A DNA stretch of 64,000 nucleotides, from positions 1-64,000 of the forward strand of contig NZ_JROH01000001.1 in NCBI RefSeq assembly GCF_000786205.1. Reading direction: 5' to 3'. Source of the DNA: Sphingomonas sp. 37zxx. Lineage in GTDB: Bacteria; Pseudomonadota; Alphaproteobacteria; Sphingomonadales; Sphingomonadaceae. Positions 1-64,000 of this stretch are shown here, piece after piece; position 1 is the stretch's first letter, and each line of letters starts with the position of its first letter. A program made the translations under genes and the position numbers. Under the pieces are notes generated by a model. The model was not told where the DNA came from. It was given only the letters and a program-made list of their open reading frames with translations, and did no database searches.

Positions 1-13
1 ACCGTGGGATTTT

Positions 14-205
14 TCAGCAGCCTGCTAGATCTCTAGCAGCGTAGGCGACCCGGCGGCCGAATTTACAGAATGGTGGCCCGCCTCCAACGACACGCATTTT
101 TTCGAGCGTTCGTGGTGACAGGTTCAAGAACGATGCTGCTTCCTCGTTCGACAGAAATGGTGACGTTCTTGGTGGCAGGTGAGGCAGATCGCGGTGATCA
201 GGCAC
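14..205 (-). pseudogene. AlpA/excisionase-like helix-turn-helix protein, 3'-disrupted
   Basis: The residues LSNEEAASFLNLSPRTLEKM followed by a K-F-G-R-R-V-x-Y wing match the MerR/AlpA-type DNA-binding fold used by small regulators of integrative elements. The GTG at 203-205 is the likely start, because it overlaps the end of the upstream DUF2274 gene (stop 198-200). In this family the protein normally continues past the RRVxYxxxDL segment with a tryptophan-containing helix and a tail. Here the frame ends at A-G-C-stop directly after DL, so only 63 residues remain. The break coincides with a CTAG-containing palindrome and a TTTTCAGCAG tract that resembles an insertion-sequence end. Conjugative elements of alphaproteobacteria often carry an AlpA gene just after DUF2274, and the order here agrees. 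The family call is reasonable; loss of function is inferred. Confidence 0.55.
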
Positions 206-398
206 CTTTGCGCACTCCCCTCTTCTGGAACGCACGATCGCTCTCCAGAAATCCCGAGAGCATTGCCGGAATCAGCTCGGCGATCGCTTCTTTCTGCCCA
301 TAGGTTTCGGCATAGAGCGCGGCGTAATCGGCGAGCGCCTGATGCAGTTCCGGCAGAACGGAGATCGTCAGTTTCAGGGGTGTGCGATCGGGCAGCTT
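198..398 (-). pseudogene. DUF2274 protein of a conjugative element, 5'-truncated
   Basis: The translated stretch KLPDRTPLKLTISVLPELHQ and the following ALADYAALYAETYGQ resemble DUF2274, a short protein of unknown function encoded after trbI in Trb-type conjugative transfer regions. It ends ESDRAFQKRGVRKGA. Similarity starts abruptly at the Lys codon at 396-398. Upstream of that point the same frame stays open to 590 but reads antisense to an SRAP gene and looks like nothing in the family. The normal N-terminus and start codon are therefore missing, apparently replaced by the SRAP fragment. The stop overlaps the GTG start of the downstream AlpA-like gene, as in intact elements. Confidence 0.6.
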
Positions 399-1005
399 CG
401 CGGCGGAAGCACCCGCGGATATCAAGATTCCTTCCGAAACAGTCGAGGCGCTTCCCGGACTTGTCGTGTTCGTGAGAAATGGCCAACGCCATCTGCGCCT
501 CATGGACTGGGGATTTCCCCGCCTGACGCGCGAGATGCGCGAGCGGGGCGCCCCGCCCGGCCGGATCGGTCTCGTCGCCGACCTGACCAATCCGCTCTGG
601 GACCAGCTAGTGGTCGATCCACGGTATCGCTGCCTGATCCCGCTCAGTCATTTCGCTAATCCCAATGGCGACCCCGGGGAGAAGACACGGACGTGGTTTT
701 CGGTCGACAGGCAGCCGCTGGTTGCCTGGGCCGGGTTCTGCCGCAATGTTCCCGACTATGGTCCGGTGTACGCCGGCATGACGATGACGGCGAACGCGGT
801 GGTCGAACCCTATAACGACCGCATGCCGGTCCTGCTCGATCCGCACGAGTATGACCGCTGGCTGCACGGGCCGATTCAGGACGTGATCGGGTTCCAGTTT
901 CGCGCACCGCTGGCAGCCGAGCGAACGAAGGTTCTGCACACCGACGATCTCTGGCGCAGCGGCAAGCTTCCCGCGAGCATGCAACCGCAGCTGGCGCTAC
1001 TCTGA
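398..1005 (+). pseudogene. SRAP (HMCES/YedK-like) peptidase fragment, 5'-truncated
   Basis: The body is a recognisable SOS-response-associated peptidase domain: an LVVFVRNGQRHLRLMDWGFP segment, RYRCLIPLSHFANP, KTRTWFSVDRQPLVAWAGF and NDRMPVLLDP. Intact members start Met-Cys, and that Cys2 forms the crosslink to abasic DNA. Here the N-terminal 25 or so residues are absent and the homology begins at the junction near 398. The usual H-D-R-M-P motif has Asn in place of His. In-frame GTG 382 could start a 207-residue product, but it would lack Cys2. I read it as an inactive remnant. The intact paralogue follows 38 bp downstream. Confidence 0.65.
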
Positions 1006-1043
1006 ACGGATGCGCCGGCGCGATTTGCTGATAAAGTAACGTC

Positions 1044-1691
1044 ATGTGCAATCTCTACACCGTGCGGAAGAGCGCAGCCGAGGTCGCGGCTCACTTTGGC
1101 GTGAGCGATCCCACCCAGTCCAACGCCCCGGACGAAGTCTATCCCGGAACGCCCGGCATGGTCGTGCGGGAAGAGGCTGGGACGCGCATCATGCACTCGA
1201 TGGCCTGGGGCTTTCCCCTCCGGCTGAAGGGCATGTCCCCTACCGCTAAGCCGAAGCCGGTCAACAATATCGCCGACCTCAACAAGCCGATGTGGAAGGG
1301 CCTCGCCGCCAAGCCGCAGTGGCGGTGCCTCATCCCCGTGACCGCATTTGCCGAGGCGGAAGGACCGAAAGGCGCGAAGACGCGAACCTGGTTCAACGTG
1401 AAGGATCAGCCCGTCTTCGCATGGGCGGGTCTCTGGCGCGTCAGTGATGAATGGGGACCGGTCTATTCGGGCGTGATGACCGACTGCAACGAGGCAATCC
1501 GGCCTGTACATGACCGAATGCCCGTGCTGCTCCATGTCGACGACTATGATCGCTGGCTTCGTGGAAGCTTCGACGATGCGGTGGCATTCCAGAACCGCTG
1601 TTTTCCCGATGATTTGATCGAGATGAACCGAACCGACGACCTCTGGGTCAAGCGCAAGCCCGTGACCGCACAGGCCGAGAGCTTGATTTGA
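1044..1691 (+). CDS. SOS response-associated peptidase (SRAP/YedK/HMCES family)
   Basis: SRAP proteins cap abasic sites in single-stranded DNA through a thiazolidine link made by Cys2. This 215-residue protein has all the expected landmarks: an N-terminal M-C-N-L with Cys2 exposed after Met removal, K-P-V-N-N with the active-site Asn, F-A-E-A-E with the Glu, and V-H-D-R-M-P-V-L-L with the His. The ATG at 1044 is fixed by the need for Cys2. It follows a degraded paralogue and lies between integrative-element debris and tRNA-Gly, so it may have arrived with the element. SRAP genes are common passengers on such elements and also occur in several chromosomal copies in sphingomonads. No LexA box was evident just upstream. 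Confidence 0.9.
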   Translation: MCNLYTVRKSAAEVAAHFGVSDPTQSNAPDEVYPGTPGMVVREEAGTRIMHSMAWGFPLRLKGMSPTAKPKPVNNIADLNKPMWKGLAAKPQWRCLIPVTAFAEAEGPKGAKTRTWFNVKDQPVFAWAGLWRVSDEWGPVYSGVMTDCNEAIRPVHDRMPVLLHVDDYDRWLRGSFDDAVAFQNRCFPDDLIEMNRTDDLWVKRKPVTAQAESLI

Positions 1692-1951
1692 CGTCGGAGC
1701 AGGAGCGCATGGCCGACGCGCTCGCCAGCCGGAAGTAATCGAATCATCGCGGCTGAGCGACGCCATCGTCCTTCGCACGTCGTCGCACTTGGGCGGAGCT
1801 TCCCGCAATTTGAAATGACACGATACGATCCACTACGATCAGCTACGCCTGAACGAGATGTGTGGTGGACCCGTCGTGGACCCGCAGCGCCTGCAGGATC
1901 GTGAACTCGCCCGTCGCGATCAGGCTAAGCTGTTGAGTTCCCTAAAGAAAC
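1692..1951. other. Gene-poor stretch between SRAP gene and tRNA-Gly, possible att region
   Basis: No convincing gene is present. A 16-codon frame (TTG 1688 to TAA 1738) reads T-S-E-Q-E-R-M-A-D-A-L-A-S-R-K and could be a remnant. Two direct copies of GTGGACCCG lie at 1865-1873 and 1876-1884, 11 bp apart, close to one helical turn. The segment immediately abuts the 3' end of the tRNA gene, where tyrosine recombinases usually integrate. No integrase gene remains in the window. Confidence 0.4.
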
Positions 1952-2026
1952 TGGAGCGGGCGAAGGGATTCGAACCCTCGACCCCAACCTTGGCAAGGTT
2001 GTGCTCTACCCCTGAGCTACGCCCGC
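1952..2026 (-). tRNA. tRNA-Gly(GCC)
   Basis: Read on the minus strand this is a complete cloverleaf of 75 nt including an encoded CCA. The acceptor arms GCGGGCG and CGCCCGC pair fully. The anticodon arm is CAACC-TTGCCAA-GGTTG with anticodon GCC. The T arm contains TTCGAAT, and the discriminator base is T. The 3' end faces the accessory region at 1-1950. tRNA-Gly 3' ends are known integration targets of ICEs such as clc. Confidence 0.97.
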
Positions 2027-2202
2027 TCTGGCGTTTCGACCTGACAGCGGCGGTGCCACGTGCCTGGTCAAGGCGGCGGCCACTAGCATCACATTTCAAA
2101 GGCGGCAACCCCCCGCCTGCGGCTTTTCGACGGGGGTTGGCCTATCGCTGCAAAAAGCCCACATGGGAGGCAGACCCGAAACATCCGCAAGGAAGCCCCG
2201 AC

Positions 2203-3114
2203 TTGGCCACGCTTGGAATGACCGCCGCCGACAAGGAAGCCGTCGAAACCTTTCGCCGCGACGTCGTCGAACCCTCGATGACCGCGCTGGTGATCGTGTA
2301 TTTCACCGCGTCATGGTGCGGCCCGTGCAAGGCGCTGGGGCCGGTGATCGACAAGGTATCGGCGGCCTATGCCGACAAGGGCGTGGCGCTCGCCAAGCTC
2401 GACGTCGACGACAATAAATTCATCGCCGCCCAGTTCCAGGTGCGCTCGGTGCCGACGGTCTATGCGATGTTCCAGGGCCAGCCGATCGCCGACCTGACCC
2501 CGGCGCGCACCGAATCGCAACTGAAGGCGATGCTCGATCAGTTGCTCGCGCAATTGCCGATTCAGGCCGAAGCCGCCGATGCCCAAGCCGAGCTCGAGCC
2601 GCTGATCGCGATGGGTGAGGAAGCGCTGGCCGCCGGCGACACCGATCGCGCGCTGTCGATCTTCGAACAATTGGCGCAGATGGTGCCCGATCATCCCGCC
2701 GTGGCATCGGGCCAGGTCCGCGCGCTGGTAGCGGCGGGCCGCCATGACGAGGCTGAAGCGGCGATCGCCGCGCTGCCCGAGGAAGCCGCCAAGGCTCCGG
2801 CGATCGAACGCGCCAAGGCGGCACTCGCGCTGGCGCGTGAAGCAACCCCGGTCGACGATCTTTCGGGGCTGGAGGCGCAAGTCGCGGCCAATCCCGATGA
2901 TCACGCGCTTCGCTACGAGCTGGCAGGCGGGCAGATGGCGGCGGGCGAGCGCGATGCCGCTGCCGATCACCTGCTCCATATCGTCGCTGTCGATCGCGAA
3001 TGGAACGAGGGCGCGGCGCGCCAGCGATTGCTCAAGTTATTCGAAGTCGTCGGGCTCGAAGACCCCTGGGTATCGTCGCAGCGCCGCCGCCTGTCGGCGA
3101 TATTATTCGGATGA
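2203..3114 (+). CDS. Thioredoxin-domain TPR protein (YbbN/CnoX-like)
   Basis: The 303-residue protein has an N-terminal thioredoxin fold with W-C-G-P-C at about residues 38-42 and the cis-proline segment RSVPTVYAMF. A helical tetratricopeptide-like tail follows, rich in repeats such as ALAAGDTDRALSIFEQLAQ. This two-part architecture is that of YbbN (CnoX), a chaperone-associated thioredoxin-like protein. Unlike the E. coli version, the redox pair CxxC is intact. I chose TTG 2203 because GGAAG lies about 8 nt upstream and the resulting MATLG start fits relatives; ATG 2218 is the alternative. The frame stays open upstream through the tRNA gene, which is accidental. The stop overlaps the ATG of the next gene (ATGA), indicating coupling. 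Confidence 0.88.
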   Translation: MATLGMTAADKEAVETFRRDVVEPSMTALVIVYFTASWCGPCKALGPVIDKVSAAYADKGVALAKLDVDDNKFIAAQFQVRSVPTVYAMFQGQPIADLTPARTESQLKAMLDQLLAQLPIQAEAADAQAELEPLIAMGEEALAAGDTDRALSIFEQLAQMVPDHPAVASGQVRALVAAGRHDEAEAAIAALPEEAAKAPAIERAKAALALAREATPVDDLSGLEAQVAANPDDHALRYELAGGQMAAGERDAAADHLLHIVAVDREWNEGAARQRLLKLFEVVGLEDPWVSSQRRRLSAILFG

Positions 3115-3719
3115 GCAGCCGCCTGTCTGTCTTTCCGCTCGGCGGCGCGTTGCTGTTCCCGCGCATGCATTTGCCGCTGCATATCTTCGAGCCGCGGTAT
3201 CGCGCGATGATCAGCGATTCGCTGGCGCGTGACCGGCGGATCGGCATGGTCCAGCCGCGCGGCCCCGGCGAGCGCCCGCCCTTGTTCGAAGTCGGCTGTG
3301 TCGGGCGGATCATCGATGTCGAAGCGCTCGAAGATGGCCGCTACGACGTGGTGCTCGAAGGGGTGGCGCGGTTCCGGATCATCCGCGAACTCGACGTCAC
3401 CACCATGTTTCGCCAGGTCGAGGCAGAGATCGAAACCGCCGTCACCGGCGAAACCTTGTCGCTGGGCAGCCGGGCATCGATCGAGATGGAAGCACGCCGC
3501 TTCGCCGAGGTCCAGGGCTATGCAGTCGATTGGGAAGCCGTCAGCCGCCTCGACGATGAAAGCCTGGTCAACGGCATTGCCCAGATCGCGCCGTTCGACG
3601 TCGCGTCGAAACAGGCATTGCTAGAGAGCGACCGGCTCGACGATCGCGCCGAGCTGATCGTGCAGTTGATGCAGTTTTTCGGTCGCGCGGGCGATGATGG
3701 CGCGGGCACGTTACAGTGA
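3111..3719 (+). CDS. Lon N-terminal (substrate-binding) domain protein
   Basis: This 202-residue protein consists only of the LON substrate-binding domain. Landmarks are VFPLGGALLFPRMHLPLHIF, the E-P-R-Y-R-A-M turn, and a GVARFRI segment followed by a helical C-terminus. It has no AAA+ or protease domain. Stand-alone Lon-N proteins are widespread in alphaproteobacteria, but their role is not established. ATG 3111 overlaps the stop of the thioredoxin-TPR gene by four bases. The combination thioredoxin-TPR, Lon-N, Trm112-like is a likely operon. The 3' end runs into a tandem 13-14 bp repeat. Confidence 0.88.
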   Translation: MSSRLSVFPLGGALLFPRMHLPLHIFEPRYRAMISDSLARDRRIGMVQPRGPGERPPLFEVGCVGRIIDVEALEDGRYDVVLEGVARFRIIRELDVTTMFRQVEAEIETAVTGETLSLGSRASIEMEARRFAEVQGYAVDWEAVSRLDDESLVNGIAQIAPFDVASKQALLESDRLDDRAELIVQLMQFFGRAGDDGAGTLQ

Positions 3720-3768
3720 GTTTGGCCAGTGAGGCTGGGCCAGTGAGGCTTGGTCAGTGAGTTTGGAC
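3714..3768 (+). repeat. Short tandem repeat spanning a stop/start junction
   Basis: The heptamer CAGTGAG recurs at 3714, 3727, 3741 and 3755, that is with periods of 13, 14 and 14 bp. The intervening sequence follows a T/G-rich pattern close to TTTGGC or GCTTGGT. The first copy contains the TGA stop of the Lon-N gene and the last contains the GTG start of the Trm112-like gene. The copies look like serial duplications of an originally overlapping stop/start junction. Confidence 0.75.
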
Positions 3769-3933
3769 CCTTGGCTGCTGTCGGTGCTGGTCTGCCCGGC
3801 CACGCGCGCGCCGCTGCGCTATGACGAGGAGGCGGGCGAGCTGGTGTCGGAGGCGGCGGGGCTTGCATACCCGATTCGTGACGGCGTGCCGGTAATGCTG
3901 GTCGACGAAGCGCGGGTGATCGCACCAAAATAG
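3757..3933 (+). CDS. Trm112-like small zinc-ribbon protein (YcaR/UPF0434)
   Basis: This is a 58-residue protein with the Trm112/YcaR pattern: an L-L-S-V-L-V-C-P segment, an E-L-V-S central strand, and a closing [11 protein letters not shown] motif. Trm112 relatives in eukaryotes activate methyltransferases; bacterial members are small proteins of uncertain partner. Only one Cys is evident here, so zinc binding may be absent. GTG 3757 is the only plausible start and lies in the last unit of the tandem repeat. Transcription probably continues from the Lon-N gene. Confidence 0.85.
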
Positions 3934-3943
3934 CCTTTCTTCC

Positions 3944-3965
3944 CCCCTCCCGCTTGCGGGAGGGG
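3944..3965. repeat. GC-rich palindrome, possible bidirectional terminator
   Basis: CCCCTCCCGC and GCGGGAGGGG form a perfect 10-bp stem with a two-base TT loop, 10 bp after the stop of the Trm112-like gene. No T-tract follows. The CCCTCCC/GGGAGGG core resembles the arms of the larger palindromes at 6989, 56730 and 58343. Confidence 0.6.
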
Positions 3966-4005
3966 TTAAGTAAGTGCAGCCCCCTCGAATTAGCGTAACG
4001 CCCCC

Positions 4006-5178
4006 ATGCCCTCCCATGACGCGATCATCCTCGGTGCCGGTGCCGCCGGCCTCATGTGCGCCGCCGTTGCCGGCCAGCGCGGTAAGCGCGTGTTGCTGGT
4101 CGATCACGCCGATCGTCCGGGCAAGAAAATCCTGATTTCGGGCGGTGGGCGCTGCAATTTCACCAATTTGCACACCGCGCCCGATCGTTTCCTGTCGGCC
4201 AACCCGCATTTCGCCAAATCGGCGCTCGCGCGCTACAGCCCGCAGGATTTTCTTGGGCTGGTCGAGCGCCACGGCATCGGCTGGCATGAAAAGACGCTCG
4301 GCCAACTCTTTTGCGATGGCTCGGCCAAGGCGATTGTCGAGATGCTGCTCGGCGAATGCGAGCGCGGCGGCGTCGAACTGCACCTGGGCCATGCGGCGAG
4401 CGCGGTCGATCATGCCGATGGCCGATTCCGCGTCACGCTCAATGGCATAGTCCACGACGCGCCCGCTTTGGTGATCGCCACCGGCGGCCCTTCGATCCCC
4501 AAAATGGGCGCGACCGGCTTCGCCTATGACCTTGCCCGCCGCTTCGGCCTCAAGGTGGTCGAGCCGCGCCCGGCGCTGGTGCCGCTTACACTCGGCGGCG
4601 ATGACGTGTTGTTTCGCGAACTGTCGGGCGTTGCCGCCGATGTCGTTGCGCGCACCGGCAAGACCGCGTTTCGCGAGGCGGCGCTGTTCACCCATCGCGG
4701 CCTCTCCGGCCCCGCGATCCTGCAGATCTCGTCCTATTGGCAGCACGGCACCCCCGTCGGCATCGATTTCCTGCCCGGTCGCGCGCAGGGCTGGTTGCGC
4801 GAGGCCAAGCGCGCGCAACCGCGATCGACCCTGCGGCGGCAACTTGCCGAGGCATTGCCCGAACGCCTGGCGGTGACACTCGCCGAACGGCTGGGCCATG
4901 CGGCCGAACTTTCGGCGCTGACCGACCGCCGCCTCGACGAAGCCGAACGCGCGCTTTCGGCCTGGTCCTTCACCCCGAACGGCACCGAAGGCTATGCCAA
5001 GGCCGAGGTTACCGCGGGCGGAATCGCCACCGCCGAGCTTTCATCGCAAACAATGCAAGCCAAACGGGTCCAAGGTCTGTATGGGGTCGGTGAGGCCGTG
5101 GACGTCACCGGGTGGCTGGGCGGCTATAATTTTCAGTGGGCATGGGCCAGCGGCGTTGCTGCGGGCCAATCCCTCTGA
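4006..5178 (+). CDS. HI0933/BaiN-like FAD-dependent oxidoreductase (YhiN family)
   Basis: The 390-residue flavoprotein opens with the dinucleotide-binding loop G-A-G-A-A-G at about residues 9-14, followed by RPGKKILISGGGRCNFTN, the hallmark of the HI0933/YhiN family. A second glycine-rich element, ATGGPSIPKMGATG, and the C-terminal GLYGVGEAVDVTGWLGGYNF complete the FAD site. The substrate is unknown for most members; BaiN acts on bile acids in gut clostridia, but that role need not carry over. The gene stands alone between the palindrome at 3944 and the helicase gene 55 bp downstream. Confidence 0.88.
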   Translation: MPSHDAIILGAGAAGLMCAAVAGQRGKRVLLVDHADRPGKKILISGGGRCNFTNLHTAPDRFLSANPHFAKSALARYSPQDFLGLVERHGIGWHEKTLGQLFCDGSAKAIVEMLLGECERGGVELHLGHAASAVDHADGRFRVTLNGIVHDAPALVIATGGPSIPKMGATGFAYDLARRFGLKVVEPRPALVPLTLGGDDVLFRELSGVAADVVARTGKTAFREAALFTHRGLSGPAILQISSYWQHGTPVGIDFLPGRAQGWLREAKRAQPRSTLRRQLAEALPERLAVTLAERLGHAAELSALTDRRLDEAERALSAWSFTPNGTEGYAKAEVTAGGIATAELSSQTMQAKRVQGLYGVGEAVDVTGWLGGYNFQWAWASGVAAGQSL

Positions 5179-5233
5179 GCCCCCAAACCATGGCTTGATG
5201 GGTGCATGATGCGCCCCAACATTCGGACATTGC

Positions 5234-6964
<1,731 letters not shown>

Positions 6965-6988
6965 CCTAGCTCCCCGAAGAAGCGACCT

Positions 6989-7099
6989 GCTCCCCTCCCT
7001 GGAAGGGAGGGGTTGGGGGCGGGTAGGCCAGTTGCCTGGCGCACCGATCCCTAACAGGCCGACCCACCCCCAGCCCCTCCCTTGATCAGGGAGGGGAGC
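6989..7099. repeat. Large imperfect palindrome (two nested GC-rich hairpins)
   Basis: Arms at 6989-7024 and 7062-7099 are inverted copies that differ at only a few positions. Each arm is itself a hairpin built on CCCCTCCCT and AGGGAGGGG. The 37-bp centre is unpaired. It fills the space between the helicase gene and crtY and probably ends transcription in both directions. The same design recurs at 56730-56925 and 58343-58476. Confidence 0.8.
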
Positions 7100-7194
7100 A
7101 GAAGGAGGGACGGGAACAGGTAAGGGCAGCCGCCTCACCCCCCACCACCTTTCGTCCCCTTTCGCCCCGCCGCGATCCCGGCTAGTTCAGTGTC

Positions 7195-8355
7195 ATGTCG
7201 TCGATCATCCGCTGCAACGTCGCCATTGTCGGGGCAGGATTAGCTGGCGGCCTGATCGCGCTGGCACTGCGCGAGCTGCGCCCTGATTGCGATGTCCGGC
7301 TGATCGATGCGGCGGGCGTGATCGGCGGCAACCATGTCTGGTCGTTCTTCGCCTCCGATGTCGCACCCGAACATCGCTGGATCGTCGCGCCGCTGATCAC
7401 CTATAGTTGGGATCGCTACGACATTGCGTTTCCAGCGCATGGCCGCACGATCAACGAACCTTATTTCAGCATCGAATCCGAACGGCTCGACAAGCTGGTG
7501 CGGCAAAAGCTGCCACCCCAGGCGCTGATGCTTCGCCGCAAGGTGCTGGCGGTCAGTCCCACCGCCGTCGTGCTTGCCGATGGTGACCGGATCGAGGCCG
7601 ATGGCGTCATTGATTGTCGCGGCGCCGGCGATCTGTCGCACCTCGACATGGGCTGGCAGAAATTCGTCGGCGAGGAACTCCAGCTTGCAGCCCCGCACGA
7701 ATCGCCGCGCCCGATGGTGATGGACGCCACCGTCGAGCAGGTCGATGGCTATCGATTCGTCTATTGCCTGCCCTTCGGCCCCGACCGGATGTTCGTCGAG
7801 GACACTTATTACAGCGACACCCCCGAAATCGCCGTCACCGACAATACATCGCGAATCGCCGATTATGCCGCCACGCGCGGCTGGCAAGTCGATCGGATCG
7901 TTCGCCAGGAAAGCGGCGCATTGCCGGTGGCGTTCGGTGGCGATTTCGAAGGCTATTGGAATTCGGGCGGCAAGAAAGTGGCCAAGGCGGGAATGCGCGC
8001 GGGCCAGTTCCACCCGCTCACCGGCTATTCGCTGCCCGATGCGGTCCGTACCGCCGCCGCCGTCGCGCGGCTGACCGATTATTCGGGCATCGCGCTGCAC
8101 GAAGCGCTGCACGGCATCGCCGCCTCGACCTGGGGCAGCCGCCGCTTTTACCGCATGTTGTCGGCGATGCTGTTCAAGGCCGCCGAACCCGAGGAACGCT
8201 ATCGCGTCCTCGAACGCTTTTACCGCCTCGACGCGCGGCTGGTCAGCCGCTTCTACGCGGGCCATTCCACGGCATTCGACAAGCTGAGGGTATTAACCGG
8301 CAAGCCGCCGGTGCCCATCGGCCGCGCGATCGCCGCCATCCGGGAGACGAATTAG
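7195..8355 (+). CDS. crtY: Lycopene beta-cyclase
   Basis: CrtY closes both ends of lycopene to give beta-carotene, using a reduced flavin. The 386-residue protein has the N-terminal dinucleotide fold VAIVGAGLAGGLIALAL, the family motif GGNHVWSFF near residue 42, and the later segments FVYCLPFGPDRMFVEDTYY and GQFHPLTGYSLPDAV. Length and motif order match bacterial CrtY. ATG 7195 begins a run of tightly packed genes. The TAG stop shares its G with the GTG start of crtI, so the two are translationally coupled. The product is expected at the membrane with CrtI. Confidence 0.96.
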   Translation: MSSIIRCNVAIVGAGLAGGLIALALRELRPDCDVRLIDAAGVIGGNHVWSFFASDVAPEHRWIVAPLITYSWDRYDIAFPAHGRTINEPYFSIESERLDKLVRQKLPPQALMLRRKVLAVSPTAVVLADGDRIEADGVIDCRGAGDLSHLDMGWQKFVGEELQLAAPHESPRPMVMDATVEQVDGYRFVYCLPFGPDRMFVEDTYYSDTPEIAVTDNTSRIADYAATRGWQVDRIVRQESGALPVAFGGDFEGYWNSGGKKVAKAGMRAGQFHPLTGYSLPDAVRTAAAVARLTDYSGIALHEALHGIAASTWGSRRFYRMLSAMLFKAAEPEERYRVLERFYRLDARLVSRFYAGHSTAFDKLRVLTGKPPVPIGRAIAAIRETN

Positions 8356-9833
8356 TGAAGACCGCAGCGGTGATCGGCGCAGGCTTTGGTGGCCTCGCTC
8401 TCGCCATCCGCCTCCAGGCGGCCGGCGTCCAGACGACCATTTTCGAAGGCCGCGACAAGCCCGGCGGCCGTGCCTATTATTGGGAAAAGGACGGCTTCGT
8501 CTTCGACGGCGGCCCAACCGTCATCACCGCGCCTGAAGCGTTGCAGGAGCTGTGGGCGCTGTCGGGCCACAACATGGCCGATGACGTCACGCTGGCGCCG
8601 GTGCTGCCCTTTTATCGGCTCAACTGGGTCGATGGCACCAATTTCGATTACACCAATGACGATGCGGTGCTGAAGGCAGAGATCGCCAAGCTCGATCCCG
8701 CCGACATCGCGGGCTACGCCAAGTTCCTCGAATATTCGGCGGGCGTGTATGAAGAGGGCTATGTGAAGCTCGGCTCGACCGCGTTCCTCGATTTCGCCTC
8801 GATGCTGAAGGCTGCGCCCGCGCTTGCCAAATATCAGGCCTGGCGCTCGGTCTATTCGATCGTTTCGGGCTTTGTGAAGAACGAGAAGCTGCGCCAGGCG
8901 CTGTCGTTCCACACGCTGCTGGTCGGCGGCGACCCCACCAAGACATCGAGCATCTATGCGCTGATCCACAAGCTCGAGCGCGACGGCGGCGTCTGGTTCG
9001 CGATGGGCGGCACCAACAAGCTGATCGGGGGCATGGTCCGCCATTTCGAGCGGCTCGGCGGCGAAGTGCGGCTCGACGATCCGGTGGCGAGCATCGACAC
9101 GCTGGGCGACAGGGTCACCGGCGTGACGACGCAAAAGGGCTATCACCTCGACGTCGATGCCTGTGCGTCGAACGGCGACATCATTCACAGCTATCGCGAA
9201 TTACTGAAAGGTTCGCGCAGCGCGCAGCGCACCGCGCAGAAGCTGGAGAAAAAGAAATACTCGCCCTCGCTGTTCGTGGTGCATTTCGGCATCAAGGGCA
9301 CGTGGCCGGGCATTCCGCACCACATGATCCTGTTCGGGCCGCGCTATAAGGAACTGCTCGCCGACATTTACGATCATGGCGTGCTGTCGGAGGATTTCTC
9401 GCTCTATCTGCACCACCCGACCGTCACCGATCCGTCGATGGCACCCGAGGGGCATTCGACCTTCTACGCGCTCGCCCCGGTCCCGCATCGCGGCAAATTC
9501 CCCGCCGATTGGGACGAGATCGCGCCGATCCTCGAAAAGCGGATTCTCGATGAAATCGGTCGGCGGCTGATTCCCGACATCCATGAGCGGATCGTCACCA
9601 AGTTCAGCTACACGCCAAAGGATTTCAGCGACGATCTGAACGCGCACCTGGGCAGCGCCTTCTCGCTCGAACCGCTGCTGACCCAAAGCGCCTATTTCCG
9701 CGCGCATAATCGCGACGACAACATTCCCAACATGTATTTCGTCGGGGCAGGCACGCATCCGGGCGCGGGCATCCCCGGCGTGATCGGCAGCGCCAAGGCA
9801 ACGGCCAAGCTGATGCTGGACGATCGCGGGTGA
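8355..9833 (+). CDS. crtI: Phytoene desaturase
   Basis: CrtI desaturates phytoene, normally in four steps, to lycopene. The 492-residue protein begins with KTAAVIGAGFGGLALAIRLQ, the FAD-binding loop, followed by KPGGRAYYW, and ends with the bacterial CrtI signature GAGTHPGAGIPGVIGSAKAT. I chose GTG 8355, which overlaps the crtY stop and has GGGAGA about 8 nt upstream; the frame is open upstream but antisense-like and without family similarity. The next gene starts inside the last codons (GTGA overlap at 9830). The gene is expected to act between CrtB and CrtY. Confidence 0.96.
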   Translation: MKTAAVIGAGFGGLALAIRLQAAGVQTTIFEGRDKPGGRAYYWEKDGFVFDGGPTVITAPEALQELWALSGHNMADDVTLAPVLPFYRLNWVDGTNFDYTNDDAVLKAEIAKLDPADIAGYAKFLEYSAGVYEEGYVKLGSTAFLDFASMLKAAPALAKYQAWRSVYSIVSGFVKNEKLRQALSFHTLLVGGDPTKTSSIYALIHKLERDGGVWFAMGGTNKLIGGMVRHFERLGGEVRLDDPVASIDTLGDRVTGVTTQKGYHLDVDACASNGDIIHSYRELLKGSRSAQRTAQKLEKKKYSPSLFVVHFGIKGTWPGIPHHMILFGPRYKELLADIYDHGVLSEDFSLYLHHPTVTDPSMAPEGHSTFYALAPVPHRGKFPADWDEIAPILEKRILDEIGRRLIPDIHERIVTKFSYTPKDFSDDLNAHLGSAFSLEPLLTQSAYFRAHNRDDNIPNMYFVGAGTHPGAGIPGVIGSAKATAKLMLDDRG

Positions 9834-10411
9834 AACGACTTGCCATTTATTGCGGGTCGGCCACCCCGGCCGACCCGGTCTATATCGAATGCGCGCGACA
9901 TGTCGGCCACACCCTCGCCGAACGCGGCATCGGCGTGGTCTATGGCGGCGGTCGCCTGGGGCTGATGGGTGCGGTCGCCGATGCCGCGCTCGAAGCCGGC
10001 GGCGAAGTGATCGGGGTAATCCCCGAGGCATTGGTCAATGCCGAGGTCGCGCATCGCGGCCTCACCGCGCTCGAAACCGTGACGACGATGCACGAGCGAA
10101 AGGCGCGCTTCACCGAATTGGCCGACGGCTTCGTCACCATCCCCGGCGGCACCGGCACAATGGACGAATTATGGGAAGCGATGAGCTGGTCGCAGCTTGG
10201 CTATCATTCGGACCCGGTCGGGCTGCTCAACGCGGCGGGCTATTACGACCATCTGATCGCGTTCGTCGATCAGATGGCAGCCACCGGATTCCTGCGCCCG
10301 CAGCACCGCGACATCCTGATCGTCGAGGACGACCTCTCGCGGCTGCTCGACAAGATGGCGGCCTATGCGCCGCATACCCCGATCTTCCGGATGTCGCGCG
10401 AACAGCTTTGA
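9830..10411 (+). CDS. LOG-family protein (TIGR00730, nucleotide 5'-monophosphate phosphoribohydrolase type)
   Basis: The 193-residue Rossmann-fold protein carries VVYGGGRLGLMG and the catalytic LOG signature PGGTGTMDELWEAMSW (P-G-G-x-G-T-x-x-E), with M-H-E-R-K-A just before it. Characterised members hydrolyse cytokinin riboside or other nucleoside 5'-monophosphates to free base plus ribose 5-phosphate. GTG 9830 overlaps the crtI stop, so it is co-translated inside the carotenoid cluster, although no carotenoid step needs this chemistry. The association may be incidental or reflect a local operon rearrangement. The stop is followed by a REP-like palindrome that separates it from crtB. Confidence 0.9.
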   Translation: MKRLAIYCGSATPADPVYIECARHVGHTLAERGIGVVYGGGRLGLMGAVADAALEAGGEVIGVIPEALVNAEVAHRGLTALETVTTMHERKARFTELADGFVTIPGGTGTMDELWEAMSWSQLGYHSDPVGLLNAAGYYDHLIAFVDQMAATGFLRPQHRDILIVEDDLSRLLDKMAAYAPHTPIFRMSREQL

Positions 10412-10418
10412 CCCCGAT

Positions 10419-10489
10419 CCGTTCGTGCTGAGCTTGTCGAAGCACCGTTCTTCTTTATTCCGGCACTTCGACAAGCTCAGTGCGAACGG
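10419..10489. repeat. REP-like palindrome inside the crt cluster
   Basis: Two arms of about 29 bp beginning CCGTTCG and containing CTGAGCTTGTCGAAG face each other around a short centre. They differ at four positions. This core is a familiar dispersed intergenic repeat of sphingomonads. Here it lies between the LOG-family gene and crtB and would form a strong RNA hairpin in the operon message. Confidence 0.85.
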
Positions 10490-10500
10490 AATTTAGGCCA

Positions 10501-11445
10501 GTGACCCACCCCCTGCCCGCGCGCGCCGCGATCGTCGCCACCGCGCAGCAATCGATCGCGCGCGGATCGAAAAGCTTCGCCGCCGCGTCGCGATTATTCG
10601 ATCGCCCCACCCGCGAGCGCGCCTGGCTGCTCTATGCCTGGTGCCGCGCGTGCGACGACCTGGCCGACGGGCAGGATCACGGCCACGGCATGCAGATCGT
10701 CGCCGACCCGCAGGCGCGACTCGCCGAAATCCGCGCCAAGACCGATGCCGCCTTTGCCGGGCAATGGGTGGGCGACCCAGCCTTCGACGCGCTGCGAATC
10801 GTCGCTGGCGAAACCGGCATGCCCAAACGCTTCGCCGATGACGTCGTGGCGGGTTTCCAGCTCGATGCCGATGACTGGCGTCCGCGCAGCGAAGCCGATC
10901 TCTATCGCTATTGTTACCATGTCGCCGGCGTCGTCGGCTGCATGATGGCGGTGGTGATGGGGGTCGATCCCGCCGACGACGCCACGCTCGACCGCGCCTG
11001 CGACCTCGGCCTGGCGTTCCAACTGGCCAACATCGCCCGCGATATCGAGGAGGATGACCGCGTCGGCCGCTGCTATCTGCCGGTCGAATGGCTGGTCGAA
11101 ATGGACATCCCGCCGGGCCAGCACATGAAGCCGCATTTTCGCCAGCGGCTGGCAGTGCTGTCGCGCCGCCTGGCCGAACGCGCTGAACTCCATGAGGCAA
11201 GCGCGCGGGTCGGCACCAAGGCGCTGTCCTTCCGCTCGGCCTGGGCGGTGCTGGCGGCGGCTGGCATCTATGGCGACATTGCGCGCCGCGTGGCGCAGCG
11301 CGGCGAACAGGCATGGGACAACCGGGTCACGACTTCGGGCCGCGAAAAGCTCGGCTGGATCGCCCGCAGTTTCCAGCAGGCGCGCAGCCGCCACGCCTGT
11401 CCCGAAACCCCGCGCGATCCGGCGCTATGGACTCGCCCGCGCTGA
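10501..11445 (+). CDS. crtB: Phytoene synthase
   Basis: CrtB condenses two geranylgeranyl diphosphates to phytoene. The aspartate-rich motifs are present: C-R-A-C-D-D-L-A-D near the N-terminus and N-I-A-R-D-I-E-E-D later, followed by GRCYLPVEWL. The protein is about 314 residues, the usual size for squalene/phytoene synthases. I chose GTG 10501 (THPLPARAAIVATAQQSI), because the earlier in-frame GTG 10480 lies inside the preceding palindrome. No crtE was found in the window, so the substrate must come from a gene elsewhere. Likely co-transcribed with crtY and crtI despite the intervening hairpin. Confidence 0.95.
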   Translation: MTHPLPARAAIVATAQQSIARGSKSFAAASRLFDRPTRERAWLLYAWCRACDDLADGQDHGHGMQIVADPQARLAEIRAKTDAAFAGQWVGDPAFDALRIVAGETGMPKRFADDVVAGFQLDADDWRPRSEADLYRYCYHVAGVVGCMMAVVMGVDPADDATLDRACDLGLAFQLANIARDIEEDDRVGRCYLPVEWLVEMDIPPGQHMKPHFRQRLAVLSRRLAERAELHEASARVGTKALSFRSAWAVLAAAGIYGDIARRVAQRGEQAWDNRVTTSGREKLGWIARSFQQARSRHACPETPRDPALWTRPR

Positions 11446-11454
11446 AACGAGCGC

Positions 11455-12921
11455 TTAACCAGGGAGGGCAGGAGCAGAACCCCGCCGCTCACGCAAAGCC
11501 GCCGCCAGCGCCCATGCATCCGCCACCCGAATATCGCGCACCGATGGCCCGTCGAGAATCGCGCCGCCCGCGCTATCGGGATTCAGCGTCGCCACCCCCA
11601 GCCGCCGTTGCAGCCAGCTACGGCTGATCGTCACGACCTGCACGTTATGCACCGGCACGATCCATTGCTTGCGCGCCAGCACCCCGCGCTGCACGAACAG
11701 CGTGTCGCCCGACAGGCCATAGCGATGATAGCGGCGGCGCAGCAATGCTACCGCCAGCACCGGCACCAACAGCGGCATCGCCGCCAGCACCGGCAAAGCA
11801 ACGAACCCGCCGATGCCGATCGCCACCGCCGGCAGCCCGACATGGCGAAGCGCCGCGCGCCACACATGCCCGCGCGACACTCGCGTCAATTCGGCGGGAT
11901 CGGCGCGCACCATGCCCAGCGGTTCAAGCAGCCGATCGACCTCGGCATCGCGGGCAAACGGCGCGACTTCGGGCGTACCCGCCTCGCCCTCGCCCCCCAT
12001 CGTCTGCAATTTCAGCCGCGACCAGCCCAGCCGCCGCCGCACCCAGCCGGTGTCGATCACCGCCAATTGCACCCGGCGAAGCGCGATCACGACTTCGCTA
12101 TGCGTCAGCAGCCCGCGCGATCGGCGATAGCGCCCATCCTCGTCACGCACGGTAAAGCCGAAATCGCGCAGCCCCGTGCGTATCAGCCCGGCGATCACCC
12201 CAAGCGGCAGGATCACGCCCGCCGCCGCAATCCAGGCGCTTGGGGTCCATCCAGCAGTCATTCCCGCGCGCGAGAACATCTGCCGCCAAAATGATCCCTT
12301 GGTGTAATCGAACCCCAGCCAATCGTCGAAATATTGCAACGCGCCGAACATCACGCCCAGCCACACCAGCGAGAAGTTGAACAACCCCCACAGCAAGACG
12401 CGCGGCACCCCCATCGCGAAGACGATCGGCGAAGCCTCGGCGCTCACGACCGGCGTCGGATCGACCGCCACCCCGCGCCGCCGGATCACTTCGCGCAACC
12501 GATGCGCCTCGCCCAGCGACACGCTGTCGAGCTCGCCTTCGTCCTCGCCCGATCCGCCGGTTTCGAGCTTCACCTTGGCCAGCCCGAACACCCGCGCCAG
12601 CAAGTTGCGCTCAATATCGACGTCAAGCACGCGCTCGAACGGAATGGTGCGCCGATTGCGGCTGAGCAGCCCGCTTTCGATCACCACCGAATCGCCGGTC
12701 AGCGTGTAGGTGAAACGCCGCCACGCCAGCCATTTGAACAGGCCGGTGACCAACGTCGCGGCCAGCGCCATGCCGACGACATAACCCCAGGGAAATTCCG
12801 ACGTCACCGCCAGGATCGCTGGCAGACCGAGCAAGGTCGACGGTGCCTGGCGCAACATGCCCAGCAACACCGTCCCGGGATGCAGCCGCCGCGGCGCGTC
12901 TGGGGTCAGCACCCCGCTCAC
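11455..12921 (-). CDS. PH-domain membrane protein (YdbT-like, bPH2)
   Basis: The 488-residue protein alternates hydrophobic pairs (for example LLGLPAILAVTSEF and VGMALAATLVTGLF) with three bacterial PH (DUF304/bPH2) domains. The PH repeats can be seen as RRFTYTLTGDSVVIESGLLS, GFTVRDEDGRYRRSRGLL and RYHRYGLSGDTLFVQRGVLA. This is the architecture of Bacillus YdbT, whose function is poorly defined. The GTG at 12919-12921 overlaps the TGA of the upstream YdbS-like gene, so I start there. The longer open frame to 13173 is only an overlap. It faces crtB head-on, with nine bases between stops. Confidence 0.88.
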   Translation of the reverse strand: MSGVLTPDAPRRLHPGTVLLGMLRQAPSTLLGLPAILAVTSEFPWGYVVGMALAATLVTGLFKWLAWRRFTYTLTGDSVVIESGLLSRNRRTIPFERVLDVDIERNLLARVFGLAKVKLETGGSGEDEGELDSVSLGEAHRLREVIRRRGVAVDPTPVVSAEASPIVFAMGVPRVLLWGLFNFSLVWLGVMFGALQYFDDWLGFDYTKGSFWRQMFSRAGMTAGWTPSAWIAAAGVILPLGVIAGLIRTGLRDFGFTVRDEDGRYRRSRGLLTHSEVVIALRRVQLAVIDTGWVRRRLGWSRLKLQTMGGEGEAGTPEVAPFARDAEVDRLLEPLGMVRADPAELTRVSRGHVWRAALRHVGLPAVAIGIGGFVALPVLAAMPLLVPVLAVALLRRRYHRYGLSGDTLFVQRGVLARKQWIVPVHNVQVVTISRSWLQRRLGVATLNPDSAGGAILDGPSVRDIRVADAWALAAALRERRGSAPALPG

Positions 12922-13400
12922 CAGGGTTCGGCGCGAATATGCTCGCGAATCGTGTCGCGCAGTTGCTCGGCGGTGGCGCGGGTGATGCCCGGCAATTCGA
13001 CCGTGGCGTGCGCGGTACCCGCGGTATGCACGATCAGCCGCGCGACCCCGCAGGCGCGCTCGATTGGCCCCTGCGCGACGTCGAGATGCTGGACGCGGCT
13101 GAGCGGCACGATCGTATGCATTTGCGTCCACACGCCCCAGGCGACGTGCAACTCGTCCTCCGCCAGCGCCCACCCCCAGGCAGCAAATCGCCGCGCCGGC
13201 GCAATCGCGACGATCCAGGCGACCAGCGGCAAGGCGACCAGCGGCAACACCCAGCCGGGCCAGTCCAGTTGCACGAACAGCGCGGTGCCGATGCCGCCGC
13301 TGGCAATCAGCAGCGCCAATCCAGGCACGATCGCATGCAGGTGCATCACCCGGCGCTGGCCAGGTTCGAGCGGGGTCAGCGTAACGGGAGCCAGGTGCAT
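12918..13400 (-). CDS. PH-domain membrane protein (YdbS-like, DUF304)
   Basis: The 160-residue protein has two transmembrane segments (about residues 24-60: IVPGLALLIASGGIGTALFV and VLPLVALPLVAWIVAIA). A single bPH2 domain follows, with LAEDELHVAWGVWTQMHTIV and L-S-R-V-Q-H-L-D-V. YdbS- and YdbT-like proteins are nearly always encoded as a pair and are expected to work as one membrane complex. The gene overlaps its partner by four bases. Its upstream region carries a palindromic repeat. Confidence 0.88.
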   Translation of the reverse strand: MHLAPVTLTPLEPGQRRVMHLHAIVPGLALLIASGGIGTALFVQLDWPGWVLPLVALPLVAWIVAIAPARRFAAWGWALAEDELHVAWGVWTQMHTIVPLSRVQHLDVAQGPIERACGVARLIVHTAGTAHATVELPGITRATAEQLRDTIREHIRAEPW

Positions 13401-13845
13401 TATCCCACTATGCCACGCGGCGCGGCACGCTCAACCGAAATCCCTTGGCCATCCTAAAGCCGTCACCCTACCCTACCACCGTCACCCCAGCAAAAGCTGG
13501 GGTCCAGTGCAGCAAACGGTGGCCTCGCGATCGCAACAGACCCCAACCTTCGCCGGGGTGACGAAGCTAGGTCGTCAACCGCAGCAAGCGGCCTGTCGGC
13601 TTCCGCCCCAATCTCGGTCGTTCCGTCGCCCCCGTCGTCGTCCCGAAGCCGGCCGTCCGAGCGCTACCTCGGCATTCCATAACTCCATCTCTAACCGCCT
13701 GTTTTGGGAAAGCACAATTGGGAACGGGTTTTGAGAAAACGGGCATGGTCGTTTTATGGGCTTCGCTGCTTTTGCGCGCGAGCGGCCGGTTTTGGTCACC
13801 AGACGTTCGTTTTCGGGAACGCCGGCTGACAGCTTATCGCTGTCG
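13401..13845. other. 445-bp intergenic region without a gene
   Basis: I see no gene. The region holds the palindrome at 13480-13563 and the 3' flank of the glutathione S-transferase gene. The part from about 13690 to 13840 is less GC-rich than the surroundings. Confidence 0.5.
13480..13563. repeat. Palindromic repeat of the CACCCC/GGGGTG type
   Basis: The outer arms CGTCACCCC and GGGGTGACG enclose two inner hairpins: ACCCCAGCAAAAGCTGGGGT at 13484-13503, and a GACCCCAACC...CGCCGGGGT half near the other end. This is a common design of dispersed intergenic repeats in sphingomonads. It is a different family from the CCCTCCC palindromes. Confidence 0.75.
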
Positions 13846-14511
13846 TCAGCCCCGTTCGGGCAGCTCGAAAATCGGGATCACACTTTCTTCGGCTTGGCCG
13901 GCTGCGAACCATTCCACCACCCACGGATGGGCCAGAAGCATCTGGTAATAGGAGGATGCCTCGGGCGTAGGCTCGATCGCATATGTCTGGAAACGAGCCG
14001 CTACCGGAGCGAACATGATGTCGGCAGCGCAGAATTGCCCGAATAGCCACGGCCCATCGGCATAACTTCCTGCCGTCGCCCAGATCGCGCAGACGCGGGC
14101 AATGTCAGCCCGTACATCATCATCGATCGCTGGCAGGCGGTTGCGGCCTCGCGTATTGACCGGCATCGCATTTCTCAGCGGGTTCAAGCTGGAATGGACC
14201 TCTCCGGCGTAGCTGCGCGCTCTCGCACGTCGATCGGGGTCGCAAGGCCAGATGACCGGGTTTGCCTCTTGCAGCGTTTCCGTGATCGCCAGCGTATCCC
14301 AGATGGGAATGCCATCATCGATCAGGACGGGAACGAGTCCGGTCTCTCCTCCCAAATCTTCAACGGCCTTCCGTGATCCGCTCTCGTACAACGGCACAAC
14401 TGTTTCGGCGAAGTCCACCTCGGCCAAACGCATCAACAACCAAGCCCGCATCGACCATGATGAGTAATTTTTGTTGCCAATGACCAGTGTGTAGCTCACC
14501 GCCGCCCCCAT
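13846..14511 (-). CDS. Glutathione S-transferase family protein
   Basis: The 221-residue protein starts with a thioredoxin-like GST N-domain: YTLVIGNKNYSSWSMRAWLL with the S-S-W-S-M-R-A-W region that holds the catalytic Ser. It continues with LVPVLIDDGIPIWDTLAITE, the conserved cis-Pro and E-T (here I-T-E) glutathione-binding motif. The C-domain is helical, with FGQFCAADIMFAPVAARF. It is typical of the stand-alone soluble GSTs numerous in sphingomonads; the substrate is unknown. I chose ATG 14511; ATG 14520 and GTG 14499 are alternatives. Base composition is slightly lower in GC than in neighbours. Confidence 0.88.
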   Translation of the reverse strand: MGAAVSYTLVIGNKNYSSWSMRAWLLMRLAEVDFAETVVPLYESGSRKAVEDLGGETGLVPVLIDDGIPIWDTLAITETLQEANPVIWPCDPDRRARARSYAGEVHSSLNPLRNAMPVNTRGRNRLPAIDDDVRADIARVCAIWATAGSYADGPWLFGQFCAADIMFAPVAARFQTYAIEPTPEASSYYQMLLAHPWVVEWFAAGQAEESVIPIFELPERG

Positions 14512-14662
14512 AGTGCCCAAGCCGCTTTATAGTCTAACGGCGGACACCTCGCCAGCATACGCATCGCAGGCTTCGCTTTCTCAAAACTTGATCCCGATCG
14601 AGACAGGGATCTACCGAAAACGCCCAATTGCGGTCGTCACTCGGCTGCGGCATAAATGTGAT

Positions 14663-14998
14663 ATGTCGAAGCATGGATACGACCAGCTCATGCATGTAGT
14701 GTGCGTCGAGTGGGGTTTTTGCGGTTGCATAAAGCACAAGCAGCAGCTGCACGTGGATCAGCTTATACCATCCGAAGGGTTGGTCAGAGCAGATCAATTC
14801 GTCGAGTGGGTCTTCCTCGCAGACGACATGAACCCGAACACAGACCCGGAACGATGGAGCCGGCAGAAGGCGGCAATTCGCACCGCGTTCATTGAGCATA
14901 TGGGCGGGGACGCTGTTGATGCCTCACGGCTTCGCTGGAGCGACGTACCAGACCAACCGAAAAAGCCTGATGGGAAGTTCCGCGGTCGGCTCAGCTAA
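14663..14998 (+). CDS. Hypothetical protein, 111 residues
   Basis: I do not recognise this family with certainty. The product reads SKHGYDQLMHVVCVEWGFCG followed by I-K-H-K-Q-Q-L-H-V, then FVEWVFLADDMNPNTDPERW, and ends with a helix (KAAIRTAFIEHMG) and LRWSDV. It is rich in Trp, His and Asp, has no signal peptide or membrane segment, and looks like a folded small domain. ATG 14663 is preferred, since the earlier in-frame ATG 14513 overlaps the start of the divergent GST gene. Codon use is less extreme than in the core genes, so it may be acquired. Confidence 0.6.
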   Translation: MSKHGYDQLMHVVCVEWGFCGCIKHKQQLHVDQLIPSEGLVRADQFVEWVFLADDMNPNTDPERWSRQKAAIRTAFIEHMGGDAVDASRLRWSDVPDQPKKPDGKFRGRLS

Positions 14999-15336
14999 CG
15001 GCAGCAATCCACCAGGCCCCGCCATTCCCGAAACTCGATCCCTTTGGGGAAAGACCGGCGGACTCGGAATGGCAGCTCACGGCTATCGCTATCGCGAAAG
15101 ACGCCAGTCGCCCAATCCCCGCAATCCCGTCCACCACACCGGCGCGGCCCCGACACCGCCAACCGAACCGCTGTCCTACAAGCCCCCGCTTTGATACGCA
15201 CGCCGCATGAACACGCTCCTCTCCCCCTCCGCCCGCATCGCGTCTCGTGCCGCGGAAGAGGCGAATCCAGGGGGGACGTAGTGTAGCTTTTGTAGCTTTC
15301 CGAGGTCCCGGGACCGGTCGTTTACACGTTCCCCAT
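14999..15336. other. 338-bp intergenic region without a recognised gene
   Basis: The region lies between two converging genes. A 24-codon frame (ATG 15207 to TAG 15281) is open but shows no ribosome binding site or recognisable product. I see no tRNA, clear terminator or repeat. Confidence 0.4.
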
Positions 15337-16914
15337 CTACCCCGAACGCCCCAACGCCTCCGCAATCAACCCCCGCGTATTCGCAACCCCGTACAACGCA
15401 ACGAAGCTCCCCATGCGCGGCCCCTGACTGGTCCCCAGCAGCGTCTCGTACAGCGCCTTGAACCAGTCGCGCAGATTGTCGAAGCCGCCTGTCTTGCCGA
15501 TCTCATAGACGATGTTCTGAATGTCCTCGGCCGAAGCTCCGGCGGGCAACGCCGCCAGTTCGGCATCGAGCCGCTCGAGCGCCGCGACCTCGACGCCCTC
15601 GGGCGCGCGCCGCACCGGCTTCTCGGCCACGTCGCGCGTATACGCGATCGCATGGTCGATCAGCCGGTCGAGCGCGGGATAGCGCGCAGCCGATGCATCG
15701 GGGACATAATTGGCGAGATAGCCCCACACTTGGTCCTTGGTCGTCTCCCCCATCACCCCAACCAGGTTGAGCAGCAGGCCGAAAGTGACCGGCAGCGTCT
15801 CGGCAGGCGGCGGGCCGCCATGGATGTGGTGCACCGGATTGCCCAGCCGCTGCTCGACCGGCTGGTCGGCATAAGCGGCGCGGAATTGCCAATATTCGTC
15901 GATCGCACGCGGGATGACGCCAAGGTGCAACTGCTTGGCCTTTTTCGGCTCGCGATAGGCATAGAAGGCCAGGCTCTCGGGCGGGCCATAGCTCAGCCAT
16001 TGATCGAGGCTCAGGCCATTGCCCTTCGACTTCGAAATCTTCTGCCCCAGTTCGTCGAGGAACATCTCGTAATTAAACCCCTCGGGCGGCCGCGCGCCCA
16101 GCACCCGCGCGATCTTCGAGCTTTGCACCACCGAATCGATCAGATCCTTGCCCGACATTTCGTAATCGACGCCCAGCGCGACCCAGCGCATCGCCCAATC
16201 GACCTTCCACTGCAGCTTGGCCCCGCCGCCCAGCACCGATTGCTCGATCCGCTGGCCTTCATCCTCGAACGCGACGATTCCCGCCTCGGCATCGACCACC
16301 TCGACCGGCACCTGCAGCACCACGCCGCTGGTCGGGCTGATCGGCAGGATCGGCGAATAGGTCGCGCGCCGCTCGGCCCCCAGCGTCGGCAGCATCACGT
16401 CCATGATCGCGGCATAATGGCGCAGCACCCCGCGCAGCGCGTCGTCAAACTGCCCGCCGCGATAATAGTCTGTCGACGAGGCGAATTCATATTCGAAGCC
16501 GAAGCCGTCGAGGAACGAGCGCAGCATCGCATTGTTGTGGTGCGCGAAGCTTTCGAACTTCTCGAACGGGTCGGGCACCTGCGTCAGCGGCTTGCCCAGA
16601 TGCTCGGTCAGCATCGCGCGGTTGGGTACATTGTCGGGCACCTTGCGAAGCCCGTCCATATCGTCGCTGAACGCCAGCAGCCGCGTCGGCTGGTCGCTGA
16701 GTTCGGCAAAGGCGCGCCGCACCATCGTCGTTCGCAGCACTTCGTTGAAGGTGCCGATATGCGGCAGGCCCGACGGGCCATAGCCGGTTTCGAACAGCAC
16801 CGGCGCGCCGCCGGGCTTGCCATCGGGATAGCGCTTCAGAAGCTTGCGCGCCTCTTCATAGGGCCAGGCCTTGGAAACGAGAGCGGCGTCGCGGATGCTG
16901 TTGATGTCGATCAT
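15337..16914 (-). CDS. lysK: Lysyl-tRNA synthetase, class I
   Basis: This 525-residue enzyme charges tRNA-Lys. It is the class I form found in archaea, spirochaetes and many alphaproteobacteria rather than the class II LysS. Evidence is the HIGH-type motif P-S-G-L-P-H-I-G-T-F-N-E near residue 47, the KMSKS-type motif K-I-S-K-S-K-G-N-G near residue 285, and the N-terminal DAALVSKAWPYEEARKLLKR. ATG 16914 begins MIDINSIRD; the open frame to 17064 is not coding-like. The protein has the length normal for the family. It is a single-gene unit as far as can be seen. Confidence 0.95.
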   Translation of the reverse strand: MIDINSIRDAALVSKAWPYEEARKLLKRYPDGKPGGAPVLFETGYGPSGLPHIGTFNEVLRTTMVRRAFAELSDQPTRLLAFSDDMDGLRKVPDNVPNRAMLTEHLGKPLTQVPDPFEKFESFAHHNNAMLRSFLDGFGFEYEFASSTDYYRGGQFDDALRGVLRHYAAIMDVMLPTLGAERRATYSPILPISPTSGVVLQVPVEVVDAEAGIVAFEDEGQRIEQSVLGGGAKLQWKVDWAMRWVALGVDYEMSGKDLIDSVVQSSKIARVLGARPPEGFNYEMFLDELGQKISKSKGNGLSLDQWLSYGPPESLAFYAYREPKKAKQLHLGVIPRAIDEYWQFRAAYADQPVEQRLGNPVHHIHGGPPPAETLPVTFGLLLNLVGVMGETTKDQVWGYLANYVPDASAARYPALDRLIDHAIAYTRDVAEKPVRRAPEGVEVAALERLDAELAALPAGASAEDIQNIVYEIGKTGGFDNLRDWFKALYETLLGTSQGPRMGSFVALYGVANTRGLIAEALGRSG

Positions 16915-17292
16915 GCTGGGCGATCTAGCGCCCGATGGCGTTCCCGACAAATCCAGAGCATGGCGGCAAGGGCTGAGACTCATTGATGAGGGCGTTGTAA
17001 GGAAATTTTGGTCGGCGGAGCGGCTACCCCAAGGCATGTCCTGAGCGTGTCTAAGGGGTAGCATGGACAGGAAACATCATGTTGTCGCTCACGCCAATGG
17101 CCGTCGGCCCCAGCGACTTTATCGGGGCATCGATTAAAGTCGCTGCCGACCGTCGGGAGACGATCGCCGCCGGGATAGGCCGGTTTCTCAACTATCATGA
17201 CCAAGTGAATAGCCGGCAACGAAGCTTTGCATGCTGTGCTCTATCGCTTCACCGCCAAGCGCTTTAGACGTCCTCCCTCTTAAGGAGGACCG
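16915..17292. other. 378-bp divergent intergenic region
   Basis: The region separates lysK from a divergent flavoprotein gene. It contains a long hairpin at 17103-17150, and AAGGAGG at 17282-17288 just before the ATG at 17293. No gene is seen. Part of the sequence is less GC-rich and could carry both promoters. Confidence 0.5.
17103..17150. repeat. Long imperfect hairpin upstream of the flavoprotein gene
   Basis: CAGCGACTTTA at 17111-17121 pairs perfectly with TAAAGTCGCTG at 17135-17145. The inner TCG/CGA extends the stem past one bulged base, and outer GTCGGC/GCCGAC add further pairing. The hairpin lies about 140 bp before the ATG at 17293 and is not followed by a T-tract, so it could be an operator-like site or a small repeat. 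Confidence 0.6.
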
Positions 17293-18525
17293 ATGCGACT
17301 CGAAGGCGAAACGGCGGACGTGGTGATTGTGGGCACCGGCCATGGTGGTGCGGCTTGTGCGATCGCGTTGCGACAGGGGGGCTTTGCGGGGTCGATCCTG
17401 ATGGTGGGCGACGAGCCCGAGCTTCCCTACGAGCGCCCGCCCTTGTCGAAGGATTATCTGAGCGGCGAGCGCGCGTTCGAGCGGTTGCTGATACGCCCGG
17501 CGGCCTTTTGGGAGGAACGCGGCGTCGGCTTTCGGTTGTCGTCGCGAGTTGTCTCGGTCGATGCCGGGGCGCATTGCTTGCGGACGCAGGCGGGCGAGAC
17601 GATCGGCTATCGGCATTTGATCTGGGCGACCGGCGGCACGCCGCGCCGGCTGAGCTGTGTGGGCGGCGATCTGGGCGGCGTCCACACGGTACGCACGCGC
17701 GCCGATGCCGATCGGATGATGACCGAATTGCCGCAGGTGACGCGCGCGGTCGTCGTCGGTGGCGGCTATATCGGGCTCGAGGCCGCCGCGGTGCTCGCCA
17801 AGGCGGGCAAGCAGGTGGTGCTGGTCGAGGCGCTGGACCGCGTGCTGGCGCGGGTGGCGGGCGAGCCGTTGTCGCGCTTCTTCGAGGCCGAGCATCGCGC
17901 GCATGGCGTCGACATCCGGCTGAGCAGCGCGGTCGATTGTATCATCGGCGATGACCGCGTCACCGGGGTGCGGCTGGCCGATGGCGATGTGCTGCCCGCC
18001 GATATGGTCGTGGTGGGCATCGGCATCGTACCTGCGGTCGAGCCGCTGCTGGCCGCCGGTGCGGCGGGCGGGAATGGAGTGGCGGTCGATGCGCAGGGGC
18101 GGGCCTCGCTGCCCGACATTTTCGCGCTGGGCGATTGCGCGCTGCATCATAATGGCTTTGCTGGCGGCGATGTCCGGATCGAATCGGTACAGAACGCCAA
18201 TGATCAGGCGACGGTGGTCGCGCGGACGATCCTGGGGGTGCCCGCCGCCTATGATTCGGTGCCGTGGTTCTGGTCGAACCAATATGACCTGAAATTACAG
18301 ACGGTCGGGCTTTCGGCGGGGCATGACGAAGCGATCCTGCGCGGCGATCCCGCGAGCCGCAGCTTTTCGGTGGTGTATCTGCGCGAAGGGCGGGTGATCG
18401 CGCTCGATTGCGTCAATGCGGTGCGCGATTATGTCCAGGGGCGCAAATTGGTGGTCGAGCAGATGCGCCCGCCGCGCGAGCAGCTGGCCGATGCCGGGGT
18501 GCCGCTCAAGTCGATCGCGGCCTGA
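17293..18525 (+). CDS. Ferredoxin/rubredoxin reductase-like FAD protein
   Basis: The 410-residue protein follows the pattern of NADH-ferredoxin reductases that serve cytochrome P450 or Rieske oxygenases. It has an FAD loop [20 protein letters not shown], the segment [16 protein letters not shown], the NAD loop [20 protein letters not shown], and [11 protein letters not shown] followed by [10 protein letters not shown]. The C-terminal reductase domain has [15 protein letters not shown]. No ferredoxin or oxygenase is next to it, so its electron acceptor is unknown. It has a good ribosome binding site, AAGGAGG. The next gene, DUF72, follows after 55 bp. Confidence 0.9.
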
Positions 18526-18580
18526 GCTTCGGGCGCAATCTTCGGGTCGTTCGGCTCCTGGGTCATGCTAACGCTGCGCC

Positions 18581-19384
18581 ATGACCAACGCCCTGATTCG
18601 CGCCGGCATCGGCGGCTGGACCTATGAACCCTGGCGCGGCGGGGTGTTCTATCCCGAGGGGCTCGTCCAGAAACGCGAGCTCGAATATGCCGCGTCGAAG
18701 CTGACCGCGATCGAGATCAACGGCACCTATTATTCGAGCTTCAAGCCCGCCTCGTTCGCGGGCTGGGCCAAGGCGGTGCCCGACGGCTTCGTCTTTGCGG
18801 TGAAGGCGTCGCGCTACACCACCAATCGCAAGGTGCTGGCCGAGGCGGGCGAATCGATCGCCAAGTTCCTGGGGCAGGGGCTGACCGAGCTTGGCGATCG
18901 GCTGGGGCCGATCCTGTGGCAATTCATGGCGACCAAGAAGTTCGATGCCGATGATTTCGGTGCGTTCCTCAAGCTGCTGCCTGCCGCGCAGGACGGGGTG
19001 GCGCTGCGCCATGCGGTGCAGGTGCGGCATGAGAGCTTCCACGTCCCCGAATTCGTCGCGATGGCGCGCGCGGCGGGGGTGGCGATCGTCTATGCCGATT
19101 CGGCGGAGTATCCGGCGATCGCCGATGTGACCGGCGATTTCGTCTATGCGCGGCTCGAAAATGCCGAGGCGCAGTTCGTGGCTGGCTATGCGCCAAGTGC
19201 GCTCGATCGCTGGGCCAAGGTGGCGCGCGAATGGGCGGCGGGCGCGCAGCCCGATGGGTTGCCTTATGCCGGCGATGTGGTGGCGCCGAAGCAACCGCGC
19301 GACACCTTCGTCTTCATGATCAACGGTGCCAAGGAGCGCGCGCCTGCCGCGGCGATGGCGTTGCTGGATCGGCTGAACGGATAG
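18581..19384 (+). CDS. DUF72 protein (YecE-like)
   Basis: The 267-residue protein begins with RAGIGGWTYEPWRGGVFYPE and continues with L-T-A-I-E-I-N-G-T-Y-Y, FAVKASRYTTN and DRLGPILWQF, which are the hallmarks of the DUF72/YecE TIM-barrel family. The function is unknown in all members I can name. It is probably an independent cytosolic protein. The ATG at 18581 is well supported, and the gene is the usual length. Confidence 0.9.
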   Translation: MTNALIRAGIGGWTYEPWRGGVFYPEGLVQKRELEYAASKLTAIEINGTYYSSFKPASFAGWAKAVPDGFVFAVKASRYTTNRKVLAEAGESIAKFLGQGLTELGDRLGPILWQFMATKKFDADDFGAFLKLLPAAQDGVALRHAVQVRHESFHVPEFVAMARAAGVAIVYADSAEYPAIADVTGDFVYARLENAEAQFVAGYAPSALDRWAKVAREWAAGAQPDGLPYAGDVVAPKQPRDTFVFMINGAKERAPAAAMALLDRLNG

Positions 19385-19451
19385 GCAGCCGGACCCTTTG
19401 GCGGCATCGGCGGTTGTTACGGCTCCGAATAGCAGGAGACATGCGATCGCT

Positions 19452-20381
19452 ATGCTGCAACAGATTGTCGCCGAAATAGCCGAGGAAATCGCCGACAAGG
19501 CCGCCGAGATCGAAAGCGCGGCCGATGCCAAGGTCGAGGGTGAGGCCCCCGGTGGGTTCGGCATCGCGGTGGCGACGATCGAGGGCGAGGTCGTATTGGC
19601 GGGCGAGGCCGCGACTCAGTTCCCGTTGCAGAGCATCTCTAAGGTGTTCGCGCTCGAACTGGCGCTGTGCGCGCTGGGCGACAAGGTGTTCGAGCGCGTC
19701 GGGCGCGAACCTTCGGGCGATCCGTTCAACTCGATCATCGATCTCGAAAAAACCTCGGGGCTGCCGCGCAATCCGTTCGTCAACGCCGGCGCGCTGGCGG
19801 TGGTCGATATTCTGGTCGAGGAGCTTACGGCGGAGAAACAGTCCGACGCCGTCGTCGAATTCGTGCGTCGCCAGGCGGGGCTCGATAGCGTCGAACTCAA
19901 TGACGAGGTGATGGCATCGGAGCATGAGGGCGGCGACCTCAACCGCGCGATCATGAGCTTCATGCGGCATCACGGCAATTTCCACTCGCCGATCGACGAG
20001 GTGATGGAAGCCTATGTGAAGCAATGCGCGTTCATGATCGATTGCGCGGGGCTGGCGCGCGCGGGGCGGTTCCTGGCGCACACCCGCCGCTCGCGCGACG
20101 ACGAAAAGGCCGATGCCAAGGCGCAGCGGATGCGCAAAGTGCTCGCGCTGATGATGACGTGCGGCCATTATGACGGATCGGGCGACTTCGCGCTGCGCGT
20201 GGGCCTGCCCGCCAAGAGCGGGGTCGGCGGCGGGATACTGGCGGTGGTGCCCGAGATTGCCTCGGTCGCGATATGGTCGCCCAACCTCGATCAGCATGGC
20301 AATTCGATGCTCGGCGTGCGCGCGCTCGAGATGCTGGCACATCGGACGGGATGGTCGGTGTTCGGGCCGCCCTGTGTGTAG
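19452..20381 (+). CDS. glsA: Glutaminase
   Basis: The enzyme deamidates glutamine to glutamate. The 309-residue product matches the E. coli glutaminase size. It contains F-P-L-Q-S-I-S-K-V-F with the serine-lysine pair of the beta-lactamase-like active site (S-x-x-K), the N-P-F-V-N-A-G-A motif, and K-S-G-V-G-G-G-I near the C-terminus. ATG 19452 gives MLQQIVAEIAEEI, and CAGGAGA lies about 15 nt upstream. It converges with the CoA-transferase gene across a 53-bp gap. Confidence 0.94.
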   Translation: MLQQIVAEIAEEIADKAAEIESAADAKVEGEAPGGFGIAVATIEGEVVLAGEAATQFPLQSISKVFALELALCALGDKVFERVGREPSGDPFNSIIDLEKTSGLPRNPFVNAGALAVVDILVEELTAEKQSDAVVEFVRRQAGLDSVELNDEVMASEHEGGDLNRAIMSFMRHHGNFHSPIDEVMEAYVKQCAFMIDCAGLARAGRFLAHTRRSRDDEKADAKAQRMRKVLALMMTCGHYDGSGDFALRVGLPAKSGVGGGILAVVPEIASVAIWSPNLDQHGNSMLGVRALEMLAHRTGWSVFGPPCV

Positions 20382-20434
20382 GGGGTGGCAGATCGCTGGC
20401 CGAACGTCAGTTTGCGGGGGCGGATCGCTATGGA

Positions 20435-21565
20435 TCAGGCGTCGTTGGCCGCGCGCCTCGGGCTGGGGGTCGCCGACACCATGCGTTTGCCGTCGATCAC
20501 GATCGGACTCGCCACGCCCGGCAGCCCGCCGGGTGCGATCCGCATGCCGCGCGCCATCACCTGCGGGTCAGCGAAGACCTGGTCGACGGTGTTGATCGGG
20601 CCGGCCGGGACACCGGCGGCTTCGAGCGCGGCGGCGAGCTGGTCGCGTGGCCGGGTGCGGGTGGCGGCTTCGATCAGGGGGATCAGCGCGGCGCGGTTCG
20701 CGACGCGGGCGGGGTTGGTCACAAAGCGTGGGTCGGCGGCGATGTCGAGGCCCAAGACCGCGCAGAGCCTGGCGAACTGGCCGTCATTGCCGACCGCGAT
20801 CACCAGCGGGTCGTCCTGCGTCTCAAACGCCTGATAGGGTGCCAGGTTGGCGTGGCCATTGCCCATCCGGTGCGGCACCTTGCCCGATGCCATCCAGTTG
20901 AGCGCCTGGTTCGCGAGCACCGCGATCTGGGTGTCGAGCAGCGCCATGTCGATATGCGCGCCCCGCCCCCCCTCTGGCCCGGTCATATCGCGCTGGCGTA
21001 GCGCGGCGAGGATCGCGACCGCCGAATAGACGCCGGTGAAGATGTCCGCATAGGCAATCCCTGCCTTTTGCGGCGGGCCGTCGGGCTCGCCGGTGAGCGA
21101 CATCAGCCCGCCCATCGCCTGGATGATGAAGTCATAGCCCGCGCGCGGCGCATACGGCCCGGTCTGGCCGAAGCCGGTGATCGAACAGGTGATGAGGCGC
21201 GGGTTGAGCGCGCTCAAGCTGGCGTGGTCGAGGCCGTATTTGACCAGCCCGCCGACCTTGTAATTCTCGATCACGACATCGGCATCGGCGATCAGCGCGC
21301 GGACCTCGGCCTGACCCTTAGGCGTGGCGATGTCGATCGCGCGAGACGTCTTGCCGCGATTGGTCGAGTGGAAATAGGCGGCGTCGAGATTGGTGCCGTC
21401 GGGCGCGTGGAGGAAGGGCGGCCCCCAATGGCGGGTGTCGTCACCCGCGCCGGGGCGCTCGATCTTGATGACGTCGGCACCCAGATCGGCGAGCAACTGG
21501 CCGCACCAGGGGCCGGCCAGGATTCGCGCCAGCTCGATGACGCGGACGCCTTCGAGCGGCTTCAT
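20435..21565 (-). CDS. Class III CoA-transferase (CaiB/BaiF), probably glutarate/succinyl-CoA type
   Basis: The 376-residue protein is a formyl-CoA transferase-type enzyme. It has LEGVRVIELARILAGPWCGQ, LGADVIKIERPGAGDDTR, a G-x-x-x-x-x-D catalytic region (GRGAHIDMALLDTQIAVL, with Asp as the likely nucleophile), and V-P-A-G-P-I-N. It lies two genes away from glutaryl-CoA dehydrogenase on the same strand. In other bacteria and in mitochondria such a pairing marks succinyl-CoA:glutarate CoA-transferase, so it probably activates glutarate. Substrate assignment is an inference. Its ATG overlaps the stop of the GNAT gene (ATGA). Confidence 0.88.
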   Translation of the reverse strand: MKPLEGVRVIELARILAGPWCGQLLADLGADVIKIERPGAGDDTRHWGPPFLHAPDGTNLDAAYFHSTNRGKTSRAIDIATPKGQAEVRALIADADVVIENYKVGGLVKYGLDHASLSALNPRLITCSITGFGQTGPYAPRAGYDFIIQAMGGLMSLTGEPDGPPQKAGIAYADIFTGVYSAVAILAALRQRDMTGPEGGRGAHIDMALLDTQIAVLANQALNWMASGKVPHRMGNGHANLAPYQAFETQDDPLVIAVGNDGQFARLCAVLGLDIAADPRFVTNPARVANRAALIPLIEAATRTRPRDQLAAALEAAGVPAGPINTVDQVFADPQVMARGMRIAPGGLPGVASPIVIDGKRMVSATPSPRRAANDA

Positions 21566-22080
21566 GCGCGGTCGATCGCATAGACGACATGGTCGGGAAA
21601 CATATCGCCGTTACCGCGATGGTGGCGACCGGGGATCAGCGTCCCGCCGATCTTCTCCATCGCCCGGCGCGAGCGCAGGTTGTGCTGTCCGACCAGGAAG
21701 ACGACGCGGCCGACATAATAATGGATGTGGTCGAGCATCAGCCGCTTGATCTCGCGATTATAGCTGCCGCCCCAATGCCTGCGCGCGATGAAGGTCCAGC
21801 CGATCTCGAGCTCGTCATTGGCTTGATCATATGCGTCGTAGCGGCTCGAGCCGATGATCATGCCTGTCGCCTTGTCGATGATCACAAGCCCGCCGCCGCA
21901 GGCCAGCGCCTCGTCGAAAAAAGTGTGGAACACCGTTTCGCGCCAGCGGTCGGGCACCGGGTGCAGTTCCCAGATCAGCGGGTCGGATGCGACCGCGTAC
22001 ACCGCCTCCCAATCGTCCGCGCGTAGCGGGCGAATAACGACGCGCTCGCCTTCAAGCGTCGGCTGCCGATCCGGCGTCAT
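21562..22080 (-). CDS. GNAT acetyltransferase (RimJ/RimL type)
   Basis: The 172-residue protein has the RimJ/RimL layout: LEGERVVIRPLRADDWEAVY, W-E-L-H-P-V-P-D-R at the first strand, ELEIGWTFIARRHWGGSYNR, and LRSRRAMEKIGGTLIP at the acetyl-CoA site. The target is unknown. It sits inside the glutarate gene cluster, overlapping the CoA-transferase start and 36 bp after the dehydrogenase gene, so it is co-transcribed. There is no evident role in glutarate metabolism. Confidence 0.87.
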   Translation of the reverse strand: MTPDRQPTLEGERVVIRPLRADDWEAVYAVASDPLIWELHPVPDRWRETVFHTFFDEALACGGGLVIIDKATGMIIGSSRYDAYDQANDELEIGWTFIARRHWGGSYNREIKRLMLDHIHYYVGRVVFLVGQHNLRSRRAMEKIGGTLIPGRHHRGNGDMFPDHVVYAIDRA

Positions 22081-22116
22081 GTCAGGCTGGTCTGGCAGTA
22101 CCGCCGCGTCCCGTCA

Positions 22117-23304
22117 TCAGAACGCCGCGATCCCGGTGATTGCGCGGCCCAGGATCAGCCCGTGGACGTCGTGCGTGCCCTCATAGGTGTTGACCGTTTC
22201 GAGGTTGATCGCGTGGCGCATCACATGGAAATCGGCCGAGATGCCATTGCCACCGTGCATGTCGCGCGCAACGCGGGCGATGGCGAGTGCCTTGCCGCAA
22301 TTGTTGCGCTTGAGGATCGAGATCGCATCGGGGGCAAGCTCGTGCGCGTCGAACATCCGGCCTGCGCGAAGGCAGGCGTTGAGCCCCAGCGAAATCTCTG
22401 TCAGCATGTCAGCGAGCTTGATCTGCACCAATTGCGTCGCGGCGAGCGGGCGGCCGAATTGCTGGCGGTCGAGCGTATATTGCCGTGCGGCGTCGAGGCA
22501 GAATTCGGCGGCACCCATCGTGCCCCAGGCGATGCCGTAGCGCGCGCGGTTGAGGCAGCCGAATGGCCCCTTCAGCCCCTGGACGTCGGGCAGCAGCGCG
22601 TCTTCGCCGACTTCGACCCCCTCCATCACGATTTCGCCGGTGATCGACGCGCGCAGGCTCAACTTGCCCTCGATCTTGGGTGCGGTCAGCCCCTTCATCC
22701 CCTTTTCGAGCACGAAGCCGCGAATCGCGCCGCCATGCGCGTCCGATTTCGCCCAGACGACGAAGACGTCGGCGATCGGCGAATTGGTGATCCACATCTT
22801 CGAGCCCGTCAGGCGATAGCCGCCGCCGTCGATTGCCTCGGCGCGGGTGCGCATGCCCGATGGGTCAGACCCGGCATCGGGTTCGGTCAGGCCGAAACAG
22901 CCGATCCATTCGCCGCTTGCCAGCTTGGGCAGATATTTGCGCTTCTGCGCTTCAGAGCCGTAGGCGTTGATCGGGTGCATCACCAGGCTCGACTGGACGC
23001 TCATCGCCGAGCGATAGCCGCTGTCGATCGCCTCGACCTCGCGCGCGACCAGGCCGTAGGAGACATAGCCCAGGCCAGCGCCGCCATAGGTTTCGGGGAT
23101 GGTCGGCCCGAGCAGGCCCAATTGGCCCATCTCGTCCATGATCTCGCGGTGGAAATGTTCGTCGAGAAAGGCGCGGGTGACGCGGGGCAACAGCTTTTCG
23201 CGCGAATATTCATGCGCGGTGTCGCGCACCATGCGTTCGTCGTCGGTCAACTGTGCTTCGAGCTGGAAGGGGTCCTGCCAATCGAACCTGCCCATTTCGG
23301 CCAT
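22117..23304 (-). CDS. gcdH: Glutaryl-CoA dehydrogenase
   Basis: This acyl-CoA dehydrogenase oxidises and decarboxylates glutaryl-CoA to crotonyl-CoA in lysine and tryptophan breakdown. The 395-residue product starts with [20 protein letters not shown], has [19 protein letters not shown] at the FAD site, and ends with [20 protein letters not shown], where Glu in T-Y-E-G-T is the catalytic base. This signature separates GcdH from short-chain relatives. The adjacent CoA-transferase supports glutarate as the substrate source. Enzyme of the cytosol; electrons go to ETF. Confidence 0.93.
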
Positions 23305-23317
23305 CGCGTCATCCTTC

Positions 23318-24226
23318 CTACATCGTTGTCACTGCCGAGCCATCGGGTACGACCATCGGCGGCGGGGTAGGTGCCGGGATCGCGCCGAGTGGCGGGGCAG
23401 GGGGTTCTACCCCTTCGAGCGCCGCCGCTTCGATAATGTCGAGCGCACGCCTGGCAGTGATATAGCGACGCGCGGCTTCGATCCAACTGCTGGCCTGCGC
23501 TGCGCCGGGCATCCGGGCGATTTCGGCCACCGCGCCTTCGACATGGCCGGCATCGAGCATCCGCCGGGCGCGGATCAACCGGTCATTGGGCCGCGCGCTT
23601 GGCGTACCGTCTTCGCGCAGCACCACCAGTCCGCTGAATTCACGGCGAACGCCTTGCCACCAGCTTGCGCCATCGCTGCCCGAGACCAGTTCAGGGGCAA
23701 GCGTATCGAGCGCTAGCCGCAGATCTTCGAGGGTGACGGGGGCGCGTGCGGCTTCGATCACGTAATTGGTCGCGCGCGGTTCGCTGGCGCTGAAACGCTG
23801 ACGCAACTGCCCCTCAAGATAGCCGAGCGGCAGCCCGCGATCGAGCGCGCGGCGCGAGGCGAATGCCGCCAACAATGCCTCGGCGCGGGTGGCGAAGGAG
23901 GATGCGACGCGCGAATCATTATCGATATTGGCCAGCCGCGCCTCTAGCCCCTGGATACGGCCAGCCAGCATGATTTCGCGCGCATATAGCGAGGCAAGGT
24001 CGGTGCCCGGCGGGGTGGGCTGCGGCGCCACCACCTGCGGCTGGACGACGATGGGCTGCGGTGTGGCAGCGCCCGATGAATAGCCGAGCCGATGGAGCAT
24101 CGGTGCGACGTACCAATAGGTTGCCGCGATCCCGGCGACGAACGCCAGCAACCCGATCAGCACCCCCCATTGCAGGCGATTACGCCCGCGGGGCGGAATA
24201 TCGAACGACACTTCGTCATGGTTCAT
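23318..24226 (-). CDS. Mitofilin/Mic60-like inner-membrane protein
   Basis: The 302-residue protein has a cytosolic N-terminus, one membrane helix at about residues 19-40 ([20 protein letters not shown]), a Pro/Gln-rich linker, a short coiled coil, and a helical C-terminal domain. Alphaproteobacterial Mic60 homologues, the ancestors of the mitochondrial crista-junction protein, have this layout and are typically encoded right after hemC and hemD, as here. I chose ATG 24226, since the upstream codons to 24262 overlap hemD. The C-terminal domain is shorter than in eukaryotes. Assignment rests on architecture and synteny. Confidence 0.7.
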
Positions 24227-24258
24227 AGCGCGTCTTATCCCGTGCGCCGCTGTCAGGG

Positions 24259-24903
24259 TCAATGCGCCGTGAGGGCGGTGGCGATCAGCGCCGAATCCTC
24301 AGGGACAGGGGCGACCGATATGCGCCGCCAGCCGGTGCCCGCCGCTTCGGCCGCGCGCGCGCTGATGGCGCAGATAGCGATGGCGGCGCGATCGGTGGTC
24401 AGCGCGGCCAGCCGACGCGCGGCGCGCGGCGAATGCACCAGCACGGTGTCGCCGGGCAACAGCGCGGGGCACAAGGCGCTTTCAATGCTGGCATAGACCG
24501 CGATGACCGCCGCGATCGGGCCGCCGGGCCTGAGCAGATGATCGCGCCCGCACAGGTGCAGCGCGCGGGCAAAGCCCAGCCGATCGAGCGCGGCGACGGC
24601 GGCATCGGCGTCTGAATCGCCTATGCCCACGATGGGGAGCCCCGCTGCGCTTGCCGCCGCTGCGGTTGCTTGCCCGACGACAACCGTCGGCAGCGCCGCG
24701 ATCGACTGCAACCTGGCCCCTGCATGGCGAACCGCATTGGCGCTGGTCAGCAACAGCGAATCGAATCGTGCTGGATCGGGCGTGTCCCAGTATAGCGGCG
24801 CAACCTCGAACAGCGGCATCGCTATCGCCGTGCCGCCGCCTTGGGCAATCCGCGCGCAGGTCGCGCTATTGCCGGGTTCGGGACGCAGCACGACGATCCG
24901 CAC
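24259..24903 (-). CDS. hemD: Uroporphyrinogen-III synthase
   Basis: HemD cyclises hydroxymethylbilane to uroporphyrinogen III in haem synthesis. The family is poorly conserved. Visible support is RIVVLRPEPGNSATC at the start, FDSLLLTSANAVRHAG, and LVHSPRAARRLAAL near the C-terminus, in a two-domain protein of 214 residues. GTG at 24901-24903 lies 14 bp after the hemC stop and gives the standard start. Position directly after hemC on the same strand supports the call. It is followed by the mitofilin-like gene after 32 bp. Confidence 0.88.
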   Translation of the reverse strand: MRIVVLRPEPGNSATCARIAQGGGTAIAMPLFEVAPLYWDTPDPARFDSLLLTSANAVRHAGARLQSIAALPTVVVGQATAAAASAAGLPIVGIGDSDADAAVAALDRLGFARALHLCGRDHLLRPGGPIAAVIAVYASIESALCPALLPGDTVLVHSPRAARRLAALTTDRAAIAICAISARAAEAAGTGWRRISVAPVPEDSALIATALTAH

Positions 24904-24917
24904 CGCCGGTGTGATCC

Positions 24918-25829
24918 CTATCCGCCGAACCGCTGGCGGACCGCATCGGGCGCGCGCGCCAGCAGGTCGCGCGCAAGATCGGCGGCCATGTCGGGGCCGG
25001 TGCCCTCGATCCGCCCGGCGACATGCGCGCCGCCATCCTCCGACAATAGCTCCGCCGACAGGGTGATCCGCCCGCCCTCGATCCGGGCGAGCGCGGCGAC
25101 CGGCGAGTGGCAATCGGCCTGAAGCGCCGCCAGCAGCGCGCGTTCGACCATGACGCAGGCATGGGTTTCGGCATCGTCGATCGCCGCGACGGTCGCGATC
25201 GCGGCGTCATCGGCGGCGCGAACTTCGATGCCGATTGCGCCCTGGCTCGGGGCAGGCAGCATCTGATCGAGCGGGATCGCTACGCCGACATCGTCGCGGC
25301 CCAGCCGTTCAAGCCCGGCGGCCGCAAGCAGCGTCGCATCGGCTTCGTCGGCGGCAAGCTTGCCGATGCGGGTGTCGACATTGCCGCGAAACGGCACGAT
25401 CAGCAGGTCGGGGCGCAGTTTCCGCATCTGTGCCGCGCGGCGCGGGCTGCTGGTGCCGATCCGCGCGCCACGGGGCAGATCGTCGATCGAGGCCGCCCCC
25501 ACCAGCCGGTCGCGGACATCGGCGCGCGGCAGGATGGCCCGAAGCGCGATCGCATCGGGGCGGATCGTCTCGACATCCTTGAGCGAATGCACCGCGCAGT
25601 CGATGTCGCCACCCAGCAGTGCGCGATCCAATTCCTTGGTCCACAGCGCCTTGCCGCCGATTTCGGCGAGCGGGCGGTCCTGCACCCGGTCGCCGGTGGT
25701 GCGGATCGGGACGATCTCGAAGTCCAATGGATCACGGTCATGCGCGGCGGCGAGCAGCGCGCGAACCATGTTTGCCTGGGTGAGTGCCAGCGGCGAACCG
25801 CGCGTACCGATGCGAAAGGGCGTCTTCAT
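24918..25829 (-). CDS. hemC: Porphobilinogen deaminase (hydroxymethylbilane synthase)
   Basis: HemC joins four porphobilinogens into hydroxymethylbilane. The 303-residue protein opens [20 protein letters not shown] and has [25 protein letters not shown] and [15 protein letters not shown], where the Cys holds the dipyrromethane cofactor. ATG 25829 is chosen; the open frame to 25940 overlaps the divergent tsaD gene. It heads a hemC-hemD-mitofilin transcription unit. The 40-bp space to tsaD must hold both promoters. Confidence 0.95.
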
Positions 25830-25869
25830 GTCGCTTGTGCTAGCCGCCCGCGCGACTAGAGGAAAGAGC

Positions 25870-26904
25870 ATGGCGCTCATCCTCGGCATCGAATCGAGTT
25901 GCGACGAGACTGCGGTTGCGCTGGTTTCGAGCGACCGCACGATCCTCTCGCATCAATTGGCGGGCCAGGAGGCGGCGCATGCCCCCTATGGCGGCGTCGT
26001 TCCCGAAATCGCCGCGCGCGCGCACGCCGATGTGCTGCCGCCGCTGATCGAGGCGGCGCTGGCGCAGGCGGGGGTGGGCTTGCGCGATGTCGACGCGATC
26101 GCCGCGACTGCGGGGCCGGGGCTGATCGGCGGGGTGATGGTCGGGCTGGTGACCGGCAAGGCGCTGGCGCTGGCGGCGGGCAAGCCGCTGATCGCGGTGA
26201 ATCATCTCGAAGGGCATGCGCTGAGCCCCCGGCTGATCGATGCCGATCTGGCCTTTCCCTATCTGCTGTTGCTGGTGTCGGGCGGGCATTGCCAGTTGCT
26301 GCTGGTCAAGGGGGTCGGCAGCTACGCGCGACTGGCGACGACGATCGACGACGCGGCGGGCGAAGCGTTTGACAAGACTGCCAAGCTGCTGGGGCTGGGC
26401 TTTCCCGGTGGGCCGGCGGTGGAGCGCGCGGCGGCGCTGGGCGATGCACGCGCGGTGCCGTTGCCGCGCCCGCTGCTGGGATCGGCCGAGCCGCATTTTT
26501 CGTTCGCCGGCCTGAAAAGCGCGGTCGCGCGCGCGGCGGATTCGGGGCAGTATCAGGTCGAGGACATCGCCGCATCGTTCAGCCAGGCAGTGATCGATTG
26601 CCTGATCGACCGCACCCGACGCGCACTGGCGCTGGCCGACGATGCGACCGCTTTGGTGGTCGCGGGCGGGGTCGCGGCGAATCGCGGGGTGCGCGCCGCG
26701 CTCGAGCAATTGGCGGGGGAGCATGGCATGCGGTTCGTCGCGCCGCCCTTGTGGCTGTGTACCGACAATGCGGCGATGATCGCCTGGGCAGGGGCGGAAC
26801 GCTTTGCCGCGGGGCTGACCGATCCGCTCGACGTGGCGGCGCGCCCGCGCTGGCCGCTGGATCCGATGGCTGAACCGGTACGCGGCGCAGGGGTAAAGGC
26901 ATGA
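25870..26904 (+). CDS. tsaD: tRNA N6-threonylcarbamoyladenosine transferase
   Basis: TsaD transfers the threonylcarbamoyl group to A37 of ANN-decoding tRNAs, with TsaB and TsaE. The 344-residue product begins [17 protein letters not shown], the glycoprotease/Kae1 signature, and has the iron-binding H-L-E-G-H near residue 115 and L-V-S-G-G-H-C-Q. It is preceded by GGAAAGAG. The stop overlaps the ATG of gpsA (ATGA), a common pairing in alphaproteobacteria. Confidence 0.96.
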
Positions 26905-27875
26905 AGATCGGCGTTATCGGAGCGGGTGCATGGGGCACCGCGCTGGCCCAGGTGGCGGCGCAGGGCGGCGCGCCGGTGCTGCTATGGGCGCGCGAGCCAC
27001 AGGTGGTGGACAGCATCAATGCTGACCGCGTGAACGCGATGTTCCTCGATCGGGTGCGGCTGTCGGAGGCGATTCGGGCGACCGGGAACTTAAGCGACCT
27101 GGGGGCATGCGAGGCATTGCTCGTGGTCGTGCCGACTCAGCATGTTGCCGGGGTGCTGGCGCAGATCGACGTCGCCGGGCGACCTTTGGTACTGTGCGCC
27201 AAGGGGATCGAGGCGGGGACGCAGCGGCTGGTGAGCGAGATCGCCGCCGATACCTGCCCCGATTCGCCGATCGCAGTGCTGTCCGGCCCCACCTTCGCGC
27301 ACGAAGTGGCGGCGGGAAAGCCCACGGCGGTGACGCTGGCGTGCGGCGACAAGGCGTTGCGCGAGGCGCTGGCCGATCGGCTGTCGGGGCCGGCGCTTCG
27401 GCCTTATCTGTCGGATGACGTGATCGGGGCCGAGATCGGCGGCGCGGTGAAGAATGTGCTGGCGATCGCGTGCGGCGTGGTCGAAGGCGCGGGGCTTGGG
27501 CTGAACGCGCGCGCGGCGCTGATCGCGCGCGGCTTTGCCGAAATGACCCGCTTCGGGCTGGCGCGCGGCGGGCGGGCCGAGACACTGGCTGGGCTGTCGG
27601 GGCTGGGCGATCTGGTGCTGACCTGCTCGTCGACCAATTCGCGCAACTTTTCGCTCGGCGTCGGGATCGGATCGGGGCGAAGCGCCGCCGATCTGCTCGC
27701 CGACCGGCGGACGGTGGCCGAGGGTGCCTTCACCGCGCCGGTGCTTCGCGCCGCAGCGACGGCGGCTGGCGTCGACATGCCGGTGACCGAGGCGGTGTGC
27801 GCGTTGCTGGAAGGCGCGCATGTGGCGGCGATCGTCGAGCAATTGCTCGCGCGGCCGTTGAAGGTCGAGGCGTGA
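26901..27875 (+). CDS. gpsA: Glycerol-3-phosphate dehydrogenase [NAD(P)+]
   Basis: GpsA makes sn-glycerol 3-phosphate from dihydroxyacetone phosphate for phospholipid synthesis. The 324-residue protein has [10 protein letters not shown] at residues 7-16, [31 protein letters not shown], and [20 protein letters not shown] with the catalytic Lys. All are standard for the family. Translation is coupled to tsaD. A GC-rich inverted segment follows the stop near 27876-27915 and may help end transcription. Confidence 0.96.
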
Positions 27876-27954
27876 GGCCCATTCGGGCCTGAGGCGGCAA
27901 GGCCTCCGGCCAGGGGAGGGCCGGGATCAGATCCAGTTCTTCGCCCTATTCGCC

Positions 27955-28116
27955 CTAAAAGTCGATCGCGATGCCTTTGAGCTCCCAGTCGCCATAGCGC
28001 ACCGGGTTCTTTCCCATCGGGTCGTCCTGCGGCGGCGCGACGGTTTCGGGCTGTGGCACCGGCGGACTCTTCGACAGATAGGCTGGCGGCTTCACATGTG
28101 CGGGGCGGGTGCCCAT
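27955..28116 (-). CDS. DUF1674 / SDHAF4-like succinate dehydrogenase assembly factor
   Basis: The small 53-residue product ends with P-V-R-Y-G-D-W-E-L-K-G-I-A-I-D-F, the diagnostic C-terminus of the DUF1674/SDHAF4 family. The N-terminal part is proline-rich (HVKPPAYLSKSPPVPQ). The eukaryotic member protects flavinylated SdhA during complex II assembly, and alphaproteobacteria have the ancestral form. I chose ATG 28116 (GTRPAHVKPP); ATG 28158 would add 14 residues. No sdh genes lie nearby. It is divergent from htpX. Confidence 0.82.
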   Translation of the reverse strand: MGTRPAHVKPPAYLSKSPPVPQPETVAPPQDDPMGKNPVRYGDWELKGIAIDF

Positions 28117-28184
28117 CGCGGCTCTCCGATAATTGAAGGAATCAGGTTCCATCCCCACATCGTATCCCGAAGGAGACGGTTCAA

Positions 28185-29114
28185 GTGAACCATGTGAAGA
28201 CGGGTATGTTGCTGGCGGCGATGACCGCCCTGTTCATGGCGCTGGGGTTCATCCTGGGCGGGCGCGGCGGCGCGATGATCGCGCTGCTGGTGACGGCGGG
28301 CATGAATTTTTTCACCTATTGGAATGCCGACAAGATCGTGTTGCGGATGCACAATGCGCGCGAAGTCGATGATCGCAGCGCGCCCGAATTTGTCGGGCTG
28401 GTTCGCGAATTGGCGGTGCGGGCCAAGCTGCCGATGCCGCGCGTCTATATCGTCGATGACGCGCACCCCAATGCCTTTGCCACCGGGCGGAATCCCGACA
28501 ATGCCGCCGTTGCCGCCACCAGCGGGCTGTTGTCGCTGCTCAGCCGCGACGAGATTGCCGGGGTGATGGCGCACGAACTGGCGCATGTGAAGAATCGCGA
28601 CACGCTGATCATGACGATGGTCGCGACGATTGCGGGTGCGATTTCGATGCTCGCCAATTTCGGGCTGTTCTTCCGATCGGGCGACCAGCGATCGTCGTTC
28701 ATTGCGACGATTGCGGCGGTCATCGTCGCGCCGTTTGCTGCAATGATCGTCCAGATGGCGATCAGCCGGACGCGCGAATATGGTGCCGATCGCGGCGGGG
28801 CGGAGATTTCGGGCAATCCGCAGGCGCTTGCCTCGGCGCTGGCGAAGCTGGCGGGCGGCGCGGCGCGCACGCGCAACCGGGTGAGCGAGCAGAACCCGGC
28901 GGCGGCGCAGCTCTATATCGTCCCCCCGATCGCGCGCGAGATGTTCTCGACCCATCCCGACACCGGCAAGCGGATCGCCGCGTTGCAGGCGATGGCGGAC
29001 GAGTTCGGTCCGCCGCCGGCTTTTCAAGTGCCGGCGGCGCGCCGCGCGGCGTCGGTGCCGCCGACCCGCGCGCGATCGCGGGCAAGTGCGCTGAACCCGC
29101 ACAACAAACGGTAG
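28185..29114 (+). CDS. htpX: HtpX-type membrane metalloprotease (M48)
   Basis: HtpX degrades damaged membrane proteins with FtsH. The 309-residue protein has two N-terminal membrane helices ([20 protein letters not shown] and [16 protein letters not shown]), the zinc motif H-E-L-A-H near residue 130 in [16 protein letters not shown], a second hydrophobic pair after it, and the downstream zinc ligand in [17 protein letters not shown] 28185 is the start, with AAGGAGA 7-8 nt upstream. The C-terminal tail is Arg/Ala-rich. It is followed by rsmB after 93 bp. Confidence 0.94.
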
Positions 29115-29207
29115 GACGGGCGGTAGCGCGGGCGGTAAGGCGGGGTGCGCTTGTCGAAACGGGGTTCTTTCCTATAGGCGTTCGCATCCCCATCCGACTG
29201 GAAATAC

Positions 29208-30494
29208 ATGGCGCGTCCCCAACTCGAACTTCCCGCCGATGCCCCCGGCGTTCCCGCACGCCGCGCCGCGCTCAAGCTGCTCGACGCGGTGTTGCGGCAG
29301 GGCAAGGCGCTCGAGGCCGCGCTCGATCGCGCGGCGGCGAACCTGCCCGCCAATGATCGCGGCCTTGCACATGCGATCGCCGCCGAAGTGCTGCGCTTCC
29401 TCTCTGATCTCGACTCGCTGATCGATTCGGCGACGCGCAACCGTATCCCTGACGATGCCAAGGCGCGGTTCGCGCTGCGGATCGCGCTGGCGCAGGTGCT
29501 TCGGCTGGGCACTCCGCCGCATGCCGCGATCTCGACGGTGTTGCCGTTGGTCGATGGCGGTCCGCGCAAGCTGGTGCATGGCGTGTTCGGCGCGCTGATG
29601 CGGCAGGGGGTAAGCTTGCCCGATACGCCCGCGCTGCCCGATGCGGCGGCGCTTCGCTGGGAAGCGCAGCACGGCACCGCGATGGTCGAAGCGGCGATGG
29701 CGGCGATCGCGCAGCCGCCGGCGACCGACCTGACGCTAGCCGATCCGGCGGCGACCGACGAATGGGTCGCCAAGCTGGAAGGTGTCAGCCTGTTTCCCGG
29801 CCATGTCCGGCTGCCGGCGGGCAAGCAGATCACCGCATTGCCCGGATTCGATGCGGGGGCATGGTGGGTGCAGGATCTGGCGGCATCGCTGCCGGCACGA
29901 CTTTTGGGGCAGGGCGAGGGCACCGCGCTCGATCTGTGCGCCGCGCCCGGCGGCAAGATGTTGCAGCTCGCCAGCAGCGGCTGGCGCACCATTGCGGTCG
30001 ATATGAGCGAAAGTCGTCTGGCGCGACTTCGCGATAATCTGGGGCGGACGCGGCTGGAGGCCGAAATTGTCTGCGCCGATCTGCGCGAATGGAAGCCAGC
30101 CGCGCTTGCCGATGCGGTCCTGCTCGATGCGCCATGCAGCGCGACCGGCATTTTTCGTCGCCATCCCGATGTGCTGCACCGGGTGCGCCCCAGCCTGATC
30201 GCCGAAACCGCCGGATTGCAGCGCGAATTGCTGGGTCGTGCCGCCGAATGGGTGCGCGTCGGCGGGCGGCTGGTCTATGCGGTGTGTTCGCTCGAACGGC
30301 CCGAGGGGGAGGAGCAGATCGCCGATTTCCTGAAGCGGCATCGCCATTTCGCGATCGACCCGGTCACCCAGGACGAACTCCCCGCCGGCGTCGCGCCCAA
30401 CCCCGACGGCACCGTCCGCACGCTGCCGGGGATGCTCGCCGAACAGGGCGGGCTGGATGGCTTCTTCATTGCCCGGATGATCCGAACGGCTTGA
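29208..30494 (+). CDS. rsmB: 16S rRNA m5C methyltransferase, RsmB type
   Basis: RsmB methylates C967 of 16S rRNA. The 428-residue protein has an N-terminal NusB-like RNA-binding domain (ARRAALKLLDAVLRQGKALE) and a C-terminal SAM domain. The latter shows LCAAPGGKMLQLAS, the motif IV D-A-P-C-S-A-T-G-I-F-R-R-H-P-D, and the motif VI catalytic Cys in Y-A-V-C-S-L-E. It lies just upstream of rpe, a common arrangement in alphaproteobacteria. Confidence 0.94.
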   Translation: MARPQLELPADAPGVPARRAALKLLDAVLRQGKALEAALDRAAANLPANDRGLAHAIAAEVLRFLSDLDSLIDSATRNRIPDDAKARFALRIALAQVLRLGTPPHAAISTVLPLVDGGPRKLVHGVFGALMRQGVSLPDTPALPDAAALRWEAQHGTAMVEAAMAAIAQPPATDLTLADPAATDEWVAKLEGVSLFPGHVRLPAGKQITALPGFDAGAWWVQDLAASLPARLLGQGEGTALDLCAAPGGKMLQLASSGWRTIAVDMSESRLARLRDNLGRTRLEAEIVCADLREWKPAALADAVLLDAPCSATGIFRRHPDVLHRVRPSLIAETAGLQRELLGRAAEWVRVGGRLVYAVCSLERPEGEEQIADFLKRHRHFAIDPVTQDELPAGVAPNPDGTVRTLPGMLAEQGGLDGFFIARMIRTA

Positions 30495-30530
30495 CTTTTG
30501 GCGGCTTGCCGAGGGGGTTGTTGCTGCTAC

Positions 30531-31202
30531 ATGGTTGCCATGCAGCAGCCCGTCCGTATCGCGCCATCGATCCTTTCCGCCGACTTTGCCCGGCTGGGCG
30601 AGGAGGTACGCGCGATCGATGCGGCGGGGGCCGATTGGATCCATGTCGATGTGATGGACGGGCATTTCGTGCCCAACATCACGATCGGCCCGGCAGTGGT
30701 GAAGGCGCTTCGCCCGCACACCGCCAAGCCATTCGACGTGCATCTGATGATCTCGCCGATCGACGCCTATCTCGACGCCTTTGCCGAGGCGGGGGCCGAT
30801 ACGATCACCGTGCATCCCGAAGGCGGGCCGCATCTGCATCGCACGATCCAGCGGATCAAGGGACTGGGGCTGCGCGCGGGTGTGGTGCTTAATCCCGCGA
30901 CGCCTGCCAAGATGCTCGATTATGTGCTCGAGGACGTCGATCTGGTGCTGGTGATGAGCGTGAACCCCGGCTTTGGCGGCCAGAGCTTCATCCCCAGCCA
31001 GCTTCGCAAGATCGCCGCGATCCGCAATTCGATCGACAAATTGGGCAAGCCGATCGACCTGCAAGTCGATGGCGGCGTAGACCAGTCGAACTGCCGCGAG
31101 GTGATCGCCGCCGGTGCCGACGCGCTGGTCGCGGGTACTGCGACCTTCAAGGGCGGGCCTAGCGCTTATGCCGACAATATCCGTGCATTGAGGGGCGGGT
31201 GA
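30531..31202 (+). CDS. rpe: Ribulose-phosphate 3-epimerase
   Basis: Rpe interconverts ribulose 5-phosphate and xylulose 5-phosphate. The 223-residue TIM-barrel enzyme shows [36 protein letters not shown] with the metal-binding His and Asp, [15 protein letters not shown], and D-L-Q-V-D-G-G-V. I start at ATG 30531 because the purine-rich GAGGGGG lies about 13 nt upstream; ATG 30540 is nearly as good. The stop TGA overlaps the GTG of the heparinase gene, which indicates one operon. Confidence 0.95.
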
Positions 31203-32935
31203 ACGATCTTCAACCGAACGATCCCGGTGCCGACGGGATCGAGCAGGGCAAAAGGCTAATCCGCCAGGGCGGCGACAAGGGATTGTCGCTGTCCGAACGC
31301 ATCGCCGACCAATTGACCCGGCTGACCTGGCGCACCCCACTCCACACCATGCGGCTAAAAGGCCGACATCCACTGAAGCTGCTCACCGTCGCCGATGATC
31401 CGTTTCTGGGCGACCCCGATCGCGGGCAGGCATTGCTCGACGGGATGCTGGCATTCCGCGGCGAAACCAGAAACCTGCACGAGCTCGCGCTGTCGCGGCC
31501 GACCTTTTCCAAACCCTTCGGCGAATATCTGCACAGCTTCGCCTGGCTGCGCGACTTGTCGACGGTGACGACGCGCACGCGAGGTGCGCCGATCGCCGAA
31601 GCGCTGATGCGTGAATGGATCGCCGCGCATGGCGATGTCGTCTCCGATCCCGCGTGGCGCGCCGATATGTGGGGCCGGCGGCTGTTGTTCTGGGTCGCGC
31701 ATGCGCCGCTGATCCTGTCGAGCGGCGATCTGGTGTATCGATCGAACGTGCTCCACGCACTGGCGCGGGGCGCACGGCACCTCGATCGCACTGCCGACAA
31801 GGTGCCTTTGGGCGTGCCGCGGATCGCTGCCTGGTGCGGCGTGCTGGCGGCTGGGCTGATGATCCCGGGGGGCGATCCACGCCGGGTGTTCGGCGAGGCG
31901 GGGCTGGCGCGCGCGATCGAGCAATCGGTGTTCAGTGATGGCGGCACCGTGGGGCGCTCGCCGCTGGGGCTGCTCGATGCGATCATGCTGCTGACGATGT
32001 TGCGTTCGACCTATGCCGCGCGGCGGATGGAAATGCCCGAGGCGGCGACCGCCGCGCTGCCGCGCATGGTGAGCGCGCTGCTGGGTGTCAGCCATGGCGA
32101 TCGCGCGCTGTCGAGCTGGCAGGGCGGGGCCCCGGTGCATCCCGATGTGATGGCGCAAGTGATCGAGGCGACGGGGGTTCGCACCCGCCCGCTGCGCCAG
32201 GCGCGCGAATGGGGCTATCAGCGGATGAGCGCGCAAGCATCGGTGCTGATCGTCGATGCCGCACCGCCGCCGATCGCGCGGATCGCTGAAGGGGGCTGCG
32301 CTTCGACATTGGCGTTCGAAATGTCCGACGGGCCGAACCGGATCATCGTCAATTGCGGCGGCGCGCGCGCGTCGATGGCCGCAGTGCCCACCGCGCTGGC
32401 CGAGGGGCTTCGCACTACTGCTGCGCATTCGACGCTGGTGGTGGGCGACAGCAATTCGACCGCGATCCTGGCCGACGGAACGTTGGGCAAGGGGGTGACC
32501 GAGGTCGAACTGACCCGGCAGGAGGCCGATAATGCCAGCCGGATCGAGGCGAGCCATGACGGCTATGCCCGGCGCTTCGGCTTTCTGCATCGCCGGTTGC
32601 TGGCGCTGTCGAACGACGGTCGCGATCTGCGCGGCGAAGACATGCTGCTGCCTGCGGGCAAGCGCCGCCAGCGCGATGCGACGCCGTTCGCGGTGCGCTT
32701 CCACCTTGCCCCCGATGTCGAGATCGCCGCGACCAGCGATGGGCAGGCGGCGATCCTGCGCTTGCCCGGCGGCGCGATGTGGCAGTTTCGCGCGCGCGGC
32801 GCAGCCTTGAGCATCGAGGACAGCGTCTGGGTCAACCCGCATGGCCGCCCGGTATCGACCGAACAGATCGTGCTGTCGGGCGAGGCAGCGCCCGGTGGCG
32901 CAACGGTGAGCTGGCTGCTGCACAAGGCGCGCTAG
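31199..32935 (+). CDS. Heparinase II/III family protein
   Basis: The 578-residue protein has the N-terminal alpha-toroid and C-terminal beta-sandwich layout of the heparinase II/III superfamily. Visible landmarks are an [14 protein letters not shown] segment, [57 protein letters not shown] and [15 protein letters not shown]. No signal peptide is evident. Proteins of this type sit between rpe and purH in many alphaproteobacteria; a role in cell-surface polysaccharide turnover is likely but unproven. GTG 31199 overlaps the rpe stop. The stop codon TAG is the first TAG of the inserted repeat at 32932. Confidence 0.88.
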
Positions 32936-33100
32936 TGGATTGATTTTGACATTCGCATCCCGCCTGCGACACGCTCTCGCTGCGAATGTCAAAATCATAA
33001 AATCCACTAGAATCACATAATTGCTAGTGGTCCTGGAGATTCTGACATTTGCTCCTGACTGAGCCGAAGGGGGTAGCAAATGTCAGAAGCCGACCACTAG
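32932..33100 (+). repeat. 169-bp two-module palindromic element, left copy at purH
   Basis: Module A (32932-33010, 79 bp) begins CTAGTGGATT and ends AATCCACTAG, with inner arms built on TTTTGACATTCGC and GCGAATGTCAAAA. A 13-bp spacer follows. Module B (33024-33100, 77 bp) begins CTAGTGGTC and ends GACCACTAG, with inner arms TGACATTTGCTCC-like and GTAGCAAATGTCA. Each module is therefore a small element with terminal inverted repeats and CTAG ends. It contains no gene. An inverted copy lies at 34852-35020, 164 of 169 positions identical by my count. Confidence 0.95.
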
Positions 33101-33170
33101 TCGCTCTGCTCTGAACAATGCGGGAGAATGAGGTTGCGCGGGCGGCCATTCTGCTGAAATAGCCGCGCGC

Positions 33171-34736
33171 ATGAACAGCATCGCCATTACCCGCGCCCTT
33201 TTGTCGGTATCCGACAAGACTGGCATCGTCGATCTCGCCCGCACGCTGGCAGAACGCGGGGTCGAACTGGTTTCGACCGGCGGCACCGCCAAGGCATTGC
33301 GCGATGCGGGCCTTGCGGTGCGCGACGTGTCCGAACTGACCGGCTTTCCCGAGATGATGGACGGCCGCGTCAAGACGCTGCACCCGATGGTGCATGGCGG
33401 GCTGCTCGCGGTGCGCGACGACCCTGAGCATGTCGCGGCGATGACCGAGCATGGCATCGGCGCGATCGACCTGGTGGTGGTCAATCTTTATCCGTTCGAG
33501 GCGACGGTCGCGCGGGGGGCCGAGCGCGACGAGGTGATCGAGAATATCGACATTGGCGGCCCGAGCATGGTGCGGTCGGCAGCCAAGAACCACGCGCATG
33601 TCGCGATCGTCACCGATCCCGCCGATTACGCGCTGCTTGCCCAGGGCAGCACGACGCTCGACCAGCGGCGGATGCTGGCGGCCAAGGCGTTCGCCGCGAC
33701 CGCCGCCTATGATTCGGCGATCGCGCAATGGTTTGCCTTTGCCGATCAGGGTGAGACGTTTCCGGCCACGCTGCCGCTCGCTTTCACGCTCGCCGACGAA
33801 CTTCGCTACGGCGAGAATCCGCATCAGTTGGCGGCGTTGTATCTGCCCAAGGGGCCTGGCGCGCGCGGCATCGCTCAGGCGAGCCAGTTGCAGGGCAAGG
33901 CGCTGAGCTACAACAACTATAACGACGCCGATGCCGCGCTCGAACTGGTCAGCGAATTTCGCGATGGCCCGCCGACGGTAGTGATCGTCAAGCACGCCAA
34001 TCCGTGCGGCGTCGCGAGCGCCGATACGCTGCTCGAAGCCTATGAAGCGGCGTTTGCCTGCGACACGGTGTCGGCGTTCGGCGGCATCGTTGCGGTCAAC
34101 CGCCCGCTCGACGGCGCGACCGCGCGCGCGATTGCGGGCATCTTCACCGAAGTCGTCGCCGCGCCCGATGCCGATGACGAAGCGCGCGCGATCTTTGCCG
34201 CCAAGAAGAATTTGCGGCTGTTGCTGACCGGCGAGCTGCCCGATCCGGCGCGGGCCGGGCTGGCGATCAAATCGATCGCGGGCGGGCTGCTGGTGCAGTC
34301 GCGCGACGGCGGCAGGTTGGGCGAATTGCAGGTGGTGACCAAGCGCCAGCCGACGGCGCAGGAGTTGATCGATTGCCGCTTTGCCTGGACAGTGGCCAAG
34401 CATGTGAAGTCGAACGCGATCGTCTACGCCAGTGGCGGCGCGACCGCCGGGATCGGTGCCGGGCAGATGAACCGGCTGGAAAGCGCGCGGATCGCGGCGT
34501 GGAAGGCACGCGACGCCGCCGAGAAGGCGGGCTGGGCACAGGCGCGGACGATCGGCTCGGCGGTGGCGTCGGATGCGTTCTTCCCGTTCGCCGATGGCTT
34601 GCTGGCGGCGGTCGAGGCAGGCGCTACTGCGGTGATTCAGCCGGGTGGTTCGATCCGCGACGACGAGGTGATCGCTGCCGCCGACGAAGCCGGGCTGGCA
34701 ATGGTGTTCACCGGGATGCGGCATTTTCGGCACTGA
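33171..34736 (+). CDS. purH: AICAR transformylase / IMP cyclohydrolase
   Basis: PurH performs the last two steps of IMP synthesis. The 521-residue bifunctional protein has the cyclohydrolase domain ([60 protein letters not shown]) and the transformylase domain ([38 protein letters not shown]). All are intact. It is normally the last gene of the rsmB-rpe-heparinase-purH run. Here it is separated from that run by a 169-bp repeat element and is flanked by its inverted copy. Confidence 0.97.
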
Positions 34737-34752
34737 GTGGTGCCTTCCCCGT

Positions 34753-34845
34753 CCGTTCGTGCCGAGTAGCGGCGAAGCCCTAGCGAGAGCGCGTATCGAA
34801 CACCCGCCGCAATACGCGGCTGCGTGGCTACTCAGGACGAACCGG
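34753..34845. repeat. REP-like palindrome after purH
   Basis: The arms CCGTTCGTGCCGAGTAGC and GCTACTCAGGACGAAC pair with few mismatches across a GC-rich centre. The CCGTTCGTGC-GAG core resembles the palindrome at 10419, but the inner parts differ. The repeat lies between the purH stop and the right 169-bp element. Confidence 0.7.
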
Positions 34846-34851
34846 TGGGAG

Positions 34852-35020
34852 CTAGTGGTCCGATTCTGACATTTGCTACCCCCTTCGGCTCAGTCAGGAG
34901 CAAATGTCAGGATCTCCAGGACCACTAGCAATTATGTGGTTCTAGTGGATTTTATGATTTTGACATTCGCAGCGAGAGCGTGCCGCAGGCGGGATGCGAA
35001 TGTCAAAATCAATCCACTAG
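34852..35020 (-). repeat. 169-bp two-module palindromic element, right inverted copy at purH
   Basis: This is the reverse complement of the element at 32932-33100, with module B at 34852-34928, a 13-bp spacer, and module A at 34942-35020. Five positions differ. Together the two copies enclose 1751 bp that hold purH and one REP-like palindrome. The stop codon of the leftward flippase gene (35017-35019) is the terminal CTAG of module A. Confidence 0.95.
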
Positions 35021-36519
35021 AGGGGCGCTGCCGGCGGCGGTGCTTTCTGGAACAGGCGGCGGTCTTCGGGGCCGAACGCCCAGCGCCAGATAACGAAGCA
35101 ATAGACCAGCAGCATCGCCGGGATGCCGATCAGCAGTTCGGCCCATTCGAGCCGGTCGGGGAGCTGGAGGAATGCCCATCCCACCAGCGCGGTCGCCAGC
35201 ACCGCCCAGATGAACGGCCAGCGCCACGCGGATACCTTCGCGTCGAGCAGCCGCCCGAGCAACCGCGACTTGACGATCGACCCAAGCCCAAGCGCCAGCG
35301 CCAGCGCAAGGGCGGGGCAGGCGGCCTGGTAGATTTCAGCAAGGCCAAGGTCGCGCGCCACGAAAATCAGCGCGAAGCTGAGCGCCACCTGGAACCCCAG
35401 CAAAGCGCCCGAAATCATCAAATTGCGGTGACGGGCGATATAGACCAGGCCCGCTTCGGACACCGATCCATTGGCCGCGAGCACTTCGGCGACGAGCAGG
35501 AAGCACAAGGCCCCCGCGCCGGCGACGAATTGCGGGCCGACGACTCCCATCACCCCTGCGGCGGGAATGCCGCCGACCAGCGCCAGTGCCGCCTGCGCCG
35601 CCATGATCCAGAAGCCGACCTGGCGAATCTGGCGCGCCACCGCTTCCTTGTCGCCGATCGCGAGCGAATGGGTGATGACCGGGCCGAGAATGGGATCGAA
35701 GCTGGTCTTTAGCTTTTGCGGCAGCGACGCGACTTGCTGCGCCATATAATAGATGCCGACGACGCTGGGGGCGAATAGCAGCCCCAGGATGAAGCGATCG
35801 ACATTGCGCGATCCCCATTCGATCGCGTCGGCACCGGCGAGCGGCGCATTGCGGCGCGCCAGCGCGAACATCGGGCGCAGACGCGGCTGCCACCCTTCGG
35901 GCAGGCCATAGCTTTTGAGAAAGGGCACCATCGATGCTGCCAGCGCCGCTGCCATCGACAGGACATAGGCGAGGATCAATCCGTCACGCGACGACACATA
36001 GGACAGCACCCAGGCGGCGATACTGATCGTCCACGGCTCGACCACTGCGCGCGCCGTTACCGATGCCTTTATGTTGTGGCGATAGGCGAGTGCCGCCAGC
36101 ATCACGTCGGACCAGGCGATCGCGACGACGACAAAGGGCAGCAGCCGTTCGAAACCGATGACCGTGCTGTTGGGATACATCACCTGCGGGAAGGCGATCA
36201 GCACTGCCGATCCGATCATCGACGCGATCAGCGCCACCACCAGCGCGTCCCACACGACATGCACATGCGGTCGATCGGTCGACGACAATGCCTGCGCCAG
36301 CCCGCGCTTCAGTCCGAGCGTGGCCAGCAAGGCCGCCAGTTCGACCACCAGCACCGCGATCGCGAAGCGGCCGACAATCTCCGGCCCATAGACACGGCCA
36401 GCGATGAACAGGAACGGCAGCCGCGCGGCAAGGCGCAGGACGAAGCCGAGGATGTTGGTACGTCCCCCCTTCGCCAGCGCCGCGATGTCTTCATTGTCCG
36501 AGGACGACGTGGTGATCAT
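35017..36519 (-). CDS. Polysaccharide flippase (Wzx/MATE-like, oligosaccharide exporter)
   Basis: The 500-residue protein is an integral membrane protein with about 12-14 hydrophobic helices and few charged loops. It opens with NILGFVLRLAARLPFLFIAG, followed by YGPEIVGRFAIAVLVVELAA, and carries NVDRFILGLLFAPSVVGIYY, the conserved region of lipid-linked oligosaccharide flippases. Substrate is unknown and no glycosyltransferase genes are adjacent. The C-terminus (KAPPPAAPL) runs up to the repeat, whose CTAG provides the stop, so the original end may have been different. Confidence 0.85.
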   Translation of the reverse strand: MITTSSSDNEDIAALAKGGRTNILGFVLRLAARLPFLFIAGRVYGPEIVGRFAIAVLVVELAALLATLGLKRGLAQALSSTDRPHVHVVWDALVVALIASMIGSAVLIAFPQVMYPNSTVIGFERLLPFVVVAIAWSDVMLAALAYRHNIKASVTARAVVEPWTISIAAWVLSYVSSRDGLILAYVLSMAAALAASMVPFLKSYGLPEGWQPRLRPMFALARRNAPLAGADAIEWGSRNVDRFILGLLFAPSVVGIYYMAQQVASLPQKLKTSFDPILGPVITHSLAIGDKEAVARQIRQVGFWIMAAQAALALVGGIPAAGVMGVVGPQFVAGAGALCFLLVAEVLAANGSVSEAGLVYIARHRNLMISGALLGFQVALSFALIFVARDLGLAEIYQAACPALALALALGLGSIVKSRLLGRLLDAKVSAWRWPFIWAVLATALVGWAFLQLPDRLEWAELLIGIPAMLLVYCFVIWRWAFGPEDRRLFQKAPPPAAPL

Positions 36520-36559
36520 GTGCGTCCCACCACCAAGGCGGTCGCCGTGCGTCGATCGA

Positions 36560-39316
36560 TCAATGCGCAGCGCCCCAGCTTTTGCCGACGCCGATCTCTA
36601 CCCCCAAGGGTACACTGAGCGTCACCGCCGGTTCGGCGGCGGTTGCCATCACGCGCTCGATCACCGGGCGTGCGGCTTCGACATCGCCTTCGGGCAGTTC
36701 GAAGACGAGTTCGTCATGGACCTGCATCAGCATCCGCACGTTCGGCAGCCCCGCCTCGGCGAGCGCCGGTCCCATCCGTGCCATCGCGCGCTTGATGATG
36801 TCGGCGCTGGTGCCCTGGATCGGCGCGTTGATCGCTGCGCGCTCGGCCCCCTGGCGCTCGTGCTGCACCTTGCTGCGGATTCGCGGGAAGTGGGTTTTGC
36901 GGCCGAACAGCGTCGTCGTGAAGCCCTTGTCCCGCACGCTTTGCGTGGTTTCGGCGATGTAGCGGTTGATGCCGGGGAAGCGTTCGAAATAGCGGTCGAT
37001 CATCGCCTGTGCTTCGTCGGCGGTGACGTCGAGCCGGCCCGCCAGCCCCCAGCGCGAGATGCCGTAGAGGATCGCGAAGTTGATCGTTTTGGCCCGCCCG
37101 CGCGTGTCGCGATTGACCTCGCCGAACAATTCATTGGCGGTCATCGAATGGATGTCGTCGCCGCGCTCGAACGCCTCGCGAAGCTGCGGCACCTCGGCAA
37201 TGTGCGCCGCCAGCCGCAGCTCGATCTGCGAATAATCGGCGGCGAGGATGACATTGCCCGGCTCGGCGACAAAGGCGTCGCGGATCTGGCGGCCCACTTC
37301 GGTGCGGATCGGGATGTTCTGGAGGTTGGGATCGGTCGACGACAGCCGCCCCGTCTGCGCGCCGGTGAGCGAATAGCTGGTGTGAACGCGGCCCGTTGCG
37401 GGATTGATCTGTGCCTGCAGCGCGTCGGTATAGGTTGATTTGAGCTTCGAGAGCTGGCGCCAGTCTAGCACCTTGGCGGCGATCGCGGCTCCTGGTGAAT
37501 CCTTGTCGGCGGCGATCCGCTCAAGCTCGTTGACGTCGGTCGAATAAACCCCCGACTTGCCCTTGCGCCCGCCCTTGATCTTCAATTGCTCGAACAGGAT
37601 GTCGCCCAGTTGCTTGGGGCTGCCGATCGTGAATTTGGTGCCGACCAGGCCGTGGATCTCGGTTTCGAGCGCGGCGATTCGCCCCGAAAACTCCTCCGAC
37701 AGTTGCGCAAGGCGCGCGGCGTCGACCTTGACCCCGGCAATCTCCATGTCGGCGATGACTCGCACCAGCGCGCGATCGACCATCTCATACACCCGCGTCG
37801 CGCCTTCATAGGCAAGCCGCGGCTTCAGCCGCCGCCACAGGCGAAGCGTGACGTCGGCGTCTTCGGCGGCGTAGCGGGTCGCGGCCTTGAGGTCGATTTC
37901 GGCGAAGCTGAGCTGCTTCTTGCCGGTGCCGACGACGTCCTTATAGGCGATGCAGCGATGCGACAGATGCGCCGTGGCAAGCTCGTCCATGCCATGACCG
38001 TGCAGCCCGGCGTCGAGATCGAACGACATCACGATCGTATCGTCATAGGGCGCAAGCGTGATGCCCGCGCGCTGGAGCATGATCATGTCGTATTTGAGGT
38101 TATGACCGATCTTGAGGACGCTGGGGTCTTCAAGCAGCGCCTTGAGCTGCGCGATCACCAGCGCGCGATCGAGCTGGATCGGCTTTTCGGCGAACATGTC
38201 GCTGCCGCCATGCGCGATCGGAATGTAGCAGGCGAGATTGGGGTGCAGCGCCAGGCTGACCCCGACCAGATCGGCCTGCATCGCATCGAGCCCGGTCGTT
38301 TCGGTATCCACCGCGACCCAGCCCTGGTGGCGCGCGGCGACCATCCAGCGTTCGAGCGCATCTTCGGTGACGACGGTTTCATAGCCGTCATGGTTACAGG
38401 GCGGATCGTCCTGCGCGGCGACGGGAGCGGCGGCTTCGGCGACGGGCGCATCGGCGACCGCCGACAGCTTGTTGAGCAGCGAGCGGAAGCCGTGATGCTC
38501 GAGGAACGCGCGCAGCGGGGCGTCGGGGATGCCCTGAAGTTCGAGCGAATCGAGCGGGTCGGGCAGCGGCACGTCGCAGGCAAGCTGCACCAGTTCGCGC
38601 GACAGCCGCGCCATCGGCGCGTGCTCGATCAGATTGTCGCGCAGCTTGCCCTTTTTCATCTCGGGTGCGGCGGCGAGCACGGCTTCGAGCGAGCCATGTT
38701 CGTGGATCAGCTTGGCGGCGGTCTTGAGGCCGACGCCGGGGACGCCGGGGACATTGTCGACGCTGTCGCCCATCAGCGCCAGCACGTCGCCAAGCAGCTT
38801 GGGCGGCACGCCGAATTTCTCGACGACATGCTCGTCGGACAGGCGGCGATTGTTCATCGTATCGTACAGGTCGAGTCCTGGCTCGATCAACTGCATTAGA
38901 TCCTTGTCCGAGCTGACGACCGTGACTTCCCAGCCCTGGGCTAGCGCTGCCTTGGCATAGCTTGCGATCAGGTCATCGGCCTCCCAGCCTTCCTCCTCGA
39001 TGCAGGGCAGCGAAAAGGCGCGGGTGGCGTCGCGGATCATCGGGAATTGCGGGACCAGATCCTCAGGCGGCGGTGGGCGCTGTGCCTTATACTGGTCGTA
39101 CAGGTCGTTGCGGAAGGTCTTCGACGATTTGTCGAGGATCACCGCCATGTGGGTGGGGCCGTCGGCCTTGTGCAGCTCGTCGGCCAGCTTCCACAGCATC
39201 GTGGTATAGCCATAGACCGCCCCGACCGGCTCGCCATGCACATTGGTGAGCGGCGGCAGCCGGTGATAGGCGCGGAAGATATAGCCGGAGCCGTCGACGA
39301 GATAGAGATGAGGCAT
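36560..39316 (-). CDS. polA: DNA polymerase I
   Basis: This 918-residue enzyme has three domains. The 5'-3' nuclease domain starts PHLYLVDGSGYIFRAYHRLP. The 3'-5' exonuclease has the active-site pair in WVAVDTETTGLD and the later YAAEDADVTLRLW. The polymerase domain has ADYSQIELRLAAHIAEV, RDTRGRAKTINFAILYGISR and MQVHDELVFELPE. All catalytic acidic residues are present, so proofreading is predicted to be functional. It repairs DNA and removes RNA primers. It ends 40 bp before the flippase gene on the same strand. Confidence 0.97.
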   Translation of the reverse strand: MPHLYLVDGSGYIFRAYHRLPPLTNVHGEPVGAVYGYTTMLWKLADELHKADGPTHMAVILDKSSKTFRNDLYDQYKAQRPPPPEDLVPQFPMIRDATRAFSLPCIEEEGWEADDLIASYAKAALAQGWEVTVVSSDKDLMQLIEPGLDLYDTMNNRRLSDEHVVEKFGVPPKLLGDVLALMGDSVDNVPGVPGVGLKTAAKLIHEHGSLEAVLAAAPEMKKGKLRDNLIEHAPMARLSRELVQLACDVPLPDPLDSLELQGIPDAPLRAFLEHHGFRSLLNKLSAVADAPVAEAAAPVAAQDDPPCNHDGYETVVTEDALERWMVAARHQGWVAVDTETTGLDAMQADLVGVSLALHPNLACYIPIAHGGSDMFAEKPIQLDRALVIAQLKALLEDPSVLKIGHNLKYDMIMLQRAGITLAPYDDTIVMSFDLDAGLHGHGMDELATAHLSHRCIAYKDVVGTGKKQLSFAEIDLKAATRYAAEDADVTLRLWRRLKPRLAYEGATRVYEMVDRALVRVIADMEIAGVKVDAARLAQLSEEFSGRIAALETEIHGLVGTKFTIGSPKQLGDILFEQLKIKGGRKGKSGVYSTDVNELERIAADKDSPGAAIAAKVLDWRQLSKLKSTYTDALQAQINPATGRVHTSYSLTGAQTGRLSSTDPNLQNIPIRTEVGRQIRDAFVAEPGNVILAADYSQIELRLAAHIAEVPQLREAFERGDDIHSMTANELFGEVNRDTRGRAKTINFAILYGISRWGLAGRLDVTADEAQAMIDRYFERFPGINRYIAETTQSVRDKGFTTTLFGRKTHFPRIRSKVQHERQGAERAAINAPIQGTSADIIKRAMARMGPALAEAGLPNVRMLMQVHDELVFELPEGDVEAARPVIERVMATAAEPAVTLSVPLGVEIGVGKSWGAAH

Positions 39317-39382
39317 CGGGGCGGGATAGCAGCGTGCGCGGGCCGGGGCGAGACTGCTTATCTCGGTGCACGCAAAGAGGGA

Positions 39383-40489
39383 TTACCCCCTATGGTTCGC
39401 CACCACGCTTTCGACCACCTTCTGCATCAGTTGCTGACGTTCGGGCACCGGGCGCGAGGTGTCACCGATCAGGATCGCGATCGTGTAGCTGCGGCCATTG
39501 GGGGCGGTGAGGAAGCCGACATCGTTGAAGCCGGCGGTGCGGCCTGAAAAATCCTGGCCGGTGCCGGTTTTGTGGCCGAGCCGCCAGCCGGGGGGAACCT
39601 TTGCGCGCAGCCGGGCGGCACCGGTGCGCGAGCTTTCCATCAGCGTCACCAGATGCGCTGTGGAGGCGCGAGAGAACAAATCGCCCTGTTTCAGCCGCGC
39701 CAGCGCATTGGCGATCGCAGCGGCGGCGGCACCGTCGATCGGATCGGCGACATAATTGTTGAACGCCGCGCGGCGCACCCCCTGGGGCAGCTTGGCGCGC
39801 GCGGCCTGAAAGGCGCGGCCCATCGCCATGTCCTGTTTCCAGTTGAGGCCGGCGGTACGGCTTTGCAGCAGGCGCTCACCGGGGCCGAACTTGATCGCGC
39901 CCAAAGACTTGCGCTTGATGAAGGCGTTGACCGCATCGGGGCCACCGACGCGGCGCAACAGCCGGTCGTTGGCGGTATTGTCGCTCATCGTCATCGCGCG
40001 GCGCATCAATTCGCCCGCGGTGGCGGTGTAGCTGCCATTCTTGAGCAGCCCGGCGATCGGCTGATGGAACAAGGTAAGGTCGGCGCGGGTGATGGTGAGT
40101 TGTTCGTCGAGGCGCAATTTGCCCTGGTCGACCAAGTCGAGCGCGGTCATCGCGACCCACAATTTGCTGACGCTTTGCTGCGGCATCGGCACGTCGCCGT
40201 TTTTCGAGATCATCCAGTCGTCGTCGATGCTCTTGACCGCGACGCCGACCTTGCCGCCAAAATTCTCGACCATGGTATCAATCGCGGTGACCAGCGGGGT
40301 AGGGGCAAAGGTGCGGGCCGGTGGCCGTGGGGGCAGTGGCGGCACTGGTGCCACGACCCGATAGGTGGGGGCGGGCAAGCTGGCGGTGCGTTCGGCGGAG
40401 GCTGCCCCGACACAGCCTATCAGCGCCAGTGGCGCCAGCCCGCAAAGCGTCAATGCGCGCTCTGTCATGGAAAATCGTTCGATTTGCAT
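39383..40489 (-). CDS. Class A beta-lactamase-like serine hydrolase, exported
   Basis: The approximately 368-residue product has an N-terminal signal with a lipobox-like L-I-G-C and A-S-A site, a proline-rich linker, and a serine-beta-lactamase fold. Active-site motifs are S-V-S-K (SxxK), M-S-D-N (SDN) and H-K-T-G (KTG). The omega-loop Glu166 of true class A enzymes is not evident: the aligned stretch reads S-R-T-A-G-L-N. It may be a weak beta-lactamase, a peptidoglycan-related hydrolase or an esterase. I start at ATG 40489; ATG 40468 is equally possible and leaves a tighter signal peptide. Confidence 0.82.
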   Translation of the reverse strand: MQIERFSMTERALTLCGLAPLALIGCVGAASAERTASLPAPTYRVVAPVPPLPPRPPARTFAPTPLVTAIDTMVENFGGKVGVAVKSIDDDWMISKNGDVPMPQQSVSKLWVAMTALDLVDQGKLRLDEQLTITRADLTLFHQPIAGLLKNGSYTATAGELMRRAMTMSDNTANDRLLRRVGGPDAVNAFIKRKSLGAIKFGPGERLLQSRTAGLNWKQDMAMGRAFQAARAKLPQGVRRAAFNNYVADPIDGAAAAAIANALARLKQGDLFSRASTAHLVTLMESSRTGAARLRAKVPPGWRLGHKTGTGQDFSGRTAGFNDVGFLTAPNGRSYTIAILIGDTSRPVPERQQLMQKVVESVVANHRG

Positions 40490-40649
40490 CGTTCTATTGT
40501 GCCCTGTTGTAACCCGGACCATGCGGCGCGCGCAGGTGGACCGGCAACCCGGTGGTGCCCCGCCTGCGGTGAATACTATCATCTTAGCGACGAATGGTCC
40601 GTATCGGCTTATCTTGCCGATAATCGGGGGAACTTCAGGGTAGCCGCCG

Positions 40650-42245
40650 TCAAGGCAACAGGATGGTATCGCGGGGCGTGTCGTCCATATCGGGGTGATC
40701 GAGGGTATAATGCAGGCCGCGGCTTTCTTTGCGAGAGAGCGCGCTGCGGACGATCAGCTCGGCCGACTGGAGCAGGTTTCGCAGCTCGATCAGGTCGGGC
40801 GTGACGCGAAAATGGCCATAATAGTCGTTCACTTCCTCCGACAGCATGCGGATTCGGTGCTGCGCGCGTTCGAGCCGCTTGGTGGTGCGGACGATACCGA
40901 CATAATTCCACATGAAGCGGCGGATTTCGGTCCAGTTCTGCTTGATGATGACTTCTTCGTCGCTGTCGGTGACCCGGCTTTCGTCCCAGGGGCGGATCGC
41001 GGGCGGCGGCGCGAGCTCGTTCCAATGCGCGGCGATATGGCGCGCCGCCGCCTCGCCATAGACGAAGCATTCGAGCAGCGAATTCGACGCGAGCCGGTTG
41101 GCACCATGCAGCCCCGACTGGGTGACTTCGCCCGCCGCATAAAGATTGGGCAGGTCGGTGCGGCCATCGCGATCGACGATCACCCCGCCGCAGGTGTAAT
41201 GCTGCGCCGGCACCACCGGGATCGGCCCCTTGGTCATGTCGATGCCCAGCGTCAGCAGCTTGGCGTAGATGGTCGGGAAATGCGCGCGCACGAAATCAGG
41301 CCCGCGATGGCTGATGTCGAGATGGACGAAATCAAGGCCGAAGCGCTTGATCTCGGCGTCGATCGCGCGGGCGACGATGTCGCGCGGGGCCAACTCCAGC
41401 CGTTCAGCATCATAATAGGGCATGAAGCGCTTGCCGGTGGTGGGGTTGATCAAATGCCCGCCTTCGCCGCGCACCGCTTCGGTGATCAGGAAATTCTTGA
41501 CGTCGAGGTGGAACAGGCAGGTCGGGTGGAACTGCATGAACTCCATGTTCGACACGCGGCAGCCCGCGCGCCACGCCATCGCGATGCCGTCGCCGGTCGC
41601 GCCGCGCGGCGCGGTCGAGAATTGATAGGTGCGGCCAGCGCCGCCGGTGGCGAGGACGGTTGCGCGTGCGGTGTAAGGCTCGACCCGGCCCGAATGCCGG
41701 TTCATCGCATAAACGCCCCAGACATTGCCCGCGCCCGAATAGCGCTCCTCATGCCGGCTTGTCGCCAGGTCGACCGCGACCATGTCGGGCAGCAGGGTGA
41801 TGTTTTGGTTTGCGCGAGCGGCGCGGATCAGCGCCTCTTGCACCGCCCAGCCGGTGGCGTCGTCGACATGGACGATCCGGCGGTGGCTATGCCCGCCCTC
41901 GCGAGTCAGGTGCCAGCCATCGGCCCCGTCGGATGCGACGTTGAACGGTACGCCCAATTCCGCGAGCCGGGTGATGGCGGCTGGCGCGCCTTCGACGACG
42001 AACTCGACGGTGGCGCGGTCGTTCAGGCCTGCGCCTGCGACCATCGTGTCCTCGACATGGTTTTCGAACGTGTCGCCGGGTTCGAGCACGGCGGCGATGC
42101 CGCCCTGTGCCCAGGCGGTCGATCCTTCATCGAGCGCGCCCTTGGCCAGCACGGTGACGCGGAAACGATCCGCCAGGTTGAGCGCGGCGGTGAGGCCGGC
42201 GGCACCCGAGCCGATGACGAGGACGTCGGTGGTATGGCTGGTCAT
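40650..42245 (-). CDS. nadB: L-aspartate oxidase
   Basis: NadB oxidises aspartate to iminoaspartate, the first step of NAD synthesis. The 531-residue flavoprotein has VLVIGSGAAGLTAALNLADR, GSTAWAQGGIAAVL, a MEFMQFHPTCLFH segment, YTCGGVIVDRDGRTDLPNLY and GANRLASNSLLECFVYGEAA. These separate NadB from succinate dehydrogenase flavoproteins. I chose ATG 42245; the frame extends to 42284. nadA and nadC are not in the window. Confidence 0.94.
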   Translation of the reverse strand: MTSHTTDVLVIGSGAAGLTAALNLADRFRVTVLAKGALDEGSTAWAQGGIAAVLEPGDTFENHVEDTMVAGAGLNDRATVEFVVEGAPAAITRLAELGVPFNVASDGADGWHLTREGGHSHRRIVHVDDATGWAVQEALIRAARANQNITLLPDMVAVDLATSRHEERYSGAGNVWGVYAMNRHSGRVEPYTARATVLATGGAGRTYQFSTAPRGATGDGIAMAWRAGCRVSNMEFMQFHPTCLFHLDVKNFLITEAVRGEGGHLINPTTGKRFMPYYDAERLELAPRDIVARAIDAEIKRFGLDFVHLDISHRGPDFVRAHFPTIYAKLLTLGIDMTKGPIPVVPAQHYTCGGVIVDRDGRTDLPNLYAAGEVTQSGLHGANRLASNSLLECFVYGEAAARHIAAHWNELAPPPAIRPWDESRVTDSDEEVIIKQNWTEIRRFMWNYVGIVRTTKRLERAQHRIRMLSEEVNDYYGHFRVTPDLIELRNLLQSAELIVRSALSRKESRGLHYTLDHPDMDDTPRDTILLP

Positions 42246-42421
42246 CAATACGCTCTGAAGTAGACAGGTGCGGCGTTTTGCCATGCCATGTCGTTACGGT
42301 TGCGGGACGTAATCGCAGCGGTGGCGGGTGGGCAAAGGGTCATGCCCGATCGTCTGGCACAAAAGAGGGGCGGTGGGACAGGGGGCACACAGGCGGTACC
42401 GATGCCTCGCGGTGCCAGCGA

Positions 42422-43345
42422 TCAGGCGTTGGCGGCGCGGGTGAGGTTGAGGAATACGTCTTCAAGATCGGCTTCCTTGGTCGAGACGTCGACCACGCCC
42501 AGCCCGTCGCTGGCGATCGCGGCGAGCACTTCGCCGGCGTTCACCTGATCCTTGCGATAGGTGATCGCCAGCACCCGGTCGCCGATCAGTTCGATCTTCT
42601 GGAAACAAGCGGCGCTCGGCGCGGCGGCGACGTCGCGATCGACCGTCACGATCACCTGTTTCTCCTGCGCCATGCCCACCAGCGCGCGGGTGGGTTCATT
42701 GGCGATCAGCCGGCCGTGATTGATGATCGCGATCCGATCGCAAAGCTGTTCGGCTTCCTCGAGATAATGCGTCGTCAGCACCACGGTGACGCCCTGGTCG
42801 TTGAGGTGGCGGACATAGGCCCAGAGCTGCTGACGAAGTTCGATGTCCACGCCGGCGGTGGGTTCGTCGAGCACCAGCACGGGGGGCGAATGCACCATCG
42901 CCTTGGCCACCATCAGCCGCCGCTTCATGCCGCCCGAGAGCGTGCGGGCATAGGCATTCGCCTTGTCCTCTAGCGCCATCGCGCGCAGCAATTCCATCGT
43001 CCGGCGATCGGCCTTCTTCACGCCATAGAGGCCGGCGGCGATGTCGAGCGTTTCGGCGGGGCTGAAAAAGGGATCGAAAGTGATCTCCTGATTGACGATG
43101 CCGATCGACGCCTTTGCATTGCGCGGGTGCGCGTCGATGTCGAAGCCCCAGATCGAGGCGGTGCCAGCGGTCTTGTTGACCAGGCCAGCCAGGATGTTGA
43201 TCAACGTAGACTTGCCCGCGCCATTGGGGCCGAGCAGCCCGAAAATCTGGCCGCGCGGCACGACGAACGAGACGTCGTCTAGCGCCTGCTTGCCCCCGGC
43301 ATAGGTTTTGGAGAGGTGCTCGATCGCGATGGCGGCTTCGGTCAT
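42422..43345 (-). CDS. ABC-2 type transporter ATP-binding protein
   Basis: The 307-residue ATPase has a Walker [10 protein letters not shown], signature L-S-G-G-M-K-R-R-L, Walker B V-L-V-L-D-E-P-T, and a C-terminal domain like that of drug- or YadG-type exporters. No permease is next to it: upstream is a divergent zinc-finger gene and downstream is nadB. The partner permease must be encoded elsewhere. Confidence 0.92.
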
Positions 43346-43449
43346 GCAGGGGGGATAGGCGGGTGCCGGGGGTGCGGCAAGGTGAACCGTTCGTTTCGAG
43401 CGTATCTGGCCGATTGCAGTCGTTCTCGCCCCCTGCTAACCGCGCAGCC

Positions 43450-43677
43450 ATGATCCCGCCGTCCGAAATCATCCGCGTCTCCACCCCGCGCGTCGCCTGC
43501 GATGGTGCGGGCGAGATTGCGCCAGCGCTTGGCCACCCGCGTGTGTGGTTGCAGATCGACGACACCGGCTATGTCGATTGCGGTTATTGCGACCGCCGTT
43601 TCGTGCTGACCGGCGGGCCAGCCGATGGCGCCGACCAGAGCCAGCTTCGCGACCATGGGGATGGTGCGGGCCGCTGA
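43450..43677 (+). CDS. Zinc-finger CHCC-domain protein (NDUFS6-like)
   Basis: The 75-residue protein contains G-H-P-R-V-W-L-Q-I followed by [12 protein letters not shown], a CHCC zinc site with one His and two Cys in view. This is the family of the complex I accessory subunit NDUFS6 found in alphaproteobacteria and mitochondria. No nuo genes are adjacent, so association with complex I is inferred from family knowledge. ATG 43450 is preceded by a weak purine run. tldD follows after 19 bp. Confidence 0.8.
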
Positions 43678-43696
43678 GGCACCTATATTCGGTCTC

Positions 43697-45124
43697 ATGA
43701 CCGATATGACCGATCCCCGCGCGTTCCTGTATGGCGATGCGCTCGACCCCGACATGGCGCTCACCCTGACGCGCGAGGCGCTGTCCGCCGCCGAGGATGG
43801 CGAGCTGTACCTGCAATATCGCAAGAACGAGGCGTTCGGTTTCGATGACGGGCGGCTGAAGACCGCGTCTTACAGCACCGATGGTGGCTTCGGGTTGCGC
43901 GCGGTGGCGGGTGAGGCGACGGCGTTCGCGCAAGGCAACAGCCTGTCGGTCGATGCGATCCGCCGCGCCGCGCAGACGATGGCGCTGATCGATCCGGCCA
44001 CCCAGGCCAAGGCACCGCCGCCGCGTGGCAACAACCGCCACCTCTATACCGCCGCCGATCCGCTCGACGCGGTGCCCTTTGCCGACAAGGTAGCGCTGTG
44101 CCAGGCGATCGACGCTGCGGCGCGCGCGCGTGATCCGCGGATCGTCCAGGCATCGGTCAGCCTGTTGGGATCGTGGAGCGTGGTCGAGATCGTTCGCCCC
44201 GACGGCTTTGTCGCGACCGATGTGCGGCCGCTGGTGCGGCTGAACGTATCGGTGGTGGTCGAGAAGAACGGGCGGCGTGAGACCGGCAGCTTCGGCATCG
44301 GCGGGCGCGAGCTGTACGACCGGGTGATGCACCCCGACACCTGGAACCGCGCGATCGACAGCGCGCTGGCACAGGCGCTGGTGAACCTCGAATCGATCGC
44401 GGCGCCGGCGGGCGAGATGCCGGTGCTGCTGGGGCCGGGCTGGTGCGGCATCCTGCTGCACGAAGCGATCGGCCACGGGCTGGAGGGCGATTTCAACCGC
44501 AAGGGCACCTCGGCGTTTTCGGGGCGGATCGGCGAGCGAGTCGCGGCACCCGGCGTAACCGTGGCCGACGACGGATCGCTGGGCGAGCGGCGCGGTTCGC
44601 TGTCGATCGACGACGAGGGCACGCCGACGCAGGAGAATATCCTGATCGAGGACGGCATCCTGAAGGGCTATATCCACGACCGGCTGAACGCGCGGCTGAT
44701 GGGGGTCGCGCCGACGGGCAATGGCCGCCGCGAAAGCTTCGCGCACGCGCCGATGCCGCGAATGACCAACACTTTCATGCGCGGCGGGCGCGATGATCCT
44801 GCCGAGATGATGACGCGGGTGAAGCGCGGTATCTATGCCAAGAGCTTCGGCGGCGGGCAGGTCGACATCGTGTCGGGCAAGTTCGTGTTCAGCTGCACCG
44901 AGGCGTATATGATCGAGGACGGCAAGCTGGGCGCGCCGATCAAGGGCGCGACGCTGATCGGCGATGGCCCGAGCGTGCTGACGCGGGTGAGCGGGATCGG
45001 CAATGACTTCGCGCTCGACGAGGGCGTCGGCATGTGCGGCAAGGGCGGGCAGAGCGTGCCGGCGGGCGTAGGGCAGCCGTCGCTGCTGATCGACGCGCTG
45101 ACGGTGGGCGGAACTGCGGTTTGA
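43697..45124 (+). CDS. tldD: TldD metalloprotease
   Basis: The 475-residue protein carries H-E-A-I-G-H-G-L-E-G-D-F, the HExxxH zinc motif of TldD, plus FGFDDGRLKTASYSTDGGFG at the start and GGQVDIVSGKFVFSCTEAYM near the end. TldD with TldE digests unfolded peptides and matures microcin-type products. Its partner TldE/PmbA is not in the window. ATG 43697 is preferred over the open frame from 43625. Confidence 0.95.
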   Translation: MTDMTDPRAFLYGDALDPDMALTLTREALSAAEDGELYLQYRKNEAFGFDDGRLKTASYSTDGGFGLRAVAGEATAFAQGNSLSVDAIRRAAQTMALIDPATQAKAPPPRGNNRHLYTAADPLDAVPFADKVALCQAIDAAARARDPRIVQASVSLLGSWSVVEIVRPDGFVATDVRPLVRLNVSVVVEKNGRRETGSFGIGGRELYDRVMHPDTWNRAIDSALAQALVNLESIAAPAGEMPVLLGPGWCGILLHEAIGHGLEGDFNRKGTSAFSGRIGERVAAPGVTVADDGSLGERRGSLSIDDEGTPTQENILIEDGILKGYIHDRLNARLMGVAPTGNGRRESFAHAPMPRMTNTFMRGGRDDPAEMMTRVKRGIYAKSFGGGQVDIVSGKFVFSCTEAYMIEDGKLGAPIKGATLIGDGPSVLTRVSGIGNDFALDEGVGMCGKGGQSVPAGVGQPSLLIDALTVGGTAV

Positions 45125-45145
45125 AGCGGCTTCTGATTTAGGCGC

Positions 45146-45442
45146 TTAATAGCCTGACAGCAGCAGATCGAGCGCGCCTGCGATCGCTCGCTCATTGGCG
45201 ATTGCCGAGCCGGTCCGCTTGCCCAGCATGCTGATCGGCACTGCAGCCGCGAAATGGGTAAGCATAACCATCTCGTCGCCGTCGATATCGAGCAGCGGGT
45301 TCAATCGGGCCTCGACCTGAATGGCGTCATCGGGCGATGCGAGCGGTACGACGATCCGGGTGTTGAGATACGATAAAAGGTCGTTCTGGCAATCGAGCAG
45401 CATCGTCCCGTCGCGCGAGCGATAGAGGTCGAAACGCGCCAT
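45146..45442 (-). CDS. ccdB: CcdB family toxin
   Basis: The 98-residue protein begins with ARFDLYRSRDGTMLLDCQND, the CcdB N-terminus, and has IVVPLASPDDAI and PLLDIDGDEMVMLTHFAAAV. It ends LLLSGY. CcdB poisons DNA gyrase, and the last residues are part of the contact, so a complete C-terminus suggests activity. The start ATG overlaps the TGA stop of ccdA (ATGA), the classical order of the operon. This is a chromosomal toxin-antitoxin module. Confidence 0.92.
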   Translation of the reverse strand: MARFDLYRSRDGTMLLDCQNDLLSYLNTRIVVPLASPDDAIQVEARLNPLLDIDGDEMVMLTHFAAAVPISMLGKRTGSAIANERAIAGALDLLLSGY

Positions 45443-45687
45443 CAGAACATCCGGTATTTGGCGAGCGGCAGACCGTGTTCTTCTACCCAGGCATTGTTGG
45501 CCTGGATCGCCTCCCAGTTGTCCTTCGTCCATTGCTCCTTGCGGGCATGCTTGAGTCGATTGAGTAGCCCCTCCTCGCAAGCCTGCGAAACGTTAAGGCC
45601 GAGCGTCTTGGCTTCCGCCACAGCGTCTGCGGGTAGCGAGACATTAGTCGCCCGGCGGGGGCGGTCGGTGCGCATGTTCGTTGCCAT
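45442..45687 (-). CDS. ccdA: CcdA family antitoxin
   Basis: The product of about 81 residues has an N-terminal ribbon-helix-helix (ATNVSLPADAVAEAKTLGLN, then V-S-Q-A-C) for DNA binding, and an acidic Trp-containing C-terminus (TKDNWEAIQANNAWVEEHGL) that neutralises CcdB. Three in-frame ATGs at 45693, 45687 and 45675 could start it. I favour 45687, since the upstream promoter would start transcription near that base. Antitoxin and toxin overlap by one base in the usual way. Confidence 0.9.
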   Translation of the reverse strand: MATNMRTDRPRRATNVSLPADAVAEAKTLGLNVSQACEEGLLNRLKHARKEQWTKDNWEAIQANNAWVEEHGLPLAKYRMF

Positions 45688-45693
45688 GCGCAT

Positions 45694-45722
45694 AAAGTAT
45701 GTGCATCTCTTGTCGTGGTCAA
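45694..45722 (-). promoter_or_regulatory. Candidate sigma-70 promoter of ccdAB
   Basis: On the minus strand TTGACC at 45722-45717 and TACTTT at 45699-45694 are spaced by 17 bp. Transcription would begin near 45687-45688, at or just before the ATG of ccdA, so the message may be nearly leaderless. No separate operator palindrome was picked out; CcdAB normally autoregulates here. Confidence 0.65.
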
Positions 45723-45737
45723 TCTTAGGAAATCACC

Positions 45738-45953
45738 ATGGCACTTGCCGAAGTCGGCCGGTTCAATCGGATCGAAGCGCATATCTTGATCGGGCGGCTC
45801 GAATCGGAGGGTATCGCTGCGATCAGCTTCGATGGTGAAATGAGCCTGGGCGAGGGAAGCGCATTGCTGATCCCGGTGCGGGTGATGGTCGATGAGGGTG
45901 ATCTGGCCGAGGCGCGCGCGATCGTCGCGGCGGCGCAGGCGAGCTACGACTGA
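45738..45953 (+). CDS. DUF2007-type small protein
   Basis: The 71-residue protein reads ALAEVGRFNRIEAHILIGRL followed by ESEGIAAISFDGEMSLGEG, then IPVRVMVDEGDLAEARAIVA. This is the DUF2007 (putative signal-transducing, PII-like fold) pattern. Function is not established. ATG 45738 follows AGGA about 8 nt upstream. It is divergent from ccdA. Two consecutive hairpins follow its stop. Confidence 0.8.
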   Translation: MALAEVGRFNRIEAHILIGRLESEGIAAISFDGEMSLGEGSALLIPVRVMVDEGDLAEARAIVAAAQASYD

Positions 45954-45976
45954 ATCGGCTTTGCGACGGGGCGCAT

Positions 45977-46036
45977 GCAACATGAGCTTCATGTTGCGCG
46001 TTTATACCGCCGGGTGGAGAGGCCCCCGGAGTATAA
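45977..46036. repeat. Two consecutive hairpins between DUF2007 gene and small ORF
   Basis: GCAACATGA (45977-45985) pairs perfectly with TCATGTTGC (45989-45997) around a three-base loop. A second hairpin pairs TTATAC/GTATAA (46002-46007 with 46031-46036) and CCGGG/CCCGG (46010-46014 with 46025-46029). Neither is followed by a T-tract. They end 6 bp before the ATG of the following small ORF. Confidence 0.7.
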
Positions 46037-46042
46037 AAGAAA

Positions 46043-46237
46043 ATGCGTACCATCGTTCATCCGATCCTGGTCGCGTGCGTCCGCGATGCGACCGTGCCCG
46101 ATCGCGACACGCTCGCCGCATTTGCCGCGATCCTTGCCAAAGATGTCGCATATGGCGGCAGTCCCGGCGGTGTTGTCGACCGCCCGATCATGGTCTGGGC
46201 GCGCTGCGCGCTGGAAGGATCGCCCAAACGGCGCTGA
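46043..46237 (+). CDS. Hypothetical small protein, 64 residues
   Basis: The product starts RTIVHPILVACVRDATVPDR and ends GGVVDRPIMVWARCALEGSP plus a basic tail. I do not recognise it. Amino acid use is plausible for a folded protein with two strands and a helix (DTLAAFAAILAKDVAYG). The ribosome binding site is poor (AAGA only). The two hairpins upstream could influence expression. Coding status is uncertain. Confidence 0.4.
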   Translation: MRTIVHPILVACVRDATVPDRDTLAAFAAILAKDVAYGGSPGGVVDRPIMVWARCALEGSPKRR

Positions 46238-46337
46238 TCTGCCTTAAAAAGCAGCAGTCGTTCGCAACTGCACAAATATTTACCTGTCCGTAACGATTGC
46301 GGCCAAGGAACCGCGCGCTTTGGCGGCGTTCCGAGAT

Positions 46338-46353
46338 TGGCACAGCCTTTGCA
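46338..46353 (+). promoter_or_regulatory. Sigma-54 promoter of glnK-amtB
   Basis: TGGCACAGCCTTTGCA matches the -24/-12 consensus (TGGCAC-N5-TTGCA) exactly. GG and GC are 10 bp apart. Transcription would begin about 12 bp downstream, 20-25 bp before the glnK ATG at 46387. The gene pair is classically NtrC-activated on nitrogen starvation. I could not find a clear NtrC site in the 150 bp upstream. Confidence 0.9.
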
Positions 46354-46386
46354 ACGCCACCCTCGGGAAACAGCCGAGGGGGCGAC

Positions 46387-46725
46387 ATGAAGCTAATCAT
46401 CGCCATCATTAAACCGTTCAAGCTCGACGAGGTCCGCGAAGCGCTGACCGAAGTCGGTGTCACGGGAATGACGGTCAGCGAGGTCAAGGGTTTCGGGCGG
46501 CAAAAGGGCCAGACCGAAATCTATCGCGGAGCCGAATACAGCACGAACATGGTGCCCAAGATCAAGATCGAGGTCGTGTGCGACTCGGGGCTGGCCCCGC
46601 GCGTGGTCGAGGCGGTGCAGGCCGCAGCGAACACCGGCGCGATCGGCGACGGCAAGATCTTCGTGCTCGATGTCGGCCAGGCGGTGCGGATCCGCACCGG
46701 CGAAACCGATGTGACTGCACTGTGA
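46387..46725 (+). CDS. glnK: PII nitrogen regulator GlnK
   Basis: The 112-residue PII protein has KLIIAIIKPFKLDEVREALT, GFGRQKGQTEIYRGAEYSTN with the T-loop Tyr used for uridylylation, and GDGKIFVLDVGQAVRIRTGE near the end. It binds ATP, ADP and 2-oxoglutarate and docks on AmtB. The location directly before amtB identifies it as GlnK rather than GlnB. ATG 46387 has GAGGGGGCGAC upstream. A sigma-54 promoter is visible. Confidence 0.95.
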   Translation: MKLIIAIIKPFKLDEVREALTEVGVTGMTVSEVKGFGRQKGQTEIYRGAEYSTNMVPKIKIEVVCDSGLAPRVVEAVQAAANTGAIGDGKIFVLDVGQAVRIRTGETDVTAL

Positions 46726-46735
46726 GGGGGCTGTG

Positions 46736-48172
46736 ATGGGGGATAGGATGAAGCGATTGATGATGCCGCTGGCGGCTGCCGGGGCAAGCATGTTTGCAGC
46801 GATGCCCGTATGGGCGCAGGACGCAGCCGAGGCGGCACCCGCCGCGTTCGTGCCGACCGCCGACATGGTCAACAAGGGCGACGTCGCCTGGATGCTGATC
46901 TCCTCGGCGCTGGTGCTGATGATGTCGGTGCCCGCGCTTGCGCTGTTCTATGGCGGCCTGGTGCGCACCAAGAACATGCTGTCGGTGCTGATGCAGGTGC
47001 TGACGATCGTCTGCGTCGCGGCGCTCGTATGGTTTTGCTGGGGCTATTCGATCGCCTTCACCTCGACCGGCACGCCCTTTCCCAAGCTGTTTGGCGGGTT
47101 GGACAAGGCGTTTCTGGCGGGCGTGTCGCCCTCGACCTTCGCCGCTACCTTTTCCAACGGCGTCTATTTGCCCGAATATGTGTTCGTGATCTTCCAGATG
47201 ACGTTCGCTTGCATCACCCCGGCGCTGATCGTCGGCGCTTTTGCCGAACGGGTGAAGTTCACCCCGCTGATCATCTTCACGGTGTTGTGGCTGACGCTCG
47301 CCTATTTCCCGATCGCGCACATGGTCTGGTACTTCGCCGGCCCAGACTTCCTGCACGCCGCACCCGATGATTCGGGGCTGCTTTGGGGCTGGGGGGCGCT
47401 CGACTTTGCCGGTGGCACCGTGGTGCACATCAATGCAGGCATCGCCGGTCTGGTCGGTTGTCTGGTGATGGGGCCGCGGATCGGCTTCAAGAGCGAGCCG
47501 ATGCCGCCGCACAGCCTGGTGATGACCATGATCGGTGCGTCGCTGCTGTGGATCGGTTGGTTCGGGTTCAACGCTGGATCGGGGCTGGAAGCCAATGCGT
47601 TCGGCGCGCTGGCGTTCATCAACACCTTCACCGCGACGGCGGCGGCGGGCGTGACCTGGGCAGTGATCGACCAGATCGTGCACAAGAAGCCATCGTTGCT
47701 GGGTGCGGCATCGGGTGTCGTCGCCGGGCTTGTGGCGATCACCCCGGCGGCGGGCTTCGCCCATCCGGGCACCGCGATCATCCTGGGTGCGGTCGCGTCG
47801 GGGGTGTGCTTCCTGTTCGTTACCAAGGTGAAGAACGCGCTCAACTATGACGACACGCTCGACGTGTTCGGCATCCATTGTGTCGGTGGCATCATCGGCG
47901 CGATCGGCACCGGCATCGTCGCCGACCCTGCGCTGGGGGGCCAGGGCTGGATCGACTATACCGCGCCCGTCGCCAAGGCCGGCGAATATGTCATGAGCGC
48001 GCAGGTGATAACGCAGCTTTGGGCGGTGGGCACCACCGTGCTTTGGACGGGCGTCGTTTCGGCGGTGCTGTTCCTCGGGCTGAAATTCACCATGGGCTTG
48101 CGCCCTTCCGCCGAAGTCGAAGTCGAGGGTCTCGACATCAACGAGCATGGCGAGCGCGCTTATAATTACTGA
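46736..48172 (+). CDS. amtB: Ammonium transporter
   Basis: The membrane protein of about 478 residues has an N-terminal signal peptide (MMPLAAAGASMFAAMPVWAQ) and 11 helices with the Amt signatures FYGGLVRTKNMLSVLMQ, AHMVWYFAGPDF, DFAGGTVVHINAGIAGLVGC and DVFGIHCVGGIIGAIGTGI; the conserved pore His residues are present. It conducts ammonia into the cell and is gated by GlnK. ATG 46736 or 46748 could be the start. It lies 10 bp after glnK and is followed by a terminator. Confidence 0.95.
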   Translation: MGDRMKRLMMPLAAAGASMFAAMPVWAQDAAEAAPAAFVPTADMVNKGDVAWMLISSALVLMMSVPALALFYGGLVRTKNMLSVLMQVLTIVCVAALVWFCWGYSIAFTSTGTPFPKLFGGLDKAFLAGVSPSTFAATFSNGVYLPEYVFVIFQMTFACITPALIVGAFAERVKFTPLIIFTVLWLTLAYFPIAHMVWYFAGPDFLHAAPDDSGLLWGWGALDFAGGTVVHINAGIAGLVGCLVMGPRIGFKSEPMPPHSLVMTMIGASLLWIGWFGFNAGSGLEANAFGALAFINTFTATAAAGVTWAVIDQIVHKKPSLLGAASGVVAGLVAITPAAGFAHPGTAIILGAVASGVCFLFVTKVKNALNYDDTLDVFGIHCVGGIIGAIGTGIVADPALGGQGWIDYTAPVAKAGEYVMSAQVITQLWAVGTTVLWTGVVSAVLFLGLKFTMGLRPSAEVEVEGLDINEHGERAYNY

Positions 48173-48188
48173 GTTTTCATGAGCTTCG

Positions 48189-48217
48189 GGATCGGCACCT
48201 TATTTCGCCGATCCCGC
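48189..48217. repeat. Inverted repeat after amtB
   Basis: GGGATCGGC and GCCGATCCC form a 9-bp stem 17 bp after the amtB stop. No T-tract follows. It may add to termination or protect the transcript's 3' end. Confidence 0.6.
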
Positions 48218-48243
48218 CACTAGGTTCCTCCTGCGGACGACTT

Positions 48244-48274
48244 GGCCGGTGCGGTAACGTACCGGCCTTTTTTT
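48244..48274 (+). terminator. Rho-independent terminator of glnK-amtB
   Basis: GGCCGGT (48244-48250) and ACCGGCC (48261-48267) form a stem with a 10-nt loop, followed directly by seven T residues. This is a textbook intrinsic terminator on the plus strand. Confidence 0.88.
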
Positions 48275-48317
48275 GTCCGCGACCGGCGGGGTTGCGCCAG
48301 ACCCCGGCACCCTTGGT

Positions 48318-48749
48318 TCAGCCGCGACCCGACAGCGCGTCGAGCAGGGGGCGAAGGCCCGACAGGTCATAGCCTGCAGCCTCTCCCTTGGCGGTAAGCT
48401 CGGCTGGATCGCCGCCGCCCTTGGCCGCCGCCAGCGCCCATAAATTGCACGATCGCGTGCCCGAGCGGCAATAGGCCAGCACCGGCCCGTCGGCGGCGGC
48501 AAGCGCCTGTGCCATCGCGTCGATCTGCGGATGGCTGAAGCCGGCATGGGTGATCGGGATGGCGGTATAGCCAAGCCCGGCGGCGGTGGCGGCGGCGTGC
48601 ATCTCGGCGCTGCCGGGCTGGCCGGGCTCTTCGTCGTCGGGGCGATTGTTGATCACCGCGACAAAGCCCTGCGCCGCCAGCGCAGCCATATCCTGGGGTG
48701 CGATTTGCGGCGAGACCGAAATGCTGTCGTCGATGCGGCGAAGGTGCAT
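48318..48749 (-). CDS. DUF442 / TIGR01244 sulfur transferase-phosphatase-like protein
   Basis: The 143-residue protein has ISVSPQIAPQDMAALAAQGF, VINNRPDDEEPGQPG and A-Y-C-R-S-G-T-R-S, a C-x5-R cysteine-phosphatase-like loop with catalytic Cys and Arg. The DUF442 domain is also found fused to beta-lactamase-fold persulfide dioxygenases, so sulfide metabolism is a likely area. No such partner is adjacent. It is convergent with amtB. Confidence 0.87.
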   Translation of the reverse strand: MHLRRIDDSISVSPQIAPQDMAALAAQGFVAVINNRPDDEEPGQPGSAEMHAAATAAGLGYTAIPITHAGFSHPQIDAMAQALAAADGPVLAYCRSGTRSCNLWALAAAKGGGDPAELTAKGEAAGYDLSGLRPLLDALSGRG

Positions 48750-48854
48750 GGGGGATCCTTTGTTGCGATCCCCGCCCCTAGCAATTCTGATGGCGCAGCG
48801 GGAGGGGGCCGCGCGCCTGGCATCGGCGGCCCCCGTCCCGGTTATGGTCGGGCG

Positions 48855-50144
48855 TCAGTCCGAAAAGGGATCGCGGACGAGGATCGTGTCCTCGCGCTCG
48901 GGGCTGGTCGACACCAATGCCACAGGGCAGCGGATCAGCTCCTCGATCCGGCGGATATATTTGATCGCCTGTGCGGGCAGTTCGGCCCAGCTTCGCGCGC
49001 CGGCGGTGGTTTCGGACCAACCTTCCATCGTTTCATAGATCGGCACCACGCGCGCCTGATCGGCGGCATGCGCGGGGAAATGGTCGAGCGTGGCATCGCC
49101 CAGCCGATAGCCGGTGCAGATGTTGATCGTTTCGAACCCGTCGAGCACGTCGAGCTTGGTCAGTGCGATGCCGGTTATCCCTGACACTGCCGCCGATTGG
49201 CGCACCAGCACTGCGTCGAACCAGCCGCAGCGGCGCTTGCGCCCAGTGACCGTGCCGAATTCATGGCCGCGCACGCCCAGCCGTTCGCCGGTCTCGTCCT
49301 CTAGCTCGGTGGGGAAGGGGCCGGACCCGACGCGCGTGGTATAGGCCTTGGCGATGCCGAGCACGAAGCCGACCGCTGCCGGCCCAAGCCCCGAGCCACC
49401 CGCCGCCGTGCCAGCGATCGTGTTCGATGAGGTGACGAACGGATAGGTGCCGTGATCAATGTCGAGCAGCACGCCCTGCGCGCCTTCGAACAGGATGCGG
49501 CGACCGCGCGAGCGCGCTTCGTTCAGCGAGCGCCAGACCGGCTGGGCATATTGCAGCACGAAATCGGCGATCTCGCGCAACTGCTCGATCAGCGCAGCGC
49601 GATCGATCGGCGGTTCGCCAAAGCCAGCGCGAAGGGCGTCGTGATGCGCGGCGACGCGATCGAGCTGGGCATCGAGATCGTCGAGATGCGCCAGATCGCA
49701 GACGCGAAGCGCCCGGCGGCCGACCTTGTCTTCATAAGCGGGGCCGATGCCGCGCCGGGTGGTGCCGATCTTGCCCGCGCCCGATGCGTCCTCGCGCAGC
49801 CCGTCAAGGTCGCGGTGGAAGGGGAGGATCAGCGCGCAGGTGTCGGCGATCATCAGCGTGTCGGGCGAGACGGTGACCCCCTGGCCACGCAGCCGCCCAA
49901 CCTCGTCGCGCAGCGCCCAGGGGTCGAGCACGACGCCGTTGCCGATCACGCTGGGGGTGCCGCGCACGATGCCCGATGGCAGCAGCGAGAGCTTATATAC
50001 CTTGTCGCCGACGACCAGGGTATGGCCGGCATTATGCCCGCCCTGGAATCGGACGACGACATCGGCCCGCTCGGCCAGCCAGTCGACGATCTTGCCCTTG
50101 CCCTCGTCGCCCCATTGCGCGCCGATTACTGCCACGTTCGCCAA
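48855..50144 (-). CDS. purA: Adenylosuccinate synthase
   Basis: PurA joins IMP and aspartate with GTP to form adenylosuccinate, the committed step to AMP. The 429-residue product has [30 protein letters not shown] and [20 protein letters not shown]. Length and motifs are those of the standard bacterial enzyme. purH, which makes its substrate, is also in the window, 14 kb away. Confidence 0.97.
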
Positions 50145-50272
50145 AGCGCTTTCGTCCTTCGTAGATGGTCGGGAAACCAGGCAGCCCTATCGCGCGGCGG
50201 CGGCGGCGTCCACCGCCCGCACGAGTCATACCAAGGTTCATTGGAACCCGTTCCCAGCCCGCAGGCGCGCCG

Positions 50273-53200
50273 TCAGGCGTCGAGCACCTGGCGCACGCTT
50301 TGCGCGAGCTGGGCAAGGTCGAACGGTTTGGGCAGGATCGGGGCATCGAGCCCTTCGTCGCCCGCCGCATCGCCGGTATAGCCGCTGGTGTAGAGCACGC
50401 GCAGGCCGGGCAGCCGATCACGGGCCGCCCTGGCAAGTTCGGGGCCGGTCATGTTGGGCATCACCACGTCGGTAAAGAGCAGGACGGGGCGACGACCGGC
50501 ATCGAGCAGCGCCAGCGCCTCGGCCCCGCCGGTGGCGTGGGTGACGTCATAGCCAAGTTCGAGCAGCGCCTCGACCGAATGATTGCGGACTCGCTCTTCA
50601 TCCTCGACCACCAGCACCGATTCGCTGCCCTGCGGCAGCGCGGCGGCCGATGCCGGTCGATCGGCGACCGGCGGCGAATCGGTGGCGGGAAGATAGACAC
50701 GAACGGTGGTGCCGCGCCCCGGTTCGCTCTCGATCCGCACATGCCCCGCCGATTGGCGGACAAAGCCGAACACTTGGCTGAGGCCGAGCCCGGTACCCTT
50801 GCCCACTCCCTTGGTGGTGAAAAACGGCTCGAATGCGCGTGCCGCCGTCTCGGGCGTCATGCCGGTGCCGGTATCCGCCACCGCGATGGTGATGAAATCG
50901 CCGGGGGCGACGCTGTAGCTTCGCGCATCGCCCTCGCCGATTCGAGTTTGTCCGGTCTGGATCGTCAGCGTGCCGCCGCGCGGCATCGCGTCGCGGGCGT
51001 TGACCGCCAGGTTGAGGATGACGTTTTCGAGCTGGTTGGGATCGGCGATCGCATTGCCATCGAGATCAGCGAGCCGGGTTTCGACCTGCACATCGTCGCC
51101 GATCGTGCGGATCAGCAATTCGAGCATGCCGCGCACCATCTGGTTGACGTCGATCGGCCGCGCCGCCAGCGGCGTCTGGCGGGCAAAGGCGAGCAGTCGC
51201 TGGGTAAGCCCTGCCGCGCGGGTGGCCCCGTCACGCGCCGCCATCACATAGCGCGACACATCGGTCGATCCTTGCGCCAGGCGCCGCTCGAGCAAATCGA
51301 GTGCGCCGATCACCACGGCCAGCATGTTATTGAAATCATGCGCGATGCCGCCGGTTAGCTGGCCCACCGCCTCCATCTTCTGCGCCTGGCGCAGCTGGTC
51401 TTCGGCGCTGATCAACTGGCGCGTGCGCTCGTTCACCGCAAGCTCGAGCTCTTCGCGTGAGCGCGACAGCACTTCGCGCGCGTCCATGATGTCCTGTACA
51501 TCGGTGCAGGTGCCGAACCAGCGGGTGATCACGCCGCTGTCGTCGCGCACCGCGCTGGCGCGGGCGAGCACCCAGCGCCAGCTATCCGACGCGGCATGGC
51601 GAAGCCGCGTCTCGAGATGAAAGGGCTGGCCGCTGGCAAGCGACTGCCGCCAGCGTTCGAGCGCGGCTTCGCGGTCATCGGGATGCACCATTGCGGCCCA
51701 ATGCGAGCCATCGACCCAGCGATCGCCGGTGCCGGTAAATTCATACCAGCGGTCGTTGAAATAATCGGTGCGGCCATCGGGCAGCGACGACCAGACCATG
51801 TGATCGATCGAGTTGGCGATCGCGCGAAACTTGCCCTCGCTTTCCTTGAGCGCGGCGACAGCCCCCACGCGCTCGACCGCGTCCCAGGTGATTTCGGCGA
51901 CGGCTTCGATGAACGCGACGTCTTCTGCCGACCAGTCGCGCGGGGCGGCGCAATTGCCGTACATGCTGGCGACCCAGCGGCCATGCCGAAGCAACGGCAC
52001 GCCGATCGCCGCGACCGTCAACCGGCTGATCGCCGACCCCTGAAAGGCCTGATCGCTGGGCGCATCGGCGGCGACGATCGTGCGGCCCGATTCATATTGG
52101 CTGCGCTGAACGGTACCCAGCTCGTCGGCGGATAATGTACCGCGCAGCACCGGCATCGATCCGTCGGTCCAGCAGGGGCCGAAATCGATCAGGCCGTTAT
52201 CGCTGACCCGGTAAAACCCCGCCCGGTTGAGCTTCAGTCGGCGGCCGAGCGCGGCGGCGGTGAAGCGCATGATCGCTTGCGGCGTTTCGAGCGCGCGCTG
52301 GCGTTCGGCCATCGAATAGAGAAATGCCTGCCCCTCGGTCGCGACGCGAAGTTCTTCGGCGGTCGAGCGCGCCGATTCCTCGGCGGCCTTGCGCGAGGTG
52401 ATGTCGAAGGTGATGCCGGGGAAGCGCACCATTTCGCCGCCGTCGCTGCGCAATGCGCGGCCCTGTGCGGCGACCCAGCGGACTTCGCCGCCGGGCTGGA
52501 TCAGGCGATATTCCTCGGCAAACGCCGCCCCGGTGAGCAGGGTCGAATCGACCGAGGCACGGACACGCTCGGCATCGTCGGGATGGATCGCCGAAAAGAA
52601 ATCGACCAGCGGCGCACCAAGGTTCGCGGTTTCGGTCTCGACGCCGTACATCCGGGCAAAGCCGGGATCGGCGGTCACGCGATCGTTGACGACGTCCCAG
52701 TCCCAGGTACCGACCCCATGCGAAACATTGAGCGCCAGTTGCAACCGCGCCTGGCTTTCGCGCAGCGCCGCCTCGGCAAGTGCGCGATCGGTGACGTCGG
52801 TCGCCTGCACGAAGATGTCAGTAACCGTGCCGCCGGCGTCGCGGATCGGCTGATAGACGAAATCGACGATCCGTTCATCGAGCGTGCCATCGGTCGAGCG
52901 CGCCAGCCGCAACGGCGTGCCCCAGGCGCGATACGTCTTGCCGGTGGTGAAGACATTGTCGAGCAAGGCGACAAAGCCCTGATCGGCGACTTCGGGTATT
53001 GCATCGACCAGGCGTTTGCCCAGCAATTCGCGGCGACCGACCAGTTCCTGATAGGCGTCGTTGGCCAGATCGAAGCGGAAATCGGGGCCGTGCAGCAATG
53101 CCACTGCGCCGGGCGACTGCTGAAACAATTCGTGCAGCCGCAGCACTTCGGCATGGCGGGCGCGCTCGGCCAGCACGAACCGGGTGGTTTCATTGCCCTG

Positions 53201-53644
53201 GTTGAGGACGCCGGCAACCTTGCCGTGTTCATCGCGGATCGGGGTGCCGCTGTAATTCCAGTAGGTTTCATGCGGCACGCCGCCGCGTTCCATCATCAGC
53301 AACTGGTCGTAGCTTGCGAACGCAACGCCCTGATCGCGCACCCGATCGAAATCGGGGCCGACCACGCCCCAGATGTCGGACCACACCTCTGCGCCGGGGC
53401 GACCGAGTGCCCAGGGGTGGCGATCGGCGGCGATTGCCGACCAGGCATCGTTATACAGCAGATGATAGTCGCGCCCCCAATAGATCGCCATCGGGAAGCT
53501 GGACGACAGGATCAGATCGAGGATGAAGCGAAGCGCCTGTGGCCAGGTTTCAGGCGGCCCAAACGGATGCCGCGACCAATCCATGGCGCGGATTCGGTCG
53601 GCCATCTCGCCGGAGTGATCGAGGAAGCCCAAGCCGCGCTGCAT
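50273..53644 (-). CDS. Hybrid sensor histidine kinase, PAS-PAS-PAS-GAF-PAS-HisKA-HATPase-REC
   Basis: The 1123-residue protein has no membrane segment. From N to C: three PAS domains at about 40-425, a GAF domain at about 430-595 (FLYSMAERQRALETPQAIMR), a fourth PAS at about 600-725, a HisKA domain with GGIAHDFNNMLAVV as the phospho-acceptor, an ATPase with LENVILNLAVNARDAMPRGG and GKGTGLGLSQVFGFV, and a C-terminal receiver with LLFTDVVMPNMTG and its phospho-Asp. It is a cytosolic multi-sensor kinase whose signal is not evident. No separate response regulator with an output domain is adjacent, so its partner is unknown. Confidence 0.93.
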   Translation of the reverse strand: MQRGLGFLDHSGEMADRIRAMDWSRHPFGPPETWPQALRFILDLILSSSFPMAIYWGRDYHLLYNDAWSAIAADRHPWALGRPGAEVWSDIWGVVGPDFDRVRDQGVAFASYDQLLMMERGGVPHETYWNYSGTPIRDEHGKVAGVLNQGNETTRFVLAERARHAEVLRLHELFQQSPGAVALLHGPDFRFDLANDAYQELVGRRELLGKRLVDAIPEVADQGFVALLDNVFTTGKTYRAWGTPLRLARSTDGTLDERIVDFVYQPIRDAGGTVTDIFVQATDVTDRALAEAALRESQARLQLALNVSHGVGTWDWDVVNDRVTADPGFARMYGVETETANLGAPLVDFFSAIHPDDAERVRASVDSTLLTGAAFAEEYRLIQPGGEVRWVAAQGRALRSDGGEMVRFPGITFDITSRKAAEESARSTAEELRVATEGQAFLYSMAERQRALETPQAIMRFTAAALGRRLKLNRAGFYRVSDNGLIDFGPCWTDGSMPVLRGTLSADELGTVQRSQYESGRTIVAADAPSDQAFQGSAISRLTVAAIGVPLLRHGRWVASMYGNCAAPRDWSAEDVAFIEAVAEITWDAVERVGAVAALKESEGKFRAIANSIDHMVWSSLPDGRTDYFNDRWYEFTGTGDRWVDGSHWAAMVHPDDREAALERWRQSLASGQPFHLETRLRHAASDSWRWVLARASAVRDDSGVITRWFGTCTDVQDIMDAREVLSRSREELELAVNERTRQLISAEDQLRQAQKMEAVGQLTGGIAHDFNNMLAVVIGALDLLERRLAQGSTDVSRYVMAARDGATRAAGLTQRLLAFARQTPLAARPIDVNQMVRGMLELLIRTIGDDVQVETRLADLDGNAIADPNQLENVILNLAVNARDAMPRGGTLTIQTGQTRIGEGDARSYSVAPGDFITIAVADTGTGMTPETAARAFEPFFTTKGVGKGTGLGLSQVFGFVRQSAGHVRIESEPGRGTTVRVYLPATDSPPVADRPASAAALPQGSESVLVVEDEERVRNHSVEALLELGYDVTHATGGAEALALLDAGRRPVLLFTDVVMPNMTGPELARAARDRLPGLRVLYTSGYTGDAAGDEGLDAPILPKPFDLAQLAQSVRQVLDA

Positions 53645-53761
53645 CCACCTGCGATGCGGAACGCAAGGGGGTGTGTCAACCGCCGCGAACCGCTCGACTT
53701 CGCCGCACCAGCGGTTATGCAGGAGCGCGAAAAACCGTCACAAAAAACATCGGAGAGCGTG

Positions 53762-54769
53762 ATGAAACTGGCAAGCCTGAAACAGGGCCGTGACGGACGG
53801 TTGGTGGTGGTGTCGGACGACCTGGCCTGGTGCGCCGATGCCGGGCATATCGCGCCGACGCTGCAGGCTGCGCTCGATGACTGGGACCGGGTGGAAGCGG
53901 CGCTTCGCAACCTGGCGACCGACCTGAACCACGAAGCGATCCCGATGATGCGCTTTCACGAGCGGCAGGCGGCGGCACCGTTGCCGCGCGCGTATCAATG
54001 GGCCGATGGGTCGGCCTATGTGAATCATGTCGCGCTGGTACGGCAGGCGCGCGGGGCCGAGCTGCCCGACAGCTTCTGGCACGATCCGCTGATGTATCAG
54101 GGCGGATCGGACGGGTTTCTGGGGCCGCGCGATGCCATTCCGCTGGCCGATGAAGTCTGGGGCTGTGACCTGGAGGCCGAAGTGGTGGTGGTGACCGGCG
54201 ACCTGCCGATGGGTGCCAGCCGCGATGAAGCACTGGCGGCGGTGCGGCTGGTGGGGCTGACCAACGACGTCAGCTTGCGCAACCTGATCCCCGGCGAACT
54301 GGCCAAGGGATTCGGCTTTTTCCAGTCGAAGCCCGCCAGCGCGTTTTCGCCGGTGTTCGTCACCCCCGATTCGCTGGGCGAGATGTGGCAGGACGGCAAA
54401 TTGCATCGCGCGCTGAACGTCGACCTGAACGGCCAGCCCTTTGGCCGGGCGCAGGCGGGCGAGGACATGACCTTCGATTTCGGCACGCTGATCGCGCATG
54501 CCGCCAAGACACGCGCGCTGGGGGCGGGGACGATCATCGGGTCGGGCACGGTTTCGAATCGCGATGCCGATGGCGGCCCGGGTAAGCCGGTGGCGGCGGG
54601 GGGCGTCGGCTATTCGTGCATCGCCGAAGTGCGGATGATCGAGACGATCGAGGGCGGCAAGCCGGTGACGCCGTTCCTCAAAGCTGGCGACACGGTGCGC
54701 ATCTGGGCCGAGGATGATCGCCATCACGCGATTTTCGGCACGATCGAACAGACGGTGGTCGCCGCCTGA
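53762..54769 (+). CDS. Fumarylacetoacetate hydrolase family protein
   Basis: The 335-residue protein has the FAH C-terminal fold: W-G-C-D-L-E-A-E-V-V-V-V at the metal site, GLTNDVSLRNLIPGELAKGF, FFQSKPASAFSPVFVTPDSL and GTIIGSGTVSN. These hydrolyse C-C bonds in aromatic breakdown or decarboxylate oxo-acids; substrate here is unknown. ATG 53762 was chosen. The open frame upstream to 52277 is antisense to the kinase gene and is not coding. Confidence 0.9.
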   Translation: MKLASLKQGRDGRLVVVSDDLAWCADAGHIAPTLQAALDDWDRVEAALRNLATDLNHEAIPMMRFHERQAAAPLPRAYQWADGSAYVNHVALVRQARGAELPDSFWHDPLMYQGGSDGFLGPRDAIPLADEVWGCDLEAEVVVVTGDLPMGASRDEALAAVRLVGLTNDVSLRNLIPGELAKGFGFFQSKPASAFSPVFVTPDSLGEMWQDGKLHRALNVDLNGQPFGRAQAGEDMTFDFGTLIAHAAKTRALGAGTIIGSGTVSNRDADGGPGKPVAAGGVGYSCIAEVRMIETIEGGKPVTPFLKAGDTVRIWAEDDRHHAIFGTIEQTVVAA

Positions 54770-54778
54770 ACCGCGGCG

Positions 54779-55285
54779 ATGGAATCGCCGCCGGCCATCG
54801 CCCTTCGCCGGTTCGCGCCGGACGACCTGGGCACGGCGCTGGCAATCCAATCGGCGGCGTATCCTGCGTTTCTGGTCGAGCCGGCTGATGCTTTTGCCAG
54901 CCGATTGATGCTGGCTGCCTCCTATTGCCTGGTGGCGGCGCGCGACGGGGTGGTGATCGCCTATCTGCTCGCGCATGGCTGGCCGCGCGAATCGCCAGCC
55001 GCGATCGGTGCGGTGCTGACCGATGGCGCGAGCGAGGTGCTGTTCCTCCACGACCTGGCGGTCGCCAAGGCCGGGCGCGGCACCGGCATCGGGCGAAAGC
55101 TGGTCGTGCAGGCGCTGGCGTTGGCGGCGGAGGACGGCTTGGCGGCGGCCGAGCTGATCGCGGTGGCGGGAGCGGCGGGCTATTGGCGGGCGCTCGGCTT
55201 TTGCGAAAGCGCGGTTTCGGCGGCGTTGGCGGCGAAGGTCGCGGGCTATGGACCCGAAGCACGCTGGATGACCCGCGCGCTTTGA
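54779..55285 (+). CDS. GNAT family N-acetyltransferase
   Basis: The 168-residue protein shows IALRRFAPDDLGTALAIQSA, FLHDLAVAKAGRGTGIGRKL (the acetyl-CoA-binding R-G-x-G-I-G-x-K motif) and AAGYWRALGF. It is a single GNAT domain, target unknown. The ATG lies nine bases after the FAH-family stop, so it is probably co-transcribed with that gene. Confidence 0.88.
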   Translation: MESPPAIALRRFAPDDLGTALAIQSAAYPAFLVEPADAFASRLMLAASYCLVAARDGVVIAYLLAHGWPRESPAAIGAVLTDGASEVLFLHDLAVAKAGRGTGIGRKLVVQALALAAEDGLAAAELIAVAGAAGYWRALGFCESAVSAALAAKVAGYGPEARWMTRAL

Positions 55286-55400
55286 GCGGGCAGATTCAGC
55301 TTCAAAACATGCTGGGCCATCGGACGGGCTGGTAATGTCTTTTGAAACTTTATAACAGGGCAGCCGATCCGGCTTCGAAGCGTCATCGGGCGCCGGGCGG

Positions 55401-56702
55401 ATGTATCTGGAGAGTGACTTGACCGGCGAACCCCGCGCCAACCTGCCCCCGCTGTCGCTGCATGTGCCCGAACCCAAGTTTCGACCGGGCGACAAGGCCG
55501 AGTTCAGCGACGTCATCGTGCCGCCGGCGGGCAGCGGACGTCGCCCCGACCCCGCCGAGCCGGCGGCGCAGTTTCACGAGCTGGCCTATGGGCTGGTGCG
55601 TGTGCTCGACGATGAGGGCAATGCGGTGGGACCGTGGGCACCGCGGCTGACCCCCGACACGCTGCGGCGGATGCTGCGCTACATGGCGCTGGTGCGCGCG
55701 TTCGATGAACGCATGTTCCGCGCGCAGCGGCAGGGCAAGACCAGCTTCTACATGAAATGTACCGGCGAAGAGGCGGTCGCCGTCGCCGCGACGATGGCGT
55801 TGCAGCGCGACGACATGACCTTTCCCAGCTATCGCCAGCAGGGCATCCTGATCGCGCGCGATTGGTCGCTGGTCGACATGATGAACCAGATTTATTCGAA
55901 CAAGGGCGACCGGCTGCAGGGCAAGCAATTGCCGATCATGTATTCGACGCGCGAGGGGGCATTCTTCTCGATCTCCGGCAATCTGGCGACGCAATATCCG
56001 CAGGCGGTGGGCTGGGCGATGGCGAGCGCGGCCAAGGGCGATACGCGGATCGCCGCCACCTGGTGCGGCGAGGGATCGACCGCCGAGGGCGATTTCCATT
56101 CGGCCTGCACCTTCGCCAGTGTCTATCGCGCGCCGGTGATCCTGAACGTCGTCAACAACCAATGGGCGATTTCGAGCTTTTCGGGGTTTGCGGGCGCCGA
56201 GGCGACGACCTTTGCCGCGCGTGCGCTGGGCTATGGCATTGCCGGCCTGCGCATCGACGGCAACGACGCGCTGGCGGTCTATGCCGCGACCGAATGGGCA
56301 GCCGAGCGCGCGCGGACCAACCAGGGACCGACGCTGATCGAGCATTTCACCTATCGCGCCGAGGGGCATTCGACGTCGGACGATCCCTCGCAATACCGAT
56401 CGGCCAATGAAGCCAGCGATTGGCCGCTGGGCGATCCGATCGCGCGGCTGAAGGATCATTTGGTGGCTTTGGGCGAATGGGACGATGCGCGGCACGCGGC
56501 GCAAGACCTTGAGCTGGCCGAACTGGTGAAGCGTTGTCAGAAAGAGGCCGAGGCCAATGGCATATTGGGGCATGGCCTGCACCAGCCGCTCGACACGCTG
56601 TTCGAAGGGGTGTTCGAGGAAATGCCCTGGCATCTGAAGGAACAGCGCGCGCAGATGCTCGCCGAGGAAGAAGCGAGCGGGCGGCCATGGGCACTGAAAT
56701 GA
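55401..56702 (+). CDS. bkdA1: Branched-chain 2-oxoacid dehydrogenase E1 alpha subunit
   Basis: This E1 alpha subunit decarboxylates branched-chain 2-oxoacids with thiamine diphosphate. The 433-residue product has RMFRAQRQGKTSFYMKCTGE, TFPSYRQQGILIARDW, the cofactor motif W-C-G-E-G-S-T-A-E-G-D-F-H, and YRAEGHSTSDDPSQYR with the phosphorylation-loop-like serines. These fit branched-chain rather than pyruvate E1. E1 beta and E2 follow on the same strand. The stop is followed by a large palindrome. Confidence 0.92.
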   Translation: MYLESDLTGEPRANLPPLSLHVPEPKFRPGDKAEFSDVIVPPAGSGRRPDPAEPAAQFHELAYGLVRVLDDEGNAVGPWAPRLTPDTLRRMLRYMALVRAFDERMFRAQRQGKTSFYMKCTGEEAVAVAATMALQRDDMTFPSYRQQGILIARDWSLVDMMNQIYSNKGDRLQGKQLPIMYSTREGAFFSISGNLATQYPQAVGWAMASAAKGDTRIAATWCGEGSTAEGDFHSACTFASVYRAPVILNVVNNQWAISSFSGFAGAEATTFAARALGYGIAGLRIDGNDALAVYAATEWAAERARTNQGPTLIEHFTYRAEGHSTSDDPSQYRSANEASDWPLGDPIARLKDHLVALGEWDDARHAAQDLELAELVKRCQKEAEANGILGHGLHQPLDTLFEGVFEEMPWHLKEQRAQMLAEEEASGRPWALK

Positions 56703-56729
56703 TGAGCAGCGCCGCCCCTCTTCCTTCTC

Positions 56730-56925
56730 CCCTCTCCCCTGGACAGGGGAGAGGATACCGCAGCTTGGTCGCGAAGCGGCCTAGCGAAGGTTGGAGAGGG
56801 GGCGAGCGAAGCGGAGCTTCGCGCGGTCGCAAGTGCGACCGCACCACCCTCACCCAGCTCCGACTAGGCCGCGCTGAAGAAGCGCGACCAAGTCTGCGCA
56901 ACCCTCTCCCGCCAGCGGGAGAGGG
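56730..56925. repeat. Large imperfect palindrome between E1 alpha and E1 beta genes
   Basis: The outer arms are built on CCCTCTCCCCTGG...GGGGAGAGG and CCCTCTCCCGCC...GCGGGAGAGGG. Inner blocks such as CTTGGTCGCG and GCGGCCTAG recur in inverted order on the other side. The last arm ends just before the E1 beta ATG, so GGGAGAGGG becomes its Shine-Dalgarno. The arms are of the same general type as those at 6989 and 58343. Confidence 0.85.
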
Positions 56926-56928
56926 AAT

Positions 56929-57966
56929 ATGAGCGAGACGATGAACGAACCTACCACCCGCATGAACATGATCCAGGCGATCAACTCGGCGATGGACGTC
57001 GTGATGGCGCGCGATCCCGATGTCATCGTGATGGGCGAGGATGTCGGCTATTTCGGCGGCGTCTTCCGCGCGACCGCCGGATTGCAGGCGAAATATGGCA
57101 AGACCCGGGTGTTCGACACGCCGATCACCGAATGCGGCATCATCGGCGTCGCGGTGGGAATGGGTGCCTATGGCCTGCGCCCGGTGCCCGAAATCCAATT
57201 CGCCGATTATATCTATCCCGCGCTCGACCAGTTGGTCTCCGAAGCCGCGCGGTTGCGCTATCGTTCGGCGGGCGAATTCATTTCGCCGATCACGGTGCGC
57301 TCGCCCTTCGGCGGCGGCATCTTCGGCGGGCAGACGCATTCGCAGTCGCCCGAGGGCATCTTCACCCATGTCTCGGGGATCAAAACCGTCATTCCGGCAA
57401 CCCCCTATGATGCCAAGGGGCTGCTGATCTCGGCGATCGAGGATAACGACCCGGTGCTCTTTTTCGAGCCCAAGCGCATCTATAACGGCCCGTTCGACGG
57501 CTATTGGGACCGCCCCGCCAAAAACTGGTCGGCGCATCCTGCGGGCGAAGTGCCAACGGGCTATTACAAGATTCCGCTGGGCAAGGCGGCAATCGCTAGG
57601 GCGGGCAACGACCTGACGATCCTGGCCTATGGCACGATGGTGCATGTCGCGATCGCAACGGTCGAGGAAGCCGGCGTCGATGCCGAGGTGATCGACCTTC
57701 GCACGCTGGTGCCGCTCGACATCGAGACGATCGAGGCATCGGTGAAGAAGACCGGGCGCTGCATGGTGGTGCACGAGGCGACGCGCACTGGCGGCTTCGG
57801 TGCCGAGTTGGCGGCATTGGTGCAGGAGCGCTGCTTCTACCACCTCGAAGCGCCGGTCGAGCGGGTGACGGGGTTCGACACGCCGTATCCGCACAGCCTG
57901 GAATGGGCGTATTTCCCGGGGCCGGTCCGCATCGGACAGGCGCTCAAGAAAATCATGAAGGACTGA
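56929..57966 (+). CDS. bkdA2: Branched-chain 2-oxoacid dehydrogenase E1 beta subunit
   Basis: The 345-residue subunit has NMIQAINSAMDVVMARDPDV, IVMGEDVGYFGGVF, V-F-D-T-P-I-T-E-C-G and PVPEIQFADYIYPALDQLVS, all typical of E1 beta of the transketolase-like fold. The ATG 56929 lies 4 bp after the palindrome, which provides the purine-rich ribosome binding site. Its stop is followed two bases later by the E2 start (TGACGATG). Confidence 0.95.
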   Translation: MSETMNEPTTRMNMIQAINSAMDVVMARDPDVIVMGEDVGYFGGVFRATAGLQAKYGKTRVFDTPITECGIIGVAVGMGAYGLRPVPEIQFADYIYPALDQLVSEAARLRYRSAGEFISPITVRSPFGGGIFGGQTHSQSPEGIFTHVSGIKTVIPATPYDAKGLLISAIEDNDPVLFFEPKRIYNGPFDGYWDRPAKNWSAHPAGEVPTGYYKIPLGKAAIARAGNDLTILAYGTMVHVAIATVEEAGVDAEVIDLRTLVPLDIETIEASVKKTGRCMVVHEATRTGGFGAELAALVQERCFYHLEAPVERVTGFDTPYPHSLEWAYFPGPVRIGQALKKIMKD

Positions 57967-57968
57967 CG

Positions 57969-59342
57969 ATGGCGCGCTTCTCTTTCCGCCTGCCCGATAT
58001 CGGCGAAGGCATTGCCGAGGCCGAGATCGTCCAATGGCATATCGCGGTCGGCGACCGGGTCGAGGAAGACCAGCAGATCGCCGACATGATGACCGACAAG
58101 GCGACGGTCGAGATGGAATCGCCGGTGTCGGGGATCGTCGTCGAACTGGCGGGCGAGGTCGGCGACCAGGTCGCGATCGGCGCGACGCTGGTGGTGATCG
58201 AAACCGATGCGGTGACCGAGAGCGACACGATGGTCGCGGAGAACCCTGGGGTCGAGGAGGCCGTCGATGCGCAAGCGGTGTACCCCACGCCCGAGGAGGA
58301 TGCGCGGATTCGTGCTGAGGCGAAGGACGCGGGGCTTGCGCCGATCCTCCCCGAAACGGGGAGGGGGACCGCCGGCGAAGCCGGTGGTGGAGGGGGATCG
58401 CCGCAGGCGGTGCCGCTAGCGGAAGCCCCCCTCCACCATCCTGCGGATGGTCCCCCTCCCCGTGCCGGGGAGGATCCGCAGCAGCAGGTGCTGGCTTCGC
58501 CGGCGGTGCGTGCTCGCGCCAAGGCGCTTGGCGTCGACCTCGCTTCGGTGAAGTCCGACGGCAATCACGTCCGCCACGCCGATCTCGATGCGTATCTGCG
58601 CTATGGCGGTGGCGAGGGTTATCATGCGCCGGGGGCCAGCCGCGCGCGCGCTGACGTGCCGGTCAAGGTGATCGGGATGCGGCGGCGGATCGCCGAGAAT
58701 ATGGCTGCATCGAAGCGTGCGATCCCGCATTTCACCTATGTCGACGAGATCGACGTCACCGCGCTCGAAGAGATGCGCGCCGATCTCAACGCCAATCGCG
58801 GCGGGCGGCCCAAGCTGACGATGCTCCCGCTGTTGATCGTCGCGATTTGTCGCTCGATCCCCGATTTCCCGATGCTCAACGCGCGTTATGACGATGAGGC
58901 TGGCGTCGTGACTCGGCATGGCAGCGTGCATCTGGGGATGGCGACGCAGACCGATGCCGGGCTGATGGTGCCGGTGATCCGCGACGCGCAGGACAAGAAT
59001 GTCTGGCAATTAGCGAGCGAGATCGGCCGGCTGGCCGACGCCGCGCGCACCGGCAAGGCGAAGTCCGAGGAATTGTCGGGATCGACGCTGACCATCACCT
59101 CGCTCGGGCCGCTGGGCGGGATCGCGACGACGCCGGTGATCAATCGCCCCGAAGTGGCGATCATCGGGCCGAACAAGATCGTCGAGCGGCCGATGTTCCG
59201 GGGCGATGACATCGTTCGCGCCAAGCTGATGAACCTGTCGATCAGTTGCGATCATCGCGTCGTCGATGGCTTCGACGCGGCAAGCTATGTCCAGGCGGTG
59301 AAGAAGCTGCTCGAAACGCCGGTGTTGCTGTTCGCCGATTGA
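57969..59342 (+). CDS. bkdB: Branched-chain 2-oxoacid dehydrogenase E2 (lipoyl acyltransferase)
   Basis: The 457-residue E2 has an N-terminal lipoyl domain with the modified Lys near residue 44 (M-T-D-K-A-T-V-E-M), an E1/E3-binding domain at about 174-208 (LASPAVRARAKALGVDLASV), and a catalytic domain with SISCDHRVVDGF near the C-terminus (His about 428). The linker between lipoyl and binding domains contains a 45-residue insertion encoded by a palindromic DNA element, open in frame. The E3 lipoamide dehydrogenase gene is not in the window. Confidence 0.94.
   Translation: MARFSFRLPDIGEGIAEAEIVQWHIAVGDRVEEDQQIADMMTDKATVEMESPVSGIVVELAGEVGDQVAIGATLVVIETDAVTESDTMVAENPGVEEAVDAQAVYPTPEEDARIRAEAKDAGLAPILPETGRGTAGEAGGGGGSPQAVPLAEAPLHHPADGPPPRAGEDPQQQVLASPAVRARAKALGVDLASVKSDGNHVRHADLDAYLRYGGGEGYHAPGASRARADVPVKVIGMRRRIAENMAASKRAIPHFTYVDEIDVTALEEMRADLNANRGGRPKLTMLPLLIVAICRSIPDFPMLNARYDDEAGVVTRHGSVHLGMATQTDAGLMVPVIRDAQDKNVWQLASEIGRLADAARTGKAKSEELSGSTLTITSLGPLGGIATTPVINRPEVAIIGPNKIVERPMFRGDDIVRAKLMNLSISCDHRVVDGFDAASYVQAVKKLLETPVLLFAD
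58343..58476. repeat. Palindromic element inserted in frame within the E2 gene
   Basis: GATCCTCCCCG at 58343 and CGGGGAGGATC ending at 58476 are the tips of a 134-bp inverted repeat whose inner blocks (GGAGGGGGACC, GGTGGAGGGGG) also pair. It encodes about residues 125-169 of E2, a Gly/Pro/Ala-rich linker. It resembles the intergenic palindromes at 6989 and 56730 but lies inside a gene without breaking the frame. Confidence 0.9.
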
Positions 59343-59372
59343 TCCAGGGAATCGCCCGGCGGCTGGCAATGC

Positions 59373-59726
59373 TCAGCCGTCGGGCCGACTCCATATCCAG
59401 GCACCGCTGACCACCGCGATCGACATCGGCACGATATTCCAGGGCCAGGGCAGGAAGGCCAGCCCCAGGATGCCGCTGCCCGTCAGCCCGATCGCCGCCG
59501 CCCATTTGCCCTTGCGCGGGATCGCACCGCTTCGGCGCCAGGCATGGATCGGCGGCCCGAGCTGGGGATGATCGAGCAGCCATGTTTCAAATCGCGGACT
59601 GCCGCGCGAAAAACAAAAGGCGGCCAGGATCACGAACGGCACCGTCGGCAGGATCGGCAGAAATGCACCGATAAAACCCAGCACCAGCGAAAGGATGCCC
59701 GCAGCGAAATAGAGCGACCGGATCAC
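59373..59726 (-). CDS. DUF454 / YbaN-like membrane protein
   Basis: The 117-residue protein opens LYFAAGILSLVLGFIGAFLP, then ILPTVPFVILAAFCFSRGSP and R-F-E-T-W-L-L-D-H, the DUF454/YbaN signature. Two or three membrane segments follow. Function is unknown. It follows the riboflavin genes on the same strand after 64 bp and may be read from that operon. Confidence 0.88.
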   Translation of the reverse strand: MIRSLYFAAGILSLVLGFIGAFLPILPTVPFVILAAFCFSRGSPRFETWLLDHPQLGPPIHAWRRSGAIPRKGKWAAAIGLTGSGILGLAFLPWPWNIVPMSIAVVSGAWIWSRPDG

Positions 59727-59790
59727 GGCGCGATGCTGCCACCGGATCGATACCCGCAGCGATCGCCGCCCAGAGAAACCGCGCGCCGGC

Positions 59791-60213
59791 TCAGCCGAAG
59801 CGTTCCTTCAGCGCCAGCATCGCCAGCGCCGCCTTTGCCGCTTCGCCGCCCTGGTCCTTTTGCTTAGGATCGGCGCGGACCAGCGCCTGCGCTTCGTTCT
59901 CGACGGTCAGGATGCCATTGCCGATCGCGAGGCCATCCATTGCCAGCGCCATCAGCCCGCGCGCGCTTTCGCCAGCGACGATCTCGAAATGATAGGTTTC
60001 ACCGCGGATCACGACGCCCAGGGCAACGAAGGCATCGTATAAATTGCTCTGGTCGGCCAGTGCCAGCGCGCCGGGAATTTCGAGCGCGCCGGGGACGGTG
60101 ACGGTTTCGTGGGTGTGACCCGCCGCCTCGATCGCGGCGCGTGCGCCCTTGAGCAGCATGTCGTTCAACTGCGCGTAAAATCGCGCCTCGACGATCAAAA
60201 CCTTGGCCATCAA
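59791..60213 (-). CDS. ribH: 6,7-Dimethyl-8-ribityllumazine synthase
   Basis: RibH condenses dihydroxybutanone phosphate with the pyrimidine intermediate. The 140-residue product shows [47 protein letters not shown] and [13 protein letters not shown] 60213 overlaps the stop of ribB (ATGA). It is the last riboflavin gene of this operon. Confidence 0.95.
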
Positions 60214-61352
60214 ATTTCTCCGTTCACGTCGATTGCGCGTTCGCCGACGATCGACAGGCCATAGCCGTCGAGTCCGACCAAGGTGTGGTGAGTGTTGGTG
60301 AGCAGCACCATGTCGCGCACTCCCAATTCAGTGAGGATCGTCGCGCCGACGCCATAATCGCGCAGTTCGTCCATGTCCTTGGGCGCGAGCGTGCCGGTGC
60401 GCGCCTGCAGCGCCATCGTATAGGCGTCGAGCCGGGTGGGATTGATCACCACGACGACGCCAGCGCCCTCTTCGCCGATGATTTCCATCGACCGCTGCAG
60501 CAATTTGCCGCGCGGCCCCGCCTCGCCGAAAATGTCGCCGAACGGGGTGAGCGCGTGCATCCGCACCAGCACCGGCTTGGCCGGGTCGATCTCGCCCTTC
60601 ACCAGTGCGACCTGTTCGGTGCCCGCCGCCTTGTTCCAGAAGGTCATGACCGTCCAGTCGCCGCCCCATGCGCTGGCGAAGCGCGCCTCGGCACGCTTTT
60701 CGACCAGATGGTCATAACGGCGGCGATAGGCGATCAGGTCGCGGATCGTGCCGATCTTGAGGTTGTGGAACTGCGCGAAGGTGACGAGGTCGTCCATCCG
60801 CGCCATTTCGCCATCGTCCTTCATGATCTCGCAGATCACGCCCGATGGATTGAGCCCGGCCAGCCGCGCGACATCGACCGCCGCTTCGGTATGCCCTGCG
60901 CGCACCAGCACGCCGCCGTCGCGCGCGACCAGCGGGAAGACATGCCCCGGCGTCACGATCTCGTCGCGCCCCTTTGACGCATCGACCGCGACCGCGATCG
61001 TTCGCGCGCGATCGGCCGCCGAAATGCCGGTGGTCACGCCGTCGCGCGCCTCGATAGACACGGTGAAGGCGGTTTCATGGCGCGTGCCGTTGTTGCGCGC
61101 CATCAGGTCGAGGCCCAATTGCTGGGTCCGCTCCTTGGTCATCGCCAGGCAGATCAGCCCGCGACCATAGCGCGCCATGAAGTTGATCGCGTCGGGGGTC
61201 GCCATCTGCGCGGGGATCACCAGATCGCCCTCATTTTCGCGATCCTCGTCATCGACCAGGATGAACATCCGGCCGTTGCGCGCTTCGTCGATGATCTCTT
61301 CGGGGGTCGAGAGGAATGCGTGGCGCAGTTGCGCCAGTTCAGGCCTTGCCAC
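60210..61352 (-). CDS. ribB: 3,4-Dihydroxy-2-butanone 4-phosphate synthase with degenerate GCH II-like domain (RibBX type)
   Basis: The 380-residue protein has a complete N-terminal RibB domain: [20 protein letters not shown] with the acidic metal site, [27 protein letters not shown] and [17 protein letters not shown]. The C-terminal half has the GTP cyclohydrolase II fold, but the zinc-binding Cys cluster is replaced by [11 protein letters not shown]. It therefore probably cannot open GTP, as described for RibBX proteins. GTG at 61350-61352 overlaps ribE by 14 bp. Another GTP cyclohydrolase II should exist elsewhere. Confidence 0.9.
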
Positions 61353-61962
61353 GTACTTGCTCCATGCGTTGCAGATAACGGGCGAGCACGTCGATCTCGA
61401 GATTGACCGACTGTCCCTGCGCCAGATCGGCGAAGGTGGTGACGCCCCAGGTATGCGGAATGATGTTGAGGCCGAAGCGGACGCCGCCTGCGACATCCTC
61501 GACCGAATTGACCGTGAGCGACACGCCGTCGACGGTGATCGATCCCTTGGCCGCGACATAGGGCGCGATTTCGGTGCCGGCGTGGATCGTCACGCGGTGC
61601 GATCCGCCCTCGGGCACCACCGACACGACTTCGCCCAGCCCATCGACATGGCCGGTGACGATATGCCCGCCCAGTTCATCGCCAAGCCGCAGCGCGCGTT
61701 CGAGGTTCAGCCGGCGGCCCGCCTGCCACATCGCGGCGGCGGTGCGCGATACCGTCTCGCCCGACACGTCGAACGCCAGCCAGCCGCTGCCCGATTCGTG
61801 AACCCCCTTGTCGACGACCGTGAGGCAAACGCCCGAACAGGCAACCGACGCGCCCATGTCGATCGCGGCGGTGTCATAAGTGGTGGCGACGCGAACGCGC
61901 CGGTCGCCGCGATCGGCCACTTCTTCGATCCGCCCGACGTCGGTAATAATTCCGGTGAACAT
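61339..61962 (-). CDS. ribE: Riboflavin synthase
   Basis: RibE dismutates two lumazines to riboflavin. The 207-residue protein starts FTGIITDVGRIEEVADRGDR, repeats the lumazine-binding domain twice, and has VACSGVCLTVV in the first and KGSITVDGVSLTVNSVED in the second copy; HIVTGHVDGLGEV lies between. ATG 61962 follows ribD by one base. It overlaps ribB at its end. Confidence 0.94.
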   Translation of the reverse strand: MFTGIITDVGRIEEVADRGDRRVRVATTYDTAAIDMGASVACSGVCLTVVDKGVHESGSGWLAFDVSGETVSRTAAAMWQAGRRLNLERALRLGDELGGHIVTGHVDGLGEVVSVVPEGGSHRVTIHAGTEIAPYVAAKGSITVDGVSLTVNSVEDVAGGVRFGLNIIPHTWGVTTFADLAQGQSVNLEIDVLARYLQRMEQVRGKA

Positions 61963-61963
61963 A

Positions 61964-62911
61964 TCAGCTCCTCGCGCGCTCGTAGACTTCGAGCCGGTCG
62001 CTGCCAAGCGGCCGTTGGTCCAGCAGTCGCCAGCGGCGATGCGCCGGATCGACGATGTTCAAAAACAGGTCGCCCACCGCCTGCCTGCCGCCAAGCAGGA
62101 TCGGCGCGCGATACAAAAGCAGCCGATCGACCAGATCGTCGCGCAGGAACGCCGCCGCGGTCTGCGCGCCGCCCTCGACCAGCAGGTGATCGACGCCCTC
62201 GATCTCGCGGATCGCCGCCGGGCCGCGCACCGCTTCCCAGCCCTTGGGGGCGTCCATCCGCGTCATCAGCAGCCGGCGCGGGCTGCGGCCCTCAAGCCCC
62301 GCCAGCCGCACGTCGAGGCGAGGTTGATCGGCATCGTAGGTGGCGCGCCCGACCAGGATCGCTTCGTGCCGGGTGCGTTCGATATGACCGTGCGCGCGCG
62401 CTGCCGGCCCGGTGATCCATTTGCTGGCCCCCGAATGCAGCGCGATGCAGCCGTCGAGCGACATCGCCAGCTTGAGCGTCACTTGTGGCCGACCGAGCGC
62501 CCGCCGGGTGAGGAAGCCCGCCATCGCGCGCCGCGCCTCGTGCGGCATGACGTCATCGGTCACCGCGATTCCGGCGGCGGCAAGCCGGGCATGGCCGGCG
62601 CCATCGGTGCGCGGATCGGGATCGCGCAGCGCGGTCACCACGCGGGCGATGCCCGCCGCGACCACCAGATCGCTGCACGCAGGCCCGCGCGCCGACACAT
62701 GCGCGCAGGGCTCGAGCGTGGTGTACAGCGTCGCCCCCCCCGCCGCCGCGCCCGCCTGTTCCAGCGCCATCGCCTCGGCATGCGGGCGGCCGCCGGGCTG
62801 GGTCCAGCCGCGCCCGACCACCCGTCCGTCGCGCACGATCACGCAGCCGACATTGGGGTTGGGGGCGCTGAGCCCGCGCCCGCGCCCGGCGAGCACCAAA
62901 GCTGCCGCCAT
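61964..62911 (-). CDS. ribD: Diaminohydroxyphosphoribosylaminopyrimidine deaminase / reductase
   Basis: RibD performs the second and third steps of riboflavin synthesis. The deaminase domain has APNPNVGCVIVRDGRVVGRG, H-A-E-A and E-P-C-A-H-V-S-A-R-G-P-A-C as zinc site. The reductase domain has LKLAMSLDGCIALHSGASKW and HLLVEGGAQTAAAF. ATG 62911 is the first possible ATG. In frame upstream residues L-T-D-D-S-R-W would also fit relatives, so a non-ATG start (CTG) is possible. It follows a small membrane protein gene by 17 bp. Confidence 0.92.
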   Translation of the reverse strand: MAAALVLAGRGRGLSAPNPNVGCVIVRDGRVVGRGWTQPGGRPHAEAMALEQAGAAAGGATLYTTLEPCAHVSARGPACSDLVVAAGIARVVTALRDPDPRTDGAGHARLAAAGIAVTDDVMPHEARRAMAGFLTRRALGRPQVTLKLAMSLDGCIALHSGASKWITGPAARAHGHIERTRHEAILVGRATYDADQPRLDVRLAGLEGRSPRRLLMTRMDAPKGWEAVRGPAAIREIEGVDHLLVEGGAQTAAAFLRDDLVDRLLLYRAPILLGGRQAVGDLFLNIVDPAHRRWRLLDQRPLGSDRLEVYERARS

Positions 62912-62928
62912 CCAGCGTGAATCGTCGG

Positions 62929-63288
62929 TCAGAGGCCCCAGCGCTCCATCGCGTCATCGACCTTCTTGAATTCGGCGCGGCGCTTTTCGACGCGCGCTTG
63001 GTAATCGGCGCGCTTCTTGTCGCGGATCACCTGGTCGATCTGTTGCTGTGCGATGATTTCGGCGTCGGTGCGCGACTGCGCCCAACTCTCGAAATAGATG
63101 ATCTCGCGCTTGATCGGTCGGTCGAACTTCGAATCCTTCATGAAGACCAGCATCAGCGTGGTCGTGATCATGATCGACAGCAGCAGGAACCATAATTCAT
63201 AGGGCTGCCGGTGCGACAGAAACAGGCGCAGGTCACGCAGCGCCCGAAATGGCGAAAAGCGGCGGAGATAGTTCACGCAACGCAACAT
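62929..63288 (-). CDS. Conserved single-span membrane protein of unknown function
   Basis: The 119-residue protein has a basic N-terminus (CVNYLRRFSPFRALRDLRLF), one membrane helix at about 33-50 (ELWFLLLSIMITTTLMLVFM), and a charged helical tail (IIAQQQIDQVIRDKKRADYQ) that may form a coiled coil. I do not recognise a named family. I start at ATG 63288. It stands first in line before ribD and is probably co-transcribed. Confidence 0.75.
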   Translation of the reverse strand: MLRCVNYLRRFSPFRALRDLRLFLSHRQPYELWFLLLSIMITTTLMLVFMKDSKFDRPIKREIIYFESWAQSRTDAEIIAQQQIDQVIRDKKRADYQARVEKRRAEFKKVDDAMERWGL

Positions 63289-63347
63289 AGGGTGGTCCGG
63301 CGCGCCAGACCACCCCGGCAATCGGCCCGGCAATCGGCTCTTGGCGC

Positions 63348-64000
63348 TCAGCCGCCTGACAGCTCGAAACGCAGGCTCATCGTCTTCCAGCTTTCCACCG
63401 GCACCCCGCCGCGTGTCGCCGGTTTGAACCGCCAGCGCGCCAATGCGTGCCGCCGGGTTGCATCGAACAGCCCCGGTGAGACCGCGCTGACCTGTTCGAC
63501 CGCCTGGACTCGCCCGTCGATGCCGATCAGCACGCGCACCACCACGCGGCCTTCGCGCTCGGCGCGGCGTTCGGCGGCGGGATATTCGGGCTGGAAGGCG
63601 TTGGCGAAGCGCGGGTCGATCTCGGCCCCGATCAGTGCGGGGGGCGCGGGTTCAGCTGGCACCGATCCGCTGCCGCTGCCCGTAACTGCCCCGCCCGGTG
63701 GCAGCGCTAGCGGCTGTATCGGCTGCAGGATCGTCGTCGACCCGAAGTTAGAGTTAGGCACCGGCAAATTGACGATCGGCGTCGGTTTGAACGGCAGCGG
63801 TGCCGGTGCGGGCTGCACCCGATCGACGCGCGGCTGCTCGATCGGTTCGGGGGGCGGTGGCGGATCGAGCGGGATGTGTATGATCGTCAAAGGGCCGTCG
63901 GGCCGAATGGTCGTCGGAACCACGCCGGTGGTCATTAACAGCGCAAGCAGCCCGGCATTGACCGCGACCGCCGCGCCCAAGCCGACCGATTTTCCCTTGC
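63348..64000 (-). CDS. TonB-like energy transducer, 5' end beyond window
   Basis: The partial protein has an N-terminal hydrophobic helix (VAVNAGLLALLMTTGVVPTT), a proline-rich periplasmic linker (PLDPPPPPEPIEQP), and a TonB C-terminal domain (EYPAAERRAEREGRVVVRVL, then ALARWRFKPATRGGVPVESW). It transmits proton-motive force to outer-membrane receptors, numerous in sphingomonads. The frame continues past base 64000 at the codons K-G-K-S-V-G-L, so the true start is outside. Confidence 0.87.
   Translation of the reverse strand, partial: KGKSVGLGAAVAVNAGLLALLMTTGVVPTTIRPDGPLTIIHIPLDPPPPPEPIEQPRVDRVQPAPAPLPFKPTPIVNLPVPNSNFGSTTILQPIQPLALPPGGAVTGSGSGSVPAEPAPPALIGAEIDPRFANAFQPEYPAAERRAEREGRVVVRVLIGIDGRVQAVEQVSAVSPGLFDATRRHALARWRFKPATRGGVPVESWKTMSLRFELSGG

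Follow-up and report, generated by a model that had tools for sequence, protein, structure and literature searches.

A segment of the E2 acyltransferase gene of Sphingomonas sp. 37zxx is, most probably, a mobile or lately mobile palindromic repeat of ~132 bp that sits in frame in the linker of the protein. It would be the sphingomonad counterpart of the Rickettsia palindromic elements (RPE), occupying a kind of tolerated loop that is emptied of one repeat and refilled with another. A wider reading can be offered only tentatively: a few loops of sphingomonad housekeeping enzymes may be exchange sites, at which unrelated mobile hairpins are inserted, translated, excised and replaced between close relatives, with newcomers drawn to existing palindromes and essential enzymes being rewritten from a non-coding stock. 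The analysis concerns the window (the whole stretch of 64,000 nucleotides at the start of contig NZ_JROH01000001.1) and related genomes, which are draft or complete assemblies (those of G010 and G021 are single contigs).

The features of the host gene and of the element, whose repeat family is referred to as F1, are collected in Table 1. The catalytic domain of E2 occupies residues 231-455 (Pfam), and the E1 alpha protein encoded upstream matches the N-terminal family of 2-oxoisovalerate dehydrogenase (Pfam). Because of where the Pfam lipoyl and E3-binding domains lie, the residues encoded by the element fall within the linker between these two domains, as the original prediction had placed them, and the reading frame of E2, which was predicted to continue through the palindrome, was indeed found open. 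In an AlphaFold2 model calculated from 61 aligned E2 sequences (mean pLDDT was 35.4 when nine close E2s only were supplied), the domains flanking the element are well predicted. The pLDDT falls below 50 at residues 127-168, which is almost exactly the element, and also at residues 85-103 and 381-390. The gap between the E1 alpha and E1 beta genes (56703-56928) contains, as judged by eye, a GC-rich F2-style palindromic sequence (CCCTCTCCCC...GGGGAGAGG), an intergenic counterpart beside the same genes.

Table 1. Positions in the window of the E2 gene, the neighbouring E1 genes and the parts of the in-frame palindrome.
Feature	Position	Strand	Basis or remark
E1 alpha gene, upstream of E2	55401..56702	+	
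E1 beta gene, directly upstream of E2	56929..57966	+	
Host gene, encoding the 457-aa E2 acyltransferase of a 2-oxoacid dehydrogenase, probably a branched-chain one	57969..59342	+	Pfam lipoyl, E3-binding, 2-oxoacid_dh; open frame
Lipoyl domain, E2 residues 6-77	57984..58199	+	Pfam
Left outer arm of inverted repeat	58340..58370	+	31 nt, 90% complementary to 58449-58479
In-frame palindromic element, family F1, 132 bp, E2 residues 126-169	58344..58475	+	
Left inner arm, core GGTGGAGGGGG	58385..58410	+	26 nt, 77% complementary to 58413-58438
Right inner arm, core CCCCCTCCACC	58413..58438	+	26 nt
Right outer arm of inverted repeat	58449..58479	+	31 nt
E3-binding domain, E2 residues 174-198	58488..58562	+	Pfam

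An inverted repeat of 134 bp had been proposed at 58343-58476. Its arms are present, and these coordinates proved correct to within a base: comparison with other copies places the unit at ~58344-58475 (ATCCTCCCCG...CGGGGAGGAT), that is, 132 bp or 44 codons, and it may be one or two bases wider on each side. When folded as single-stranded DNA, 58343-58476 reaches -60.4 kcal/mol (z -8.6), and none of 200 dinucleotide shuffles was as good. With the protein sequence kept, the last 180 nt of the E2 linker gave z -6.1 against sampled synonymous codons (0/100 as good) and z -8.6 when the codons of that segment were permuted among themselves. For three windows in the catalytic domain of E2, scored by the sampled-codon null only, z was -1.0, 0.7 and -1.4. 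The hairpin of the E2 element is thus stronger than the protein demands. A search of Rfam over 56000-60000 returned four matches, all far under their gathering scores.

Copies of the element are dispersed in its own genome, where 27 matches were found at 15 places (E <= 0.01, both strands counted). Nine of these places cover at least 90 of the 134 query bases and six are shorter. Thirteen of the 15 lie outside a continuous coding frame, the two inside being E2 and MurD, according to a crude codon-based caller that leaves L300 (MurD of G034) and L077 unmarked though their context reads as those genes. The suggestion that the E2 palindrome resembles intergenic palindromes of this genome is therefore upheld, in the form of a dispersed repeat. 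Across the genus, the F1 linker of G021 used as a query found matches in all 37 genomes, including our own (E <= 0.001; at least 1-61 matches per genome with both strands counted, some genomes having only 1-3 weak ones), and the F2 linker of G010 found matches in 31 of those 37. Five linkers carrying F3-F7, joined into one query, gave 36-120 matches per genome in five genomes. In the control query, made of five joined linkers without strong palindromes, each linker found itself and 0-3 weak matches.

In G021, a copy at 3.00 Mb, 1.4 Mb away from the element in E2, is 93% identical to it over 142 nt, spacer included. The similarity stops within about ten bases of the element, and the flanks differ beyond. 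This copy lies inside a 591-aa open frame, yet is non-coding according to the crude caller. Among 51 distinct copies picked by their end motif (ATCCTCCCC...GGGGAGGAT), the length is most often 132 bp (19/51). With the ends assumed to be ATCC...GGAT, target site duplication in these copies was not above chance: 44 of the 51 had no flank repeat of at least 2 nt compared with 44.9 expected, and no flank repeat exceeded 3 nt. A skew in the composition of the flanks is confined to the bases adjoining the element. A consensus structure was predicted for 44 copies, oriented by a motif that separates the strands unreliably; 97.3% of its cells are paired, and double-sided changes occur in 6 of 35 pairs, consistent with a structure kept under sequence drift. 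The Y1 transposase profile (PF01797), which was found in 5 of 14 control genomes, had a match in one of the ten genomes searched and none in the genome of Sphingomonas sp. 37zxx, and a REP driven by a RAYT is accordingly not supported as the identity of the element. Elsewhere in the window, an F5-style inverted repeat (CTGAGCTTGTCGAAG) was noticed at 10418-10490, between a gene ending at 10411 and the next gene, which from their translations we take to be LOG-type and phytoene-synthase-like, respectively.

A relative of E2 was found in each of the 61 genomes searched, although many of the distant ones have only another E2 type. The linkers were compared in 39 E2 genes from 36 genus genomes, our own included (G007 contributed none), and in 80 named loci, which are the best 80 of 572; 113 distinct E2 genes were left after six duplicates were dropped. 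With element types assigned by hand (motif search and inspection by eye), 68 of these carry an element, each belonging to one of 10 types; 34 carry none and 11 are undecided. Eight of the 39 genus genes were labelled as being without an element. A codon-permutation z <= -3 was obtained for 23 of the 39 genus linkers and for 37 of 73 further named linkers (L193 left out), the latter comprising 33 of the 39 genes with a labelled element, 1 of the 25 labelled as without one and 3 of the 9 left undecided. What the original prediction had named as the mark of an ordinary linker, one protein segment conserved throughout while the palindrome is not, was not found among the related E2 genes: most of them have a different sequence in this segment, a strong palindrome persists in many, and several repeat families are represented.

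The closest relative found, G010 (92% E2 identity), has F2 where F1 sits. Between G000 (F1) and G010 (F2), the E2 flanks are similar, and the last 7-16 bases before the element differ. Sphingomonas sp. PL-96 (L149) shares linker motifs and carries a third family, but falls elsewhere in the tree. This tree was built from the conserved E2 parts, represents the E2 gene alone and has 32 of 110 inner branches open; on it, the 68 element-bearing genes need 38 type changes, or 35 with the types lumped to six; shuffled labels need 37-47 changes (mean 43). Since the observed 38 is near the low edge of the shuffles, this points either to fast turnover or to labels that carry little tree signal. Four named loci of Tsuneonella, Aurantiacibacter and Alteriqipengyuania, which belong to a neighbouring family, were labelled as having no element. 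Two further arrangements were observed: the E2 gene of Sphingomonas folli (L148) has an F1 with ~20 extra residues in its left half, in a 111-residue linker with the frame open, and G030 has three E2 paralogues (L033, L058 and L059), one with F3, one with F5 and one without an element.

Other acyltransferase linkers were examined in the comparison genes L202-L221, which come from selected rather than random genomes and whose PDH and OGDH type names are our assumption from their sequences. A strong palindrome was found in none of ten OGDH-type linkers and in one of ten PDH-type linkers (L216 of G028; z -7.0). These linkers look no less flexible but seldom carry an element, so more than tolerance may be needed to explain which loops receive one.

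In-frame palindromes use several loops besides the E2 linker, and the phenomenon is larger than the single case originally described. F1 copies flanked on either side by coding sequence were found in RNase R (four genomes), LeuRS (three), TruB (four), GlyRS-beta (GlyS; five) and PccA (one), as well as in MurD (one genome, plus a second under the caller's threshold). The F2 query found matches in UvrA (two genomes, at the same site and, by eye, in different frames) and in ValRS (one genome). Pfam was run on ten of the proteins with inserts.

Two of these loops were followed over 37 genomes, with filled and empty sites called by length. Site 1 of GlyRS-beta is filled in 25 of the 32 parsed genomes (46-81 residues, compared with 22-29 when empty); 21 of the 25 have z <= -3 and four are without a strong palindrome. 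The TruB loop is filled in 20 of 35 (65-111 residues, compared with 43-48 when empty), of which 16 have z <= -3, three are without a strong palindrome and one is unscored. The GlyS count leaves out G012 and G007, whose GlyS is partial, and the TruB of G019 is cut; at the search threshold, GlyS was not found in G020, G025 and G035, nor TruB in G007. By hand labels, the inserts are of 11 types in GlyS and 9 in TruB. At the DNA level (E <= 1e-4, at least 40 nt), 22 of the 25 GlyS inserts and 16 of the 20 TruB inserts match the E2 linker of some species, three and four filled loops, respectively, being without a match; in the control, 0/113 catalytic-domain queries matched. Further elements occupy a second site in GlyS. 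In G028, GlyS was seen to contain two inserts of similar peptides.

Occupancy of the same loop also differs between G000 and G010 in these genes. At one place in LeuRS, F1 is present in G010 and F3 in G000 (F3 by eye); the TruB loop is empty in G000 where that of G010 is filled; and MurD of G000 has an F1 that is absent at that place in G010, where the alignment is poor. In comparison with solved chains, the insert place takes up 46 residues in the sphingomonad TruB and 11 in 1sgv_A, 50 in GlyRS-beta and 5 in 7yse_C, and 42 in LeuRS and about 15 in 6q89_A; the alignment of G000 MurD to its solved chain begins after the insert.

The inserts use three reading frames. F1 is read ATC CTC CCC in LeuRS and GlyS, a frame also used in MurD and RNase R; it is read TCC TCC CC in TruB, and GAT CCT CCC or equivalent in the E2 of three species, PccA having this last frame. 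Of 102 readings of F1 copies in each frame, 79-86 are free of stops, so that an open frame often arises by chance, and the GC-rich arms often leave all frames open.

Traces of loss and of superposition were found as well. The TruB site of G029 (L353) is filled, and at the TruB sites of G033 (L369) and G032 (L372), F1-end-like sequences are kept around a few bases with the middle gone; the latter two look like excision remnants (scars) of an F1 insertion. These three sites should be useful for working out how the element exits. By eye, an F1 seems to have decayed in the E2 of G032 and to be decaying in the E2 of G009. In the E2 of Sphingomonas gilva (L128), the left part of an F1 is followed by a whole F2, and in the TruB of G005 a second element is joined to the right part of an F1 (by eye), which suggests that an element can insert into, or next to, one that arrived before it.

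We propose that these elements insert widely and without choice of frame. Insertions that break a protein would be lost, and those in flexible linkers and surface loops would be tolerated and translated. The long hairpin could later be lost by internal deletion, or could decay to an ordinary linker, and the same loop might afterwards take another element. Tolerated loops would then be landing pads, and the protein sequence there would be rewritten from the genome's stock of palindromes. As close relatives have different repeats in one loop, spare DNA appears to keep being rewritten into protein.

Several other explanations were weighed. The segment could be an ordinary low-complexity linker, in which the Pro/Ala/Gly-rich codons of a GC-rich genome are palindromic by chance; 34 of the 113 E2 genes are labelled as being without an element, many of them with Ala/Pro-rich linkers. 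Against this, the two synonymous-codon nulls gave z -6.1 and -8.6, the dispersed copies stand against an almost empty negative control, and inserts of unrelated genes match one another at the DNA level. We give this explanation next to no probability, a chance palindrome being ruled out by the codon nulls, the control linkers and the cross-gene DNA matches. The hairpin might alternatively be kept for a function in the E2 mRNA, such as translation pausing between the domains or an mRNA processing that sets E1:E2 ratios. That the RNA hairpin is very strong (-113.8 kcal/mol for 150 nt) and that hairpins of different families recur at one place would fit such a role; however, the absence of a labelled element from 8 of the 39 genus E2 genes, the decayed appearance of some elements (L036 and L050, by eye) and the presence of the same elements in unrelated genes and outside coding frames make it highly improbable.

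Selection of the insert peptide as a better linker, through its length or flexibility, is also unlikely, if somewhat less so. Element-bearing linkers are longer (median 82.5 compared with 70.5 residues), and F1 has a preferred orientation on the coding strand, 24 inserts lying one way, 3 the other and 7 being unclear (34 of 41 intragenic inserts, which are not independent and were oriented with two references that are both intragenic), but peptide, frame and family all vary among relatives. A possibility with a better claim, although we still consider it doubtful, is that the pads are targeted and not merely tolerated, newcomers preferring existing palindromes or a certain structure, so that one element draws the next. 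The nested or fused elements (E2 of L128, TruB of G005) and the unequal use of similar linkers as pads argue in this direction, and REPs are known as targets of insertion sequences (PMC1525189); against this, no insertion was caught in progress, and the skew in flank composition is limited to the bases beside the element.

Protein-coding palindromes have been reported mainly from Rickettsia and Wolbachia, with smaller cases elsewhere (PMC2229807, PMC2996958). In the present case they occur in free-living bacteria, with high occupancy of certain loops, several families together and turnover between close relatives. Among the matches listed in a search of mainly open-licence literature, no paper on in-frame palindromic repeats in sphingomonads was apparent from its title or the start of its abstract. 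Whether such inserts are neutral passengers or raw material for proteins can be tested by species comparison and ordinary genetics, and the choice between hotspots and divergence for different families at the same site, raised in the Rickettsia literature (PMC3767692), becomes testable. The results also caution against treating such loops as conserved protein sequence in annotation and structure modelling.

Among known repeats, REPs are dispersed palindromes, often in inverted pairs, that are associated with RAYT transposases (PMC3733652, PMC12306157), and some of them lie inside genes (PMC3733652). The sphingomonad element resembles REP/REPIN in being a dispersed palindrome, but differs in its ~132 bp unit, in the presence of a Y1 transposase in only one of ten genomes and in having no GTAG or CGTC tag in 58344-58475 on either strand. 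Like a MITE, it has terminal inverted repeats (the 31-nt arms, 90% complementary), but unlike a MITE it has no target site duplication above chance. The Caulobacter CIR is a dispersed alphaproteobacterial intergenic repeat with GANTC, described in a review as not having been found inside genes (PMC2229807). The element is likewise a dispersed alphaproteobacterial repeat; unlike CIR, it occurs inside genes, and 58344-58475 contains no GANTC.

The nearest likeness is to RPE, which were reportedly described by Ogata et al. (2000, 2002). RPE are palindromes of ~100-150 bp that lie in intergenic stretches and, in frame, inside conserved genes of Rickettsia (PMC2229807, PMC10969869); they form several families, typically in non-structured protein segments (PMC2229807, PMC10969869, PMC2996958, PMC3767692), and an RPE-bearing guanylate kinase is translated and active (PMC2229807, PMC10969869). 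Small repeats fused in frame to genes are also known as WPE in Wolbachia, from Methanocaldococcus jannaschii and as enterobacterial ERIC/RU (PMC2229807, PMC2996958). These belong to other clades, and landing-pad turnover of the sphingomonad kind is not reported for them in the portions of these papers drawn on here. The original prediction of an in-frame palindrome like RPE in a sphingomonad is borne out by the dispersed copies, the open frame and a palindrome beyond what the protein needs: at 132 bp the element falls in the size range of RPE, it forms a long hairpin (z -8.6), and it and its relatives lie in frame in conserved genes (E2, GlyS, TruB, LeuRS, MurD, RNase R, UvrA and PccA) whose frames are open. 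Unlike those of RPE, its hosts are free-living, GC-rich sphingomonads, and likely excision scars and the use of three reading frames are further differences.

With RPE-1 to -3, orthologues have the same group at the same site (PMC3767692), whereas sphingomonad families differ at the same site between close relatives. With RPE-4, -6 and -7, different groups were found at the same loci of orthologues, and hotspots were left undistinguished from a diverged single insertion (PMC3767692). In sphingomonads, the families that replace one another at a single site in close relatives each have dispersed copies of their own, and this favours hotspots in the present case. In its features the sphingomonad element appears to work like RPE, and it is set apart by its clade and by this exchange of families at a single site.
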